From: Sphaerochaetaceae bacterium
GTDB taxonomy: Bacteria; Spirochaetota; Spirochaetia; Sphaerochaetales; Sphaerochaetaceae
NCBI GenBank assembly: GCA_016938475.1
Contig: JAFGUP010000264.1
Coordinates: forward strand, 1-43,922
DNA length: 43,922 bases
Direction of reading: 5' to 3'
Shown: positions 1 through 43,922 of the stretch, piece after piece
How the letters are laid out: every line of letters begins with the position of its first letter
Numbering within the stretch: the stretch's first letter is position 1
Notes under the pieces: model-generated
Database searches by the model: none
What the model was told of the DNA's origin: nothing
Seen by the model: the letters and a program-made list of their open reading frames with translations, nothing else
Made by a program: the position numbers and the translations under genes

Positions 1-165
1 GCGTATGTCTGCAGGTCTCTACTCACTCAAGGTGTCTCCTCTGATAGTCACTCTAGACTGACACTCCTTACGACAATAGTCAATCTGAGAGAAAGTGACA
101 ATCATCGGGTAAGGGGCTACTCAACTGTCAGCTCTTCGGGTATTCTACAGAAGAATACACCATGA
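1..165 (+). CDS. Possible C-terminal fragment of an upstream gene
   Basis: Frame 1 is open from the first base through 54 codons and ends in a TGA at 163-165. That stop overlaps the ATG of the next gene in the ATGA arrangement used repeatedly elsewhere in this window. The predicted tail is rich in Ser, Thr and Arg and ends in ILQKNTP. I do not recognise a family. A stop-free run of this length arises by chance fairly often, so the ATGA junction is the main support. If real, it would make the DUF4105 gene the second member of an operon. Confidence 0.25.
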   Translation, partial: AYVCRSLLTQGVSSDSHSRLTLLTTIVNLRESDNHRVRGYSTVSSSGILQKNTP

Positions 166-1511
166 AACAGATCTTGCTTCTTTGTACTACTCTTCTTTTA
201 TTCCTCACTCCGATATCAGCGATCTCTCTGATACCTCAGCATACGGTTGATAATCCCAACTCTTCTGTGAACATGCTTTCAGGTGAGGATTTCTGGGATA
301 CTGAGGCAGTTGATGAAAACAGGTACCGCCTGTACCTCACCACGATGGGGCGTGATGATCCCCTTTACGTATGGTTCGGACACACTTCTCTTGTTGTTGA
401 GGATACAAAAAGTGGCCGTGAGGTTATGTATGACTTCGGCATCATCAGTTTTGAAGAAGGGTTTTACAGAGCCTTCGCTCTGGGCAGGATGTGGTATCTC
501 ACATGGGCAACCGATGCGAACATGAGGGTAGCCATGGCCTCCGCTGATCAGAGAAATATCAGCACAGTGGAACTGAACCTGCCACAGAAAGTCATTGTAG
601 AGGTTCTACGGCACCTGAACACGGTAACTGATAAAGAACACTCGACCTATCTGTATCATTATTATGATGAGAACTGTTCCACCCGGATCCGTGATATCAT
701 TGACACAAGTGTGAAAGGCGAGTTCAAACAGCACGCAGAATCAATCGCCCTTGAAGCCACGCTCAGAGAGCTTGTCGCCATGAGCACAGCGGGTTCTCCG
801 GCAGTGATGTGGGCACTCGATTTCCTGCAAAGCGGTAGTATCGATACCGAAATCACCCTGTGGCAGGCGATGTTCCTTCCAAGGATCCTCGAAGAGGCTG
901 TACTCGAGTTCTCGTACACAGCAGCTGACGGATCGAGCATCCCCCTCACCGGTGTCCGCGAGGTCCTTTCGGTGGAGCCGGAAGGCTTGAGGCCTGATAT
1001 GGCTCAAAGCAGAGGTCGGGCCAACCTGATCCTGTTCGCAGGATCGATCCTCCTGGCTCTGGCAAGTCTTCTGCTCAAGAGAGGGTATATCAATGCCCGC
1101 CACCTTCTGAGACAGACCATCTCTCTGAGGCTCTACGGTTTGATAACTGTCACCTGGACCTTCGTCCTTTCTGCGTTTCTGCTGGCTACGGTTTTCCTGA
1201 TGACTTTCACCACACATGACGTGACCTACTTCAATGAGAATATCCTCATAGCATCCCCGCTTGTCATCCTCATGTTCTTCACGGCCCTCCCCTTTCTGGT
1301 CAGCAGGGAACGCCATATGCCTCGAATGGAGAAGCTCAGTAATCTGGCACTGTGGATATCGACTGTGCACATCCTTCTCAAGGTGCTACTCCCTGAGTAT
1401 CTGATTCAGGATAATGCCAACATTTTTTTTACGATTCTGCCCCTATACCTGGCAAACAGCACATATGTTCGTCCACTGCTCGGCAAAGCTGAACGTAATG
1501 AGCAGGATTGA
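162..1511 (+). CDS. DUF4105 (Lnb N-terminal-like) exported protein with C-terminal membrane domain
   Basis: The 449-residue product begins with a typical signal peptide (about residues 1-20). Residues 50-250 match the DUF4105/Lnb N-terminal periplasmic domain: WFGH with the conserved His at 74, the YDFG segment near 90, and the conserved Asn-Cys-Ser/Thr motif at 171-173 (C172). After a linker, five hydrophobic segments follow at about 289-305, 325-349, 361-380, 395-410 and 421-432, so the C-terminal third should lie in the inner membrane with DUF4105 outside. The His plus Cys pair recalls permuted papain-like folds; that is inference. The family is named for the helper of a bifidobacterial lacto-N-biosidase, but its general function is unknown. 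The site AGAAG lies upstream of the ATG. It converges on carbamate kinase across a hairpin at 1531-1555. Confidence 0.85.
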   Translation: MKQILLLCTTLLLFLTPISAISLIPQHTVDNPNSSVNMLSGEDFWDTEAVDENRYRLYLTTMGRDDPLYVWFGHTSLVVEDTKSGREVMYDFGIISFEEGFYRAFALGRMWYLTWATDANMRVAMASADQRNISTVELNLPQKVIVEVLRHLNTVTDKEHSTYLYHYYDENCSTRIRDIIDTSVKGEFKQHAESIALEATLRELVAMSTAGSPAVMWALDFLQSGSIDTEITLWQAMFLPRILEEAVLEFSYTAADGSSIPLTGVREVLSVEPEGLRPDMAQSRGRANLILFAGSILLALASLLLKRGYINARHLLRQTISLRLYGLITVTWTFVLSAFLLATVFLMTFTTHDVTYFNENILIASPLVILMFFTALPFLVSRERHMPRMEKLSNLALWISTVHILLKVLLPEYLIQDNANIFFTILPLYLANSTYVRPLLGKAERNEQD

Positions 1512-1530
1512 AGGGTTCAGGAGAAACAGA

Positions 1531-1555
1531 CATCCTCCCCGCTTCAAGGAGGATG
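1531..1555. terminator. U-less hairpin between convergent genes
   Basis: CATCCTCC (1531-1538) and GGAGGATG (1548-1555) form a perfect 8-bp stem with a 9-nt loop, 20 bases past the DUF4105 stop and about 70 bases past the carbamate kinase stop. Neither strand has a U-tract after the stem, so it is not a classical intrinsic terminator. It could slow or end transcription from both sides, or be one end of a small mobile-element remnant (see findings). Confidence 0.4.
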
Positions 1556-1625
1556 GTGGTGTAGTGCCTGACAATCGGTGACCTATAGGTAGGCTAGAAG
1601 CCCGGGAGGGAATTCACCGTGGAGG

Positions 1626-2573
1626 TCAGGGGACGATCTTGGTCCCTCTATCTCCGTACACAGCGTCATAGATATGCTCGGGGTTGGTGATGATTCCTGT
1701 TTCACCGGTAGTCTTCACAAAATCCATCATCGCCTGGATCTTGGGGAGCATGCTTCCAGGTGCAAAGTGGCCCTCATCGACATACTGCTGACACTCATCG
1801 AGCGAGACTGTAAAAAGATCTTTCTGATCAGGCTTCCCAAAATTGAGAGAGACCCTCTCAACAGCTGTGGAAATAACGAACATATCTGCCTTCAGCTGCT
1901 TTGCAAGAAGTGCAGCGGCAAGATCCTTGTCGATCACAGCCTCTTTCCCATCCAATGCACCGCTCTCGTCACGAACCACAGGGATACCGCCGCCTCCGGC
2001 TGCAATGACGATGACCCCGTTCTCGACCAGAGTCCGTATCGTCTCAAGCTCTACGATGGATACGGGCTTCGGAGAAGCAACTACCCTTCGGAATCCTCTG
2101 CCGGAATCTTCCATAATATCCCAGCCATGATTCTGTCGGTGTTCCTCGGCATCCTCCTGACTCATGAACGATCCGATAGGTTTTGTAGGATGAGTGAAGG
2201 AGGGGTCCTTCGGGTCAACCTCGACCTGAGTAACGATCGTTGCCACCTGAGCATCCACTGCAGATGCGGTGAACTCATTCTTCAATGCCCGCTGCAGCTG
2301 GTACCCGATTGCACCCTGAGTATCGGCAACACAGGAATCGAGGGGTACTGAGTGGAGAATCTTACTTGAATATTCCGCTCTCAGGAGGATAAACCCAACC
2401 TGCGGGCCATTTCCGTGAGCGATGACGACTCTGTGTCCGTCCTGTACCAGTTTCACGATACGGTGAGCGGTCTTCTGTGCCGCTTCGTACTGGCTTTTCA
2501 CCGTCACATGCTTGCTGTCCTCTATCAGGGAGTTTCCCCCGATAGCGATAACTATCAATTTACTCGTATCCAT
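1626..2573 (-). CDS. arcC: Carbamate kinase
   Basis: The 315-residue product is a full-length carbamate kinase of the amino-acid kinase fold. It makes ATP and carbamate from carbamoyl phosphate and ADP, usually the last step of arginine-deiminase or related fermentation. Diagnostic segments are AIGGNSL near the N-terminus, HGNGPQVG at about 55-62, the VDPKDPSF segment, and the AAGGGGIPV nucleotide-binding segment. No arginine deiminase or ornithine carbamoyltransferase gene is nearby, so the carbamoyl-phosphate source is not visible. AGGAAATAG precedes the ATG. It has its own promoter, divergent from the GH3 gene. Confidence 0.95.
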   Translation of the reverse strand: MDTSKLIVIAIGGNSLIEDSKHVTVKSQYEAAQKTAHRIVKLVQDGHRVVIAHGNGPQVGFILLRAEYSSKILHSVPLDSCVADTQGAIGYQLQRALKNEFTASAVDAQVATIVTQVEVDPKDPSFTHPTKPIGSFMSQEDAEEHRQNHGWDIMEDSGRGFRRVVASPKPVSIVELETIRTLVENGVIVIAAGGGGIPVVRDESGALDGKEAVIDKDLAAALLAKQLKADMFVISTAVERVSLNFGKPDQKDLFTVSLDECQQYVDEGHFAPGSMLPKIQAMMDFVKTTGETGIITNPEHIYDAVYGDRGTKIVP

Positions 2574-2613
2574 AGTCTCTATTTCCTTTTTTTCTGGAAG
2601 TCTCGTGGAATCC

Positions 2614-2641
2614 AGTATACCCTTAATGCAACAAAATGCAA
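2614..2641 (-). promoter_or_regulatory. Sigma70-type promoter of arcC
   Basis: On the minus strand TTGCAT (2641-2636) is separated by 16 bases from TATACT (2619-2614), giving a leader of about 35 bases. The -35 hexamer sits inside a direct repeat (ATGCAACAAA twice, 2626-2645), which could be a regulator site. Confidence 0.5.
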
Positions 2642-2656
2642 CAAAATTCTCTTCAA

Positions 2657-2685
2657 TTGACCCGAATTCGTATCTCTGATACTCT
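2657..2685 (+). promoter_or_regulatory. Sigma70-type promoter of the GH3-family gene
   Basis: TTGACC (2657-2662), a 17-base spacer and TACTCT (2680-2685) predict a transcription start near 2692. This is downstream of the ATG at 2636, so that longer start would not be in the mRNA. It supports translation from 2738. Confidence 0.55.
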
Positions 2686-2737
2686 AAAGACAGTTACTGA
2701 AGCGATTGATAGCTTCAGTGACGAAGGAACGAAGTTG

Positions 2738-4273
2738 ATGAAACCGACCCTTACCTACGAACAGTCATTCGCGCAACGGTTTGTAATAGGACTGGAGGGA
2801 TTGCAGCTCACTCAGGAATCTATCGATGCTCTGCACCATTTCAATGTGAGTTCAATCCTGATCAGAGGAAGGAACATCGAGAACAGGGAACAGTTTTCTG
2901 ATCTGATCGACTCGGTTCGTGCCGAAGTGGACAAATCAACCGGTCTCGCCCCGCTGTTTCTTCTCCTCAGCGATGCCGAAGGCGAACATGCACTGCAGCG
3001 GATCATGACCTACATACCCAGCAACCTGGCACTCTGTGCATCCGGTGATGAAGGAAGTGCTTTTTCTGCGGGAAGGATCCTTGCCCTTGAGCTCGGGTCC
3101 CTCGGAATCGATGGCATTATCGCACCCTCGCTCAATGTCAACACCAACAGGATAAAACGGGAGCAGGGACTGCTGTGCTTCTCTGACCAGGTCGATATCG
3201 TCTCACGCTTCGGAAACTCCATGATGCAGGGACTGATGAGTTCCTCCATGATCTCGATAGCCCATGACTTTCCCGGTTTTGCAGGGACCTACCAGACACC
3301 GCAGAGTACCCTTAGAATCAATGAGAATATCCTGGAGGAACTGGAATCAGGAGAACTCTATCCGTTCACCTCGGCGATCTCCCTCGGTCTGGAGGCTCTG
3401 ATGTGTGCCCCGGCATATTACCAGGCATTCGATACCGAGATAAAGATATCGAGTATGAGTGAATCGCTGATACGGAACCACCTGCGTGAAGAGTTGGGAT
3501 TCAAAGGAGTCGTGTGCACCCCGATCATTGACATGCCAATGATCAGCGATCATTTCCCCATCGAGACCGTCGCTGTTGAAAGCGCGAAGAGCTCCTGTGA
3601 TCTTATCGTCCTCAGCGGGGACTATGCACACCTTGAAACATGCTATGCCAGCATGTGGGACGCTCTTTCAACCGGGTATATCGATTCGAATGATCATAAA
3701 GAAGCTGTGCAGCGGATTCTCACGATGAAAAGAAAACACCAGCAGCAGAGAGAGGAGACTGATCTCTCGTTCCTCAAAGAGCAACATGAGTCGATAGCTT
3801 CTTCCATCATCGAGCGTTCGCTTACCCTCGTGCAGGCGCAGGAAGAACAGCTGCCCGACCTCGGGACCTTCCCGATCTTTCTGTCACGAAAGCGGGAGGA
3901 ACATGAGCAGGGTTCGTCGTTCGCTGCATGGATGCACGAAAGACTAGGCGGAGAGATGGCAGAATTCTCTGCAGAGATTGAATCTCAGGAGATCAACCAC
4001 ATGCTTGAAGAGGTGAGTGACAACAGTGCTATCGTAATCCTGCTTGATGCAGGGCAGGAGGACAGTTCTCAGCTTGTCCTGGCCAATGCACTCGGTGCGA
4101 CGGGAATACCGACGATCGCCGTATCGTGCACGAACCCCTACGACCTCCTCTTCCTTCAGGAAACGATTGTATCGATCGCACTTTTCGTAGATACGGAACA
4201 AGCCTACGAAGCTCTTCTGAAGGTTCTTACGAAAGAGAGGAATCCGACCGGGAATGCATCCATTCACTGGTAA
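2738..4273 (+). CDS. Glycoside hydrolase family 3-like protein, probably catalytically inactive
   Basis: The 511-residue product follows the NagZ-type GH3 TIM-barrel layout: a DAEGEH segment in place of DQEGGR, an IIAPSLNVN segment, an HDFPGF segment in place of KHFPGH, and GFKGVVCTPIIDM where active enzymes have the nucleophile Asp. Both the catalytic loop (Lys and His) and the nucleophile (Pro, codon 3521-3523) are changed, so hydrolysis is unlikely; a binding or regulatory role is inferred. A second, alpha/beta domain follows from about residue 350. No signal peptide is seen. The start at 2738 is chosen because GAAGGAA lies 9 bases upstream and the promoter at 2657-2685 falls after the alternative ATG at 2636. 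Its neighbours give no clear pathway. Confidence 0.8.
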   Translation: MKPTLTYEQSFAQRFVIGLEGLQLTQESIDALHHFNVSSILIRGRNIENREQFSDLIDSVRAEVDKSTGLAPLFLLLSDAEGEHALQRIMTYIPSNLALCASGDEGSAFSAGRILALELGSLGIDGIIAPSLNVNTNRIKREQGLLCFSDQVDIVSRFGNSMMQGLMSSSMISIAHDFPGFAGTYQTPQSTLRINENILEELESGELYPFTSAISLGLEALMCAPAYYQAFDTEIKISSMSESLIRNHLREELGFKGVVCTPIIDMPMISDHFPIETVAVESAKSSCDLIVLSGDYAHLETCYASMWDALSTGYIDSNDHKEAVQRILTMKRKHQQQREETDLSFLKEQHESIASSIIERSLTLVQAQEEQLPDLGTFPIFLSRKREEHEQGSSFAAWMHERLGGEMAEFSAEIESQEINHMLEEVSDNSAIVILLDAGQEDSSQLVLANALGATGIPTIAVSCTNPYDLLFLQETIVSIALFVDTEQAYEALLKVLTKERNPTGNASIHW

Positions 4274-4345
4274 GACCCTCCCTTTTAATTCCTGTACCAG
4301 ATCAGAAGGCATACATGCTATCAGCTCTTTACCAAAGATTCTCTT

Positions 4346-4354
4346 TGCTATAAG
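4346..4354 (+). promoter_or_regulatory. Possible extended -10 promoter of the queuosine-precursor transporter
   Basis: TGC followed by TATAAG fits an extended -10 element 33 bases before the transporter ATG. No good -35 hexamer accompanies it. I looked for a preQ1 riboswitch in 4274-4386 and could not support one. Confidence 0.3.
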
Positions 4355-4386
4355 GTGTGACAAACATTTCTGACAGAAGGTGAATC

Positions 4387-5040
4387 ATGACAGGTAAAGA
4401 CAAGAAAATGATGTTTCTTTTTGCTCTCTACATCACATCCATGGTACTGGTGAACACGCTCGGATCGAAGATTACTACGATAGCAGGAGTCAGAACCTCG
4501 GTCGGAGTATTTTTCATACCGATTCTTTTTCTTGTGACCGATATCATCGGGGAGGTGCACGGGCGCAAGGTAAGTGCTCTTTTTGTGAACTACTCTGCGA
4601 TCATGCTCCTGTTCATGTTCCTGATGATGGCACTCAGTATACAGCTTCCACCGAACCCGACATGGACTCTTCAGGAGAGTTATGAGTCGATTTTCGGTTC
4701 AAGCATGAGGATGACGATTGCCTCCCTGATCTCCTTCTATGCCGCTCAGCAGATCGATGTATTGACCTTTTCCGTGCTGAAAGCTCTTACGAAGAAAAAG
4801 CATCTGTGGATCAGGAACAATGTCAGTACGATCCTGAGTCAGTTCATTGACACAACTGTGTTCATGTTCCTTGCCTTCTATCGGATGAGTGACCGTTTCA
4901 CGGTTCCGGTCATCTTCTCCATGATCATCCCCTACTGGCTTTTCAAGGTCGTCCTAGCACTTCTTGACACTCCTCTATGCTATCTTGGAGTGTACTGGCT
5001 CAGAAAGGAGAAGCATGAGGCTGCAACGGTCAATGCATGA
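4387..5040 (+). CDS. Queuosine precursor transporter (VUT/YhhQ family)
   Basis: The 217-residue membrane protein has about six hydrophobic segments and the family's signature residues: VTDIIGEVHGRK at about 50-61, IDTTVFMFLAF near 154-164, and a late LLDTPLCYLG segment. Family members import queuine-type precursors (preQ0, preQ1 or queuine) for making queuosine at position 34 of GUN tRNAs; the substrate here cannot be read from the sequence. AGAAGGTG lies just before the ATG. The last 26 bases overlap the SGNH hydrolase gene, suggesting co-translation. No queuosine biosynthesis gene lies in the window. Confidence 0.88.
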   Translation: MTGKDKKMMFLFALYITSMVLVNTLGSKITTIAGVRTSVGVFFIPILFLVTDIIGEVHGRKVSALFVNYSAIMLLFMFLMMALSIQLPPNPTWTLQESYESIFGSSMRMTIASLISFYAAQQIDVLTFSVLKALTKKKHLWIRNNVSTILSQFIDTTVFMFLAFYRMSDRFTVPVIFSMIIPYWLFKVVLALLDTPLCYLGVYWLRKEKHEAATVNA

Positions 5041-5728
5041 CCTGTTCATCGTAGGAGACTCCATGACCAGGGGATATTTCGGTATCCCCTATACACCGCT
5101 GCTCACCCTGCCATTCGCTACCAGAGGATATGACGGGGCTACCCTGAGTATGGCTGCAGAGAATGCAGCCAAAGTCCTGAGACAAAAACGGGGAATTCTC
5201 CTGCTGCTTGCAGGGACGAACGACCTCCTCGCTTCCTACTATCACGGCATCGATGCTACGGGAGCACACGAATTGGTCGACGATCCGGTCGATGATATCA
5301 ACACATGGATCAAGAAGACTCAGACGATGATCGAACCTCTGAAGGACTCGTTCACACTCGTGTTATCCACTATACCGCTCATATACCGTTCATCCCTTCC
5401 CCTATTCAATGAACTTCTGAACGGCTACGAGGAGGCGATACGCTTGCTCTCCCAATCCATCGGTACGCATCTGATCGATCTCGGCTCCTCTCTCAGAGCA
5501 GTCCAGGAGTCAACTGACAGCACCTACTTTCCTCCTTCACGGGCATCTCTTGCAAGGGATGCCGAGTTCCTGCATACAGTAGAGCATGCAGAGGAACTAC
5601 TGAAACAGGAGCGGGGACTCACACTCAGTGTGGACGGGGTTCATCCGGACAGCATAGCATCTACTCTGGTAGCACATGAGATAGACGCTTTTTTCGGCCA
5701 GACACTACACGTCAGTGATACTTTTTAG
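5015..5728 (+). CDS. SGNH/GDSL-type hydrolase
   Basis: The 237-residue product carries the blocks of an SGNH hydrolase: GDS at 14-16 (nucleophile S16), the GTND segment with N69, and DGVH with D207 and H210 as the remaining catalytic residues. The family deacylates a wide range of esters, so the substrate is unknown. No signal peptide is visible, so it should be cytoplasmic. The start at 5015 is preferred because AAAGGAG ends four bases before it; an in-frame ATG at 5033 lacks a comparable site. It overlaps the transporter gene, so the two are probably one transcript. Confidence 0.82.
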   Translation: MRLQRSMHDLFIVGDSMTRGYFGIPYTPLLTLPFATRGYDGATLSMAAENAAKVLRQKRGILLLLAGTNDLLASYYHGIDATGAHELVDDPVDDINTWIKKTQTMIEPLKDSFTLVLSTIPLIYRSSLPLFNELLNGYEEAIRLLSQSIGTHLIDLGSSLRAVQESTDSTYFPPSRASLARDAEFLHTVEHAEELLKQERGLTLSVDGVHPDSIASTLVAHEIDAFFGQTLHVSDTF

Positions 5729-5778
5729 TACATTCGTACAGATAGAACCATACAAGAACCATATGTGGAGGATTTGAA

Positions 5779-8139
5779 ATGGCAGATCAGGAATTATTGC
5801 CCGTTGAGCAGACGCTCCCCCGCAATCTATATATACTTCCTCTCGTGGGTAATCCGATATTTCCCGGATTATTCACTCCCCTCGTGATCGAGGCCAAAGA
5901 GGATATAGATATTGTGAACCAGTCTCTGAATCAGGGTGGAGACATCGGTCTTCTCCTAGTGAAGGATGAGCAGAAGACAGAGTACGATAGTGAGAACCTG
6001 TACCGGGTGGGTACGATTGCAAAGATCATCAAGAAAATCAAACTGCCTGACGGTGGAATGAACATCTTCATATCGACGATGAAACGATTCCAGGTGAAAG
6101 AATTCCACACTAACGGAAAGTTCATCGCGGCCGAGGTCGACTATCTTGAAGACATCGAGGACAATCCTACCGAGCTCAAGGCATGGACGCGGCAGCTGAT
6201 AACAGAAACAAAGAAACTGTCCAAGGGAAATCCTCTGTTCACTGAAGAGATGAGACTCAACATGGTGAATATCGATCAGGCAGGAAAGATGGCCGACTTC
6301 ATAGCGTCCATCATCAATATAGACCGCCGTCAGCAGCAGCGCATTCTCGAGACTCTCAATGTGAGACGTCGCATGGAACGTGTTCTGGTGCACATCAAGA
6401 AGGAACAGCAGGTTCTTCAGATGCAGGAGAAGATCCAGAGCCGGGTCAACAGTAAACTGGAGAAGAATCAGCGGGACTACTTTCTGAGAGAGGAACTGAA
6501 GTACATTCAGCAGGAACTTGGTCTGACAAGCGACCCCAAGACTGCGACCTATCAGAAGCTGGCAAAGAAAATCGCCTCACTGAACCTGGAAGGAGAAGTG
6601 CTTGATGCCGTGACGAACGAACTGGACAAGTTCAAGTCTCTTGATCCCAACAGTCCCGAGTACTCTATCACCCGCACCTACCTCGAAACGATAGCTGCCC
6701 TTCCCTGGAAAGATCCCGACGTTGAGGACTTCTCCCTCGCTTCGGCGAAGAAAATCCTGGAACGGGATCACTACGGTCTGAAGGACGTGAAAGACAGAAT
6801 CCTTGAATTTCTTGCAGTGCGCAAGATGAAACAGGATACCAAAGGCTCCATCATCTGTCTCGTAGGCCCTCCAGGAGTCGGAAAGACCTCTGTGGGCAGA
6901 TCGATAGCCTCGGCCCTGAAGAAGGAGTACTATCGCTTCAGTGTCGGGGGAATGAGGGATGAGGCAGAGATCAAGGGACACCGCAGGACCTATATCGGGG
7001 CGATGCCCGGAAAGATCATCCAGGGCCTCAAGACAGTAAAGAGCAAGAACCCGGTCTTTCTCATTGACGAGATAGACAAGATGGGGGCAAGTTACCAGGG
7101 AGACCCTGCTTCAGCCCTCCTGGAAGTGCTTGACAGCGAACAGAACTACGCGTTTCGTGACCACTATCTCGACCTCCCCTTTGATGCCTCTCATATCCTG
7201 TTCATTGTAACAGCAAATACTCTCGAGACTATTCCGAGGCCTCTTCTGGACAGGATGGAGGTTATCTCACTGCCGGGATACACGAGCAACGAAAAGCTTT
7301 CGATCGGGAAGAAGTATCTTGTACCCAAATCACTCAAGAAACATGGTCTGATGAAAAGCGATGTACGCTACACAGATGCGATTCTCCGTGAGATAGCGGA
7401 ATCGTATGCCCGTGAAGCCGGTGTAAGAAACTATGAGAAGTCCCTTGACCGTATTCACCGGAAGGTGGCTCGTGATATCCTTGAAGAAACGGTGAAGAAA
7501 CCGGTCAGAATCACCGATAAACGAATGATCAAATACCTGGGCAAGCCGATATTCCGTGAGGATGAGATTAAGAAGGCAGACCGTCCAGGAATGGCAGTAG
7601 GACTTGCATGGACGAGTATGGGCGGAGACACGCTGATTATTGAGTCAGTGAGTTACCCGGGTAAGGGAGAACTGAAACTGACCGGAAAACTGGGAGAAGT
7701 GATGCAGGAATCTGCTTCCATCGCTCTCACTCATATAAAGAGTATAGCCGGTCAGTGGAAGATTGATACAGAGTGGTTCAATACCCACGCAATACACCTT
7801 CATGTGCCTGAAGGGGCTACTCCCAAAGACGGTCCGAGTGCAGGGATCACGATGGCAACGAGCTTTTTCAGTCTGCTCACTGACAGACCGATAAAAGACC
7901 ACCTTGCCATGACCGGAGAGCTCGATCTGATCGGAAAGGTGATGCCGATCGGCGGGCTGAAAGAGAAGGTTCTCGCGGCCAAGAGAAATGCCATAGATAC
8001 GATCATATTCCCGAAACACAATGTGAAAGACCTTGAGGAACTTGACGAGGAAATCACCAGCGGGATCACCTTCCATCCGGTTTCGACCTTCGAAGAAGTT
8101 CTTCAGTATGCCTTTGATGGCATCAAGAAACAACGCTAG
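5779..8139 (+). CDS. lon: ATP-dependent Lon protease
   Basis: The 786-residue protein is a complete bacterial-type (LonA) protease. The N-terminal substrate-binding domain (about 15-210) leads through a coiled-coil stretch to the AAA+ module, with Walker A GPPGVGKT at 363-370 and Walker B FLIDEID near 427-433, and then the protease domain. The catalytic dyad is Ser687 (in KDGPSAG) and Lys730 (in GGLKEK), with the same 43-residue spacing as in E. coli Lon. It degrades misfolded and regulatory proteins in the cytoplasm. GGAGG lies nine bases before the ATG. No CIRCE heat-shock element is seen upstream. The U32 gene follows after nine bases. Confidence 0.97.
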   Translation: MADQELLPVEQTLPRNLYILPLVGNPIFPGLFTPLVIEAKEDIDIVNQSLNQGGDIGLLLVKDEQKTEYDSENLYRVGTIAKIIKKIKLPDGGMNIFISTMKRFQVKEFHTNGKFIAAEVDYLEDIEDNPTELKAWTRQLITETKKLSKGNPLFTEEMRLNMVNIDQAGKMADFIASIINIDRRQQQRILETLNVRRRMERVLVHIKKEQQVLQMQEKIQSRVNSKLEKNQRDYFLREELKYIQQELGLTSDPKTATYQKLAKKIASLNLEGEVLDAVTNELDKFKSLDPNSPEYSITRTYLETIAALPWKDPDVEDFSLASAKKILERDHYGLKDVKDRILEFLAVRKMKQDTKGSIICLVGPPGVGKTSVGRSIASALKKEYYRFSVGGMRDEAEIKGHRRTYIGAMPGKIIQGLKTVKSKNPVFLIDEIDKMGASYQGDPASALLEVLDSEQNYAFRDHYLDLPFDASHILFIVTANTLETIPRPLLDRMEVISLPGYTSNEKLSIGKKYLVPKSLKKHGLMKSDVRYTDAILREIAESYAREAGVRNYEKSLDRIHRKVARDILEETVKKPVRITDKRMIKYLGKPIFREDEIKKADRPGMAVGLAWTSMGGDTLIIESVSYPGKGELKLTGKLGEVMQESASIALTHIKSIAGQWKIDTEWFNTHAIHLHVPEGATPKDGPSAGITMATSFFSLLTDRPIKDHLAMTGELDLIGKVMPIGGLKEKVLAAKRNAIDTIIFPKHNVKDLEELDEEITSGITFHPVSTFEEVLQYAFDGIKKQR

Positions 8140-8148
8140 GTCCGCGTC

Positions 8149-9387
8149 ATGGAACTGCTTGCTCCGGCCGGATCTCTGGAAAAACTGTCCTACGCCTACA
8201 CCTATGGGGCTGATGCAGCCTACATAGGTGTTCAGACGTTCTCTTTACGGGCAAGAAGCACGAATGCCGATCTGTACGATGCCCAGGCACTCAAGACGGC
8301 AAAAGGCAGCAGACGGCTCTACGGTGCAGTGAATAAGTTCTTCCACCAGAGGGACTATGAACGGTTCGAACAGAGTGTAGAAGAGCTCAAGGCGTTCCCG
8401 TTCGATGCGTTTATCGTAAGTGATCTCGGTCCTGCCCGTCTGCTGCGAAAGACCTTCGGGGACTCGGTAAGGCTTCATCTGTCGACCCAGGCGAACACCC
8501 TTAACAGCGGAGCCATTGAAGCGTACAGGGATTTGGGGTTCAGCAGAATCATACTCGGACGGGAAGTCTCTCTTGATGACATCAGGAGGATACGGGACAG
8601 ATGCCCTGACGTGGAACTGGAAACTTTTGTTCACGGTGCGATGTGCATGGCATACTCAGGAAGATGTTTTCTCAGTGCCCATCTATCAGGCCGTAGCGGA
8701 AACGAAGGAGATTGTGCACACACCTGCAGATGGACATACAAACCATATGCGAAGATGACCGATGGCTATGAGTTTGCTCTTGAAGAGGAGACACGCCCTG
8801 GAGAATACTTCCCGATCATCGAGGAAGATGGCTACACCACTATCATGAGCAGCAAGGACCTTTCCATGATCGATCATCTTCGGGACCTGAAAGAGGCAGG
8901 GGTGGACTCGCTGAAGATCGAAGGACGTATGAAGTCTCTCTACTATGTTGCCGTCATAACCCGGGCATACAGAAAAGCTCTTGATGCTCTGGAGAAGGGA
9001 ACAGACGAACATGAAGCCGAGCTCTACAGGAACGAGATAGCGACGGTCTCTCATCGTGAATTTTCCACCGGGTTTTTCTACTCCACCGAAGACATTGAAG
9101 AGCCGACAGAGATATCGTATGTACGACAGTATCTCCTTATCGGCACCATCGGTGAAAAGATTTCTGAGGGAGTATTCCGCCTTCACCTGAAAAACCGTAT
9201 TCGAACCGGTGAACAGATCGAGTACATCGGACCGGATATACTTTTCATCAAAGACGATCTGTTCTCCCTCATGGATATGGAAGGGAACCGGGTGGAAACG
9301 GCGAACCACCATATGGACATCTGCATAAAAACCTCTCAGCCTATCGAAAAAGGCTACATAATACGTCGTTCTCTGGCAAAAACCTGA
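8149..9387 (+). CDS. U32-family tRNA hydroxylation protein (TrhP/YegQ-like)
   Basis: The 412-residue product begins with the U32 signature MELLAPAGS and carries the family motif around FVHGAMCMAYSGRC. Four conserved cysteines, C166, C173, C189 and C193, match the iron-sulfur-type set of this family. The last 80 residues form the C-terminal U32 beta domain. Family members once annotated as collagenases act in tRNA 5-hydroxyuridine formation at U34 (TrhP) or related RNA hydroxylation; TrhP is the best fit by length and layout, but RlhA-type roles cannot be excluded. It is nine bases behind lon, with AGG at the lon stop codon as a weak ribosome site. Confidence 0.88.
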   Translation: MELLAPAGSLEKLSYAYTYGADAAYIGVQTFSLRARSTNADLYDAQALKTAKGSRRLYGAVNKFFHQRDYERFEQSVEELKAFPFDAFIVSDLGPARLLRKTFGDSVRLHLSTQANTLNSGAIEAYRDLGFSRIILGREVSLDDIRRIRDRCPDVELETFVHGAMCMAYSGRCFLSAHLSGRSGNEGDCAHTCRWTYKPYAKMTDGYEFALEEETRPGEYFPIIEEDGYTTIMSSKDLSMIDHLRDLKEAGVDSLKIEGRMKSLYYVAVITRAYRKALDALEKGTDEHEAELYRNEIATVSHREFSTGFFYSTEDIEEPTEISYVRQYLLIGTIGEKISEGVFRLHLKNRIRTGEQIEYIGPDILFIKDDLFSLMDMEGNRVETANHHMDICIKTSQPIEKGYIIRRSLAKT

Positions 9388-9398
9388 AGTAAATTACA

Positions 9399-9437
9399 TT
9401 TTTAGCTTTACAACCTAAAAATAATCAGTAATTATAG
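9399..9437 (+). promoter_or_regulatory. Putative promoter and operator of the H1-like gene
   Basis: An AT-rich inverted repeat, TTTTTAG (9399-9405) and CTAAAAA (9415-9421), flanks a TTTACA hexamer (9407-9412) that could serve as -35. TTATAG at 9432-9437 or the overlapping ATTATA at 9431 could serve as -10, with spacing at the long end. The symmetry around the -35 is compatible with a repressor or self-binding site. Confidence 0.3.
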
Positions 9438-9469
9438 TTGTATAACGTATTACACATAGGAGGCTTTAC

Positions 9470-9646
9470 ATGAGTGTACACGAGCAGATCCAGGCTCAGT
9501 TCGAAGCGTACATCGCTGAGAATCAGAAATTCACCGAAAAAGGTGTGAAGGCGTCAGCTGCCAGAGCAAGAAAAGCGCTGGGAGAACTTGGCAAACTTGC
9601 CAAAGAACGAAGAAAGGAAATTCAGGACGCTAAAAACGAGTTATAG
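9470..9646 (+). CDS. Histone H1/Hc1-like small basic DNA-binding protein
   Basis: The 58-residue protein has the layout of short bacterial H1 (Hc1-type) proteins. An acidic amphipathic helix (residues 1-22) is followed by KGVKASAARARKALGELG and then KLAKERRKE, which resembles the GNKAAxxRxR...L..LxKxxRK core of chlamydial Hc1 and Bacteroidota H1 proteins. It should bind DNA without sequence specificity and compact the nucleoid; this is inferred from similarity. AGGAGG lies six bases before the ATG, a stronger site than most genes here, and a U8 terminator follows at 9666-9702. It therefore looks monocistronic and highly expressed. The long Lys/Ala/Pro tail of chlamydial Hc1 is absent. Confidence 0.8.
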   Translation: MSVHEQIQAQFEAYIAENQKFTEKGVKASAARARKALGELGKLAKERRKEIQDAKNEL

Positions 9647-9665
9647 AATTTCTCATTCTGATATT

Positions 9666-9702
9666 GGCTGGTTCCACGTTCGGTGTTGCCAGTCTTTTTT
9701 TT
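9666..9702 (+). terminator. Intrinsic terminator of the H1-like gene
   Basis: GGCTGGT pairs with GCCAGTC (with G-U wobbles), with an inner CAC/GTG pairing, and is followed directly by eight T residues. The 220 bases from here to the GNAT stop at 9923 show only a CAGACCGGTCTG palindrome near 9776-9787 and no gene I can support. Confidence 0.75.
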
Positions 9703-9922
9703 ATACGGGTTGTAAGGATTATCTGCGTATATAGCTCGAGCGTACCTACATAGTCCGAATAGATTGTGTTGCCACAGACCGGTCTGCATGTGACCATTGA
9801 ACTCTTATCATGCTTGAGAGAGCTGTTTCTGCAGAAGAGGGATACGGAGGCGACGAACTCTTGGATCGTTATACTGGCGCAGACGCAGGGACCTTGCTGT
9901 CAGCCGGAACTGCCGGACTACC

Positions 9923-10426
9923 CTACAGTGCCTTTTCCATCCACAGCACATCCCGATATTCACCGAACTTGTATCCTGCTTCGCTGAACCTTCCCACTTG
10001 CTGGAAACCGAAACGGGTGTGAAGGGCTATGGAAGCCTCGTTCGGCAGAGTAATGCAGGCAAATACACGATGAACGTCGGTATCTTTCAAGGCTTCAAAC
10101 AACCTGGCATACAGTGCCGCTCCCAGCCCTTTCTTCTGATGCTCGGGATGAATGTAGATGCTCGATTCCACCGATTGAGCATAGGCCTCTTTTTCACGAA
10201 ACTTACTCGTTGAAGTATACCCGATGATCTGCTCCTCGTGTTCTGCCACAATGAGCTTATATCGTGAGTCGGGAGCATAGTGGGAGAACCAGATACGACG
10301 CTGTTCAATACTCACGGGATTCACATCGAACGTTGCAGTGGAGTTGAGTATATAATAGTTATATATTTCGGTAAGAGCCGGAAGATCCCGTTCCTCGGCA
10401 TATCTGTAGATGCTTCTATCTTTCAT
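9923..10426 (-). CDS. GNAT-family N-acetyltransferase (phosphinothricin acetyltransferase-like)
   Basis: The 167-residue product is a GNAT fold enzyme that transfers acetyl from acetyl-CoA to an amine. The order of elements fits the Pat/Bar branch: DLPALTEIYNYYI at the start, SSIYIHPEHQKKGLGAALY as the acetyl-CoA-binding motif A, and a C-terminal FGEYRDVLWMEK segment. Members of this branch often acetylate methionine sulfoximine-like or other amino-acid substrates; the natural substrate is unknown. The ATG at 10426 is chosen over an upstream GTG at 10492 because homologues begin about here; the ribosome site (GAGAG) is weak. It sits 105 bases after valS on the same strand. Confidence 0.85.
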   Translation of the reverse strand: MKDRSIYRYAEERDLPALTEIYNYYILNSTATFDVNPVSIEQRRIWFSHYAPDSRYKLIVAEHEEQIIGYTSTSKFREKEAYAQSVESSIYIHPEHQKKGLGAALYARLFEALKDTDVHRVFACITLPNEASIALHTRFGFQQVGRFSEAGYKFGEYRDVLWMEKAL

Positions 10427-10531
10427 GCTCTCATCATACGCAAAAAGTCCGTCTCTGCCCAGATAAAAAAAGCATCCACAATCTATGTACACACACGATC
10501 ATGAATGCTCAGGTTCATCTGCAGTCGTGTC

Positions 10532-13186
10532 CTACTTCAGCTGTTCTAGAAGGGCCAGGTGTTTCAATCCCTTCTCTTTCTTTTCAGTGAATTCTGCCAG
10601 CTTCTGCCGCTCTTTCTCAACAGCTTCCACTTTTGCGTTCTGCATGAACTTCTCGTTGTTCAGTTTCGCAGTGCTGCTGTTCAGTGACTTCTCGTTCTTC
10701 TCGAGTTCTTTTGTGATACGGGCGATCTCGGTATTCACATCGATGGCATCCTTTACAGCAACGAACGCTTCAAACCCGGCGCCCGAGACCGGTACCGAAC
10801 CGGTGATGTCTCCAGTATGCTCCACATCAAGAGTCAGCGTACTGGCATTGAGGAACGATGATACGAGATCGCTGTTCTCCTCCATGAACTTCCAGACAGT
10901 GTTGTTCTCATCCGGTCGATAGATGATGGCGAGTTTTCTTTCGGCAGGAATGACGAGTTCACTCCGCAGTGCCCTCACAGCCCTGACAAACTCCTGCATT
11001 GACTGTACGACGGCATGTTCTTCATCAAAGACACGTCCCTTATCGAACTTCGGGTAGGAAGATGCGATGATCATACCCTCCGTGTTCGGAAGCTTCTGGT
11101 AGATCTCTTCACTGATAAATGAAAGGAACGGGTGCATAAGTCGCATCAGGGTTGCAAGAATATCAAGCATGAAGGCAACGGTCATATCCTTCTGCTCTTC
11201 ACTCCTGGTGGAAAGATTGAACTTGGTCACCTCCACATACCAATCACAGAAGTCGTTCCAAAACACATCATAGATGTACTGTGCCGCCTCATTGAAACGG
11301 TAGGCTGACAGGGCCTGTTCCACCCCTGCTGAGGCCTGATTTACTTTGTGATACATCCATGCATCAATAACAGAGAGCCGGGAAACGTCAGGCTTTACCA
11401 GCTCTCTACCTTCAAGGTTCATGAGGAGAAAACGAGTTGCATTCCATACCTTGTTGGCAAAGCGGGAACCAAGTTTGAAGGAATCGAAGTCTATCAGGAT
11501 ATCCTGTCCCTGGGCGGCAAGGTAGCAGAGGGTGAACTTCATGGCATCCGCACCATACTCTTTCACCACATCGATCGGGTCTATCCCGTTACCGAGCGAT
11601 TTGGACATCTTCCGTCCGCTCTTGTCTCTAACAAGCCCGGTAATGTAGATGTCATTGAACGGCACTTCACCAAGAAACTCCAGAGAAGCCATGATCATGC
11701 GTGAGACCCAGAAGAAGATGATGTCATAGCCGGTCACCAGGGTATTGGTTTTAAAGAACCGTTTCATATCGTCGGAGGAATCGGGCCAGCCGAGGGTGCT
11801 GAACGGCCATAGCCAGCTGCTGAACCAGGTGTCAAGGACATCCTCTTCCTGGTGCAGACGAGTACTGTTACAGGCCGAGCAGTGAGTGGGATCTTCCCTT
11901 TCGACCATCATATGGCCGCACTCTTCGCAGTACCATACGGGGATTCTATGTCCCCACCAGAGCTGCCGGCTGATACACCAATCCTTGATGTTTCTCAACC
12001 AGTGTGAGTAGGTGTTCTCCCAGCGCTGTGCATAGAAGTGGATCTTTCCGTCTTCCCATGCCTTCAGTGCCTTGTCTGCCATACCCTTCATGGAAACGAA
12101 CCACTGGTCACTCACGTAGGGCTCTATAACCGTGGAACAGCGGTAGCAGTGCCCTACGTCATGGCTATGATCCTTTCGCCCTATAAGGTACCCCGCCTCC
12201 TGCAGATCCTTGACCACCTTCTTCCGTGCTGTGGTCACATCAAGACCCCGGTATGCGGGAGGGACTACTTCATTGAGAGTCCCGTCGGGATTGAGAACGT
12301 TCTTGACCTCAAGGTTATGACGTTGCCCGATTGCCCAGTCATTCGGGTCATGTGCGGGAGTAATCTTGACCATACCGGTACCAAATTCCATGTCTACATA
12401 GGCATCTGCAATGATAGGGATAGGGATATCGGCCAGAGGGAGGATAACATGAGTACCGATGAGATCCTTATAGCGCTCATCATCGGGATGAACAGCAACA
12501 GCCACGTCACCGAACATCGTCTCAGGCCGGGTCGTTGCAACAGTGATCCCCCCATCTCCATCCTGGAAGGGATAGGTCACCTGGTACAGTGCTCCTCCTA
12601 CAGTCTGGTATTCAACCTCATCGTCTGCAAGAGCTGTCCCGCAGCTTGTACAGTAGTTGACAAGATACTTCCCCTTGTAGATGAGATTTCTTTCGTACAG
12701 AGTGACGAACGATTCCCGTACTGCCTTGCTGAGACCTTCATCCATCGTGAATCGTTCACGGTCCCAATCACAGCTGCTTCCGATTTTCTCAAGCTGTCTC
12801 TTGATCGTGGTGTGGTGTCGATCCTTCACCTTCCAGGTCTCTTCGAGGAACTTTTCACGTCCGAGCTGTGTACGGGATTCGCCCCTTGCACGCAATTCTT
12901 TTTCTACAACGTGCTGGGTCGCTATACCTGCATGATCAGTACCCGGCAGCCACAGCGTATCATAGCCGCTCATTCTCTTATAGCGGATCAGAATATCCTG
13001 CAGGGTGTTGTTCAGGGCATGGCCCATATGCAGTATACCGGTTACGTTCGGAGGGGGCATGACGATGGTATACGGACTCTTTCCTTCAGCCGAAGGGGCA
13101 AAGCAGTTTCCCTTCTTCCACGCATCATACAGCTTCTCTTCGAATTCAGCGGGATTATAACTCTTTTCTAGTTCTATCGATTTCAT
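10532..13186 (-). CDS. valS: Valyl-tRNA synthetase
   Basis: The 884-residue protein is a class I synthetase that charges tRNA-Val. The HIGH-type motif is HMGH at 53-56 and KMSKS is at 526-530. The editing domain carries the TTRPETMFGD segment near 219-227. Zinc-type cysteine pairs occur at 179/182, 347/350, 420/423 and 436/439. The last 60 residues form the coiled-coil arm (LEKNEKSLNSSTAKL region) that contacts tRNA. The ATG at 13186 has AGGAGAGG just upstream and is preferred to an earlier in-frame codon. A promoter is predicted at 13219-13247, and I see no T-box. Confidence 0.98.
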   Translation of the reverse strand: MKSIELEKSYNPAEFEEKLYDAWKKGNCFAPSAEGKSPYTIVMPPPNVTGILHMGHALNNTLQDILIRYKRMSGYDTLWLPGTDHAGIATQHVVEKELRARGESRTQLGREKFLEETWKVKDRHHTTIKRQLEKIGSSCDWDRERFTMDEGLSKAVRESFVTLYERNLIYKGKYLVNYCTSCGTALADDEVEYQTVGGALYQVTYPFQDGDGGITVATTRPETMFGDVAVAVHPDDERYKDLIGTHVILPLADIPIPIIADAYVDMEFGTGMVKITPAHDPNDWAIGQRHNLEVKNVLNPDGTLNEVVPPAYRGLDVTTARKKVVKDLQEAGYLIGRKDHSHDVGHCYRCSTVIEPYVSDQWFVSMKGMADKALKAWEDGKIHFYAQRWENTYSHWLRNIKDWCISRQLWWGHRIPVWYCEECGHMMVEREDPTHCSACNSTRLHQEEDVLDTWFSSWLWPFSTLGWPDSSDDMKRFFKTNTLVTGYDIIFFWVSRMIMASLEFLGEVPFNDIYITGLVRDKSGRKMSKSLGNGIDPIDVVKEYGADAMKFTLCYLAAQGQDILIDFDSFKLGSRFANKVWNATRFLLMNLEGRELVKPDVSRLSVIDAWMYHKVNQASAGVEQALSAYRFNEAAQYIYDVFWNDFCDWYVEVTKFNLSTRSEEQKDMTVAFMLDILATLMRLMHPFLSFISEEIYQKLPNTEGMIIASSYPKFDKGRVFDEEHAVVQSMQEFVRAVRALRSELVIPAERKLAIIYRPDENNTVWKFMEENSDLVSSFLNASTLTLDVEHTGDITGSVPVSGAGFEAFVAVKDAIDVNTEIARITKELEKNEKSLNSSTAKLNNEKFMQNAKVEAVEKERQKLAEFTEKKEKGLKHLALLEQLK

Positions 13187-13218
13187 GACCTCTCCTGTTG
13201 TGAGCACTCTGTTCCAGC

Positions 13219-13247
13219 ATAGTACCAAAATCATGACACTGTTACAA
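13219..13247 (-). promoter_or_regulatory. Probable valS promoter
   Basis: Reading the minus strand, TTGTAA (13247-13242), a 17-base spacer and TACTAT (13224-13219) place a start about 25 bases before the valS ATG, downstream of the sigma/anti-sigma terminator. Confidence 0.4.
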
Positions 13248-13272
13248 CATAATAGAAGGGGACCGCATAGCC

Positions 13273-13301
13273 AAAAAAGAACCCGTCCTCACTGGACGGG
13301 T
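13273..13301 (-). terminator. Intrinsic terminator of the sigma/anti-sigma operon
   Basis: ACCCGTCC and GGACGGGT form a perfect 8-bp stem with a 5-base loop. On the minus strand the stem is followed by TTCTTTTTT. It lies 43 bases past the anti-sigma stop codon and separates this operon from valS. Confidence 0.85.
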
Positions 13302-13343
13302 CGGTGTTCAAAAAGATGGGCAGTGGGACGTTACGGACAACGT

Positions 13344-13898
13344 CTATTTTCCGGTATCATCACCCAGGACAGTCACTGACTTCAGTTTCAGGTCAACTTC
13401 ATATCCTTTCTGATCAAGATAACTCAGGATCTCCTCAAGAGAGAGGTTACTGAGCACCTGTGAAGCTGCAAGGTTTTCGGTCGCTCTCACCTGCATGGCT
13501 CCCTGTCCCTGAGAATCAACAACCTGGGGTATGATCACATTTTCTTCATTCAGGGTCGGTGAATTGAGTGTAAGTGCTCCCACGAACATCAGAACAAAGG
13601 CAGCTGCCACACCAATGACCGCCGAAGTCTTCACTCGAAAGTCGCGGTGAAGAAATTTGATCTTCTTTTCCTTCTTCAGGTACCGGTTTTCCAGATATGC
13701 GTAGATCTTGTCCTTTGACGCATCGACCTGTTCATCTTTCAGACGGGAGGTGCTCACCATCGTATGAACCGCTTTGAGTTGTTCGTATCGTGTCGAGCAG
13801 GCACTGCAGTACTTGAGATGCTCTATCACCTGCGTCTTCCAAGGTTCAACAAGCTCATCATCAAGGTAGGTATTTAAAATCTGATCATCTAGACACAT
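13344..13898 (-). CDS. Anti-sigma factor, zinc-finger (zf-HC2) type, single-pass membrane
   Basis: The 184-residue product starts with an anti-sigma zinc domain: C2, H27, C31 and C34 fit the H-x3-C-x2-C pattern. A basic linker (KKEKKIKF) precedes one membrane segment at about 92-110, and about 70 residues follow on the outside. Such proteins hold the ECF sigma factor until proteolysis or zinc-thiol oxidation releases it. The outer domain, with the SLEEILSYLDQKGYEV segment, is not one I recognise, so the signal is unknown. The gene overlaps the sigma gene by 14 bases and has GGGGAG before its ATG. Confidence 0.88.
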   Translation of the reverse strand: MCLDDQILNTYLDDELVEPWKTQVIEHLKYCSACSTRYEQLKAVHTMVSTSRLKDEQVDASKDKIYAYLENRYLKKEKKIKFLHRDFRVKTSAVIGVAAAFVLMFVGALTLNSPTLNEENVIIPQVVDSQGQGAMQVRATENLAASQVLSNLSLEEILSYLDQKGYEVDLKLKSVTVLGDDTGK

Positions 13899-14415
13899 GT
13901 ATTTCTCCCCGGTCTATCATCGAGCTCATCAATTTACGAGCCCGGTGAATCCTGACCTTCACATTACTTTCAGAAATCTTGAGAACCAGCCCGATCTGCT
14001 TGTAATTCAAATCTGCGTACTCCTTGAGTATCAGAACCGATTTCAGCTTTTCGGGCAGCTTCTCAACAGCCACGCGCACCATCTCTTTCGTCTCGGAGTC
14101 AAGCAGAACATCTTCTCCGTTCTGCACCGGGGTCTTGGGTATCTTCTTGATCTTGTCGACCATAGCCTTCTCCCTTGACTTCCTCTTGACAACGTTGATC
14201 GCCAGATTTTTGGTTACGCGAATCAACCAGTATTTCGCCTCATCCAGTGACTTGAAATCAATGTTCTTCTCATAGAACCTGATAAAAGCCTCCTGAACTA
14301 TGTCCTCGGAAACATCCATATTGTAAGTTACATGGTATGCAACGCGCATCAGCACTGGAAACACTTGTTCGTACACCTTCTGAAATGATGCATTCTCGCT
14401 ACTTTTTATTTCCAT
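13885..14415 (-). CDS. ECF-type RNA polymerase sigma factor
   Basis: The 176-residue protein has the two-domain ECF layout. Region 2 spans about 10-85 (DVSEDIVQEAFIRFYEKN and the YWLIRVTKNLAINVVKR segment), and region 4 spans about 115-165 (LPEKLKSVLILKEYADLNYKQIG region, then SESNVKVRIHRARKLM). It would direct RNA polymerase to a stress or envelope regulon. The partner anti-sigma gene overlaps its 3' end. It begins only 28 bases after the cysS stop on the same strand, so read-through from cysS is likely. AAGGTGAG lies ahead of the ATG. I found no clear autoregulated ECF promoter in the short gap. Confidence 0.93.
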   Translation of the reverse strand: MEIKSSENASFQKVYEQVFPVLMRVAYHVTYNMDVSEDIVQEAFIRFYEKNIDFKSLDEAKYWLIRVTKNLAINVVKRKSREKAMVDKIKKIPKTPVQNGEDVLLDSETKEMVRVAVEKLPEKLKSVLILKEYADLNYKQIGLVLKISESNVKVRIHRARKLMSSMIDRGEIHVSR

Positions 14416-14443
14416 ATAGTTAACAACTCACCTTAGCATTCGG

Positions 14444-15856
14444 TTACACAGTTCTGGTTATTTCGACACCGTCTTTTGTATCCTTGACAGCATACCCCTT
14501 CTCCCGAATCTCATCTCTGAGGGAATCGGCCTGAGTAAAATCCCGGTTTTTCTTTGCCTCTGTTCTTTTCTGTACAAGAGCGAGGATCTCCTCGGGAACA
14601 GGGTCATCCTCTTGTCTCTCTTCCTGAAGAAGATCGAGTGCGAAAATAGAATCCATGTTCTCAATAAGTGAAAGTTTCTCTGCCGGATCAATTTCTTTAT
14701 CCTTGACAAGTTTCCACAGAACAGCAAGAGCCTGCGGGATATGGAGGTCTGTCGCGATATGTGTTTCGAACTCATCAAGAATAGCTTGTGCTTCGTTACT
14801 GGCAACCGGCTTTCTGATATCATCAGACGCCTTGCGGATAGCCTGTATCTGTTTTTTCAGGTTGATACGTCCACCTCGTGCAGCCTGCAGTGAAGCCCAG
14901 CTGAAGATCAGCTGTGAACGGTAATGTCCGGTAAGGCAGAAATACCGGAAATCAAGTGGGTCAAACCCTTTATCGATGAGAAGTGAGAGTGTGAGGAAGT
15001 CGCCTTTCGATTTGGACATCTTTCCTGTCTCATCGATCAGAAACTCTCCGTGAACCCAGTACTTGACCCACTCTTTCCCTGTTGCCGCTTCGCTCTGGGC
15101 AATTTCATTGGTATGATGCACGCTCACATGATCGATACCTCCGCAATGGATATCGAAGGAATCGCCGAGATATTTCATGCTCATCGCTGAACATTCCAGG
15201 TGCCAGCCGGGGTAACCGACTCCCCAGGGGCTATCCCATTTCATCGCCTGATTCTCGAATTTTCCCTTAGTGAACCAGAGTACGAAATCCTTCGGATTCC
15301 TCTTGTTTTCATCCACCTCGATCCTGGCACCACTGCTCAGCTGATCAAGTTTCAGTCGGGCAAGACGTCCATACTGGGGAAAGGTATCGATGGAGAAATA
15401 GACATTCCCTCCGCTGATGTAGGTATGACCGCGCTCTTCAAGCCGCATGATCAGATCGATCATCTCCTGAATATGATCTGTTGCCTTGCAGGTGATATCG
15501 GGAGTTATGATGTTGAGGGAGCCGGTATCGTTGAAGAAACTCTGTGTGTACATTCGTGCGATGTCATAGACACTCATTCCCGACTCACGGCTTCTCCGTT
15601 CCATCTTGTCTTCACCCTCGTCACCATCGTCACTGAGGTGGCCGACATCTGTGATGTTCATCACATGGGTCAGATCATACCCGCTATAGGTCAGAATACG
15701 GTGAAGCAGGTCTTCGAAGATGTAGGTTCGCAGATTCCCTATATGAGCATAGTTGTACACAGTAGGTCCGCAACAGTACATCCCCACCGTATCGGAAGAG
15801 AGAGGGACAAACGGCTCAACGCTCCTGCTCATTGTATTATATATCGATACTTGCAT
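14444..15856 (-). CDS. cysS: Cysteinyl-tRNA synthetase
   Basis: The 470-residue protein is a full-length class I CysRS. The N-terminal zinc site begins with the CCGPTVYNYAHIGN segment (C29 with the HIGN motif), the zinc ligands continue in GWHLECSAMS and in HCGGIDHVSVHHTNE, and KMSKSKGDF is the KMSKS loop. The C-terminal DALR-type helical domain carries FTQADSLRDEI. GAAGGA lies seven bases upstream of the ATG. It is the first gene of a likely operon with the ECF sigma and anti-sigma genes, and it is divergent from murB. Confidence 0.98.
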   Translation of the reverse strand: MQVSIYNTMSRSVEPFVPLSSDTVGMYCCGPTVYNYAHIGNLRTYIFEDLLHRILTYSGYDLTHVMNITDVGHLSDDGDEGEDKMERRSRESGMSVYDIARMYTQSFFNDTGSLNIITPDITCKATDHIQEMIDLIMRLEERGHTYISGGNVYFSIDTFPQYGRLARLKLDQLSSGARIEVDENKRNPKDFVLWFTKGKFENQAMKWDSPWGVGYPGWHLECSAMSMKYLGDSFDIHCGGIDHVSVHHTNEIAQSEAATGKEWVKYWVHGEFLIDETGKMSKSKGDFLTLSLLIDKGFDPLDFRYFCLTGHYRSQLIFSWASLQAARGGRINLKKQIQAIRKASDDIRKPVASNEAQAILDEFETHIATDLHIPQALAVLWKLVKDKEIDPAEKLSLIENMDSIFALDLLQEERQEDDPVPEEILALVQKRTEAKKNRDFTQADSLRDEIREKGYAVKDTKDGVEITRTV

Positions 15857-15877
15857 GAATTATCCTTCTTCAACACG

Positions 15878-15886
15878 ATTGTATCA
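15878..15886 (-). promoter_or_regulatory. Possible extended -10 promoter of cysS
   Basis: On the minus strand TGA followed by TACAAT forms an extended -10, about 22 bases before the cysS ATG. No strong -35 is seen. Confidence 0.35.
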
Positions 15887-15910
15887 CATTTCATTGAACG
15901 GTAGGAAAAA

Positions 15911-16843
15911 ATGAGATACTATACCCGTGTGAATACAACAATACGTGATGAAAATGAAAAAATCAATACAGAGGAGCTCATCATTGCCGGTGCCCCGCTG
16001 AAGCAGCTGTGTACGTTCCGCACCGGAGGTGAGGCAGATTATCTAGCCCGTCCAAAGAATCTGGAAGAACTGAGAGTTCTTCTTCGGTGGGCGAAGGAGA
16101 GAAGTCTTCCCGTGACAATCCTCGGCGGAGGATCGAACGTTCTGATCAGTGACAGGGGCGTAGAGGGTCTGGTCATCTCCACAGTGACTCTTTCTTCGAC
16201 TCATGTGCGAGGCCTTCTCAGCGTTTCCCAGTGCGGAATCTCCCTGGATCGGCTGATAAACTACACGATCGAACATAATCTGAGCGGACTCGAACCTTTC
16301 GGGGGTATACCGGGAACCATCGGAGGTGCGGTACGCGGGAACGCTGGCCTCATCGACTATTCCATCTCCGAGGTGCTCGAATGGGTCGACTATCTCGACC
16401 CGAACGGGAATCTCTTTCGCTATTATCCACAGACACAGATCAATGAGTACCGCAGGAGCTTTTTCTCGGATACACCGTTTATCCTCTATGAGATAGCTCT
16501 CAGACTCACTTCACATCGAAATACCAGTGAAGCGAGACAACGCAAAGAGGCAAGCAGAAGGGATCGCCTGCAGCAGGGTCAGTATGACCTGCCCTGTGCC
16601 GGATGCATGTTCAAGAACCCGGAGGGTGCATCGGCTGGAAAACTGATTGACAACCTGCACCTGAAAAACACTCGTCTAGGTGGTGCCATGGTGAGCAATT
16701 CACATGCGAACTACATTGTGAATGTTGCCAGAGACACGAAAAGCGAAGACATTTTTGCTCTCAGTGAGCAGGTCAGGGAGCAGGTTAGCCGTGCCTACGG
16801 CATAGATCTCGAGAGAGAAGTGGTACTCATAGGTCGATGGTGA
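15911..16843 (+). CDS. murB: UDP-N-acetylenolpyruvoylglucosamine reductase
   Basis: The 310-residue protein is a type II MurB, the FAD- and NADPH-dependent enzyme that makes UDP-N-acetylmuramate for peptidoglycan. FAD-binding elements include FRTGGEA, ILGGGSNVLISD at 70-81 and GGIPGTIGGAVRGNAG at 131-146. The expected catalytic serine of the AG-S-x-FKNP motif is a cysteine, C232 (codon 16604-16606). The C-terminal catalytic Glu lies in LEREVVLIG. TAGG precedes the ATG with good spacing. The last 17 bases overlap the convergent outer-membrane protein gene. Confidence 0.95.
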   Translation: MRYYTRVNTTIRDENEKINTEELIIAGAPLKQLCTFRTGGEADYLARPKNLEELRVLLRWAKERSLPVTILGGGSNVLISDRGVEGLVISTVTLSSTHVRGLLSVSQCGISLDRLINYTIEHNLSGLEPFGGIPGTIGGAVRGNAGLIDYSISEVLEWVDYLDPNGNLFRYYPQTQINEYRRSFFSDTPFILYEIALRLTSHRNTSEARQRKEASRRDRLQQGQYDLPCAGCMFKNPEGASAGKLIDNLHLKNTRLGGAMVSNSHANYIVNVARDTKSEDIFALSEQVREQVSRAYGIDLEREVVLIGRW

Positions 16844-18038
16844 GTTCATGGGCTTTCAAGCCCTGATCACTCACGAAGATATCTGCCTCCCACATCTCTT
16901 TTTCGATTGCATAGTGCATCTGAAGCGATAGAGAGAACCTTGTTTCATAGGTGACCGTGAAGGATGTTCTGATGTACACACCTTTGATAGCTGCCCGGGC
17001 GCGATATCGAATCTGTTTATCACGAAACCCGACAGAAGCGGTCAGACTCCAGGTTCTCACATCCTCCCCCGGTTTGTATGAGAAAGTCACCGTATCTGCG
17101 ACATCGGTCTTTCCCAGTTCGTCGGTATCCCAGTCCCGATCCCACGAAAGCTTAAACGATCTCCACTGGAGTAATAAAACGAACTCGCCATCCTCCTCTC
17201 CGCGATGAAGCGCAAACGGCAGAGACCTGTAGGACCGGTATGCCCAGGTTATCATTGCTATCATGTCCCCGTAGGCACCTGTGTAACTCACATGATACCT
17301 CAGTTTCTCTCGTCGTCCGAGTTGTGATGATTCCCGTTCCCATGTATGGAGATGATGAGAAAAGACAACTCGGGAGAACGTAAACTGATGGTGCGACAAC
17401 AGGTCGACACTGATGTGACTTTTCGAGGCGATCTGGTCGTCGGTGCTCTTCAGGTACGACTCTGCTGCAAACACGCCAACGCGTTTTTGAAGCAGCAGAT
17501 ATGCATCAATGGATGTGCTCCTCCTGTCACTCTGCCAGTCATTGTACGGCACCCGGACGCCTTCACTCTGAAGCAGATGAACAACGGCTATTCCGTACCT
17601 TCTTGCGACGAAGGATGCGGCATAAAGGTGCTGATCCGGTTCAGTGGCGACATGGGCAGCAAGGTATCGTCCTCGTGCAAGAGAAAAAGCGGCTGAAACA
17701 GCATCTTCTGTTCCCCTTGAGACACTCATTCCGGAAGCTCGCACAGCCTGTGGTTTCAGTGTTAAATATGAGCCGTTCAGAGCCTTGATTCTCACATCAC
17801 GGGAGAGGTTGCCCAGGAGCAATACGGGGGAGACGATGCTGACACCTGCCGTTCCCTTGAATTCATCCTGCCAGGAAAGGTCGATAGCACTTTTAATCTC
17901 CCACTGCTGTGCTATGATCTTCCCGGTTTGAATGTTCAGAGAGCACTCATCTGACACCAGAGACGAGCTGAACGAGACAGATGCACCGGAAACTGTAAAA
18001 ATCATCAGGAACATGCAGGACATGAACATTAACTTCAT
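16827..18038 (-). CDS. Predicted outer-membrane beta-barrel protein, unknown family
   Basis: The 403-residue product starts with a signal peptide (MKLMFMSCMFLMIFTVSGA). Most of the rest is a regular succession of short amphipathic strands rich in Ser, Tyr, Arg and aromatic residues (for example KLRYHVSYTGAYGDM and SLTASVGFRDKQIRYRA), as in transmembrane beta-barrels. I do not recognise the family. The ATG at 18038 is preferred to an in-frame TTG at 18059, but it lacks a normal ribosome site: nine U residues and a hairpin stand directly before it. The 3' end overlaps murB by 17 bases. Confidence 0.7.
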   Translation of the reverse strand: MKLMFMSCMFLMIFTVSGASVSFSSSLVSDECSLNIQTGKIIAQQWEIKSAIDLSWQDEFKGTAGVSIVSPVLLLGNLSRDVRIKALNGSYLTLKPQAVRASGMSVSRGTEDAVSAAFSLARGRYLAAHVATEPDQHLYAASFVARRYGIAVVHLLQSEGVRVPYNDWQSDRRSTSIDAYLLLQKRVGVFAAESYLKSTDDQIASKSHISVDLLSHHQFTFSRVVFSHHLHTWERESSQLGRREKLRYHVSYTGAYGDMIAMITWAYRSYRSLPFALHRGEEDGEFVLLLQWRSFKLSWDRDWDTDELGKTDVADTVTFSYKPGEDVRTWSLTASVGFRDKQIRYRARAAIKGVYIRTSFTVTYETRFSLSLQMHYAIEKEMWEADIFVSDQGLKAHELTIDL

Positions 18039-18065
18039 AAAAAAAAAGACCGTTTCCAAACAGTC
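18039..18065 (-). terminator. Terminator-like hairpin and U9 tract abutting a start codon
   Basis: On the minus strand GACTGTT, loop TGGA and AACGGTC form a 7-bp stem with one G-U pair, followed by nine U residues and then immediately the ATG of the outer-membrane protein. The plus strand has no U-tract after the stem. It is placed as an attenuator for the gene it precedes; no other minus-strand gene lies upstream within 1.5 kb. Confidence 0.6.
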
Positions 18066-18080
18066 TCTACTTCTCTAACG

Positions 18081-18108
18081 TTGATTAAATGACTGTAACG
18101 TGTAAGAA
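18081..18108 (+). promoter_or_regulatory. Possible ackA promoter
   Basis: TTGATT (18081-18086), a 16-base spacer and TAAGAA (18103-18108) lie about 45 bases before the ackA ATG. The hexamers match only partly. Confidence 0.25.
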
Positions 18109-18153
18109 TTATCAGGTAAAACACATTTTTGATGAACATACCAGGAGGTAGTC

Positions 18154-19494
18154 ATGAACATTCTCACGCTGAATTGCGGGAGTTCTTCCGCGAAGTATCA
18201 GGTGTATGACTGGGCAGAGAAAGCCGTGCTCGCAGTCGGAGTCGTTGAACGGATCGGCCTTGAATACTCGACCATCGAGCATAAAAAAACCGGTGCAGAT
18301 GAGTACAACGCGAAGGTGCAGTGTCCGACACACGAAGAAGCGATCCAGCTTATCATAGACATGCTTCTTGACAAGACCCACGGAGTCATCAGCGACATGA
18401 GTGAAATCGGAGCTGTCGGACACAGAATGGTGCACGGCGGAGAGAAGTTCAAGCAGAGTGTCCTGGTCACCGATGAAGTGCTTGAAGAAGTCAGAAAACT
18501 GATTCCGCTCGCACCTCTGCACGAACCGGCGAACATTATGGGGGTGGAAGCTGCACGTCACGTCATGCCTACCATCCCCCACGCCATTGTCATGGATACC
18601 GCCTGGCACCAGAGCATGCCTGCAAAGTCGTTCATGTATGCCGTTCCTACTGAATGGTACCGGCAGTACAACGTGAGACGTTACGGTTTCCACGGTACAA
18701 GTTACCTCTACACAGCGAAAAGGGCTGCCGTCCTTCTTGGCAAGGACCCGAAAGATACGAACCTGATTATATGCCACATCGGTAATGGTGCGAGCATCTG
18801 TGCCATCAAGAACGGTGAAGCTGTTGACACCTCCATGGGACTCACCCCACTTGAAGGCCTTGTGATGGGGACCCGAAGCGGAGACCTTGACCCTGCGATC
18901 CTCCCCTTCATCGCCAACAGAACAGGTATGAGCATGAAAGAAGTGGATACCGTACTCAACAAGAAAAGCGGTCTTGTCGGACTCTGTTCGATGAGCGACC
19001 GCAGAGATGTCCGCGACGCAGCAGCAGACGGAAACGAACAGGCACAGCTCGCTATCGACATAGAGACACAGCGTCTGAAGAAGTATATCGGAGCGTATGC
19101 AGCCGAGCTCGGCCGTGTTGACGCGATCGTCTACACCGCAGGTGTCGGTGAGATGGCGCCACATATCAGACTCGGGGCAACCAAGGACCTCGAGATCCTC
19201 GGCATCCATCTTGATGAAGAGAAGAACCGGATCGGTCAGTGCAGGAACGGAGAACTCGACATCAGCAAGGACGGTTCCCCGGTGAGGATCTTCGTCATTC
19301 CCACTGATGAAGAGCTGGTCATGACCGAAGACGCCTATGCCCTCATGGAAGGTACCTATGATGTACACACTGCCTTCACGTACTCTTTCCAGAGCGCTGA
19401 CTACGTCAACAAGGCACGTGCTGCAGGACTCGAACAGGACCTGAAGAAACGGCCTGAACTGAAAAAGGTCCTTGTCTACCCTCCTGAGAACTGA
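18154..19494 (+). CDS. ackA: Acetate kinase
   Basis: The 446-residue protein converts acetyl phosphate and ADP to acetate and ATP, the main energy-yielding end step of acetate fermentation. Signatures are [13 protein letters not shown] at the N-terminus, [11 protein letters not shown], the [10 protein letters not shown] segment (Trp where many enzymes have Phe), RYGFHGTS, the CHIGNGAS phosphate loop, and [10 protein letters not shown]. About 45 residues extend past the usual end, ending in KVLVYPPEN, as in other spirochaete enzymes. AGGAGG stands five bases before the ATG. No phosphotransacetylase gene is adjacent. A terminator follows at 19515-19546. Confidence 0.97.
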
Positions 19495-19514
19495 TGACCT
19501 CATCGCAGGATACT

Positions 19515-19546
19515 GGGACTTCCTCACGCGGGAAGTCCCTTTCTAT
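19515..19546 (+). terminator. Intrinsic terminator of ackA
   Basis: GGGACTTCC and GGAAGTCCC form a perfect 9-bp stem with a 7-base loop, followed by TTTCTATT. It lies 20 bases past the ackA stop and between ackA and the convergent FG-GAP lipoprotein gene. Confidence 0.8.
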
Positions 19547-19582
19547 TGAGATTATCATCCGGCTGAACAAGTCCGACGAAAA

Positions 19583-21373
19583 TTACTCAAGAGTGTAGAT
19601 ATATACACTTCCCGGGGGAAGCAATTGTGTCCGGTCATTCGGTGCACTTACGAACAGCGTATCACCGTCAAGTGCTACCGCTTTTCCGAAAAAGTTCGAA
19701 GCGGATCCATCGATGGCACTCACCAGCCGGTTTTCCGTGTATCCTGTAAAACCGTTTACCGTAGTTTCCTGAGCTCCCCAATTATCACTCGCTTCATGGT
19801 GTGTGTAAACAAACACTCCACCGGAATCTGATAGGCCATCGGCATGATATCGTTCGCTGCCTACGGCGATCCGGTCTCCGTCTATATCAACTGAATAACC
19901 GAACCAGTCAGTATCTTCTCCATCTGAAGGCAATAGGTACTGATCAAAAGTCCACGATGCCCCTTCATAGGAATACACAGAGGCAAGTCCCGAAGACCTC
20001 CCGTACAAGTCCGTTGCAGAGCCGATGACTGTAGTGTCCCCTTCAATTGCGATGGAATGCCCGAGATTCTTGGCAGCTGAATCAGTTAGCTTCTCTTTGA
20101 ATTCCCAGAAATTCGAAGAATTCTTCTCGTACGTATATACAGCACCTGCATTCGTTGTGGAATCCACATCGGCCAACACCGCTCCGATACACAGCCGGTC
20201 TCCATCAATGGCTGCACTGTACCCGAATTGATCACCATATGCGCCATCTGAAGGTCCCATGACCTGTTTCAGCGTCCAGGTACCGGCTTTGTTGAATATG
20301 AAGGCAAGACCGACATCAGAGACACCTGTATCGCCCCATATCGCACCTATCACCGCCGTGTCATCATCAAACGAAACAGCACATCCGAAATGACTGTTGG
20401 TCGATCGAAAAGACTCAGCTGTCAGTTTTTCATGCTCGATACGGTAATCGGAAGAGGTCGAGGCTTCCCCCCAGACGCCGGTTCCCGCATCCCGATAATA
20501 CACATACACGGCACCGTCTGTCACATCGTTACCACCGTCGTCCTTCTTGAGACCTGTCGGAGCTCCCACCATTAGGGTATCACTACTCAGCGCGAGGGAA
20601 TATCCGAAGCGGATACGCTGAGTACCGGTATTTTCGGTCTGATCAGAAGGCAAGAGGGTCTGTTTACGTGACCACGTACCATGCTCTAATTCATAGATAT
20701 ATACTTTTCCGAAATCATCGCCCCTGTCTCCGTATGTACTAACCGCAGCAACTGTTCCGTCGATATCGATAGCATATCCGTAATCATCATACTCATCTTC
20801 ACATGTATCGGGTGAAAGGAATTTGATCAGGGTACTCTTCCACTCGGCATACAGAACATCTTCCGCATTGACCGTATAAGATCCCCCTGCGTCATAATGG
20901 GTTCCATTTCCATCGGAAGCAGTATTCCATCCGTTGAACTCGAATCCATCGAGTGTGAGCAAACCCGTGTTTCCGGAAAGGGTCAACTCTTCCCCGTACA
21001 CCTTTGTCTGAGCAGAAGGAATGTCACCTCCATCAGCGCCGTTCGCATGGAAGGTGATATCATAGGTATCAGCGATCCACCCGGCAATCAGGGTCATATC
21101 CCCACGTACTCTATCCTGTTCAAAATCCCACTCATCACTGAGAGATTCATCAGAGTACCACCCGGAAAAGGTATAATGCTCCGTATCACTAACCTGAGGT
21201 TCATTCAGCACTCCGGAGGTTTCCACTGTCTGATTTTCTCCGTTTCCGCCGTAATCGAATGTGACAAGGAAGACTGCTTCCTCTGTTGCGACATCACAAC
21301 CTAAGGTAAGAAAAACGACAATCAGAAGTACGCCGGCAAAAAGATAATGCATGTCTCGTGTTCTCTGTTTCAT
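19583..21373 (-). CDS. Lipoprotein with two B-repeats and a seven-repeat FG-GAP propeller
   Basis: The 596-residue product has a lipoprotein signal with lipobox LTLGC (C26). Two InlB-type (Listeria-Bacteroides) B-repeats follow at about 36-100 and 103-179, ending in AEWK. From 182 to the C-terminus run seven FG-GAP-like repeats, starting near 182, 255, 327, 382, 435, 489 and 560. Each has an FGYS-type turn, a DGD-containing loop and an aromatic VYxY strand. Seven repeats make a closed integrin-alpha-like propeller. It should sit on the cell surface and bind a ligand; the ligand is unknown. AAGGAA precedes the ATG. It is last in line behind the two-component system and the DUF3089 lipoprotein gene, 38 bases from the latter. 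Confidence 0.88.
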   Translation of the reverse strand: MKQRTRDMHYLFAGVLLIVVFLTLGCDVATEEAVFLVTFDYGGNGENQTVETSGVLNEPQVSDTEHYTFSGWYSDESLSDEWDFEQDRVRGDMTLIAGWIADTYDITFHANGADGGDIPSAQTKVYGEELTLSGNTGLLTLDGFEFNGWNTASDGNGTHYDAGGSYTVNAEDVLYAEWKSTLIKFLSPDTCEDEYDDYGYAIDIDGTVAAVSTYGDRGDDFGKVYIYELEHGTWSRKQTLLPSDQTENTGTQRIRFGYSLALSSDTLMVGAPTGLKKDDGGNDVTDGAVYVYYRDAGTGVWGEASTSSDYRIEHEKLTAESFRSTNSHFGCAVSFDDDTAVIGAIWGDTGVSDVGLAFIFNKAGTWTLKQVMGPSDGAYGDQFGYSAAIDGDRLCIGAVLADVDSTTNAGAVYTYEKNSSNFWEFKEKLTDSAAKNLGHSIAIEGDTTVIGSATDLYGRSSGLASVYSYEGASWTFDQYLLPSDGEDTDWFGYSVDIDGDRIAVGSERYHADGLSDSGGVFVYTHHEASDNWGAQETTVNGFTGYTENRLVSAIDGSASNFFGKAVALDGDTLFVSAPNDRTQLLPPGSVYIYTLE

Positions 21374-21411
21374 ACTTTTATTCCTTTATTCTGCTCGAAG
21401 CTCACTGGTAT

Positions 21412-22458
21412 CTACTCACCTGAAAGGAAAGATGCGATACGTTCTACAGCGTTCTGTCTGACATTTTCCCAGAAAAGAGAGTAATCATCACGGTGGTAGA
21501 TTCCTTCGATGGGATAGTCTGAAAGAAGAGAAGGCTCGGCAGGTTCGAGTACAAGTCCTCCATCAATGACCTGAGCCGAGGTGTACTGCGGATAGCGGAT
21601 TTCACCACTGCCATCTTCCGGGAAGAATACAGCGCCGAGATGCTCCTCTGCAGGAACATACTGCCCATCATCCATACTCGTTATCCAGTTGAGCGGATTG
21701 GTCACAAGAGCACCTTCACGTATCTGAACCGATTGATCCTGAACTCCGTCGGCGATGGAATTCCAGGAGATGAAACATCCGGTATCAAGAGGTCCCTCGC
21801 ACATTCTGATTGCCCGGTTCTGGGAAACGTCACCGGCAGTGATGCTATACCCTATGATGTAGGCGGCAATCAGCTTCTCTTCTGCTCCGGTTTTCCCCCA
21901 GATCTTAGTAAGGAGACTGGCGAGCGTACTTGCACCCTGAGAGTGACCGACAATGATGAAGGGTCGTCCCTGATTCAGATGCTCGAGATAGTACAGGAGA
22001 GCAGCTTTCACATCAGCCTCACCTACCTGCAGTTTTTGTTCGAAATCAGGCGTCTCGAACCCTGCCCTTCCGAGTTGACGGTACATCGGGACGTAGATAT
22101 TCGCCATCCCTTCAAAGACGTAGGCCTGCGTGAAGACCGGTGTCATGGATTCTTCCCTCTGCAGGGGATCATGGACATCTTGAAGGCCCTCCCCCTGATA
22201 GACCGTAGGGTAGATATACAACACATCTACCGGATACTCAGCGGGTTTTTCCGGCAGGAACAACCAGTTCTCCGCGTCGGAATAATCGATAGAGTGTTGT
22301 TCAGATCCCGATGAGACGGCGATGCCTGCACAACCCGGCAGGACCAGCAGGATCATGGCTATGGCTGGAATAAGGATCGTTGTGATACGTGCCTGTTGCT
22401 TTGAAGATGTGGCAGTGATGACAGATGAAGTGTCTGAGATGCGGTTGTCAGTTGACAT
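21412..22458 (-). CDS. DUF3089 alpha/beta-hydrolase-like lipoprotein
   Basis: The 348-residue product belongs to the DUF3089 family of alpha/beta hydrolases. The nucleophile elbow is GHSQG with Ser173, followed by YIIGYS and FISWNS segments. An N-terminal hydrophobic stretch (24-42) ends in LPGC, so C43 is probably lipidated; the 23 residues ahead of the stretch are long for a lipoprotein signal. The substrate is unknown. The ATG at 22458 is chosen because AAAGGAGAGC lies eight bases upstream; an earlier in-frame start at 22509 has no such site and lies before the predicted -10. It is transcribed toward the FG-GAP lipoprotein gene. Confidence 0.82.
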   Translation of the reverse strand: MSTDNRISDTSSVITATSSKQQARITTILIPAIAMILLVLPGCAGIAVSSGSEQHSIDYSDAENWLFLPEKPAEYPVDVLYIYPTVYQGEGLQDVHDPLQREESMTPVFTQAYVFEGMANIYVPMYRQLGRAGFETPDFEQKLQVGEADVKAALLYYLEHLNQGRPFIIVGHSQGASTLASLLTKIWGKTGAEEKLIAAYIIGYSITAGDVSQNRAIRMCEGPLDTGCFISWNSIADGVQDQSVQIREGALVTNPLNWITSMDDGQYVPAEEHLGAVFFPEDGSGEIRYPQYTSAQVIDGGLVLEPAEPSLLSDYPIEGIYHRDDYSLFWENVRQNAVERIASFLSGE

Positions 22459-22470
22459 GATGTAGCTCTC

Positions 22471-22514
22471 CTTTGGTTCACCCAAAGAATATGGTGGTGC
22501 AATACACACTGCAA
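22471..22514 (-). promoter_or_regulatory. Promoter of the DUF3089 gene with an overlapping inverted repeat
   Basis: On the minus strand TTGCAG (22514-22509), a 17-base spacer and TATTCT (22491-22486) form a good promoter. The inverted repeat CTTTGG-N5-CCAAAG (22471-22487) covers the end of the -10 and the expected start site, where a repressor could act. Confidence 0.5.
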
Positions 22515-22544
22515 CAGAAGCTTACCGAATGGTTGGAATTCAGC

Positions 22545-24395
22545 TCATTTTAACGGGATATCGAGGGAGATCCGTGTTCCCGTATCGGGTACGCTCTCCA
22601 TGCGGAGTTCTGCATCAAGGTTTTCTGCAACCGCCTTGACAACACTGAGGCCGAGCCCTGACCCTTTTAGATTCCGACTTGTATCTACACGGTAGAAAGG
22701 TTCCAGAATATGAGCGAGTGTCTGTTCATCCATGCCGATCCCGGTATCGGTCACTGCGACCGTGATGTACGTCTGACGATGTGTATAGGAAAGGGACACT
22801 TCCCCGTCTTCTCTGTTATAGGTGAAGGCATTTTCCAGAAGATTACTGACCAGACGATCAAACGTGAGTGGAGAAACGGGCAGAAGCGCTTCTTTCTCAT
22901 CAATGAACGAGTGCAGTACAACACCTCTGCTCTCACCATACTGAGCGTACCTCCTTGCAAGTCGATCCATTCGCTCGGGCACATTTGTCTCTCCTCCGTT
23001 CTCTACCGTGGAGACAGCATGGAGGTATACGTTGATATTCTCCGTCATCTGCTCGAGTTCATCAGTCGCATCCATGACTGATTCCATGATCTCGGCTCTC
23101 TCTGTATCAGGGAGTTCATAGGATTCGAGCATCTGCATATTGATTTTTATCGCAGAGAGCGGCAGTTTTAGGTCGTGTGAGATCCCCTGGAGAAGTCGGG
23201 TCTTTTCGTAAGTTCGCTGCTGTTTCTGGTAGGATGTAAGCGTATCGGCATAACTCATGATAACGGCTAAGACGATACTCGTTAGGTAGATGATCGAGCC
23301 GAATTGAGGGGAAAACAACATGAGATGCTCCACATTTCGGGGACTTATCTCGAGGGTGACGAGGAATTGGTAGGTAACGCTCACTGAGAACAATGAATAA
23401 CCCAGCGTCACCAGCAGTCCGTGCTTTCTGTTTGCACTCCTGGTTGATCCTCCCATGTACAGAATCAGTAGACTCCCCAGAATGTGCATGAAGATCATGA
23501 TCTCGATATTGAAGGTGAACAGGAACAGCAGCTCTCCTGCGAAGAACAGGACCAGATACCCTCCCACGAAACGCTTTGGAGTACGGAATCCGTACAGAGA
23601 GCGACACAGAAGCTGGGAAAGGAGAAAAATGATAATCCCTGTAAACAGATCGTGCATATTCAGTTGAAGTGTTGAAATAGTTCCGGTAAGAAGTGTGAGA
23701 GGAAGATCCCCCGTGAGAAGGAATTTATAAGCACCCACGAACGAGAGCAGAAGAGCGTACAGCATGTATGTCTTTCTGAAACTTACATATACAAAAAGAC
23801 TCACGAAGAGAATCAGAAGGAAGCCCGCAAAGAAGAACGAAGACAACATGAGGCGACGTTCGGTGAGGTTCCTCAGAGCATCCTCTGATCCCAGGAGCAC
23901 GTACGACTGATGTTTCATCGATTCGACCGAGAACTGCTGTTCCAACGTGAGTTCCACTACCGAAAAGTCTCCGTCTTGCCTATAGTCTTCTCCCCCGAAA
24001 TGCAAGACTATATACGCTCTGTTGCTCTGATAAGCGGGCTCTTCTGCACGCACGTTCTGGGCAATGACCTGACCTTCCTGCTTCAGGATATAGGGAACAT
24101 GTGTATCTTCGAGCAGAAGAGAGAACGGAAGAGATTTCTCGGATACGAACCGCAGGGCACTGTCTCTGCCGCTCTGTTCGGTGACAGGGTAGACTGTCAC
24201 CGGATTGTCTTCTGGTCTACCGGATTTCTGATTGCCCCGGGATTCCAGTATGTCATCTATCAGAAGAGGATCGCTATGCTGAACAGCAGCATCCATGGAA
24301 CGGGTGTTGATCACATGGAAGCTGAGAAGAAAAATCAGATGAAGAGAGAGGAAAAGCAGAAAATAGAAAGCGAACCTGGGGTACCCGTGCTTCAT
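22545..24395 (-). CDS. Sensor histidine kinase with extracytoplasmic domain and 7TM region
   Basis: The 616-residue protein has an N-terminal membrane segment (8-28), an extracytoplasmic sensing domain (30-180) and about seven membrane segments between 184 and 382, like 7TMR-DISM receptors. A HisKA domain follows with H407 in GISHDLKLPLSAI, then an HATPase domain with the LVSNLLENAFTYN N-box, DTGIGM G1 and GSGLGLSVVK G2 boxes. It should autophosphorylate on H407 and pass phosphate to the adjacent response regulator, whose gene overlaps it by four bases (ATGA). The signal is unknown; carbohydrate or another envelope ligand is typical for this receptor class. Confidence 0.92.
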   Translation of the reverse strand: MKHGYPRFAFYFLLFLSLHLIFLLSFHVINTRSMDAAVQHSDPLLIDDILESRGNQKSGRPEDNPVTVYPVTEQSGRDSALRFVSEKSLPFSLLLEDTHVPYILKQEGQVIAQNVRAEEPAYQSNRAYIVLHFGGEDYRQDGDFSVVELTLEQQFSVESMKHQSYVLLGSEDALRNLTERRLMLSSFFFAGFLLILFVSLFVYVSFRKTYMLYALLLSFVGAYKFLLTGDLPLTLLTGTISTLQLNMHDLFTGIIIFLLSQLLCRSLYGFRTPKRFVGGYLVLFFAGELLFLFTFNIEIMIFMHILGSLLILYMGGSTRSANRKHGLLVTLGYSLFSVSVTYQFLVTLEISPRNVEHLMLFSPQFGSIIYLTSIVLAVIMSYADTLTSYQKQQRTYEKTRLLQGISHDLKLPLSAIKINMQMLESYELPDTERAEIMESVMDATDELEQMTENINVYLHAVSTVENGGETNVPERMDRLARRYAQYGESRGVVLHSFIDEKEALLPVSPLTFDRLVSNLLENAFTYNREDGEVSLSYTHRQTYITVAVTDTGIGMDEQTLAHILEPFYRVDTSRNLKGSGLGLSVVKAVAENLDAELRMESVPDTGTRISLDIPLK

Positions 24396-25090
24396 GAAGG
24401 ACCATTTCCCTTTGAGATGACGAGCATGTATCCCCTTGCGTAGACCGATTCCACCATCACTCCCTCACTTCCGATCTCATATATCGTGTGTCGCAATCGG
24501 GAAACGAGGGTATGGAGCTGACTGCTGCTGATATGATCCATCTGGAGAACCCTCGTGGCATCCTCTCTATCAAGGAAGGAGCCTTCCAGATAGTTCTCAT
24601 ACAGGACTTTGAGAAGTCTGGACTGACTAGGCTGGAGATGAAGGGCCTTATACCCGCGCACCAGTTCGTTTCTCGAGCAGTCGAGTCTCAGGTCCCCGAT
24701 CCTCAGCGTATCCTGTGCTGCGACGATACGTCGCTCTGCCGCTTTGAGTTTGTAGATGAGTTCATATATATCAAAGGGTTTGCACAGATAATCATCCGCC
24801 CCCTTCTCATAGGCCGTCTTCTTATTCCATGCATCAGTGAGACTTGTAAGCATGATGATATAGGCATCATCGCCCCGGTCTCGAATGCAGGGGATAAGCT
24901 CGTGTCCATTACCGTCAGGGAGCATGATATCGAGAAGGATGAATACCGGCTGAAGAGTGTTGCACAGCTCCTTCGCCTCCGTGAGTGTACCTGCTGTGTG
25001 CACAGTATATCCCTCTTTCAGCAACACACGTGCAACGCTCTTACGGAATAATTCGTGGTCTTCAACAAGCAGGACATCTGATCTCATCAT
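24392..25090 (-). CDS. OmpR-family response regulator
   Basis: The 232-residue protein has a receiver domain with the acidic pocket (E10, D11), phospho-acceptor D54 in LLDIMLPDGNG, T82 and K104 in YLCKPFD, and then an OmpR/PhoB winged-helix DNA-binding domain (about 130-228, ending in VESVYARGYMLV). It is the partner of the sensor kinase encoded immediately downstream. GAGG lies before the ATG; the first two codons are both ATG. A weak promoter (TTATAG, 17 bases, TATATA) may lie about 20-50 bases upstream. Confidence 0.93.
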   Translation of the reverse strand: MMRSDVLLVEDHELFRKSVARVLLKEGYTVHTAGTLTEAKELCNTLQPVFILLDIMLPDGNGHELIPCIRDRGDDAYIIMLTSLTDAWNKKTAYEKGADDYLCKPFDIYELIYKLKAAERRIVAAQDTLRIGDLRLDCSRNELVRGYKALHLQPSQSRLLKVLYENYLEGSFLDREDATRVLQMDHISSSQLHTLVSRLRHTIYEIGSEGVMVESVYARGYMLVISKGNGPS

Positions 25091-25139
25091 TCGGGCCTCA
25101 ATATATACACACTATCTCCCTGCACTATAACATACAATC

Positions 25140-25167
25140 AAAAAGCCTGACAGGATTTCCTCCTGTC
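25140..25167 (-). terminator. Intrinsic terminator of the metal-resistance operon
   Basis: GACAGGA and TCCTGTC form a perfect 7-bp stem with a 5-base loop. On the minus strand the stem is followed by AGGCTTTTTGATTG. It lies 31 bases past the ATPase stop codon. Confidence 0.75.
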
Positions 25168-25197
25168 GGTATTTCATCAGATGAACTTCACCTCACC

Positions 25198-27282
25198 TCA
25201 TCGCCTGAGACGAAGAGTCCTTGTTGCATTAAGCACTGCAGCGAGGGCGACACCGACATCTGCAATGACAGCTTCCCACATCGTAGCGATTCCGAACGCA
25301 CCGAAGGAGAGAAATGCGAGTTTCACCAGAAGTGCGAAGATGATGTTCTGTATCACGATCTTCCGGGTTCGATGTGCAATCCTGACTGCCTCACTCACTC
25401 CTTCGACCCGGTCATCCATGAGGACGATATCTGCCGCTTCGATAGCTGCGTCAGAACCGAGAGCGCCCATGGCGATACCGATATCACTGCGCATCAATAC
25501 CGGTGCATCATTCACTCCATCCCCGACAAAGGCAAGGGTCTTCCCTTTTTTCATGCTCTTCAGGAGTTCCTCAACCTTTTCGACTTTCTCATGAGGAAGA
25601 AGCTGAGAATACCATGTGTCCACTGACAGGCTGCTGGCAACGGAAGCAACCTGAGCCTCCCTGTCTCCGCTGAGAAGAACTATCTGCCTGACACCGGCCT
25701 TTCTCAGCTTCCGGATCCCCTTCAATGCGCCCTCTTTGAGCTCATCGGCGATCTCTATATACCCGAGGTACTCCCCGTTGCGCGCCACATGAACGAGGGT
25801 GGAGGAAGAATTCACCTCTTCAACGCTGATCCGTTCACGCATAAGGAAACGCCTGCTGCCGGCAAGGAGCCGTTCACTGCCCCGTTCGGCTTCCACGCCG
25901 AAGCCCTTCTGTTCGTTGTATGTTTCATATGCTGTGATTTCCAGTTCAGGATATGTTTCGGCATAGGCCTTCCTGATCGACTCGGCAATCGGGTGGCTCG
26001 AGTGAGCCTCGGCAGTCGCTGCAAGAAGCAGCAGGGTGTGTTCCTCTATACCCTTTTCCGGTACGATCCGCACAACGGAGAATTCTCCTCTAGTAAGGGT
26101 GCCGGTCTTGTCGAACACGACAGTATCGAGTTTCTTGAGTGCATCTATTGAGGAGGCGCCCTTCATCAGAATACCTTTTTTTGAGGCCAGACTGATTCCT
26201 CCGAAATAGCCCAGCGGAACAGATATGACCAGTGCACAGGGACAGGATATAACGAGAAGTACCAACGCACGATAGATCCAGATACGAACAGGATCACCGG
26301 TGATGAGGGGAGGAACAAAGGCAATACTAAGAGAAAGAAATACGATAATTGGAGTATACACTGCAGCGAATCTTGAGATGAATCGCTCCGTGGGAGCTTT
26401 CTTGTTCGCTGCATCTTCCACGAGCGTGAGGATACGGGCGACCTCTGTCTGTTCGTATCTTTTCGTTACCCTCACCTGCACTGTTCCCCCATCGATGATG
26501 AACCCCGAGAGAATCTCATCCCCCTCCTGTACCACCCGTGGGACAGATTCACCGGTGAGAGCCGATGTATCGACACGTGAAGACCCGCTCTGGATAACAC
26601 CATCAAGAGGTACACGCTCACCTGATCTCACCTGAATGAGCGAACCGATCTGTACATCCTGTGGATTCATCTCCCGAACGGTCCTACCGACTACGACTCG
26701 CGCACTATCAGGACGCAATGCTGTCAATGCAGCGATAGAACGCCTTGACTTCCTGACAGCCTTCCCCTGTACCCACTCCCCTACAGCATAGAAGAGCATG
26801 ACACCGACCGCTTCCTCCAGCTGACCGATGAGGAGAGCCCCGACCGTGGCGATACTCATCAGGAACATCTCATCGAAGATACGGCCTCTGATGGAGGATT
26901 GAATAGCTTGTGTGAAAACAGTATAGCCAACGACCAGATAGGCAGAGAGGAAAAGTATCCAGCGGAGCAGGACAGGAGAACCGGCGACCAGATGCTCGGC
27001 GATGAGACCGGAGGCGAGCAGGACAGCGGAAGCCAGAATGCGAAAAAGTTCAGAGTGCAGGCGGCCTTCTTCTTTCTTTGCTTCCGGCAGTACAATATGC
27101 GCACCAGGTTCTATCCGTTTCACAATCTTCTGTGCCTGGTCCACCCCTCGCGAGGGAATCGATACAGATTGTGTGGCAAAACTTACCGTGGCATCTTCGA
27201 ATCCGTCCAGTCTTTTCAGAGCGGTTTCTATCTTAATTGCGCAGGAAGCACAATCCAGTCCTTCTATCTGATACGTTTTCAT
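25198..27282 (-). CDS. P1B-2-type Zn/Cd/Pb-exporting ATPase
   Basis: The 694-residue protein is a heavy-metal P-type ATPase. An N-terminal HMA domain carries the metal-binding DCASC (C11, C14). The actuator domain has TGES at 243-246, the transmembrane metal site is CPC at 347-349, the phosphorylated Asp is D391 in DKTGTLT, and GDGVNDAP lies in the hinge. The last two membrane segments contain a Lys (LLVKLAF) and the ADVG motif, which mark the P1B-2 group that pumps Zn, Cd or Pb out, rather than Cu. GGAG lies eight bases before the ATG at 27282. It follows its repressor gene after four bases, so the two are co-transcribed and probably co-translated. Confidence 0.95.
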   Translation of the reverse strand: MKTYQIEGLDCASCAIKIETALKRLDGFEDATVSFATQSVSIPSRGVDQAQKIVKRIEPGAHIVLPEAKKEEGRLHSELFRILASAVLLASGLIAEHLVAGSPVLLRWILFLSAYLVVGYTVFTQAIQSSIRGRIFDEMFLMSIATVGALLIGQLEEAVGVMLFYAVGEWVQGKAVRKSRRSIAALTALRPDSARVVVGRTVREMNPQDVQIGSLIQVRSGERVPLDGVIQSGSSRVDTSALTGESVPRVVQEGDEILSGFIIDGGTVQVRVTKRYEQTEVARILTLVEDAANKKAPTERFISRFAAVYTPIIVFLSLSIAFVPPLITGDPVRIWIYRALVLLVISCPCALVISVPLGYFGGISLASKKGILMKGASSIDALKKLDTVVFDKTGTLTRGEFSVVRIVPEKGIEEHTLLLLAATAEAHSSHPIAESIRKAYAETYPELEITAYETYNEQKGFGVEAERGSERLLAGSRRFLMRERISVEEVNSSSTLVHVARNGEYLGYIEIADELKEGALKGIRKLRKAGVRQIVLLSGDREAQVASVASSLSVDTWYSQLLPHEKVEKVEELLKSMKKGKTLAFVGDGVNDAPVLMRSDIGIAMGALGSDAAIEAADIVLMDDRVEGVSEAVRIAHRTRKIVIQNIIFALLVKLAFLSFGAFGIATMWEAVIADVGVALAAVLNATRTLRLRR

Positions 27283-27286
27283 CCCT

Positions 27287-27655
27287 TCATCTCCATTCGA
27301 TGTAGTGCTCCCGTGCAACTTCAATCAAAGCCAGCACATGAGGGTCATCCAGGGTATAGAAGACCTGCTTTCCCATCCTTTTCGAGCGCACGAGTCGCAT
27401 CACCTTGAGAAGCCTCAGGTGGTGGGACACTGCTGGAAGGGAGATGTCGAGGAGGTAGGCAAGATCACAGACGCACAGTTCCTGTTTCGATAGCAGATAC
27501 AGTATTGAAACCCTTGTCTCATCTGACATTGCACGAAAGAGTTCAGATAGACCGGAGACCTCAAGCAAAGAATGTTTCAGGTCCTCTTCATGCATCATAC
27601 AGGAAAGGGAATACTCAGTGCACACATCAGCTCTTCTGTTCTCATCATCGTTCAT
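27287..27655 (-). CDS. ArsR/SmtB-family metal-sensing repressor (CadC-like)
   Basis: The 122-residue winged-helix protein has the CadC-type metal residues. ELCVCDLA supplies the two helix-3 cysteines, and further cysteines near the N-terminus (VCTEYSLSC) could complete an alpha-3N Cd/Pb site. The C-terminal helix fits the alpha-5 zinc site D-x-H-x10-H-x2-E exactly (DPH through HYIE). Metal binding would release it from the operator at 27679-27694 and induce itself and the ATPase. The ATG at 27655 is chosen because GGAGG lies six bases upstream; an ATG four codons earlier would place that GGAGG inside the gene. Confidence 0.93.
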   Translation of the reverse strand: MNDDENRRADVCTEYSLSCMMHEEDLKHSLLEVSGLSELFRAMSDETRVSILYLLSKQELCVCDLAYLLDISLPAVSHHLRLLKVMRLVRSKRMGKQVFYTLDDPHVLALIEVAREHYIEWR

Positions 27656-27678
27656 AGCAGCCTCCATATATTAAACAG

Positions 27679-27694
27679 TTAAACAATTGCTTAA
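27679..27694. promoter_or_regulatory. Predicted operator of the ArsR-type repressor
   Basis: TTAAACAATTGCTTAA is a near-perfect 16-bp inverted repeat between the -10 element and the start codon. A second TTAAACA half-site lies 8 bases to its left (27671-27677). Position and symmetry fit an SmtB/CadC-type operator that blocks transcription starts. Confidence 0.65.
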
Positions 27695-27695
27695 T

Positions 27696-27723
27696 TGTAT
27701 AACATGCACACTCAGCCAGTCAA
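27696..27723 (-). promoter_or_regulatory. Promoter of the metal-resistance operon
   Basis: On the minus strand TTGACT (27723-27718), a 16-base spacer and TATACA (27701-27696) make one of the best sigma70-type promoters in the window. It runs directly into the predicted operator. Confidence 0.7.
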
Positions 27724-27781
27724 GGACGTTTCCCGGAATAAATAGGAAAGCGGAGACAGATAAAGCTGTATGAGGGGGGCT

Positions 27782-28402
27782 CTAGACCTCCCGAATGGTC
27801 ACGTAGGAGGAGATCACCCCGACAGCCCGTTCAATGCCAATCACTCCGGTATTGAGTGTAAGATCATAAAACTCGGCATTTCCCCAGGTGTTGGCAGCGT
27901 AGTAGTCATGATAGCGCTTACGCTCCTTATCATACCGGTGGATACGATTGAGAGCCTCTTTGATATCTATCTCTTCTCTCTGTGCGATACGTGCAGCCCT
28001 GAAGTCTTTGTCCGCATGAAGAAAGATCGAAACATGGTTCTCAACATCCTTCAGCACATAGTCACTGCAGCGTCCGACAAGGACACAGGGTCCCTTTTCA
28101 GCGAGCTTCCGTATGATCTCATATTCGGTGAGAAAGACCGTGTCGCTGAGAGGCATCGTATACATACCGGTTGCTGCAGCCTGCCCGAGAGTCGGCAGTC
28201 CCGAGGGCACAGCATACAGGAAGCGGTTGGCAGCTTTCTCATCAAGGTTCTCGACGATCTGTTCATTCATGCCGCTTTTCTCGGAGGCCATGGCAATGAG
28301 AACTCTGTCGTAAAATGGTATGTTGAATGCATCTGCTAGACCTTTTCCGATCTCTCTTCCCCCACTCCCTGTCTGACGACTGATGGTAATGATAGTGTTC
28401 AT
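27782..28402 (-). CDS. Cytidylate kinase-like family protein
   Basis: The 206-residue product matches the cytidylate-kinase-like P-loop family. ISRQTGSGGREIGKGLA is the variant phosphate loop near the N-terminus, FYDRVLI follows, and a central VLVGRCSDYVL and a C-terminal DLTLNTGVIGIERA segment complete the pattern. True CMP kinases have a GPSGSGKGT loop, so the substrate here is probably different and is not known. GGAGGAAGGTG lies before the ATG at 28402; an earlier in-frame start at 28501 would overlap DUF1846. It lies 58 bases after DUF1846 on the same strand, which suggests one transcript. Confidence 0.85.
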   Translation of the reverse strand: MNTIITISRQTGSGGREIGKGLADAFNIPFYDRVLIAMASEKSGMNEQIVENLDEKAANRFLYAVPSGLPTLGQAAATGMYTMPLSDTVFLTEYEIIRKLAEKGPCVLVGRCSDYVLKDVENHVSIFLHADKDFRAARIAQREEIDIKEALNRIHRYDKERKRYHDYYAANTWGNAEFYDLTLNTGVIGIERAVGVISSYVTIREV

Positions 28403-28460
28403 ACACCTTCCTCCTCTCTCTCCATTGTAGAGTGAACCGCTGTCCGCAGTAAAGAATATT

Positions 28461-29975
28461 CTACTCGTCGAGAAGATTCCTCGAGGGGAAGACAGGCTCA
28501 CTTGTCACTCGAATCGTCAGTTTCCTGAATCCGTTCATATCTCCCAGACTCGGCAGATGGGTCAGGTGCACTTCACAGTTCCTCAGCAGGGGAACCATAT
28601 CCATGGCTGCCTGACTTGACGGATTCTGTGCCGCACTCATGGCAAGACAGATCAAGGTCTCTTCCATGTCGAGACTGGTCCGTTTCCCGTTCAGCACATC
28701 CTTTTTCAGCTTTCGTATCGATTCGATAGTTGAGGGTGATATCAGGTCGATTCCTTTTGGAATCCCTGCGAGGTGTTTGATGGCATTCAGAAACAGAGCG
28801 GACGAAGCGTGCATCAATTCACTGTTACTGCCGGTTATTATCGTTCCGTCCGGGAGTTCTATCGCTGCAGCACTTACAATCCCATCATGTCCCTTCCCCT
28901 GTTTCACGGCATGCAGAAGAGCTTTCTGAGAAGCTGGAACTGTCCTTCTCATACCGGTGTCGAGTCTCATATCGTCCAGGAGCCGTTTGATCCTGCTCAA
29001 GGCTTCGCCTGAACCGGTTCCCTGTGCATACTCGGAAGCTGTTATGAAGTACCTGCGGATGATTTCCTGAAGGCTTGCAGAGCTGACGGCTTCATCATCC
29101 ACGATTCCGAACCCTGCCCTGTTGACGCCCATATCAGTGGGAGATTTATAGAATGATTCCTGACCGGTGATTTTCTCGATGATTCGTTTGAGAAGGGGGA
29201 AAGCTTCCATGTCGCGAGAGTAATTCACTGCAGGTTCACCATAGGCACTGAGGTGAAAGTGGTCGATCTGATTATAGTCCCCGATATCGACCGTAGCCGC
29301 CTCATAGGCCTTGTTTACCGGGTGTTCGATGGGGAGGTTCCAGATCGGAAAGGTTTCGAACTTCGCATAGGCACTCTTCTTTCCCCTGCGGTAATCATGA
29401 TACAGCTGAGACAGGCAGGTTCCAAGCTTTCCGCTGCCCGGCCCGGGACCGGTCACGATGACCACCCGCCCGTCGGTCTCAATATAGGGGTTTGCACCGT
29501 ACCCGCTGTCACTGACGATCGTGCTGACATCATTCGGGTACCCTTCGGTCGCTTTGTGCGTATAGACGTTTATGCCTCTTCTTTTGAGACGGTTCATGAA
29601 CTGCGTGGCGCCGACCTGTCCGTTATACCGGGTGATGAGCACCTTGTTGACTTTCAGCCCCCAGTCAGAAAAGTCGTCGATGATCTTGAACACATCGGTA
29701 TCGTAGGTGATACCGAAGTCGTTACGGATCTTACGCCGTTCGATGTCCTCAGCGTAGATGCAGACTATGACATCAAGATCGTCCTTAAGAGCCTGGAACA
29801 CTTTCATCTTTACGTTTGGATCAAATCCGGGAAGGACACGCGACGCATGATAGTCATACAGGAGCTTGCCGCCGCACTCGAGATAGAGTTTTCCGTCGGT
29901 GGCATTCACTCGTCCAAGAATTGCTTTCTTCTGCTGCTCAAGATACAGCTCATTGTTAAAACCTGTGTGTCCCAT
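28461..29975 (-). CDS. DUF1846 (UPF0371) family protein
   Basis: The 504-residue protein is a full-length member of DUF1846. It starts with GFNNELYLEQQKKAI, has a phosphate-loop-like GPGPGSGKLGT near residue 180, and carries the conserved FPIWNLPIEHPVN and KSPTDMGVNRAG segments. The family is widespread in Firmicutes and fermentative bacteria, has known structures, and lacks an assigned reaction; an ATP-dependent role is inferred from the glycine-rich loop. AAAGGAAG lies ahead of the ATG with longish spacing. It precedes the cytidylate-kinase-like gene. Confidence 0.92.
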   Translation of the reverse strand: MGHTGFNNELYLEQQKKAILGRVNATDGKLYLECGGKLLYDYHASRVLPGFDPNVKMKVFQALKDDLDVIVCIYAEDIERRKIRNDFGITYDTDVFKIIDDFSDWGLKVNKVLITRYNGQVGATQFMNRLKRRGINVYTHKATEGYPNDVSTIVSDSGYGANPYIETDGRVVIVTGPGPGSGKLGTCLSQLYHDYRRGKKSAYAKFETFPIWNLPIEHPVNKAYEAATVDIGDYNQIDHFHLSAYGEPAVNYSRDMEAFPLLKRIIEKITGQESFYKSPTDMGVNRAGFGIVDDEAVSSASLQEIIRRYFITASEYAQGTGSGEALSRIKRLLDDMRLDTGMRRTVPASQKALLHAVKQGKGHDGIVSAAAIELPDGTIITGSNSELMHASSALFLNAIKHLAGIPKGIDLISPSTIESIRKLKKDVLNGKRTSLDMEETLICLAMSAAQNPSSQAAMDMVPLLRNCEVHLTHLPSLGDMNGFRKLTIRVTSEPVFPSRNLLDE

Positions 29976-30040
29976 CTATTCTATTCTTCCTTTGTGCGAT
30001 AGTGTATAATACCAGTTGCCGATGATACATCAGAGAGACT

Positions 30041-30592
30041 CTACTCGTTATGCAGGAGGCTCCTTGAGAGCGAATCTCTGAGGGTCTTATCAAACAGATG
30101 TTCCACGATGGCAAGGGCGAATTCCACAGCAACCCCGGCTCCCTGAGCTGTTATGAGATTCCCGTCAACACAGACTCTCATGTCTGAAAAGGTGAAATCC
30201 GGAGCATGCTCTTCGGCTCCGGGATAACAGACAGCCTGGTGTCCGTTGAGAAGTCCCGCGGGTCCGAGTACGACTGCTGGTGATGCACAGATCGAAGCAA
30301 GAAGAGCTCCCTTGTTGACCAACAGCAGCATCTTCTCATGGGTCAGCCAGGATTCACTGAGATTCTTGGCCCCAAGGCCTCCCCCCGGCAGTATGATCGC
30401 GTCAAAATCGGTATCTACATCCTCGATCTTCGCATCAGCCACAACTTTGATTCCGTGACCGCCGGTGATCACCTCACCGTCTACTCCCGCGATGACCACA
30501 TCAGCGCCAGCACGCCTCAGGATATCAACCGGTGCCAGTGCCTCTATCTCCTCAAAGCCCTCTGCGAGGGTGACAAGAACACGTTTCTTCAT
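30041..30592 (-). CDS. DJ-1/PfpI family protein
   Basis: The 183-residue product is a DJ-1/YajL-type protein. The reactive cysteine is in the ASICASP nucleophile elbow (about C101), and the conserved Glu lies in EGFEEIE near residue 15. Members are linked to oxidative-stress defence, glyoxalase-type activity or protein repair; which applies is not settled. Its ATG overlaps the DAHP synthase stop by four bases, so it is the last gene of the five-gene minus-strand cluster. Confidence 0.93.
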   Translation of the reverse strand: MKKRVLVTLAEGFEEIEALAPVDILRRAGADVVIAGVDGEVITGGHGIKVVADAKIEDVDTDFDAIILPGGGLGAKNLSESWLTHEKMLLLVNKGALLASICASPAVVLGPAGLLNGHQAVCYPGAEEHAPDFTFSDMRVCVDGNLITAQGAGVAVEFALAIVEHLFDKTLRDSLSRSLLHNE

Positions 30593-31662
30593 AGCTTTCC
30601 TCCTTCCCGTTCTGCGTTTTGCAGCAGGTGTGCCGCTTTCAGCAGTATAGACTCAGTCTCATCCCACCCGATACAGGGGTCAGTGACCGAAACCCCGTAC
30701 CGCAAGGCGGTGAGGTCTTCCCCTATCTGCTGACATCCTTCAAAGAGGTTGCTCTCGATCATGAATCCTCTGAGTTCCTTTCTTCCCATCAGCACCTGAT
30801 CGATGACCGATCGAAGAACCCGTCGCTGACGGGTGAAATCCTTACGACTGTTCGCATGTGAACAGTCGACAATGATCGACGGGTTGATCTCGAGAGCGTT
30901 CATGCTCTTGACAGCATCTTCCACCTCTTCTTCATAGTAGTTCGGACCGGTATCGCCCCCACGCAGGATCAGATGTCCGCTGCTGTTGCCTGTCGTCCGG
31001 TAAATCGCGGAGTTTCCGTTCTTATCAATTCCGATGAACGCACCTCCGCTCGAGGCACTCTTGATCGCGTTCAGTGCGTGGGAGACCTCTCCGCTGGTAC
31101 TGTTCTTGAATCCGACAGGAACACTCATTCCGCTCGAAAGAGTGCGGTGTACCTGACTCTCTGTCGTCCTTGCTCCTATGGCACACCAGCTGATAGTCTC
31201 ATCTATGTACTGAGGAACAATCGGGTCGAGCATCTCGGTGCCCACCGGCAGCCCTTTTTCTGTAATCTGGATCAATAGCCTACGTGCCTGCCTGAGGCCT
31301 TCTGTGATATCGTAGGAGCCGTCCATTGCCGGGTCGATGATCAGGCCTTTCCAACCTCCAATCGTTCTCGGTTTCTCAAAATAGGTCCGCATAACGATCA
31401 GGAGTTGATCAGACACCCGTTCCGACAGGTCGTGGAGTCGGTCTGCATACTCCAGCGCTGCAGCAGGGTCATGAATGGAGCAAGGACCGACGATGGCAAG
31501 GAGCCTTCTGTCCCTCCCACAAATCACATCATCAACACGCTTTCTGTCTTCCAGTATCCGCGCTTTCAGCTCATCAGGTATAGGGAGTTCCCGCGCAAGT
31601 TCGTTCGGGCTCACGAGAGAATCGACTCGATCAATTCTCAGATCTACATTGGTATCAAGCAC
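30589..31662 (-). CDS. 3-deoxy-7-phosphoheptulonate (DAHP) synthase, AroG type
   Basis: The 357-residue enzyme condenses phosphoenolpyruvate and erythrose 4-phosphate, the first step of the shikimate pathway. Type I-alpha signatures are LLAIVGPCSIHDP, MRTYFEKPRTIGGWKGLI, the ARTTESQVHR segment, LRGGDTGPNY and VDCSHANSRKD. The GTG at 31662 is chosen because AGAGG lies seven bases upstream and the resulting DLRI at residues 7-10 matches E. coli AroG; an ATG at 31692 would overlap the acyl-CoA ligase gene and lacks a ribosome site. No other shikimate gene is present, so its placement in this cluster is unusual. The DJ-1 gene overlaps its stop. Confidence 0.95.
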   Translation of the reverse strand: MLDTNVDLRIDRVDSLVSPNELARELPIPDELKARILEDRKRVDDVICGRDRRLLAIVGPCSIHDPAAALEYADRLHDLSERVSDQLLIVMRTYFEKPRTIGGWKGLIIDPAMDGSYDITEGLRQARRLLIQITEKGLPVGTEMLDPIVPQYIDETISWCAIGARTTESQVHRTLSSGMSVPVGFKNSTSGEVSHALNAIKSASSGGAFIGIDKNGNSAIYRTTGNSSGHLILRGGDTGPNYYEEEVEDAVKSMNALEINPSIIVDCSHANSRKDFTRQRRVLRSVIDQVLMGRKELRGFMIESNLFEGCQQIGEDLTALRYGVSVTDPCIGWDETESILLKAAHLLQNAEREGGKL

Positions 31663-31675
31663 TGCGTAACCTCTT

Positions 31676-33412
31676 TTACTCTTTATGTTCATCCTGTTCG
31701 TTCTTCTCTGGCTGGTTTCTGTGAGTCAGAGAGTACAGATATCGTTTAATCTTCAGTGTCGGAGTCCTCTGGAACGGTTCCTCATGCAGTTTCGTCTCAA
31801 TAAGACGGCTGAAGGAGTTCAATTCTCTGTTGATCTCCTTTCGGAGGTTTTTCACATAGGCACTTGCTTCGTTGCGTGCATCATCCACAGACATCTTCAT
31901 CTGTTCAGCCATGAGTTCGAAGTCGACCTTGATCAAAGCTCCGATACCTCCATCGCCTTCCATGACCAGGGATTCCTGGACATACGGCTTCGCGTTGATG
32001 AGAGCCTCAATAGATTCGGGATAGATGTTCTCTCCCCCCGGTCCGAGGATCATCGTCTTGCTACGCCCCCTGATACTGAGTCGGCCTCGTACGATCTCTC
32101 CCAGGTCTCCGGTCCTGAGCCATCCGTCGGACGTAAAGGTCTCCCTGGTCAGCTCCTCATTTTTATAGTATCCGAGCATGATATTCGGACCACGAGCTAC
32201 AATCTCGCCCACCCCGGATTCACTGTCAGGTTCATGTATGCGAAGTTCAATTCCTTTCACGGCAAAACCGATGGTCCCCAGCTTCGTCTGTTTCGGACCG
32301 CTTCCGGCTAGGAGAGGGGAGGTCTCAGTGAGTCCGTATCCTATTGAATAGGGGAATCTTGCTTCCTTGAGGAAGGCTTCCACCTGGGAATCGAGCTTCG
32401 CTCCTCCGACTCCGAAGAACTTGAGTCGACCACCGAAGGTCATCTTGAGCTTGCGCCCGATAATCCGGTTGATCTCCTTTCTAAGCAGCGGGCTCTTGTA
32501 CATTCTGGACAGTCCTTTGCTGTTCTCGATCTGGGGGACGACTGAGCCGCGGTACACTTTCTCGATAAGCAGCGGTACCGAAAGCATCATATCCGGTCTC
32601 ACTTCCTTGAGAGCGGGAAGCAGGATTGATGGAACGGGAGGACGTCCGAGGTAATGGACCTCACACCCACACAAAAGAGGCAGAAGGAAACCGATGGTAA
32701 ACTCGTAGGAGTGGCTCATGGGGAGGATGGAAAGGAACTTCATTCCTGTCTTCACTTTGAAGAACTGCCTTGAGCTGGCAACGGCGTTACTGGTGAGATT
32801 TCTATTGGAGAGCATAACGCCCTTTGGGTTTCCTGTCGTTCCACTGGTATAGATGATGGAGACAAGAGCGTCCTCACTGTGTGAGATCTGACTAAGGGCT
32901 TTCACATCGGCTTTCCTGCGCCTCATGTTCTTCGCGGGAAGATCTCCGAAGGTGTCCTTGTCCAGTTCATCCGATCCTTGTAGAGAAGGGACATGAAACA
33001 GGTCATCCACCCGATATACTTCAGCATCATCACCACGGAACTGCAGTGGAATCTTCGGAGCCTGAGATGAAGAGACAAAGATAGCTTTCGATTCACTGTG
33101 CTGCACGATATGCTCCACTTCCTTCGCTGAAAACTCAGGAAGAATCGGCACAGCGATACATCCTGCACTTACGATGCCGAGATAGGATACTCCCCACATG
33201 GGAGAACTCTCCGAGAGAAGGGCAATCCTCTCTCCCTGTTTCACCCCACGCCGCAAGAGATAGGACGCAACCTTGTCGACACTTTCAATAAGCTCTCCAT
33301 AGGTATAGTGTTCCTTCTCCCCGTACAGGGCCAGCGCAAGGCGCTGTGGATACCGCCGGACAGACTGTTCGAGCAGGGCTCGAATCGAATAGGTCTCTAG
33401 TGTATGTTTCAT
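31676..33412 (-). CDS. AMP-binding enzyme, long-chain fatty acyl-CoA ligase-like
   Basis: The 578-residue protein is a complete ANL-superfamily enzyme that activates a carboxylic acid with ATP. The adenylation loop IIYTSGTTGNPKGVML lies at 187-201, with GYGLTETSP (about 340), the SDGWLRTGDLG motif, and a C-terminal catalytic Lys in TLKIKRYLY. Closest in layout are bacterial long-chain acyl-CoA or acyl-ACP synthetases; the acyl substrate is not readable. AGGAGG lies seven bases before the ATG, which overlaps the upstream gene's stop by four bases. A second ANL enzyme is encoded at the right end of the window. Confidence 0.93.
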   Translation of the reverse strand: MKHTLETYSIRALLEQSVRRYPQRLALALYGEKEHYTYGELIESVDKVASYLLRRGVKQGERIALLSESSPMWGVSYLGIVSAGCIAVPILPEFSAKEVEHIVQHSESKAIFVSSSQAPKIPLQFRGDDAEVYRVDDLFHVPSLQGSDELDKDTFGDLPAKNMRRRKADVKALSQISHSEDALVSIIYTSGTTGNPKGVMLSNRNLTSNAVASSRQFFKVKTGMKFLSILPMSHSYEFTIGFLLPLLCGCEVHYLGRPPVPSILLPALKEVRPDMMLSVPLLIEKVYRGSVVPQIENSKGLSRMYKSPLLRKEINRIIGRKLKMTFGGRLKFFGVGGAKLDSQVEAFLKEARFPYSIGYGLTETSPLLAGSGPKQTKLGTIGFAVKGIELRIHEPDSESGVGEIVARGPNIMLGYYKNEELTRETFTSDGWLRTGDLGEIVRGRLSIRGRSKTMILGPGGENIYPESIEALINAKPYVQESLVMEGDGGIGALIKVDFELMAEQMKMSVDDARNEASAYVKNLRKEINRELNSFSRLIETKLHEEPFQRTPTLKIKRYLYSLTHRNQPEKNEQDEHKE

Positions 33413-34197
33413 ACTGTTTCCTCCTGGGGTCTCTTGAGGCCCGAATAGGTCTTACCGTTCTCACAGATCGTGTATGACCCTGGATGCAGCCATTTCTGTT
33501 CAAGAGAGGCTCTCAACACCTCGGGTGAGTTGTTCTCGAGAGATAGATGACAGAAATAGACATCCCTGTCGTCATTATGGGTCAGAGTGTTCAGGAAGTC
33601 TATCGAAACATCGTTCGAAAGATGCCCCTCATCACCGCTAATGCGCCGTTTCAGGTAATAAGGATAGGGACCGTTGGCCAGCATGGACTCATCATAATTC
33701 GCTTCCAGGAACAGAACATCACTTTCTGAAGCATGAACCGCCATATCATCACTCACTTTTCCTGTGTCGGTCAGCAGAACAAACGTCCGTCCTTTGACCC
33801 GTACCCTCAGAGCCTGTGAATGGGGCGAATCATGGTGTGTGGCGAAGGAGGAGACTGTGAACGGACCGGCACTGACATCCTGAATACCCATAGGTCTGTA
33901 CAGTTCGTCGGGAATCCGAAGATTTCGAAACTCACGGATCTCTTCACGTATGTGATGATGGAAGAACACCGGCCTTTTCATCTGCCGTGCAAAAACCCCC
34001 GCACCGCGGGCATGGTCAGGGTGGAGGTGGGTAATGAACAGAGCTATGATCAGGGAAGGATCGAAGCCGGAAAATTCACACCGCTGCCTGATCTGTTTAA
34101 GAGAGAACCCTGCATCGAGGAGGATTGCGGCCCCGTCACTTTCAATGATGTAACTGTTGCCGTTCGAACCGCTTCCCAGCACAGCGTAGCGTATCAT
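33409..34197 (-). CDS. Metallo-beta-lactamase-fold hydrolase (YycJ/WalJ-like)
   Basis: The 262-residue protein has the di-metal motif H57-x-H59-x-D61-H62 (THLHPDH), a DAG at about 28-30, the TDTGK segment with a likely bridging Asp, GHLSN, and a late FCHLS. The N-terminal VLGSGSNGNSY is typical of the YycJ branch, which includes single-strand nuclease-like proteins. The substrate is unproven. The ATG at 34197 is chosen because GGAG lies five bases upstream and the codon overlaps the preceding stop (ATGA); a GTG two codons earlier is less likely. Start and stop overlaps place it firmly in the five-gene cluster. Confidence 0.93.
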   Translation of the reverse strand: MIRYAVLGSGSNGNSYIIESDGAAILLDAGFSLKQIRQRCEFSGFDPSLIIALFITHLHPDHARGAGVFARQMKRPVFFHHHIREEIREFRNLRIPDELYRPMGIQDVSAGPFTVSSFATHHDSPHSQALRVRVKGRTFVLLTDTGKVSDDMAVHASESDVLFLEANYDESMLANGPYPYYLKRRISGDEGHLSNDVSIDFLNTLTHNDDRDVYFCHLSLENNSPEVLRASLEQKWLHPGSYTICENGKTYSGLKRPQEETV

Positions 34198-34532
34198 AGA
34201 CACTCCAGAATGACAGAGAAATCTTTCAAACCGTGAGCACAGATCACCTTTTTCCTCGATTTGATCAAAGGTGTCGCCAGGAGTTCAGGATGTTTCACCA
34301 ATTCTTCAACAGCGTTGTATTCACGATACGAGTATCCGTTTTTCCTGTAGTATGTACTGCCCATATCGAGGATCTCCTCAGGATCAAGATGGGTGAACAC
34401 CTTGTCCCATTCACCTACACTCAGGTCCCTCTCCTTGATGTCGACGAACTGATGTTCAATCTTGCGCTCCTTACAGAAGCGAATCGCCTTACGGGTATCT
34501 TTGCATGTCTTCGTACCTATTATCTGAACCAT
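34194..34532 (-). CDS. ArsC/Spx-like thioredoxin-fold protein
   Basis: The 112-residue product belongs to the ArsC/Spx/YffB family of thioredoxin-fold proteins. It has a single active-site-type cysteine, C10, in TKTCKDTRKA, where arsenate reductases have CxxS/T and Spx has CxxC. The later Arg-Pro arsenate motif is replaced by LLATPLIKSRKKV, so true arsenate reduction is doubtful. It may be a thiol-dependent reductase or a regulator. AAGGTG lies six bases before the ATG at 34532. It is the first gene of the five-gene cluster and is divergent from asnS. Confidence 0.85.
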   Translation of the reverse strand: MVQIIGTKTCKDTRKAIRFCKERKIEHQFVDIKERDLSVGEWDKVFTHLDPEEILDMGSTYYRKNGYSYREYNAVEELVKHPELLATPLIKSRKKVICAHGLKDFSVILECL

Positions 34533-34819
34533 GTGCACACCTTGTAACAACTATATCGAGAAGTACAGGAGACGTCTACCGGCTTCATACTCCCAGCAAG
34601 TTCACCGGTGACCGTTGAGACATTCCCTGTACCAGAATACTGCCGCATATGCTTCTTCCTGCGGTAAGTGGCCCTCGAACTGCTTCGAACAGAACCAGGC
34701 GGATATCAAGATGATACCTCTGAAAGGATTCTTCTTTCATGTACAACGAAATCAACCCCTGTGTGAGTTGACAAAACCTGCGTAAGAATGAAATATACTC
34801 AGATACTAGGAGTCAATTC
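34533..34819. other. Intergenic region between the divergent arsC-like and asnS genes
   Basis: This 287-base gap holds the asnS promoter at its right end. On the minus strand an ATG at 34740 opens a 51-codon frame ending at 34585, but it has no ribosome site. A second minus-strand frame ends in AVFWYRECLNGHR with only a TTG start. Neither is convincing as a gene; either could be a decayed remnant. Confidence 0.4.
34768..34799 (+). promoter_or_regulatory. Probable asnS promoter with a long spacer
   Basis: TTGACA (34768-34773) is a perfect -35 and TATACT (34794-34799) a 5/6 match to -10, but they are 20 bases apart, longer than the usual 16-18. The ribosome site AGGAG (34808-34812) follows, giving a leader of only about 14 bases. 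Confidence 0.5.
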
Positions 34820-36205
34820 ATGAAAGAACGCATCATACATCTACTCAACGGAAAGCCGTCAGATACGATCATCACAGCAGAAGGCTGGGTCCGCACCAAG
34901 CGGGTGAGCAAGACTGTCTGTTTCCTCGAACTCAACGACGGGTCCTCTCTGTCGTCTTTGCAGCTCGTTATCGACCTTGAGAATTTCATGAATACCGACA
35001 TCCTTGACAGCATCCAGACTGGTGCTGCTATCAGTGCGACGGGAGTGCTCGTTGCCTCACCGGGAGGGAAGCAGTCAGTGGAGATGCAGTGCACTCAGAT
35101 TGAACTTCATGGTGAGGCAGGACCTGACTATCCTCTTCAGAAGAAACGTCACTCCCTAGAATACCTGCGGGAGATCGCTCACCTGAGGGGAAGAACCAAC
35201 ACGATGTCTGCTGTGATGCGTGTGAGAAACGAGATCTCCTACGCCATCCACACATATTTCTATGAGAAAGGATTCACCTACATCCACACACCGATCATCA
35301 GCACCAGCGATGCAGAAGGTGCAGGAGAGATGTTCCAGGTGACGACGCTCGACCTCCTCAACGCGAAGCGGACCGAGGATGGACAGATCGATTATTCGAA
35401 AGATTTCTTCGGACGAAAAGCCTCCCTCACCGTAAGCGGACAGCTTCAGGGAGAGACCTATGCCCTTGCACTCAAGGATATCTACACCTTCGGACCCACC
35501 TTCCGTGCAGAAAACTCGAACACGAAGCGTCACCTCAGTGAATTCTGGATGATCGAACCGGAGATGGCCTTCTGTGACCTTGAAGGAGATATGGATGTTG
35601 CCGAAGAATTCCTCAAATACGTCTTTTCACGGGTTCTGAACCGCTGTGAGGAGGATATGGCCTTTTTCAGCCGTTTCATCGAGAAGGGGGTGGCAGAGAT
35701 ACTGCAGCAGGTCATCGAGTCACCCTTTGCCCATGTCACCTACACTGATGCGATTACCGAACTGAGTAAGAACAACTCATCATTTGACTATCCCGTATCC
35801 TTCGGAGCCGATCTGCAGACTGAGCACGAACGATTCCTCACCGAGAACGTGTTCAAGGGACCGGTCATCGTGACAGACTACCCGAAGGAGATCAAAGCCT
35901 TCTATATGAAGATGAATAACGATAATAAAACCGTGAGAGCAATGGATGTGCTCGTCCCCCGTCTCGGAGAAATCATCGGAGGAAGTGAGAGAGAAGCCCG
36001 TCTGGACGTACTCTCTGATCGTATGAAGGAGCTGAACCTTATTCCCGAAGATTACTGGTGGTACCTCGACCTGAGACGCTATGGTTCAGTCAAACATGCA
36101 GGCTTTGGTCTCGGCTTCGATCGTATCGTTCAGTACATCACCGGTATGCAGAACATCAGAGACGTCATCCCCTACCCCCGTGCAGCGAAACAGGCCGACT
36201 TCTAG
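34820..36205 (+). CDS. asnS: Asparaginyl-tRNA synthetase
   Basis: The 461-residue class IIb enzyme charges tRNA-Asn. An N-terminal OB-fold anticodon domain (about 16-100) precedes the catalytic core, with motif 2 in FRAENSNTKRHLSEFWMIE and motif 3 in GLGFDRIVQYITGM. The subclass features, such as EAEFSNT-like AENSNT and the IPYPR end, favour AsnRS over AspRS. The stop codon lies inside the loop of the hairpin at 36191-36213. The presence of asnS suggests that direct Asn-tRNA formation is available. Confidence 0.97.
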   Translation: MKERIIHLLNGKPSDTIITAEGWVRTKRVSKTVCFLELNDGSSLSSLQLVIDLENFMNTDILDSIQTGAAISATGVLVASPGGKQSVEMQCTQIELHGEAGPDYPLQKKRHSLEYLREIAHLRGRTNTMSAVMRVRNEISYAIHTYFYEKGFTYIHTPIISTSDAEGAGEMFQVTTLDLLNAKRTEDGQIDYSKDFFGRKASLTVSGQLQGETYALALKDIYTFGPTFRAENSNTKRHLSEFWMIEPEMAFCDLEGDMDVAEEFLKYVFSRVLNRCEEDMAFFSRFIEKGVAEILQQVIESPFAHVTYTDAITELSKNNSSFDYPVSFGADLQTEHERFLTENVFKGPVIVTDYPKEIKAFYMKMNNDNKTVRAMDVLVPRLGEIIGGSEREARLDVLSDRMKELNLIPEDYWWYLDLRRYGSVKHAGFGLGFDRIVQYITGMQNIRDVIPYPRAAKQADF

Positions 36206-36213
36206 TCGGCCTG
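36191..36213. terminator. U-less hairpin enclosing the asnS stop codon
   Basis: CAGGCCGAC and GTCGGCCTG make a perfect 9-bp GC-rich stem with loop TTCTA. The asnS stop TAG runs from the loop into the first base of the 3' arm. No U-tract follows on the plus strand; on the minus strand TTTC follows. It separates asnS from the convergent lipoprotein gene. Confidence 0.5.
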
Positions 36214-36326
36214 GGACTTTCCGGATGAATGACAGCCGAAAAACCGACCTCTTCAGGATGCTCTCATTGTCACATCACGATGCACCGACCTGACGAAAAG
36301 TTCAATCGGAGACAGGTTCATTCGGT

Positions 36327-37910
36327 TTACAAGTCCACTGTATACACTCCATTCCCACCACTTACATAGACTCTTGTATCGTCCTTCACCATAGCCCATG
36401 GATATGAAATGCCTGAAGCGACTTCAGTAAGACTCTGAGGATTGGTGATGTCTGTTTTCAAGATCTTTCCAGCACTCCACTCACTGATGTACAGGTCTGT
36501 TCCGTCAACCAGCAATCCTGCAGGTGCCGATACCCTGCCGCTGCCGAGGAATTCTGAGACAACGCCTGTATGCGTACCAAAAAAATTAGTAGAATCAATA
36601 GACATTTCAACCTTATACACAGCTCCATTTATCCCCGCAACATATACATCCGAGTCATATATAACCATCTCTCCGGCATTTTGTATTGCTTCACCTGATA
36701 AACCGATCTGAACCGGGCCATTACCGTCCCGTATCATCCATAACGATCCATTATCTGTTATGAGGAGGAAGTCAGTGGAATTATAAGCCAGTATTCCTCT
36801 GAGGTCAGATCCAAAGTTGTCTGATCCGAACATATAGGGGGCATCGGCAGTTTCAATGTTGAGTTTTCTGATCCTGCGTGCACTCGTATCATGTTCAGTG
36901 ATATATATAACTGACCCATCAGCATTTGAAGCCATTCCCCAAGGGAATTTGAACGAATCAGGGCCATCAGCATCGTAGACTGAGTCGAAATCTCCGGTAC
37001 CGGCATATTCCGATGCGATCAGAGTTACCGGGTCGACTTTAAGAATTCTACTGGTATTCGATGATGCGACATACAGTGAGTCCCCCACTTTTACCATACC
37101 CCTGCCATCTCTGATATTTGCCGACCATTGAGCATACAAGGTCACATCAGCACTCCCCATCGTAAAGGCAGCTCCTGATTCATAGGCAGTACCATTGCCG
37201 TCAGAAGAGGTATTCCAGCCGATAAGAGTATGATTGGAAAGCGTAAAGATGCTACCTGATGCAAAGCTGAGGTATGTTGTCTCTTCATAATCCAAATCTA
37301 CAGAACTCATGGTTCCTGCCGCTGAATCATTATTCTTATCAAAGGTAAGAGTGTACGATGCGACCTCCCACTGCGCATACAGGGTTACATCGACAGTCCC
37401 CATCGTAAAGCCAGCTTCATCATGATAAGAGGTACCGGTCCCGTCAGAAGAGGTGTTCCAGCCTCCAAGGGTGTAGCCTGTCAGAGAGAAGGTGTTCGAA
37501 GGAAGTGTAGACACTTCACTGTATTCCAGGTCCACCGAACTCATGGTCCCGGCGGCTGAATCATTATTCTTATCAAAGGTAAGAGTGTACGATGCGACTT
37601 CCCACTGAGCGTACAGGGTTACATCGACAGTCCCCATCGTAAAGGCAGCTTCATCATCATAAGATGTGCCGGTCCCGTCAGAGGAGGTGTTCCAGCCTTC
37701 AAAGGTGTAGCCTGTCAGGGAGAAGGTGTTCGCATCAAGAGTGACCGTATCTCCTGTGTCCACGGTAACAGTATCCATCGTCCCTGTCACATCGCCTCTA
37801 TTCGCACGGTAGCTGAGCGTAAACGAACTTTTCTCTTGTGAGACATCACACGAACTTATGAACACGAATGCAAATAGTGCAAGCACCAGAAATGATACCT
37901 TTTTTCTCAT
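36327..37910 (-). CDS. Lipoprotein with three B-repeats and an NHL-like propeller
   Basis: The 527-residue product has a lipoprotein signal with lipobox FISSC (C21). Three InlB-type B-repeats of about 78 residues (27-104, 105-182, 183-263) each contain GWNTSSDG and end in LYAQW. The region 264-527 has repeated strand patterns such as LYVASSNTSRILKVD and LYISEWSAGKILKTD that fit an NHL/SMP-30-like beta-propeller. It is predicted to be displayed on the cell surface as a stalk with a binding head. AGGAG lies seven bases before the ATG. It has a strong promoter at 38035-38063, downstream of a LuxR-type regulator gene. Confidence 0.88.
   Translation of the reverse strand: MRKKVSFLVLALFAFVFISSCDVSQEKSSFTLSYRANRGDVTGTMDTVTVDTGDTVTLDANTFSLTGYTFEGWNTSSDGTGTSYDDEAAFTMGTVDVTLYAQWEVASYTLTFDKNNDSAAGTMSSVDLEYSEVSTLPSNTFSLTGYTLGGWNTSSDGTGTSYHDEAGFTMGTVDVTLYAQWEVASYTLTFDKNNDSAAGTMSSVDLDYEETTYLSFASGSIFTLSNHTLIGWNTSSDGNGTAYESGAAFTMGSADVTLYAQWSANIRDGRGMVKVGDSLYVASSNTSRILKVDPVTLIASEYAGTGDFDSVYDADGPDSFKFPWGMASNADGSVIYITEHDTSARRIRKLNIETADAPYMFGSDNFGSDLRGILAYNSTDFLLITDNGSLWMIRDGNGPVQIGLSGEAIQNAGEMVIYDSDVYVAGINGAVYKVEMSIDSTNFFGTHTGVVSEFLGSGRVSAPAGLLVDGTDLYISEWSAGKILKTDITNPQSLTEVASGISYPWAMVKDDTRVYVSGGNGVYTVDL
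37257..37724. repeat. Tandem direct repeat of 234 bp inside the lipoprotein gene
   Basis: Two adjacent 234-bp copies (78 codons) are nearly identical over long blocks; for instance, gctgaatcattattcttatc recurs at 37321 and 37555. They encode the first two B-repeat junctions. A third, more diverged copy lies to the left. Such repeats can recombine and change the number of stalk units. Confidence 0.8.
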
Positions 37911-38034
37911 TGATAACTCCTATTATCAGTCTGTTGTCCAATTTTCTGATTCACTTCGATTGAAATAGAATATCAAGAGACGAGAGCACTGCTCAGTCGT
38001 GTATCATCAACTTAACATTCATCTTTATATGAAC

Positions 38035-38063
38035 ACTATATCAAGCTCCTTTTGAACGGTCAA
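38035..38063 (-). promoter_or_regulatory. Promoter of the B-repeat/NHL lipoprotein gene
   Basis: On the minus strand TTGACC (38063-38058), a 17-base spacer and TATAGT (38040-38035) form a strong sigma70-type promoter. The leader to the ATG at 37910 is about 118 bases. Confidence 0.65.
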
Positions 38064-38092
38064 ATACATTCACACACAAAATGTACGAGATA

Positions 38093-38686
38093 TCAGGACT
38101 GATAATAGTCATGTTTCTGCCGTAGGGCAGCAAACAGTGTAAGCTGCTGGAGAGTGTGCGATTCTGTTTTCAGATAGAGGCTCCTCTGATGAGCCGCTAC
38201 GGTGTAGGGGGAGATACTCAGTTCATAGGCAACCTCCTTGACGCTCATTCCCTGAGCGAACAGATCAAGGACTTCACTTTCCCGAGCAGTGAAACGCACA
38301 GATTCCCCAGTCCCATGTGTTTCGCTTTTCATGTGAAGAATACCGCGCAGGTACTCGATGCATTGTTCGAAGGAAACAGAGGGAACTTCATGCTGCAGGT
38401 TCTGTGCAAGCCGCTCATGATACACAATGAGAAGGTTCTCAGGAATCGTATCGTCCTTGAAGAACTGTGCAAAGGCACGTACATCCACAGGATAGAACAT
38501 CAGATGAATGTGCAGTGTCCGGTTTGTCTCGCAGGTACGCTCCCTGCAAAAGCTTCCAGAATCCCACCTTTTTAGAAGGAGTGTCCTCACGCTGTGCAGG
38601 TGGGGAAACTGACTCAGAATCCAGTACCTGAAGGTCTCTATGAGCGTGCTATGGAACCCGGTGATGAGTATCGGTTGATCGTTCAC
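38093..38686 (-). CDS. LuxR-type helix-turn-helix regulator
   Basis: The 197-residue protein ends in a LuxR/GerE DNA-binding domain (about 131-192): FTARESEVLDLFAQGMSVKE and VAYELSISPYTVAAHQRSLY. The N-terminal 130 residues might be a degenerate receiver-like fold, but the phospho-acceptor pattern is not visible and I cannot assign a domain. Start is a GTG at 38686 without a good ribosome site, so the start is uncertain. Its neighbour downstream on the same strand is the B-repeat/NHL lipoprotein gene, which has its own promoter and is a plausible target. Confidence 0.82.
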   Translation of the reverse strand: MNDQPILITGFHSTLIETFRYWILSQFPHLHSVRTLLLKRWDSGSFCRERTCETNRTLHIHLMFYPVDVRAFAQFFKDDTIPENLLIVYHERLAQNLQHEVPSVSFEQCIEYLRGILHMKSETHGTGESVRFTARESEVLDLFAQGMSVKEVAYELSISPYTVAAHQRSLYLKTESHTLQQLTLFAALRQKHDYYQS

Positions 38687-38725
38687 ATAGAGAAGAACTC
38701 AGGCCCCAGCGGTTCTGCTTCACCT

Positions 38726-39220
38726 TCACCGTCCGAGTTTTGTGAGCTCCCTGTCCAGAGCATTTGCAAACTTCTGGATCTCTCGGGCATTTACCGGCTT
38801 GTTTTTCTGATCGAAGATCTGCATATCACGGAACTCGGTCATCGCGTTACGCAGGCTCAGGCGCTCTTTCACGTTGTTTTCCGTGAATATCCCGCCACGG
38901 TCATCAAGAACTGTAAGCCCTTTCTGTACGAGTCGGTCGGCCAGGATCACATCACGGGTCACGGCAAGGGCTCCTGAGAGCGCACTCTCAACCAGGAAAT
39001 CATCTGCGCTGTCATCCCCCTTCTCTACCACCACCATTTTGATCAGAAACGGTTGTCGGGATTCCTGATTCTCTACTTCCAGCACATCTTTAAGAGACCG
39101 GTCTGCAACGAAAATGGCGGGAACACGTCGTTTCTGTACCGCCTTCAGGAGAATGGCGCGCACCTGGCGTGGACATGAATCTGCGTCGACGAAGAGCTGG
39201 ATATGGCTGAATTCCTTCAT
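38726..39220 (-). CDS. DUF188 (YaiI/YqxD) family protein
   Basis: The 164-residue protein is a full-length DUF188 member: FVDADSCP near the N-terminus, GDDSADDFLVE, TRDVILADRLVQKG, VLDDRG and RLSLRNAM, in the family order. The fold is PIN-like with clustered acidic residues, so a nuclease role is often suggested, but none is established. No ribosome site lies before the ATG. The predicted -10 element ends six bases ahead of it, which points to a leaderless mRNA. Confidence 0.93.
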   Translation of the reverse strand: MKEFSHIQLFVDADSCPRQVRAILLKAVQKRRVPAIFVADRSLKDVLEVENQESRQPFLIKMVVVEKGDDSADDFLVESALSGALAVTRDVILADRLVQKGLTVLDDRGGIFTENNVKERLSLRNAMTEFRDMQIFDQKNKPVNAREIQKFANALDRELTKLGR

Positions 39221-39226
39221 GTCTCA

Positions 39227-39256
39227 ATCGTACCTTTTCAGACCCCTTTAAGTCAA
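39227..39256 (-). promoter_or_regulatory. Promoter of the DUF188 gene, apparently leaderless
   Basis: On the minus strand TTGACT (39256-39251), an 18-base spacer and TACGAT (39232-39227) put the expected start at or within a base or two of the ATG at 39220. Confidence 0.45.
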
Positions 39257-39294
39257 TAATTGACGATTATCATGCACAGCAGGCTGATGAACTC

Positions 39295-39324
39295 TTGCAT
39301 GTCAATAAAAAAAATCGGTAAGAT
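39295..39324 (+). promoter_or_regulatory. Probable promoter of the phosphofructokinase gene
   Basis: TTGCAT (39295-39300), an 18-base spacer containing an A8 run, and TAAGAT (39319-39324) lie about 40 bases before the ATG. Confidence 0.4.
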
Positions 39325-39362
39325 AGAGGCCATAAACAACCCCCCCCTCAAGGAGCCATAGC

Positions 39363-41018
39363 ATGGAGTATTCAGCACTACAGAAAGCACGATATGAGTA
39401 TCAGCCGAAATTACCCTCGATACTGAGAAACCCTATCCACTCTCTTGTTGCAGTCACCGGAGAAGCTACAAGCCCGGCACAGGACGCACAAGAGATCAAG
39501 GACCTCTTTCCCTCTACCTTCGGTCTCCCGAAAGTCGACTTCGAAGTGACCGGCGATACCGTCAGACACCAAGCGATTAACATGGGTGTCATCCTCAGTG
39601 GCGGCCAGGCTCCCGGCGGACACAATGTAATCAGCGGACTGTACGATGCCCTCAAGCAGGCAAACCCCGAGTCGAATCTCTACGGCTTTCTCGGAGGTCC
39701 CTCAGGTCTTCTGGAAGACCGGAAAGTGCTTTTCGATGATGCGTTCATTGACGAGTACCGCAACACCGGCGGATTCGATATCATCGGAAGCGGCAGGACG
39801 AAACTCGAGACCACAGAGCAGTTCGATACCTGTGCCGAGGTCTGTAAGAAGCATGATATCACAGCCATCGTTATCATCGGAGGCGATGATTCCAATACCA
39901 ATGCAGCCGTTCTGGGCGAATATTTCCTCAACAAAGGCTCGAATATATCAGTTGTAGGGTGTCCCAAGACGATCGACGGTGATTTGAAAAACGAATTCAT
40001 CGAGGTCTCCTTCGGGTTCGACACCGCGACCAAAACCTACAGTGAACTTATCGGGAACCTGATGCGGGATGCCAACAGTTCCAAGAAGTACTGGCACTTC
40101 ATCAAGCTGATGGGAAGAAGTGCATCACACATTGCTCTCGAGTGCGCCCTCCAGACTCAGCCGAATGTCTGTCTGGTCAGCGAAGAGATCGAAGCGAAGA
40201 ACATGTCGCTCCAGGATGTCGTGGAGACCATCACCGATGCTGTAGCAACCCGGGCTGCAAAGGGATTGAACTATGGTATCGCTCTCATACCCGAAGGTCT
40301 CGTCGAGTTCATCCCCGAGGTCAAACTTCTCATTGCTACCCTCAACACTCTCCTTGCAAAGGAAGAGAATGCCTACAGTGCACTGACAACGTGGGAAGAG
40401 CAGAAAGACTTTGTCACCTCACGTCTTGAACAGGACAACAGAAAAGTGTTCCTCTCTCTTCCCACCGATATCCAAAAGCAGCTGCTCATGGATCGGGATC
40501 CTCACGGTAACGTCCAGGTATCACGGATCGAGACTGAGAAGATGCTCATCAGCATGGTAGACAGTGCACTCGCACAGAAGAAGAAAGAAGGGACATTCAG
40601 CGGATCGTTCACCGGTCTCAACCACTTCTTCGGCTACGAGGGACGCTGTGCCTTCCCCTCCAATTTCGACGCAGATTATTGTTATTCTCTCGGATATAAT
40701 GCGTACCTGCTCGTTTCGAACTCATTCAGCGGCTATATCTCTTCGGTCGGCAATCTTACGGCCCCGGCAGACCAGTGGACTGCAGGAGGTATTCCCATCA
40801 CGATGATGATGAACCTTGAAGAGCGACACGGTGAGATGAAGCCTGTTATCAAGAAGGCTCTGGTTGATCTTGAGGGAAAACCGTTTAAGTACTTCGAACG
40901 CATGAGAGAGACCTGGAAGAGCGAAACTTCATTCATCTTCCCCGGTGCAATCCAGTATTACGGACCGACAGAGGTCTGTGATGCAGTGACCCGCACCCTT
41001 TCTCTTGAACACAACTAG
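39363..41018 (+). CDS. Pyrophosphate-dependent 6-phosphofructokinase, long form
   Basis: The 551-residue enzyme phosphorylates fructose 6-phosphate with pyrophosphate, a reversible glycolytic step. GGDDSN at 173-178 has the Asp that marks PPi use in place of the ATP-type Gly. PKTIDGDLK at 201-209 and [14 protein letters not shown] are the catalytic and substrate-binding segments. Its length and inserts match the long form found in spirochaetes and as the plant beta subunit. AAGGAG lies nine bases before the ATG. A perfect hairpin follows the stop. Confidence 0.95.
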
Positions 41019-41041
41019 GCCTCACTGACGATTTACTCTCA

Positions 41042-41062
41042 GCTGCCGCATTGTGCGGCAGC
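41042..41062. terminator. U-less hairpin between convergent genes
   Basis: GCTGCCGCA and TGCGGCAGC form a perfect 9-bp stem with a 3-base loop, 23 bases past the phosphofructokinase stop and 18 bases past the dehydrogenase stop on the other strand. Neither side carries a U-tract. Confidence 0.5.
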
Positions 41063-41080
41063 CGAGCACTTCACGTATAT

Positions 41081-42247
41081 CTACAGAATAGAATAGAGAA
41101 TTGCTCTCACCTCGTCAGCTTCGATTCCTACCGGAGCGTTTCGTTGCGCCTTGACGACATCAAGGGTATCCATATCCTCCCGGTTGAACCCGTATGAGGC
41201 TGCAGACGGGAGCTCAGCAAGGATCTCAAGACGCTCAAGGAGCTGAATGGCCTGTTCCTGGTTGGTCAGGCCCCAGGTAATGGCAAGACGGTGAAGTCGG
41301 GTGAGGTACACATCAGCATCACCGTCGGTTATTGCACGAGTGAACATAGCCCTGTTAGTCTTTGCTATCAGCAGTGCACAGGCCAACCCGTGAGGTATCG
41401 CATGGATGGCCCCCATGGGCCCGCTTAGTCCATGAACATAACCGAGCCCCGCATGAGCAAGACCAACACCGCTGATGAAAGCCCCGTAGCTGAGAGTCGC
41501 CAGATGATCCTCTCTCTTCCCGGTTTTCTCTATGAGACCCATGAGTGCATAGGGCATATCGGTAAGTGCCTGAAGGACCAGTGAGTCGATGTACTGGTTG
41601 GTTGAAACCGAGAAGTAGGCTTCAAGAAGCTGCGTGAGAGCATCCATCCCGCTGGGTATGAGTACTGACAAAGGGGCAGAGTCGAGCAGGGAAGGATCAA
41701 GAACGGCCAGGTCGCACACATACGAATCATGACGTAGAGATTTCTTGAATCCCCCATCACCGACTCTGGTGAGCACCGCATTCTTCGTGGCTTCGCTGCC
41801 GGTACCGGCTGTCGTGGGAATGAGAACAAGACCGAGCCGTCCTGCAGGGGCCGGCTTATCGCCGACTCCCTCCAGATACTCAAGAACTGAAGCGGTACGC
41901 ATCGACGGGTTCCTTCGGTGAAGGAGCATGGCCGAGACAGCTTTGGCAGCATCAAGAACACTTCCCCCTCCGATACCGACCACAGTATCGACGGTGCCTT
42001 TCAGGTACCGTGCTGTGATTGTATCAATCACCTCAACTGTCGGCTCACCGCTGACCTCTTCCCTGTGATACTCAACCTTTGCCCTCTCGAAGGCGTCAAA
42101 CACGTCCATGACAGCCCGATGTGTGGAGGCGGAAGGCGAGATGAGACAGAGTAGACGTCGACCGGTCAGTTCATCAAACACCTTGTGCAGAGAACCCGGT
42201 CCGCTGAGAACCTTGGGGACCTGCAGAAGAGTGAAACTCTCGTTCAT
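41081..42247 (-). CDS. Iron-containing alcohol dehydrogenase family protein
   Basis: The 388-residue protein has the group III dehydrogenase fold: GIGGGSVLDAAKA (91-103) binds NAD(P), PTTAGTGSEAT (144-154) follows, and the metal region contains D202 and H286. Two positions that are His in FucO-type enzymes are different: Q206 in MDALTQLLEAY and G276 in the VHGLSGPMG segment; H272 and H282 are nearby and might take over. The substrate is unknown; aldehyde or alcohol interconversion in fermentation is the likely field. Its ATG overlaps the yhbY stop by one base (TGATG), so it is translated with that gene. Confidence 0.92.
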   Translation of the reverse strand: MNESFTLLQVPKVLSGPGSLHKVFDELTGRRLLCLISPSASTHRAVMDVFDAFERAKVEYHREEVSGEPTVEVIDTITARYLKGTVDTVVGIGGGSVLDAAKAVSAMLLHRRNPSMRTASVLEYLEGVGDKPAPAGRLGLVLIPTTAGTGSEATKNAVLTRVGDGGFKKSLRHDSYVCDLAVLDPSLLDSAPLSVLIPSGMDALTQLLEAYFSVSTNQYIDSLVLQALTDMPYALMGLIEKTGKREDHLATLSYGAFISGVGLAHAGLGYVHGLSGPMGAIHAIPHGLACALLIAKTNRAMFTRAITDGDADVYLTRLHRLAITWGLTNQEQAIQLLERLEILAELPSAASYGFNREDMDTLDVVKAQRNAPVGIEADEVRAILYSIL

Positions 42248-42555
42248 CAGTCAGTCACCGAATCAGGGATGTGGATGATCTGGTCATCGGGTCTCTCATT
42301 CTGTCTGAAAACAATCGCAACATGCCCTACAGTGGTCACTACTGCCGCGTTCACCTTCTTCGTGAGTTCCTCTGCCAGCGGTCGCACCTCATCCTTGAAA
42401 TCCTGAAAACGGACTTTGACGAGTTCATGTGCAATGAGGGCTTCGTCAAGTGCCTTGACAACGCCCTCATCAACCCCTTTCTTGCCCACCATTACTGCCG
42501 GCTGCAGATTGTGGGCAATCCTACGTAAATAATTTCTTGTCGAACTGTTCATCAT
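42247..42555 (-). CDS. yhbY: YhbY-type CRM-domain RNA-binding protein
   Basis: The 102-residue protein is a single CRM domain: RNYLRRIAHNLQPAVMVGKKGV contains the GxxG-type RNA-binding loop, and VKVRFQDFKDE and VVTTVGHVAIVFRQN complete the fold. YhbY binds pre-50S ribosomal subunits and helps their assembly. The gene lies 12 bases after the acyl-CoA ligase and overlaps the dehydrogenase start. The start is one of two adjacent ATG codons and has no clear ribosome site, which fits translational coupling. Confidence 0.94.
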   Translation of the reverse strand: MMNSSTRNYLRRIAHNLQPAVMVGKKGVDEGVVKALDEALIAHELVKVRFQDFKDEVRPLAEELTKKVNAAVVTTVGHVAIVFRQNERPDDQIIHIPDSVTD

Positions 42556-42567
42556 GATACGTTCATA

Positions 42568-43922
42568 CTACAACTTGTCGTACTGCTTTGCAACAATGTG
42601 GCGCTTGATTTTCTTGGTACTTGTCATCTCCAGAGGCTCTTTTGCAATGGTGAGACGGGTGATTCTCTTGTAATGAATCAGCTCCTTGTTGACTTCGTCA
42701 ACGATCCCCTGCATATGTGCTTTCACGTGAGCATCCAGATCCTCACCACTGAGCTGTTTTTTAGCTTCATCAAGGTATTTCTCTGCCGGGTAGATGATAC
42801 AGCGGATGCCTTCCGACTTGTTCTGTACATCGACCAGATAGCCGAGTACACAGATCTGTTCTATCTCATCATACAGCTGGAACATATCCTCGATCTCCTC
42901 AGGGAAGACATTTTTTCCTCCTTCGGTGACGATGAGAGATTTCTTTCTTCCGGTGAGATAGACGAAGTTTCTGTTGTCTATGTATCCTGCATCACCCGTT
43001 CTCAGCCAACCGTCTTCACCGAGCACTTCCTCGGTTGCTTCCTTGTTCTTGTAGTACCCCTGCATGACCATCGGCCCCTTGACCAGTATCTCTCCGATAT
43101 TCCTGTCATCGGGATCAAGAATCTTCATCTCGGTGCGGGGAAGAATCTTTCCGACCGAGGTTTCGATGTAGTCATCGATGGGGTTTAATGTGATGATGGG
43201 AGAAGTCTCGGTGAGACCGTAGCCCTGAACGAAATCGATTCCCAGCTGGTTGAAGAGCTTGAAGGTTCGTGATGGGAGAGGACCCCCGCCGCTGATGCAT
43301 ATACGGATATTGTCCATTGAGAGCTTTGCCAGAATTCCGTTAAACATCTTGTGCCCGGGATTCACTTTGAATACCTTCTTGATCAGTCCGCTAATGCTCA
43401 TCAGGAAACGGATAAGGCCATATACGACTATACCCTTCTCCCTGATTCCGTTAAGCAGTCCCTTGAGCATCTTGTTGAACAACATCGGAACTGCCAGGAA
43501 CATGGTGACCTTTCCCTGTTTCAGCTCCTTCAGAATCTGTGAGACAAGCAGCTTCTTTCCGAACACGATCTCTGCCCCCGTACTGATAGCTTCGATGAAA
43601 ACAGCAAGCATGGTATAGGAGTGGTGGATCGGCAGGAGTGCGTAGAAGACGTCTGTGGGAAGGACAGTCAGAAGTTCCTGGGCAAGGTAGCAGTCACTGA
43701 CGAGGTTCGAGTGACTGAGCATCACTCCTTTGGGTTTCCCTGTCGTGCCACTAGTGTACAGGATGGCGGCGATGTCATCCTCTTGTGCCTTGTCAAGCTT
43801 TTTCCGTTTGTCTCCTTTTTTATGAAGAATATATACGTCATCATCACCGGGTTCGAGAGTGATCTTTTCTGTCAGCCCTACTTTTCCATCAGCATCGACC
43901 TTATCCATACGTTCGGCGTCGA
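42568..43922 (-). CDS. AMP-binding long-chain acyl-CoA ligase, N-terminus outside the window
   Basis: About 450 C-terminal residues of an ANL-superfamily enzyme are visible; the frame stays open to the window edge, so the start lies beyond 43922. Present are the adenylation loop ILYTSGTTGKPKGVML, GYGLTETSP, EDGWLRTGDAGY and the C-terminal catalytic Lys region STKKIKRHIV. The region between them, including PIHHSYTMLAVF, fits long-chain fatty acyl-CoA ligases. It differs clearly from the enzyme at 31676-33412, so the two are not a recent duplicate. It leads an operon with yhbY and the iron-type dehydrogenase. Confidence 0.93.
   Translation of the reverse strand, partial: DAERMDKVDADGKVGLTEKITLEPGDDDVYILHKKGDKRKKLDKAQEDDIAAILYTSGTTGKPKGVMLSHSNLVSDCYLAQELLTVLPTDVFYALLPIHHSYTMLAVFIEAISTGAEIVFGKKLLVSQILKELKQGKVTMFLAVPMLFNKMLKGLLNGIREKGIVVYGLIRFLMSISGLIKKVFKVNPGHKMFNGILAKLSMDNIRICISGGGPLPSRTFKLFNQLGIDFVQGYGLTETSPIITLNPIDDYIETSVGKILPRTEMKILDPDDRNIGEILVKGPMVMQGYYKNKEATEEVLGEDGWLRTGDAGYIDNRNFVYLTGRKKSLIVTEGGKNVFPEEIEDMFQLYDEIEQICVLGYLVDVQNKSEGIRCIIYPAEKYLDEAKKQLSGEDLDAHVKAHMQGIVDEVNKELIHYKRITRLTIAKEPLEMTSTKKIKRHIVAKQYDKL

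Follow-up and report, generated by a model that had tools for sequence, protein, structure and literature searches.

A tail-less Hc1-family protein conserved in Sphaerochaetaceae-like spirochaetes and present in aquatic phages

The stretch of DNA analysed here (43,922 nt, referred to as the window) carries on its plus strand a small gene, hc1 (9470–9646, stop codon included), whose 58-aa product is a genuine member of the Hc1 ('histone H1-like') family, PF07432. The family itself is known and the window protein is an uncharacterised new member of it, identified by ORF reading, profile match and structure prediction. The protein (hereafter the Hc1-core protein; MSVHEQIQAQFEAYIAENQKFTEKGVKASAARARKALGELGKLAKERRKEIQDAKNEL) has a mass of 6.6 kDa, and the motifs quoted for it in a preliminary description of the region, KGVKASAARARK and LGKLAKERRKE, are both present in the ORF. 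Judged from its sequence, a role in the nucleoid is plausible.

Family membership, predicted structure and missing tail

In a Pfam search, residues 4–56 of the Hc1-core protein aligned with positions 4–56 of the 57-position PF07432 model (E 1.9e-13, 50.5 bits), covering 53 of the 57 model positions. The curated cut-off for this family is 23.5 bits, and since the match lies above it, the Hc1 reading put forward in the preliminary description passes the HMM test that had been proposed for it. The second-best Pfam family gave an E value of 0.1, significance being reached by the Hc1 model only, and each of the 43 members of our alignment (spirochaete, Nitrospina, Polynucleobacter and viral relatives) matched PF07432 individually. 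The helical core with the KG.KA...RARK and K.RR motifs of Hc1, the chlamydial protein from which the family takes its name, is present and forms invariant columns in the 43 sequences. Searches with the protein returned no match in NCBIfam and no solved relative among PDB sequences. Membership of the HU/IHF family (PF00216) was ruled out, as Hc1 is the sole significant model and the predicted helical hairpin has no strands.

AlphaFold, supplied with the 43-row alignment, predicts a helical hairpin in which helix 1 spans residues 3–24 and helix 2 residues 27–57 (mean pLDDT 97.4). Invariant across the 43 sequences are M1, Y14, E17, F21, K24, K27, R32, R34, L37, K45, R47, R48, E50 and I51, with K35 and K55 nearly so, and the positions neighbouring the invariant basic residues are variable. 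In the model, these basic residues are located at the hairpin turn and along helix 2. At pH 7 the charge of helix 2 is +4.8 and that of helix 1 is -2.2, and the pI of the protein is 9.5. Heptad-spaced hydrophobic residues are found on both helices (I7, F11, Y14 and F21 on helix 1; L37, L40, A44 and I51 on helix 2). Codon 44 (9599–9601) specifies Ala in the window and Cys in 18 of the 43 aligned relatives, where it alternates with Ala; this helix-2 position may be a redox-sensitive or metal site, or merely reflect small-residue packing. Fold searches with the predicted hairpin retrieved generic helical hairpins only (E 0.65 or worse), the weak matches including large-subunit ribosomal proteins (E 2.9 or worse). 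A match to the T4-like small terminase fold, again a generic hairpin and with E above 1, was not counted as evidence.

Only two residues follow the domain match in the Hc1-core protein, the last being residue 58. A full-length, chlamydial-type Hc1 (HctA) is ruled out by this length, by the stop codon straight after the domain and by the lack of a long lysine-rich C-terminal tail. The absence of a long basic tail, already remarked on in the preliminary description, is confirmed and is conserved among the spirochaete copies: they are 57–60 aa long, none of the copies read has a basic tail, and the stop-to-stop frames of hc1 extend to at most 108 codons across 76 genomes of the spirochaete family. 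The proteins are similarly short in Nitrospina (57–60 aa), in Polynucleobacter and its relatives (59–62 aa, with a second type of 77–80 aa) and in viruses (58–68 aa), so members of this part of the Hc1 family generally lack the tail, and its absence from the window protein is not a truncation. Several genomes of Polynucleobacter encode both types (among the loci L082, L083 and L085-L100 of Polynucleobacter and its relatives), and the longer type has a conserved C-terminus, GMSQDAARHAHIRK, with no lysine-rich tail.

Signals flanking hc1

A Shine-Dalgarno sequence, AGGAGG (9459–9464, plus strand), lies 5 nt 5' of the hc1 ATG, and AGGAGGC or a near variant of it is retained by most relatives. On the other side of the gene is an intrinsic terminator (9668–9702, plus strand), an imperfect, GC-containing predicted hairpin followed by U8 (9695–9702). 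It was missed by strict consensus scans, and a hairpin with a T-run is found 3' of hc1 in 39 of 49 relatives (1.4 expected). A search of Rfam gave no match to a structured RNA in the hc1 region.

The promoter scan upstream of hc1 produced a single site, where 1.2 were expected: a weak sigma-70-like candidate, TTTACA-17-AATTAT (9/12; 9407–9435, plus strand). The relatives have an extended -10 promoter consisting of TTGnnn, a 15–17 nt spacer ending in TGn, and then TAnnnT, with the -35 box starting mostly 55–60 nt before the ATG. Of the 44 distinct upstream regions, 42 contain it, compared with 0.8 expected from shuffles; this excess is somewhat flattered, since the pattern was picked after viewing the same sequences and the relatives are not independent. 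The size of the excess leaves little doubt that this promoter is conserved among hc1 relatives. The upstream region of the window (9388–9469) lacks it, though the Shine-Dalgarno sequence and terminator are kept; either the promoter has changed in this genome or the assembly is unusual over this stretch.

These results bear on the strong expression signals that had been ascribed to the gene. The AGGAGG site and the U8 terminator were both found as described; the promoter falls short, given the chance-level scan result and the missing extended -10 form. Strong expression is a weak claim, and the codon adaptation of hc1 is moderate (0.708, over 58 codons only; median of window genes 0.683, most ribosomal proteins 0.70–0.78).

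The AT-rich inverted repeat noted earlier over the -35 region, ATTTTTAGCTT-TAC-AACCTAAAAAT (9398–9422), does exist. Its 11-nt arms (9398–9408 and 9412–9422) match at 91% across a 3-nt gap, and it spans the TTTACA box (9407–9412). When the AT-rich gap upstream of hc1 (82 bp) was dinucleotide-shuffled 1000 times, 60 of the shuffles contained an inverted repeat as good; the repeat of the window is not clearly above chance. In the 3.07-Mb genome it occurs once, with no further copies at up to one mismatch, and it is absent from the congeners L012, L037 and L007; the best counterparts were one with 2 mismatches in 14 in a distant relative, and one with 4 in congener L012. The suggestion that this palindrome is a self-control operator was rejected, as 6% of shuffles are as good, the genome has a single copy and no relative, congeners included, has a conserved counterpart.

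Distribution in bacteria and phages

Among 81 near-complete genomes of the Sphaerochaetaceae-like family, 76 contain a single hc1 gene, with all 18 genera of the family represented. The gene is patchy elsewhere in the phylum, where a sample of 296 genomes contained five more carriers, and is present in two other families of the class. Named relatives of the protein come from Sphaerochaeta species and uncultured Spirochaetales, and the genome had been rightly called spirochaete-like. Compared with congener L012, the protein is 95% identical over the aligned segment and the gene shows 22 synonymous and 5 non-synonymous codon changes (dN ~0.07; dS ~1.6, which is saturating); hc1 is under strong purifying selection.

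Two conserved neighbours, both named by sequence reading, flank the gene: upstream, a U32-type peptidase-family gene (412 aa; 8149–9387, plus strand) and downstream, in convergent orientation, the gene for valyl-tRNA synthetase (ValRS; 10532–13234, minus strand). Many relatives share the gene order Lon - U32 peptidase - hc1 - ValRS (ValRS on the opposite strand), and L007, L010, L013, L016, L038, L045 and L104 match it most closely; in others these neighbours lie 1–4 kb off or were not found within the stretch examined. The recurring order points to vertical inheritance of hc1 within the spirochaete family. That the gene stands alone, as first described, applies to its apparent transcription unit and not to its position, which is conserved between the U32 peptidase and ValRS genes. 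ValRS is adjoined by a gene for a 184-aa protein (13344–13898, minus strand) with an N-terminal Cys motif resembling that of a zinc-finger anti-sigma factor, and this gene is also found beside ValRS in several relatives.

Polynucleobacter and Nitrospina encode proteins of 57–62 aa that are 60–69% identical to the window protein, and PF07432 was also matched in the control genome Bacteroides ihuae, known here from the profile match. These members belong to the same family, but their lineages and gene neighbourhoods differ from those of the window gene. A search of plasmids for relatives of the Hc1-core protein found none.

Viral relatives are numerous: among the 600 candidate stretches listed, at least 529 were confirmed using the single sequence as query and at least 578 using the alignment, the closest copies among the matches listed being ~58–78% identical to the window protein. 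When the best 80 viral copies of the matches listed are sorted by surroundings, 48 fall in a baseplate block, in which hc1 lies between a gp5-like hub gene and gp25-/gp6-like wedge genes, SbcC-like genes are nearby in 20 and radical-SAM genes in 5, and the remaining 7 lie elsewhere. The baseplate cassette was seen in aquatic T4-like viral contigs (L151:1984-5397, L126 and 46 other loci), and a second common viral site follows SbcC-like genes (L114, L123). Among annotated phages there were four matching records only, namely two accessions of Synechococcus phage S-SRM01, in which the copy is annotated as 'histone H1', and two marine single-cell viruses that lack annotation. PF07432 proteins have also been reported in four 'moraphages' (PMC12619734). 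The phage proteins belong to the same family and are likewise tail-less, at most 78% identical in the aquatic viral contigs, but they have baseplate, SbcC or radical-SAM surroundings, whereas the window hc1 is a chromosomal core gene. A PHROGs search gave weak matches only (best E 0.0096). In a tree of 122 sequences, which with ~60 columns is directionless, the viral copies fall into two or more separate groups, and at least three label changes are forced.

Possible functions of the tail-less core

On balance, we favour with moderate confidence a function for the Hc1-core protein in the nucleoid, as a small accessory protein that binds nucleic acid and acts as an oligomer. The hydrophobic heptad residues would close the antiparallel hairpin, and the same residues would probably hold hairpins together as a dimer or larger oligomer, as suggested by the heptad pattern together with the role reported for the N-terminal region of the chlamydial protein. 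Conserved basic residues of the turn and helix 2 would form a positive surface, doubled in the oligomer, whose most likely ligand is nucleic acid of any sequence. The protein could then serve beside HU, which is present once in the genome; as the genome has its own HU, the Hc1-core protein would be no replacement for it. Members of HU/IHF (PF00216) are likewise small and basic and share the proposed nucleoid role, but the families are unrelated. In favour of nucleic-acid binding, the basic residues are invariant while neighbouring positions vary, and the short phage cassette fits a small nucleic-acid-handling protein, though it is no proof of one. A net charge of only +3 counts against it, as do the lack of a solved relative and the merely generic fold matches, and the bacterial neighbours (protease, U32 peptidase and ValRS) give no pointer to chromosome structure. 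The main doubt comes from chlamydial Hc1, which shares the PF07432 domain (residues 4–56 of the window protein) but has a lysine-rich tail; the window protein has neither this tail nor a known developmental cycle, and its DNA binding is only inferred. Pedersen et al., in 1996, reportedly found that chlamydial Hc1 binds nucleic acid through its lysine-rich C-terminal tail and dimerises through its N-terminal region, so the core kept in the window protein may not bind DNA.

Were the basic hairpin to bind rRNA, mRNA or tRNA and not DNA, it might tune translation or RNA stability. Such an RNA- or ribosome-associated role would suit a small basic helical hairpin with large-subunit ribosomal proteins among its weak fold matches, ValRS downstream and an upstream neighbour from the U32 family, which includes RNA-modifying members. 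Chlamydial Hc1 itself interacts with RNA, according to the title of Pedersen et al. 1994 (cited in PMC12619734). We nevertheless hold this role to be unlikely: the fold matches are generic (ribosomal chains at E 2.9 or worse), syntenic genes need not share a function, and the phage copies have quite different neighbours. A low probability is also given to a protein-protein adaptor role, in which the core is purely a dimerisation module: its partner would be another protein, such as RNA polymerase, a DNA-binding protein or a structural protein of a phage, and the core itself would make no contact with nucleic acid. The corresponding part of chlamydial Hc1 is regarded as a dimerisation region, and 48 of the best 80 viral copies lie between gp5-like hub and gp25-like wedge genes; however, the basic residues are conserved as strongly as the hydrophobic ones, the baseplate site is not general (20 of the best 80 are near SbcC-like genes and 12 elsewhere), and the bacterial copies have no constant partner beyond the syntenic genes.

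The abundance of very similar tail-less copies in viral contigs, and the interleaving of viral and bacterial copies in the tree (at least three forced label changes), might also suggest that a phage gene was domesticated and plays no part in the bacterial nucleoid. This we consider very improbable, as ~60 alignment columns cannot give the direction of transfer, and in the spirochaete family nearly every genome has one copy of the gene, syntenic and subject to purifying selection, from which it follows that hc1 has a host function.

In the literature searched, PF07432 refers almost exclusively to chlamydial Hc1, the function of which is tied to its tail, and nothing was found there on Sphaerochaeta with histone H1 or on a stand-alone Hc1 core in bacteria. 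With a single copy in nearly every genome of one bacterial family and many copies among aquatic phages, the tail-less core is evidently useful by itself. More speculatively, and with rather less confidence than doubt, this core could be a self-sufficient, minimal (<7 kDa) nucleic-acid organiser common to aquatic T4-like phages and several bacterial phyla, which in Sphaerochaetaceae-like spirochaetes became a fixed, core component of the nucleoid; the hairpin would then be the ancestral functional unit and the chlamydial tail a later addition. The wide distribution of the tail-less core, across one spirochaete family and aquatic phages, appears to be little described and makes the Hc1 core a reasonable experimental target, whose function can be studied in cultured Sphaerochaeta and in Polynucleobacter as tractable systems.
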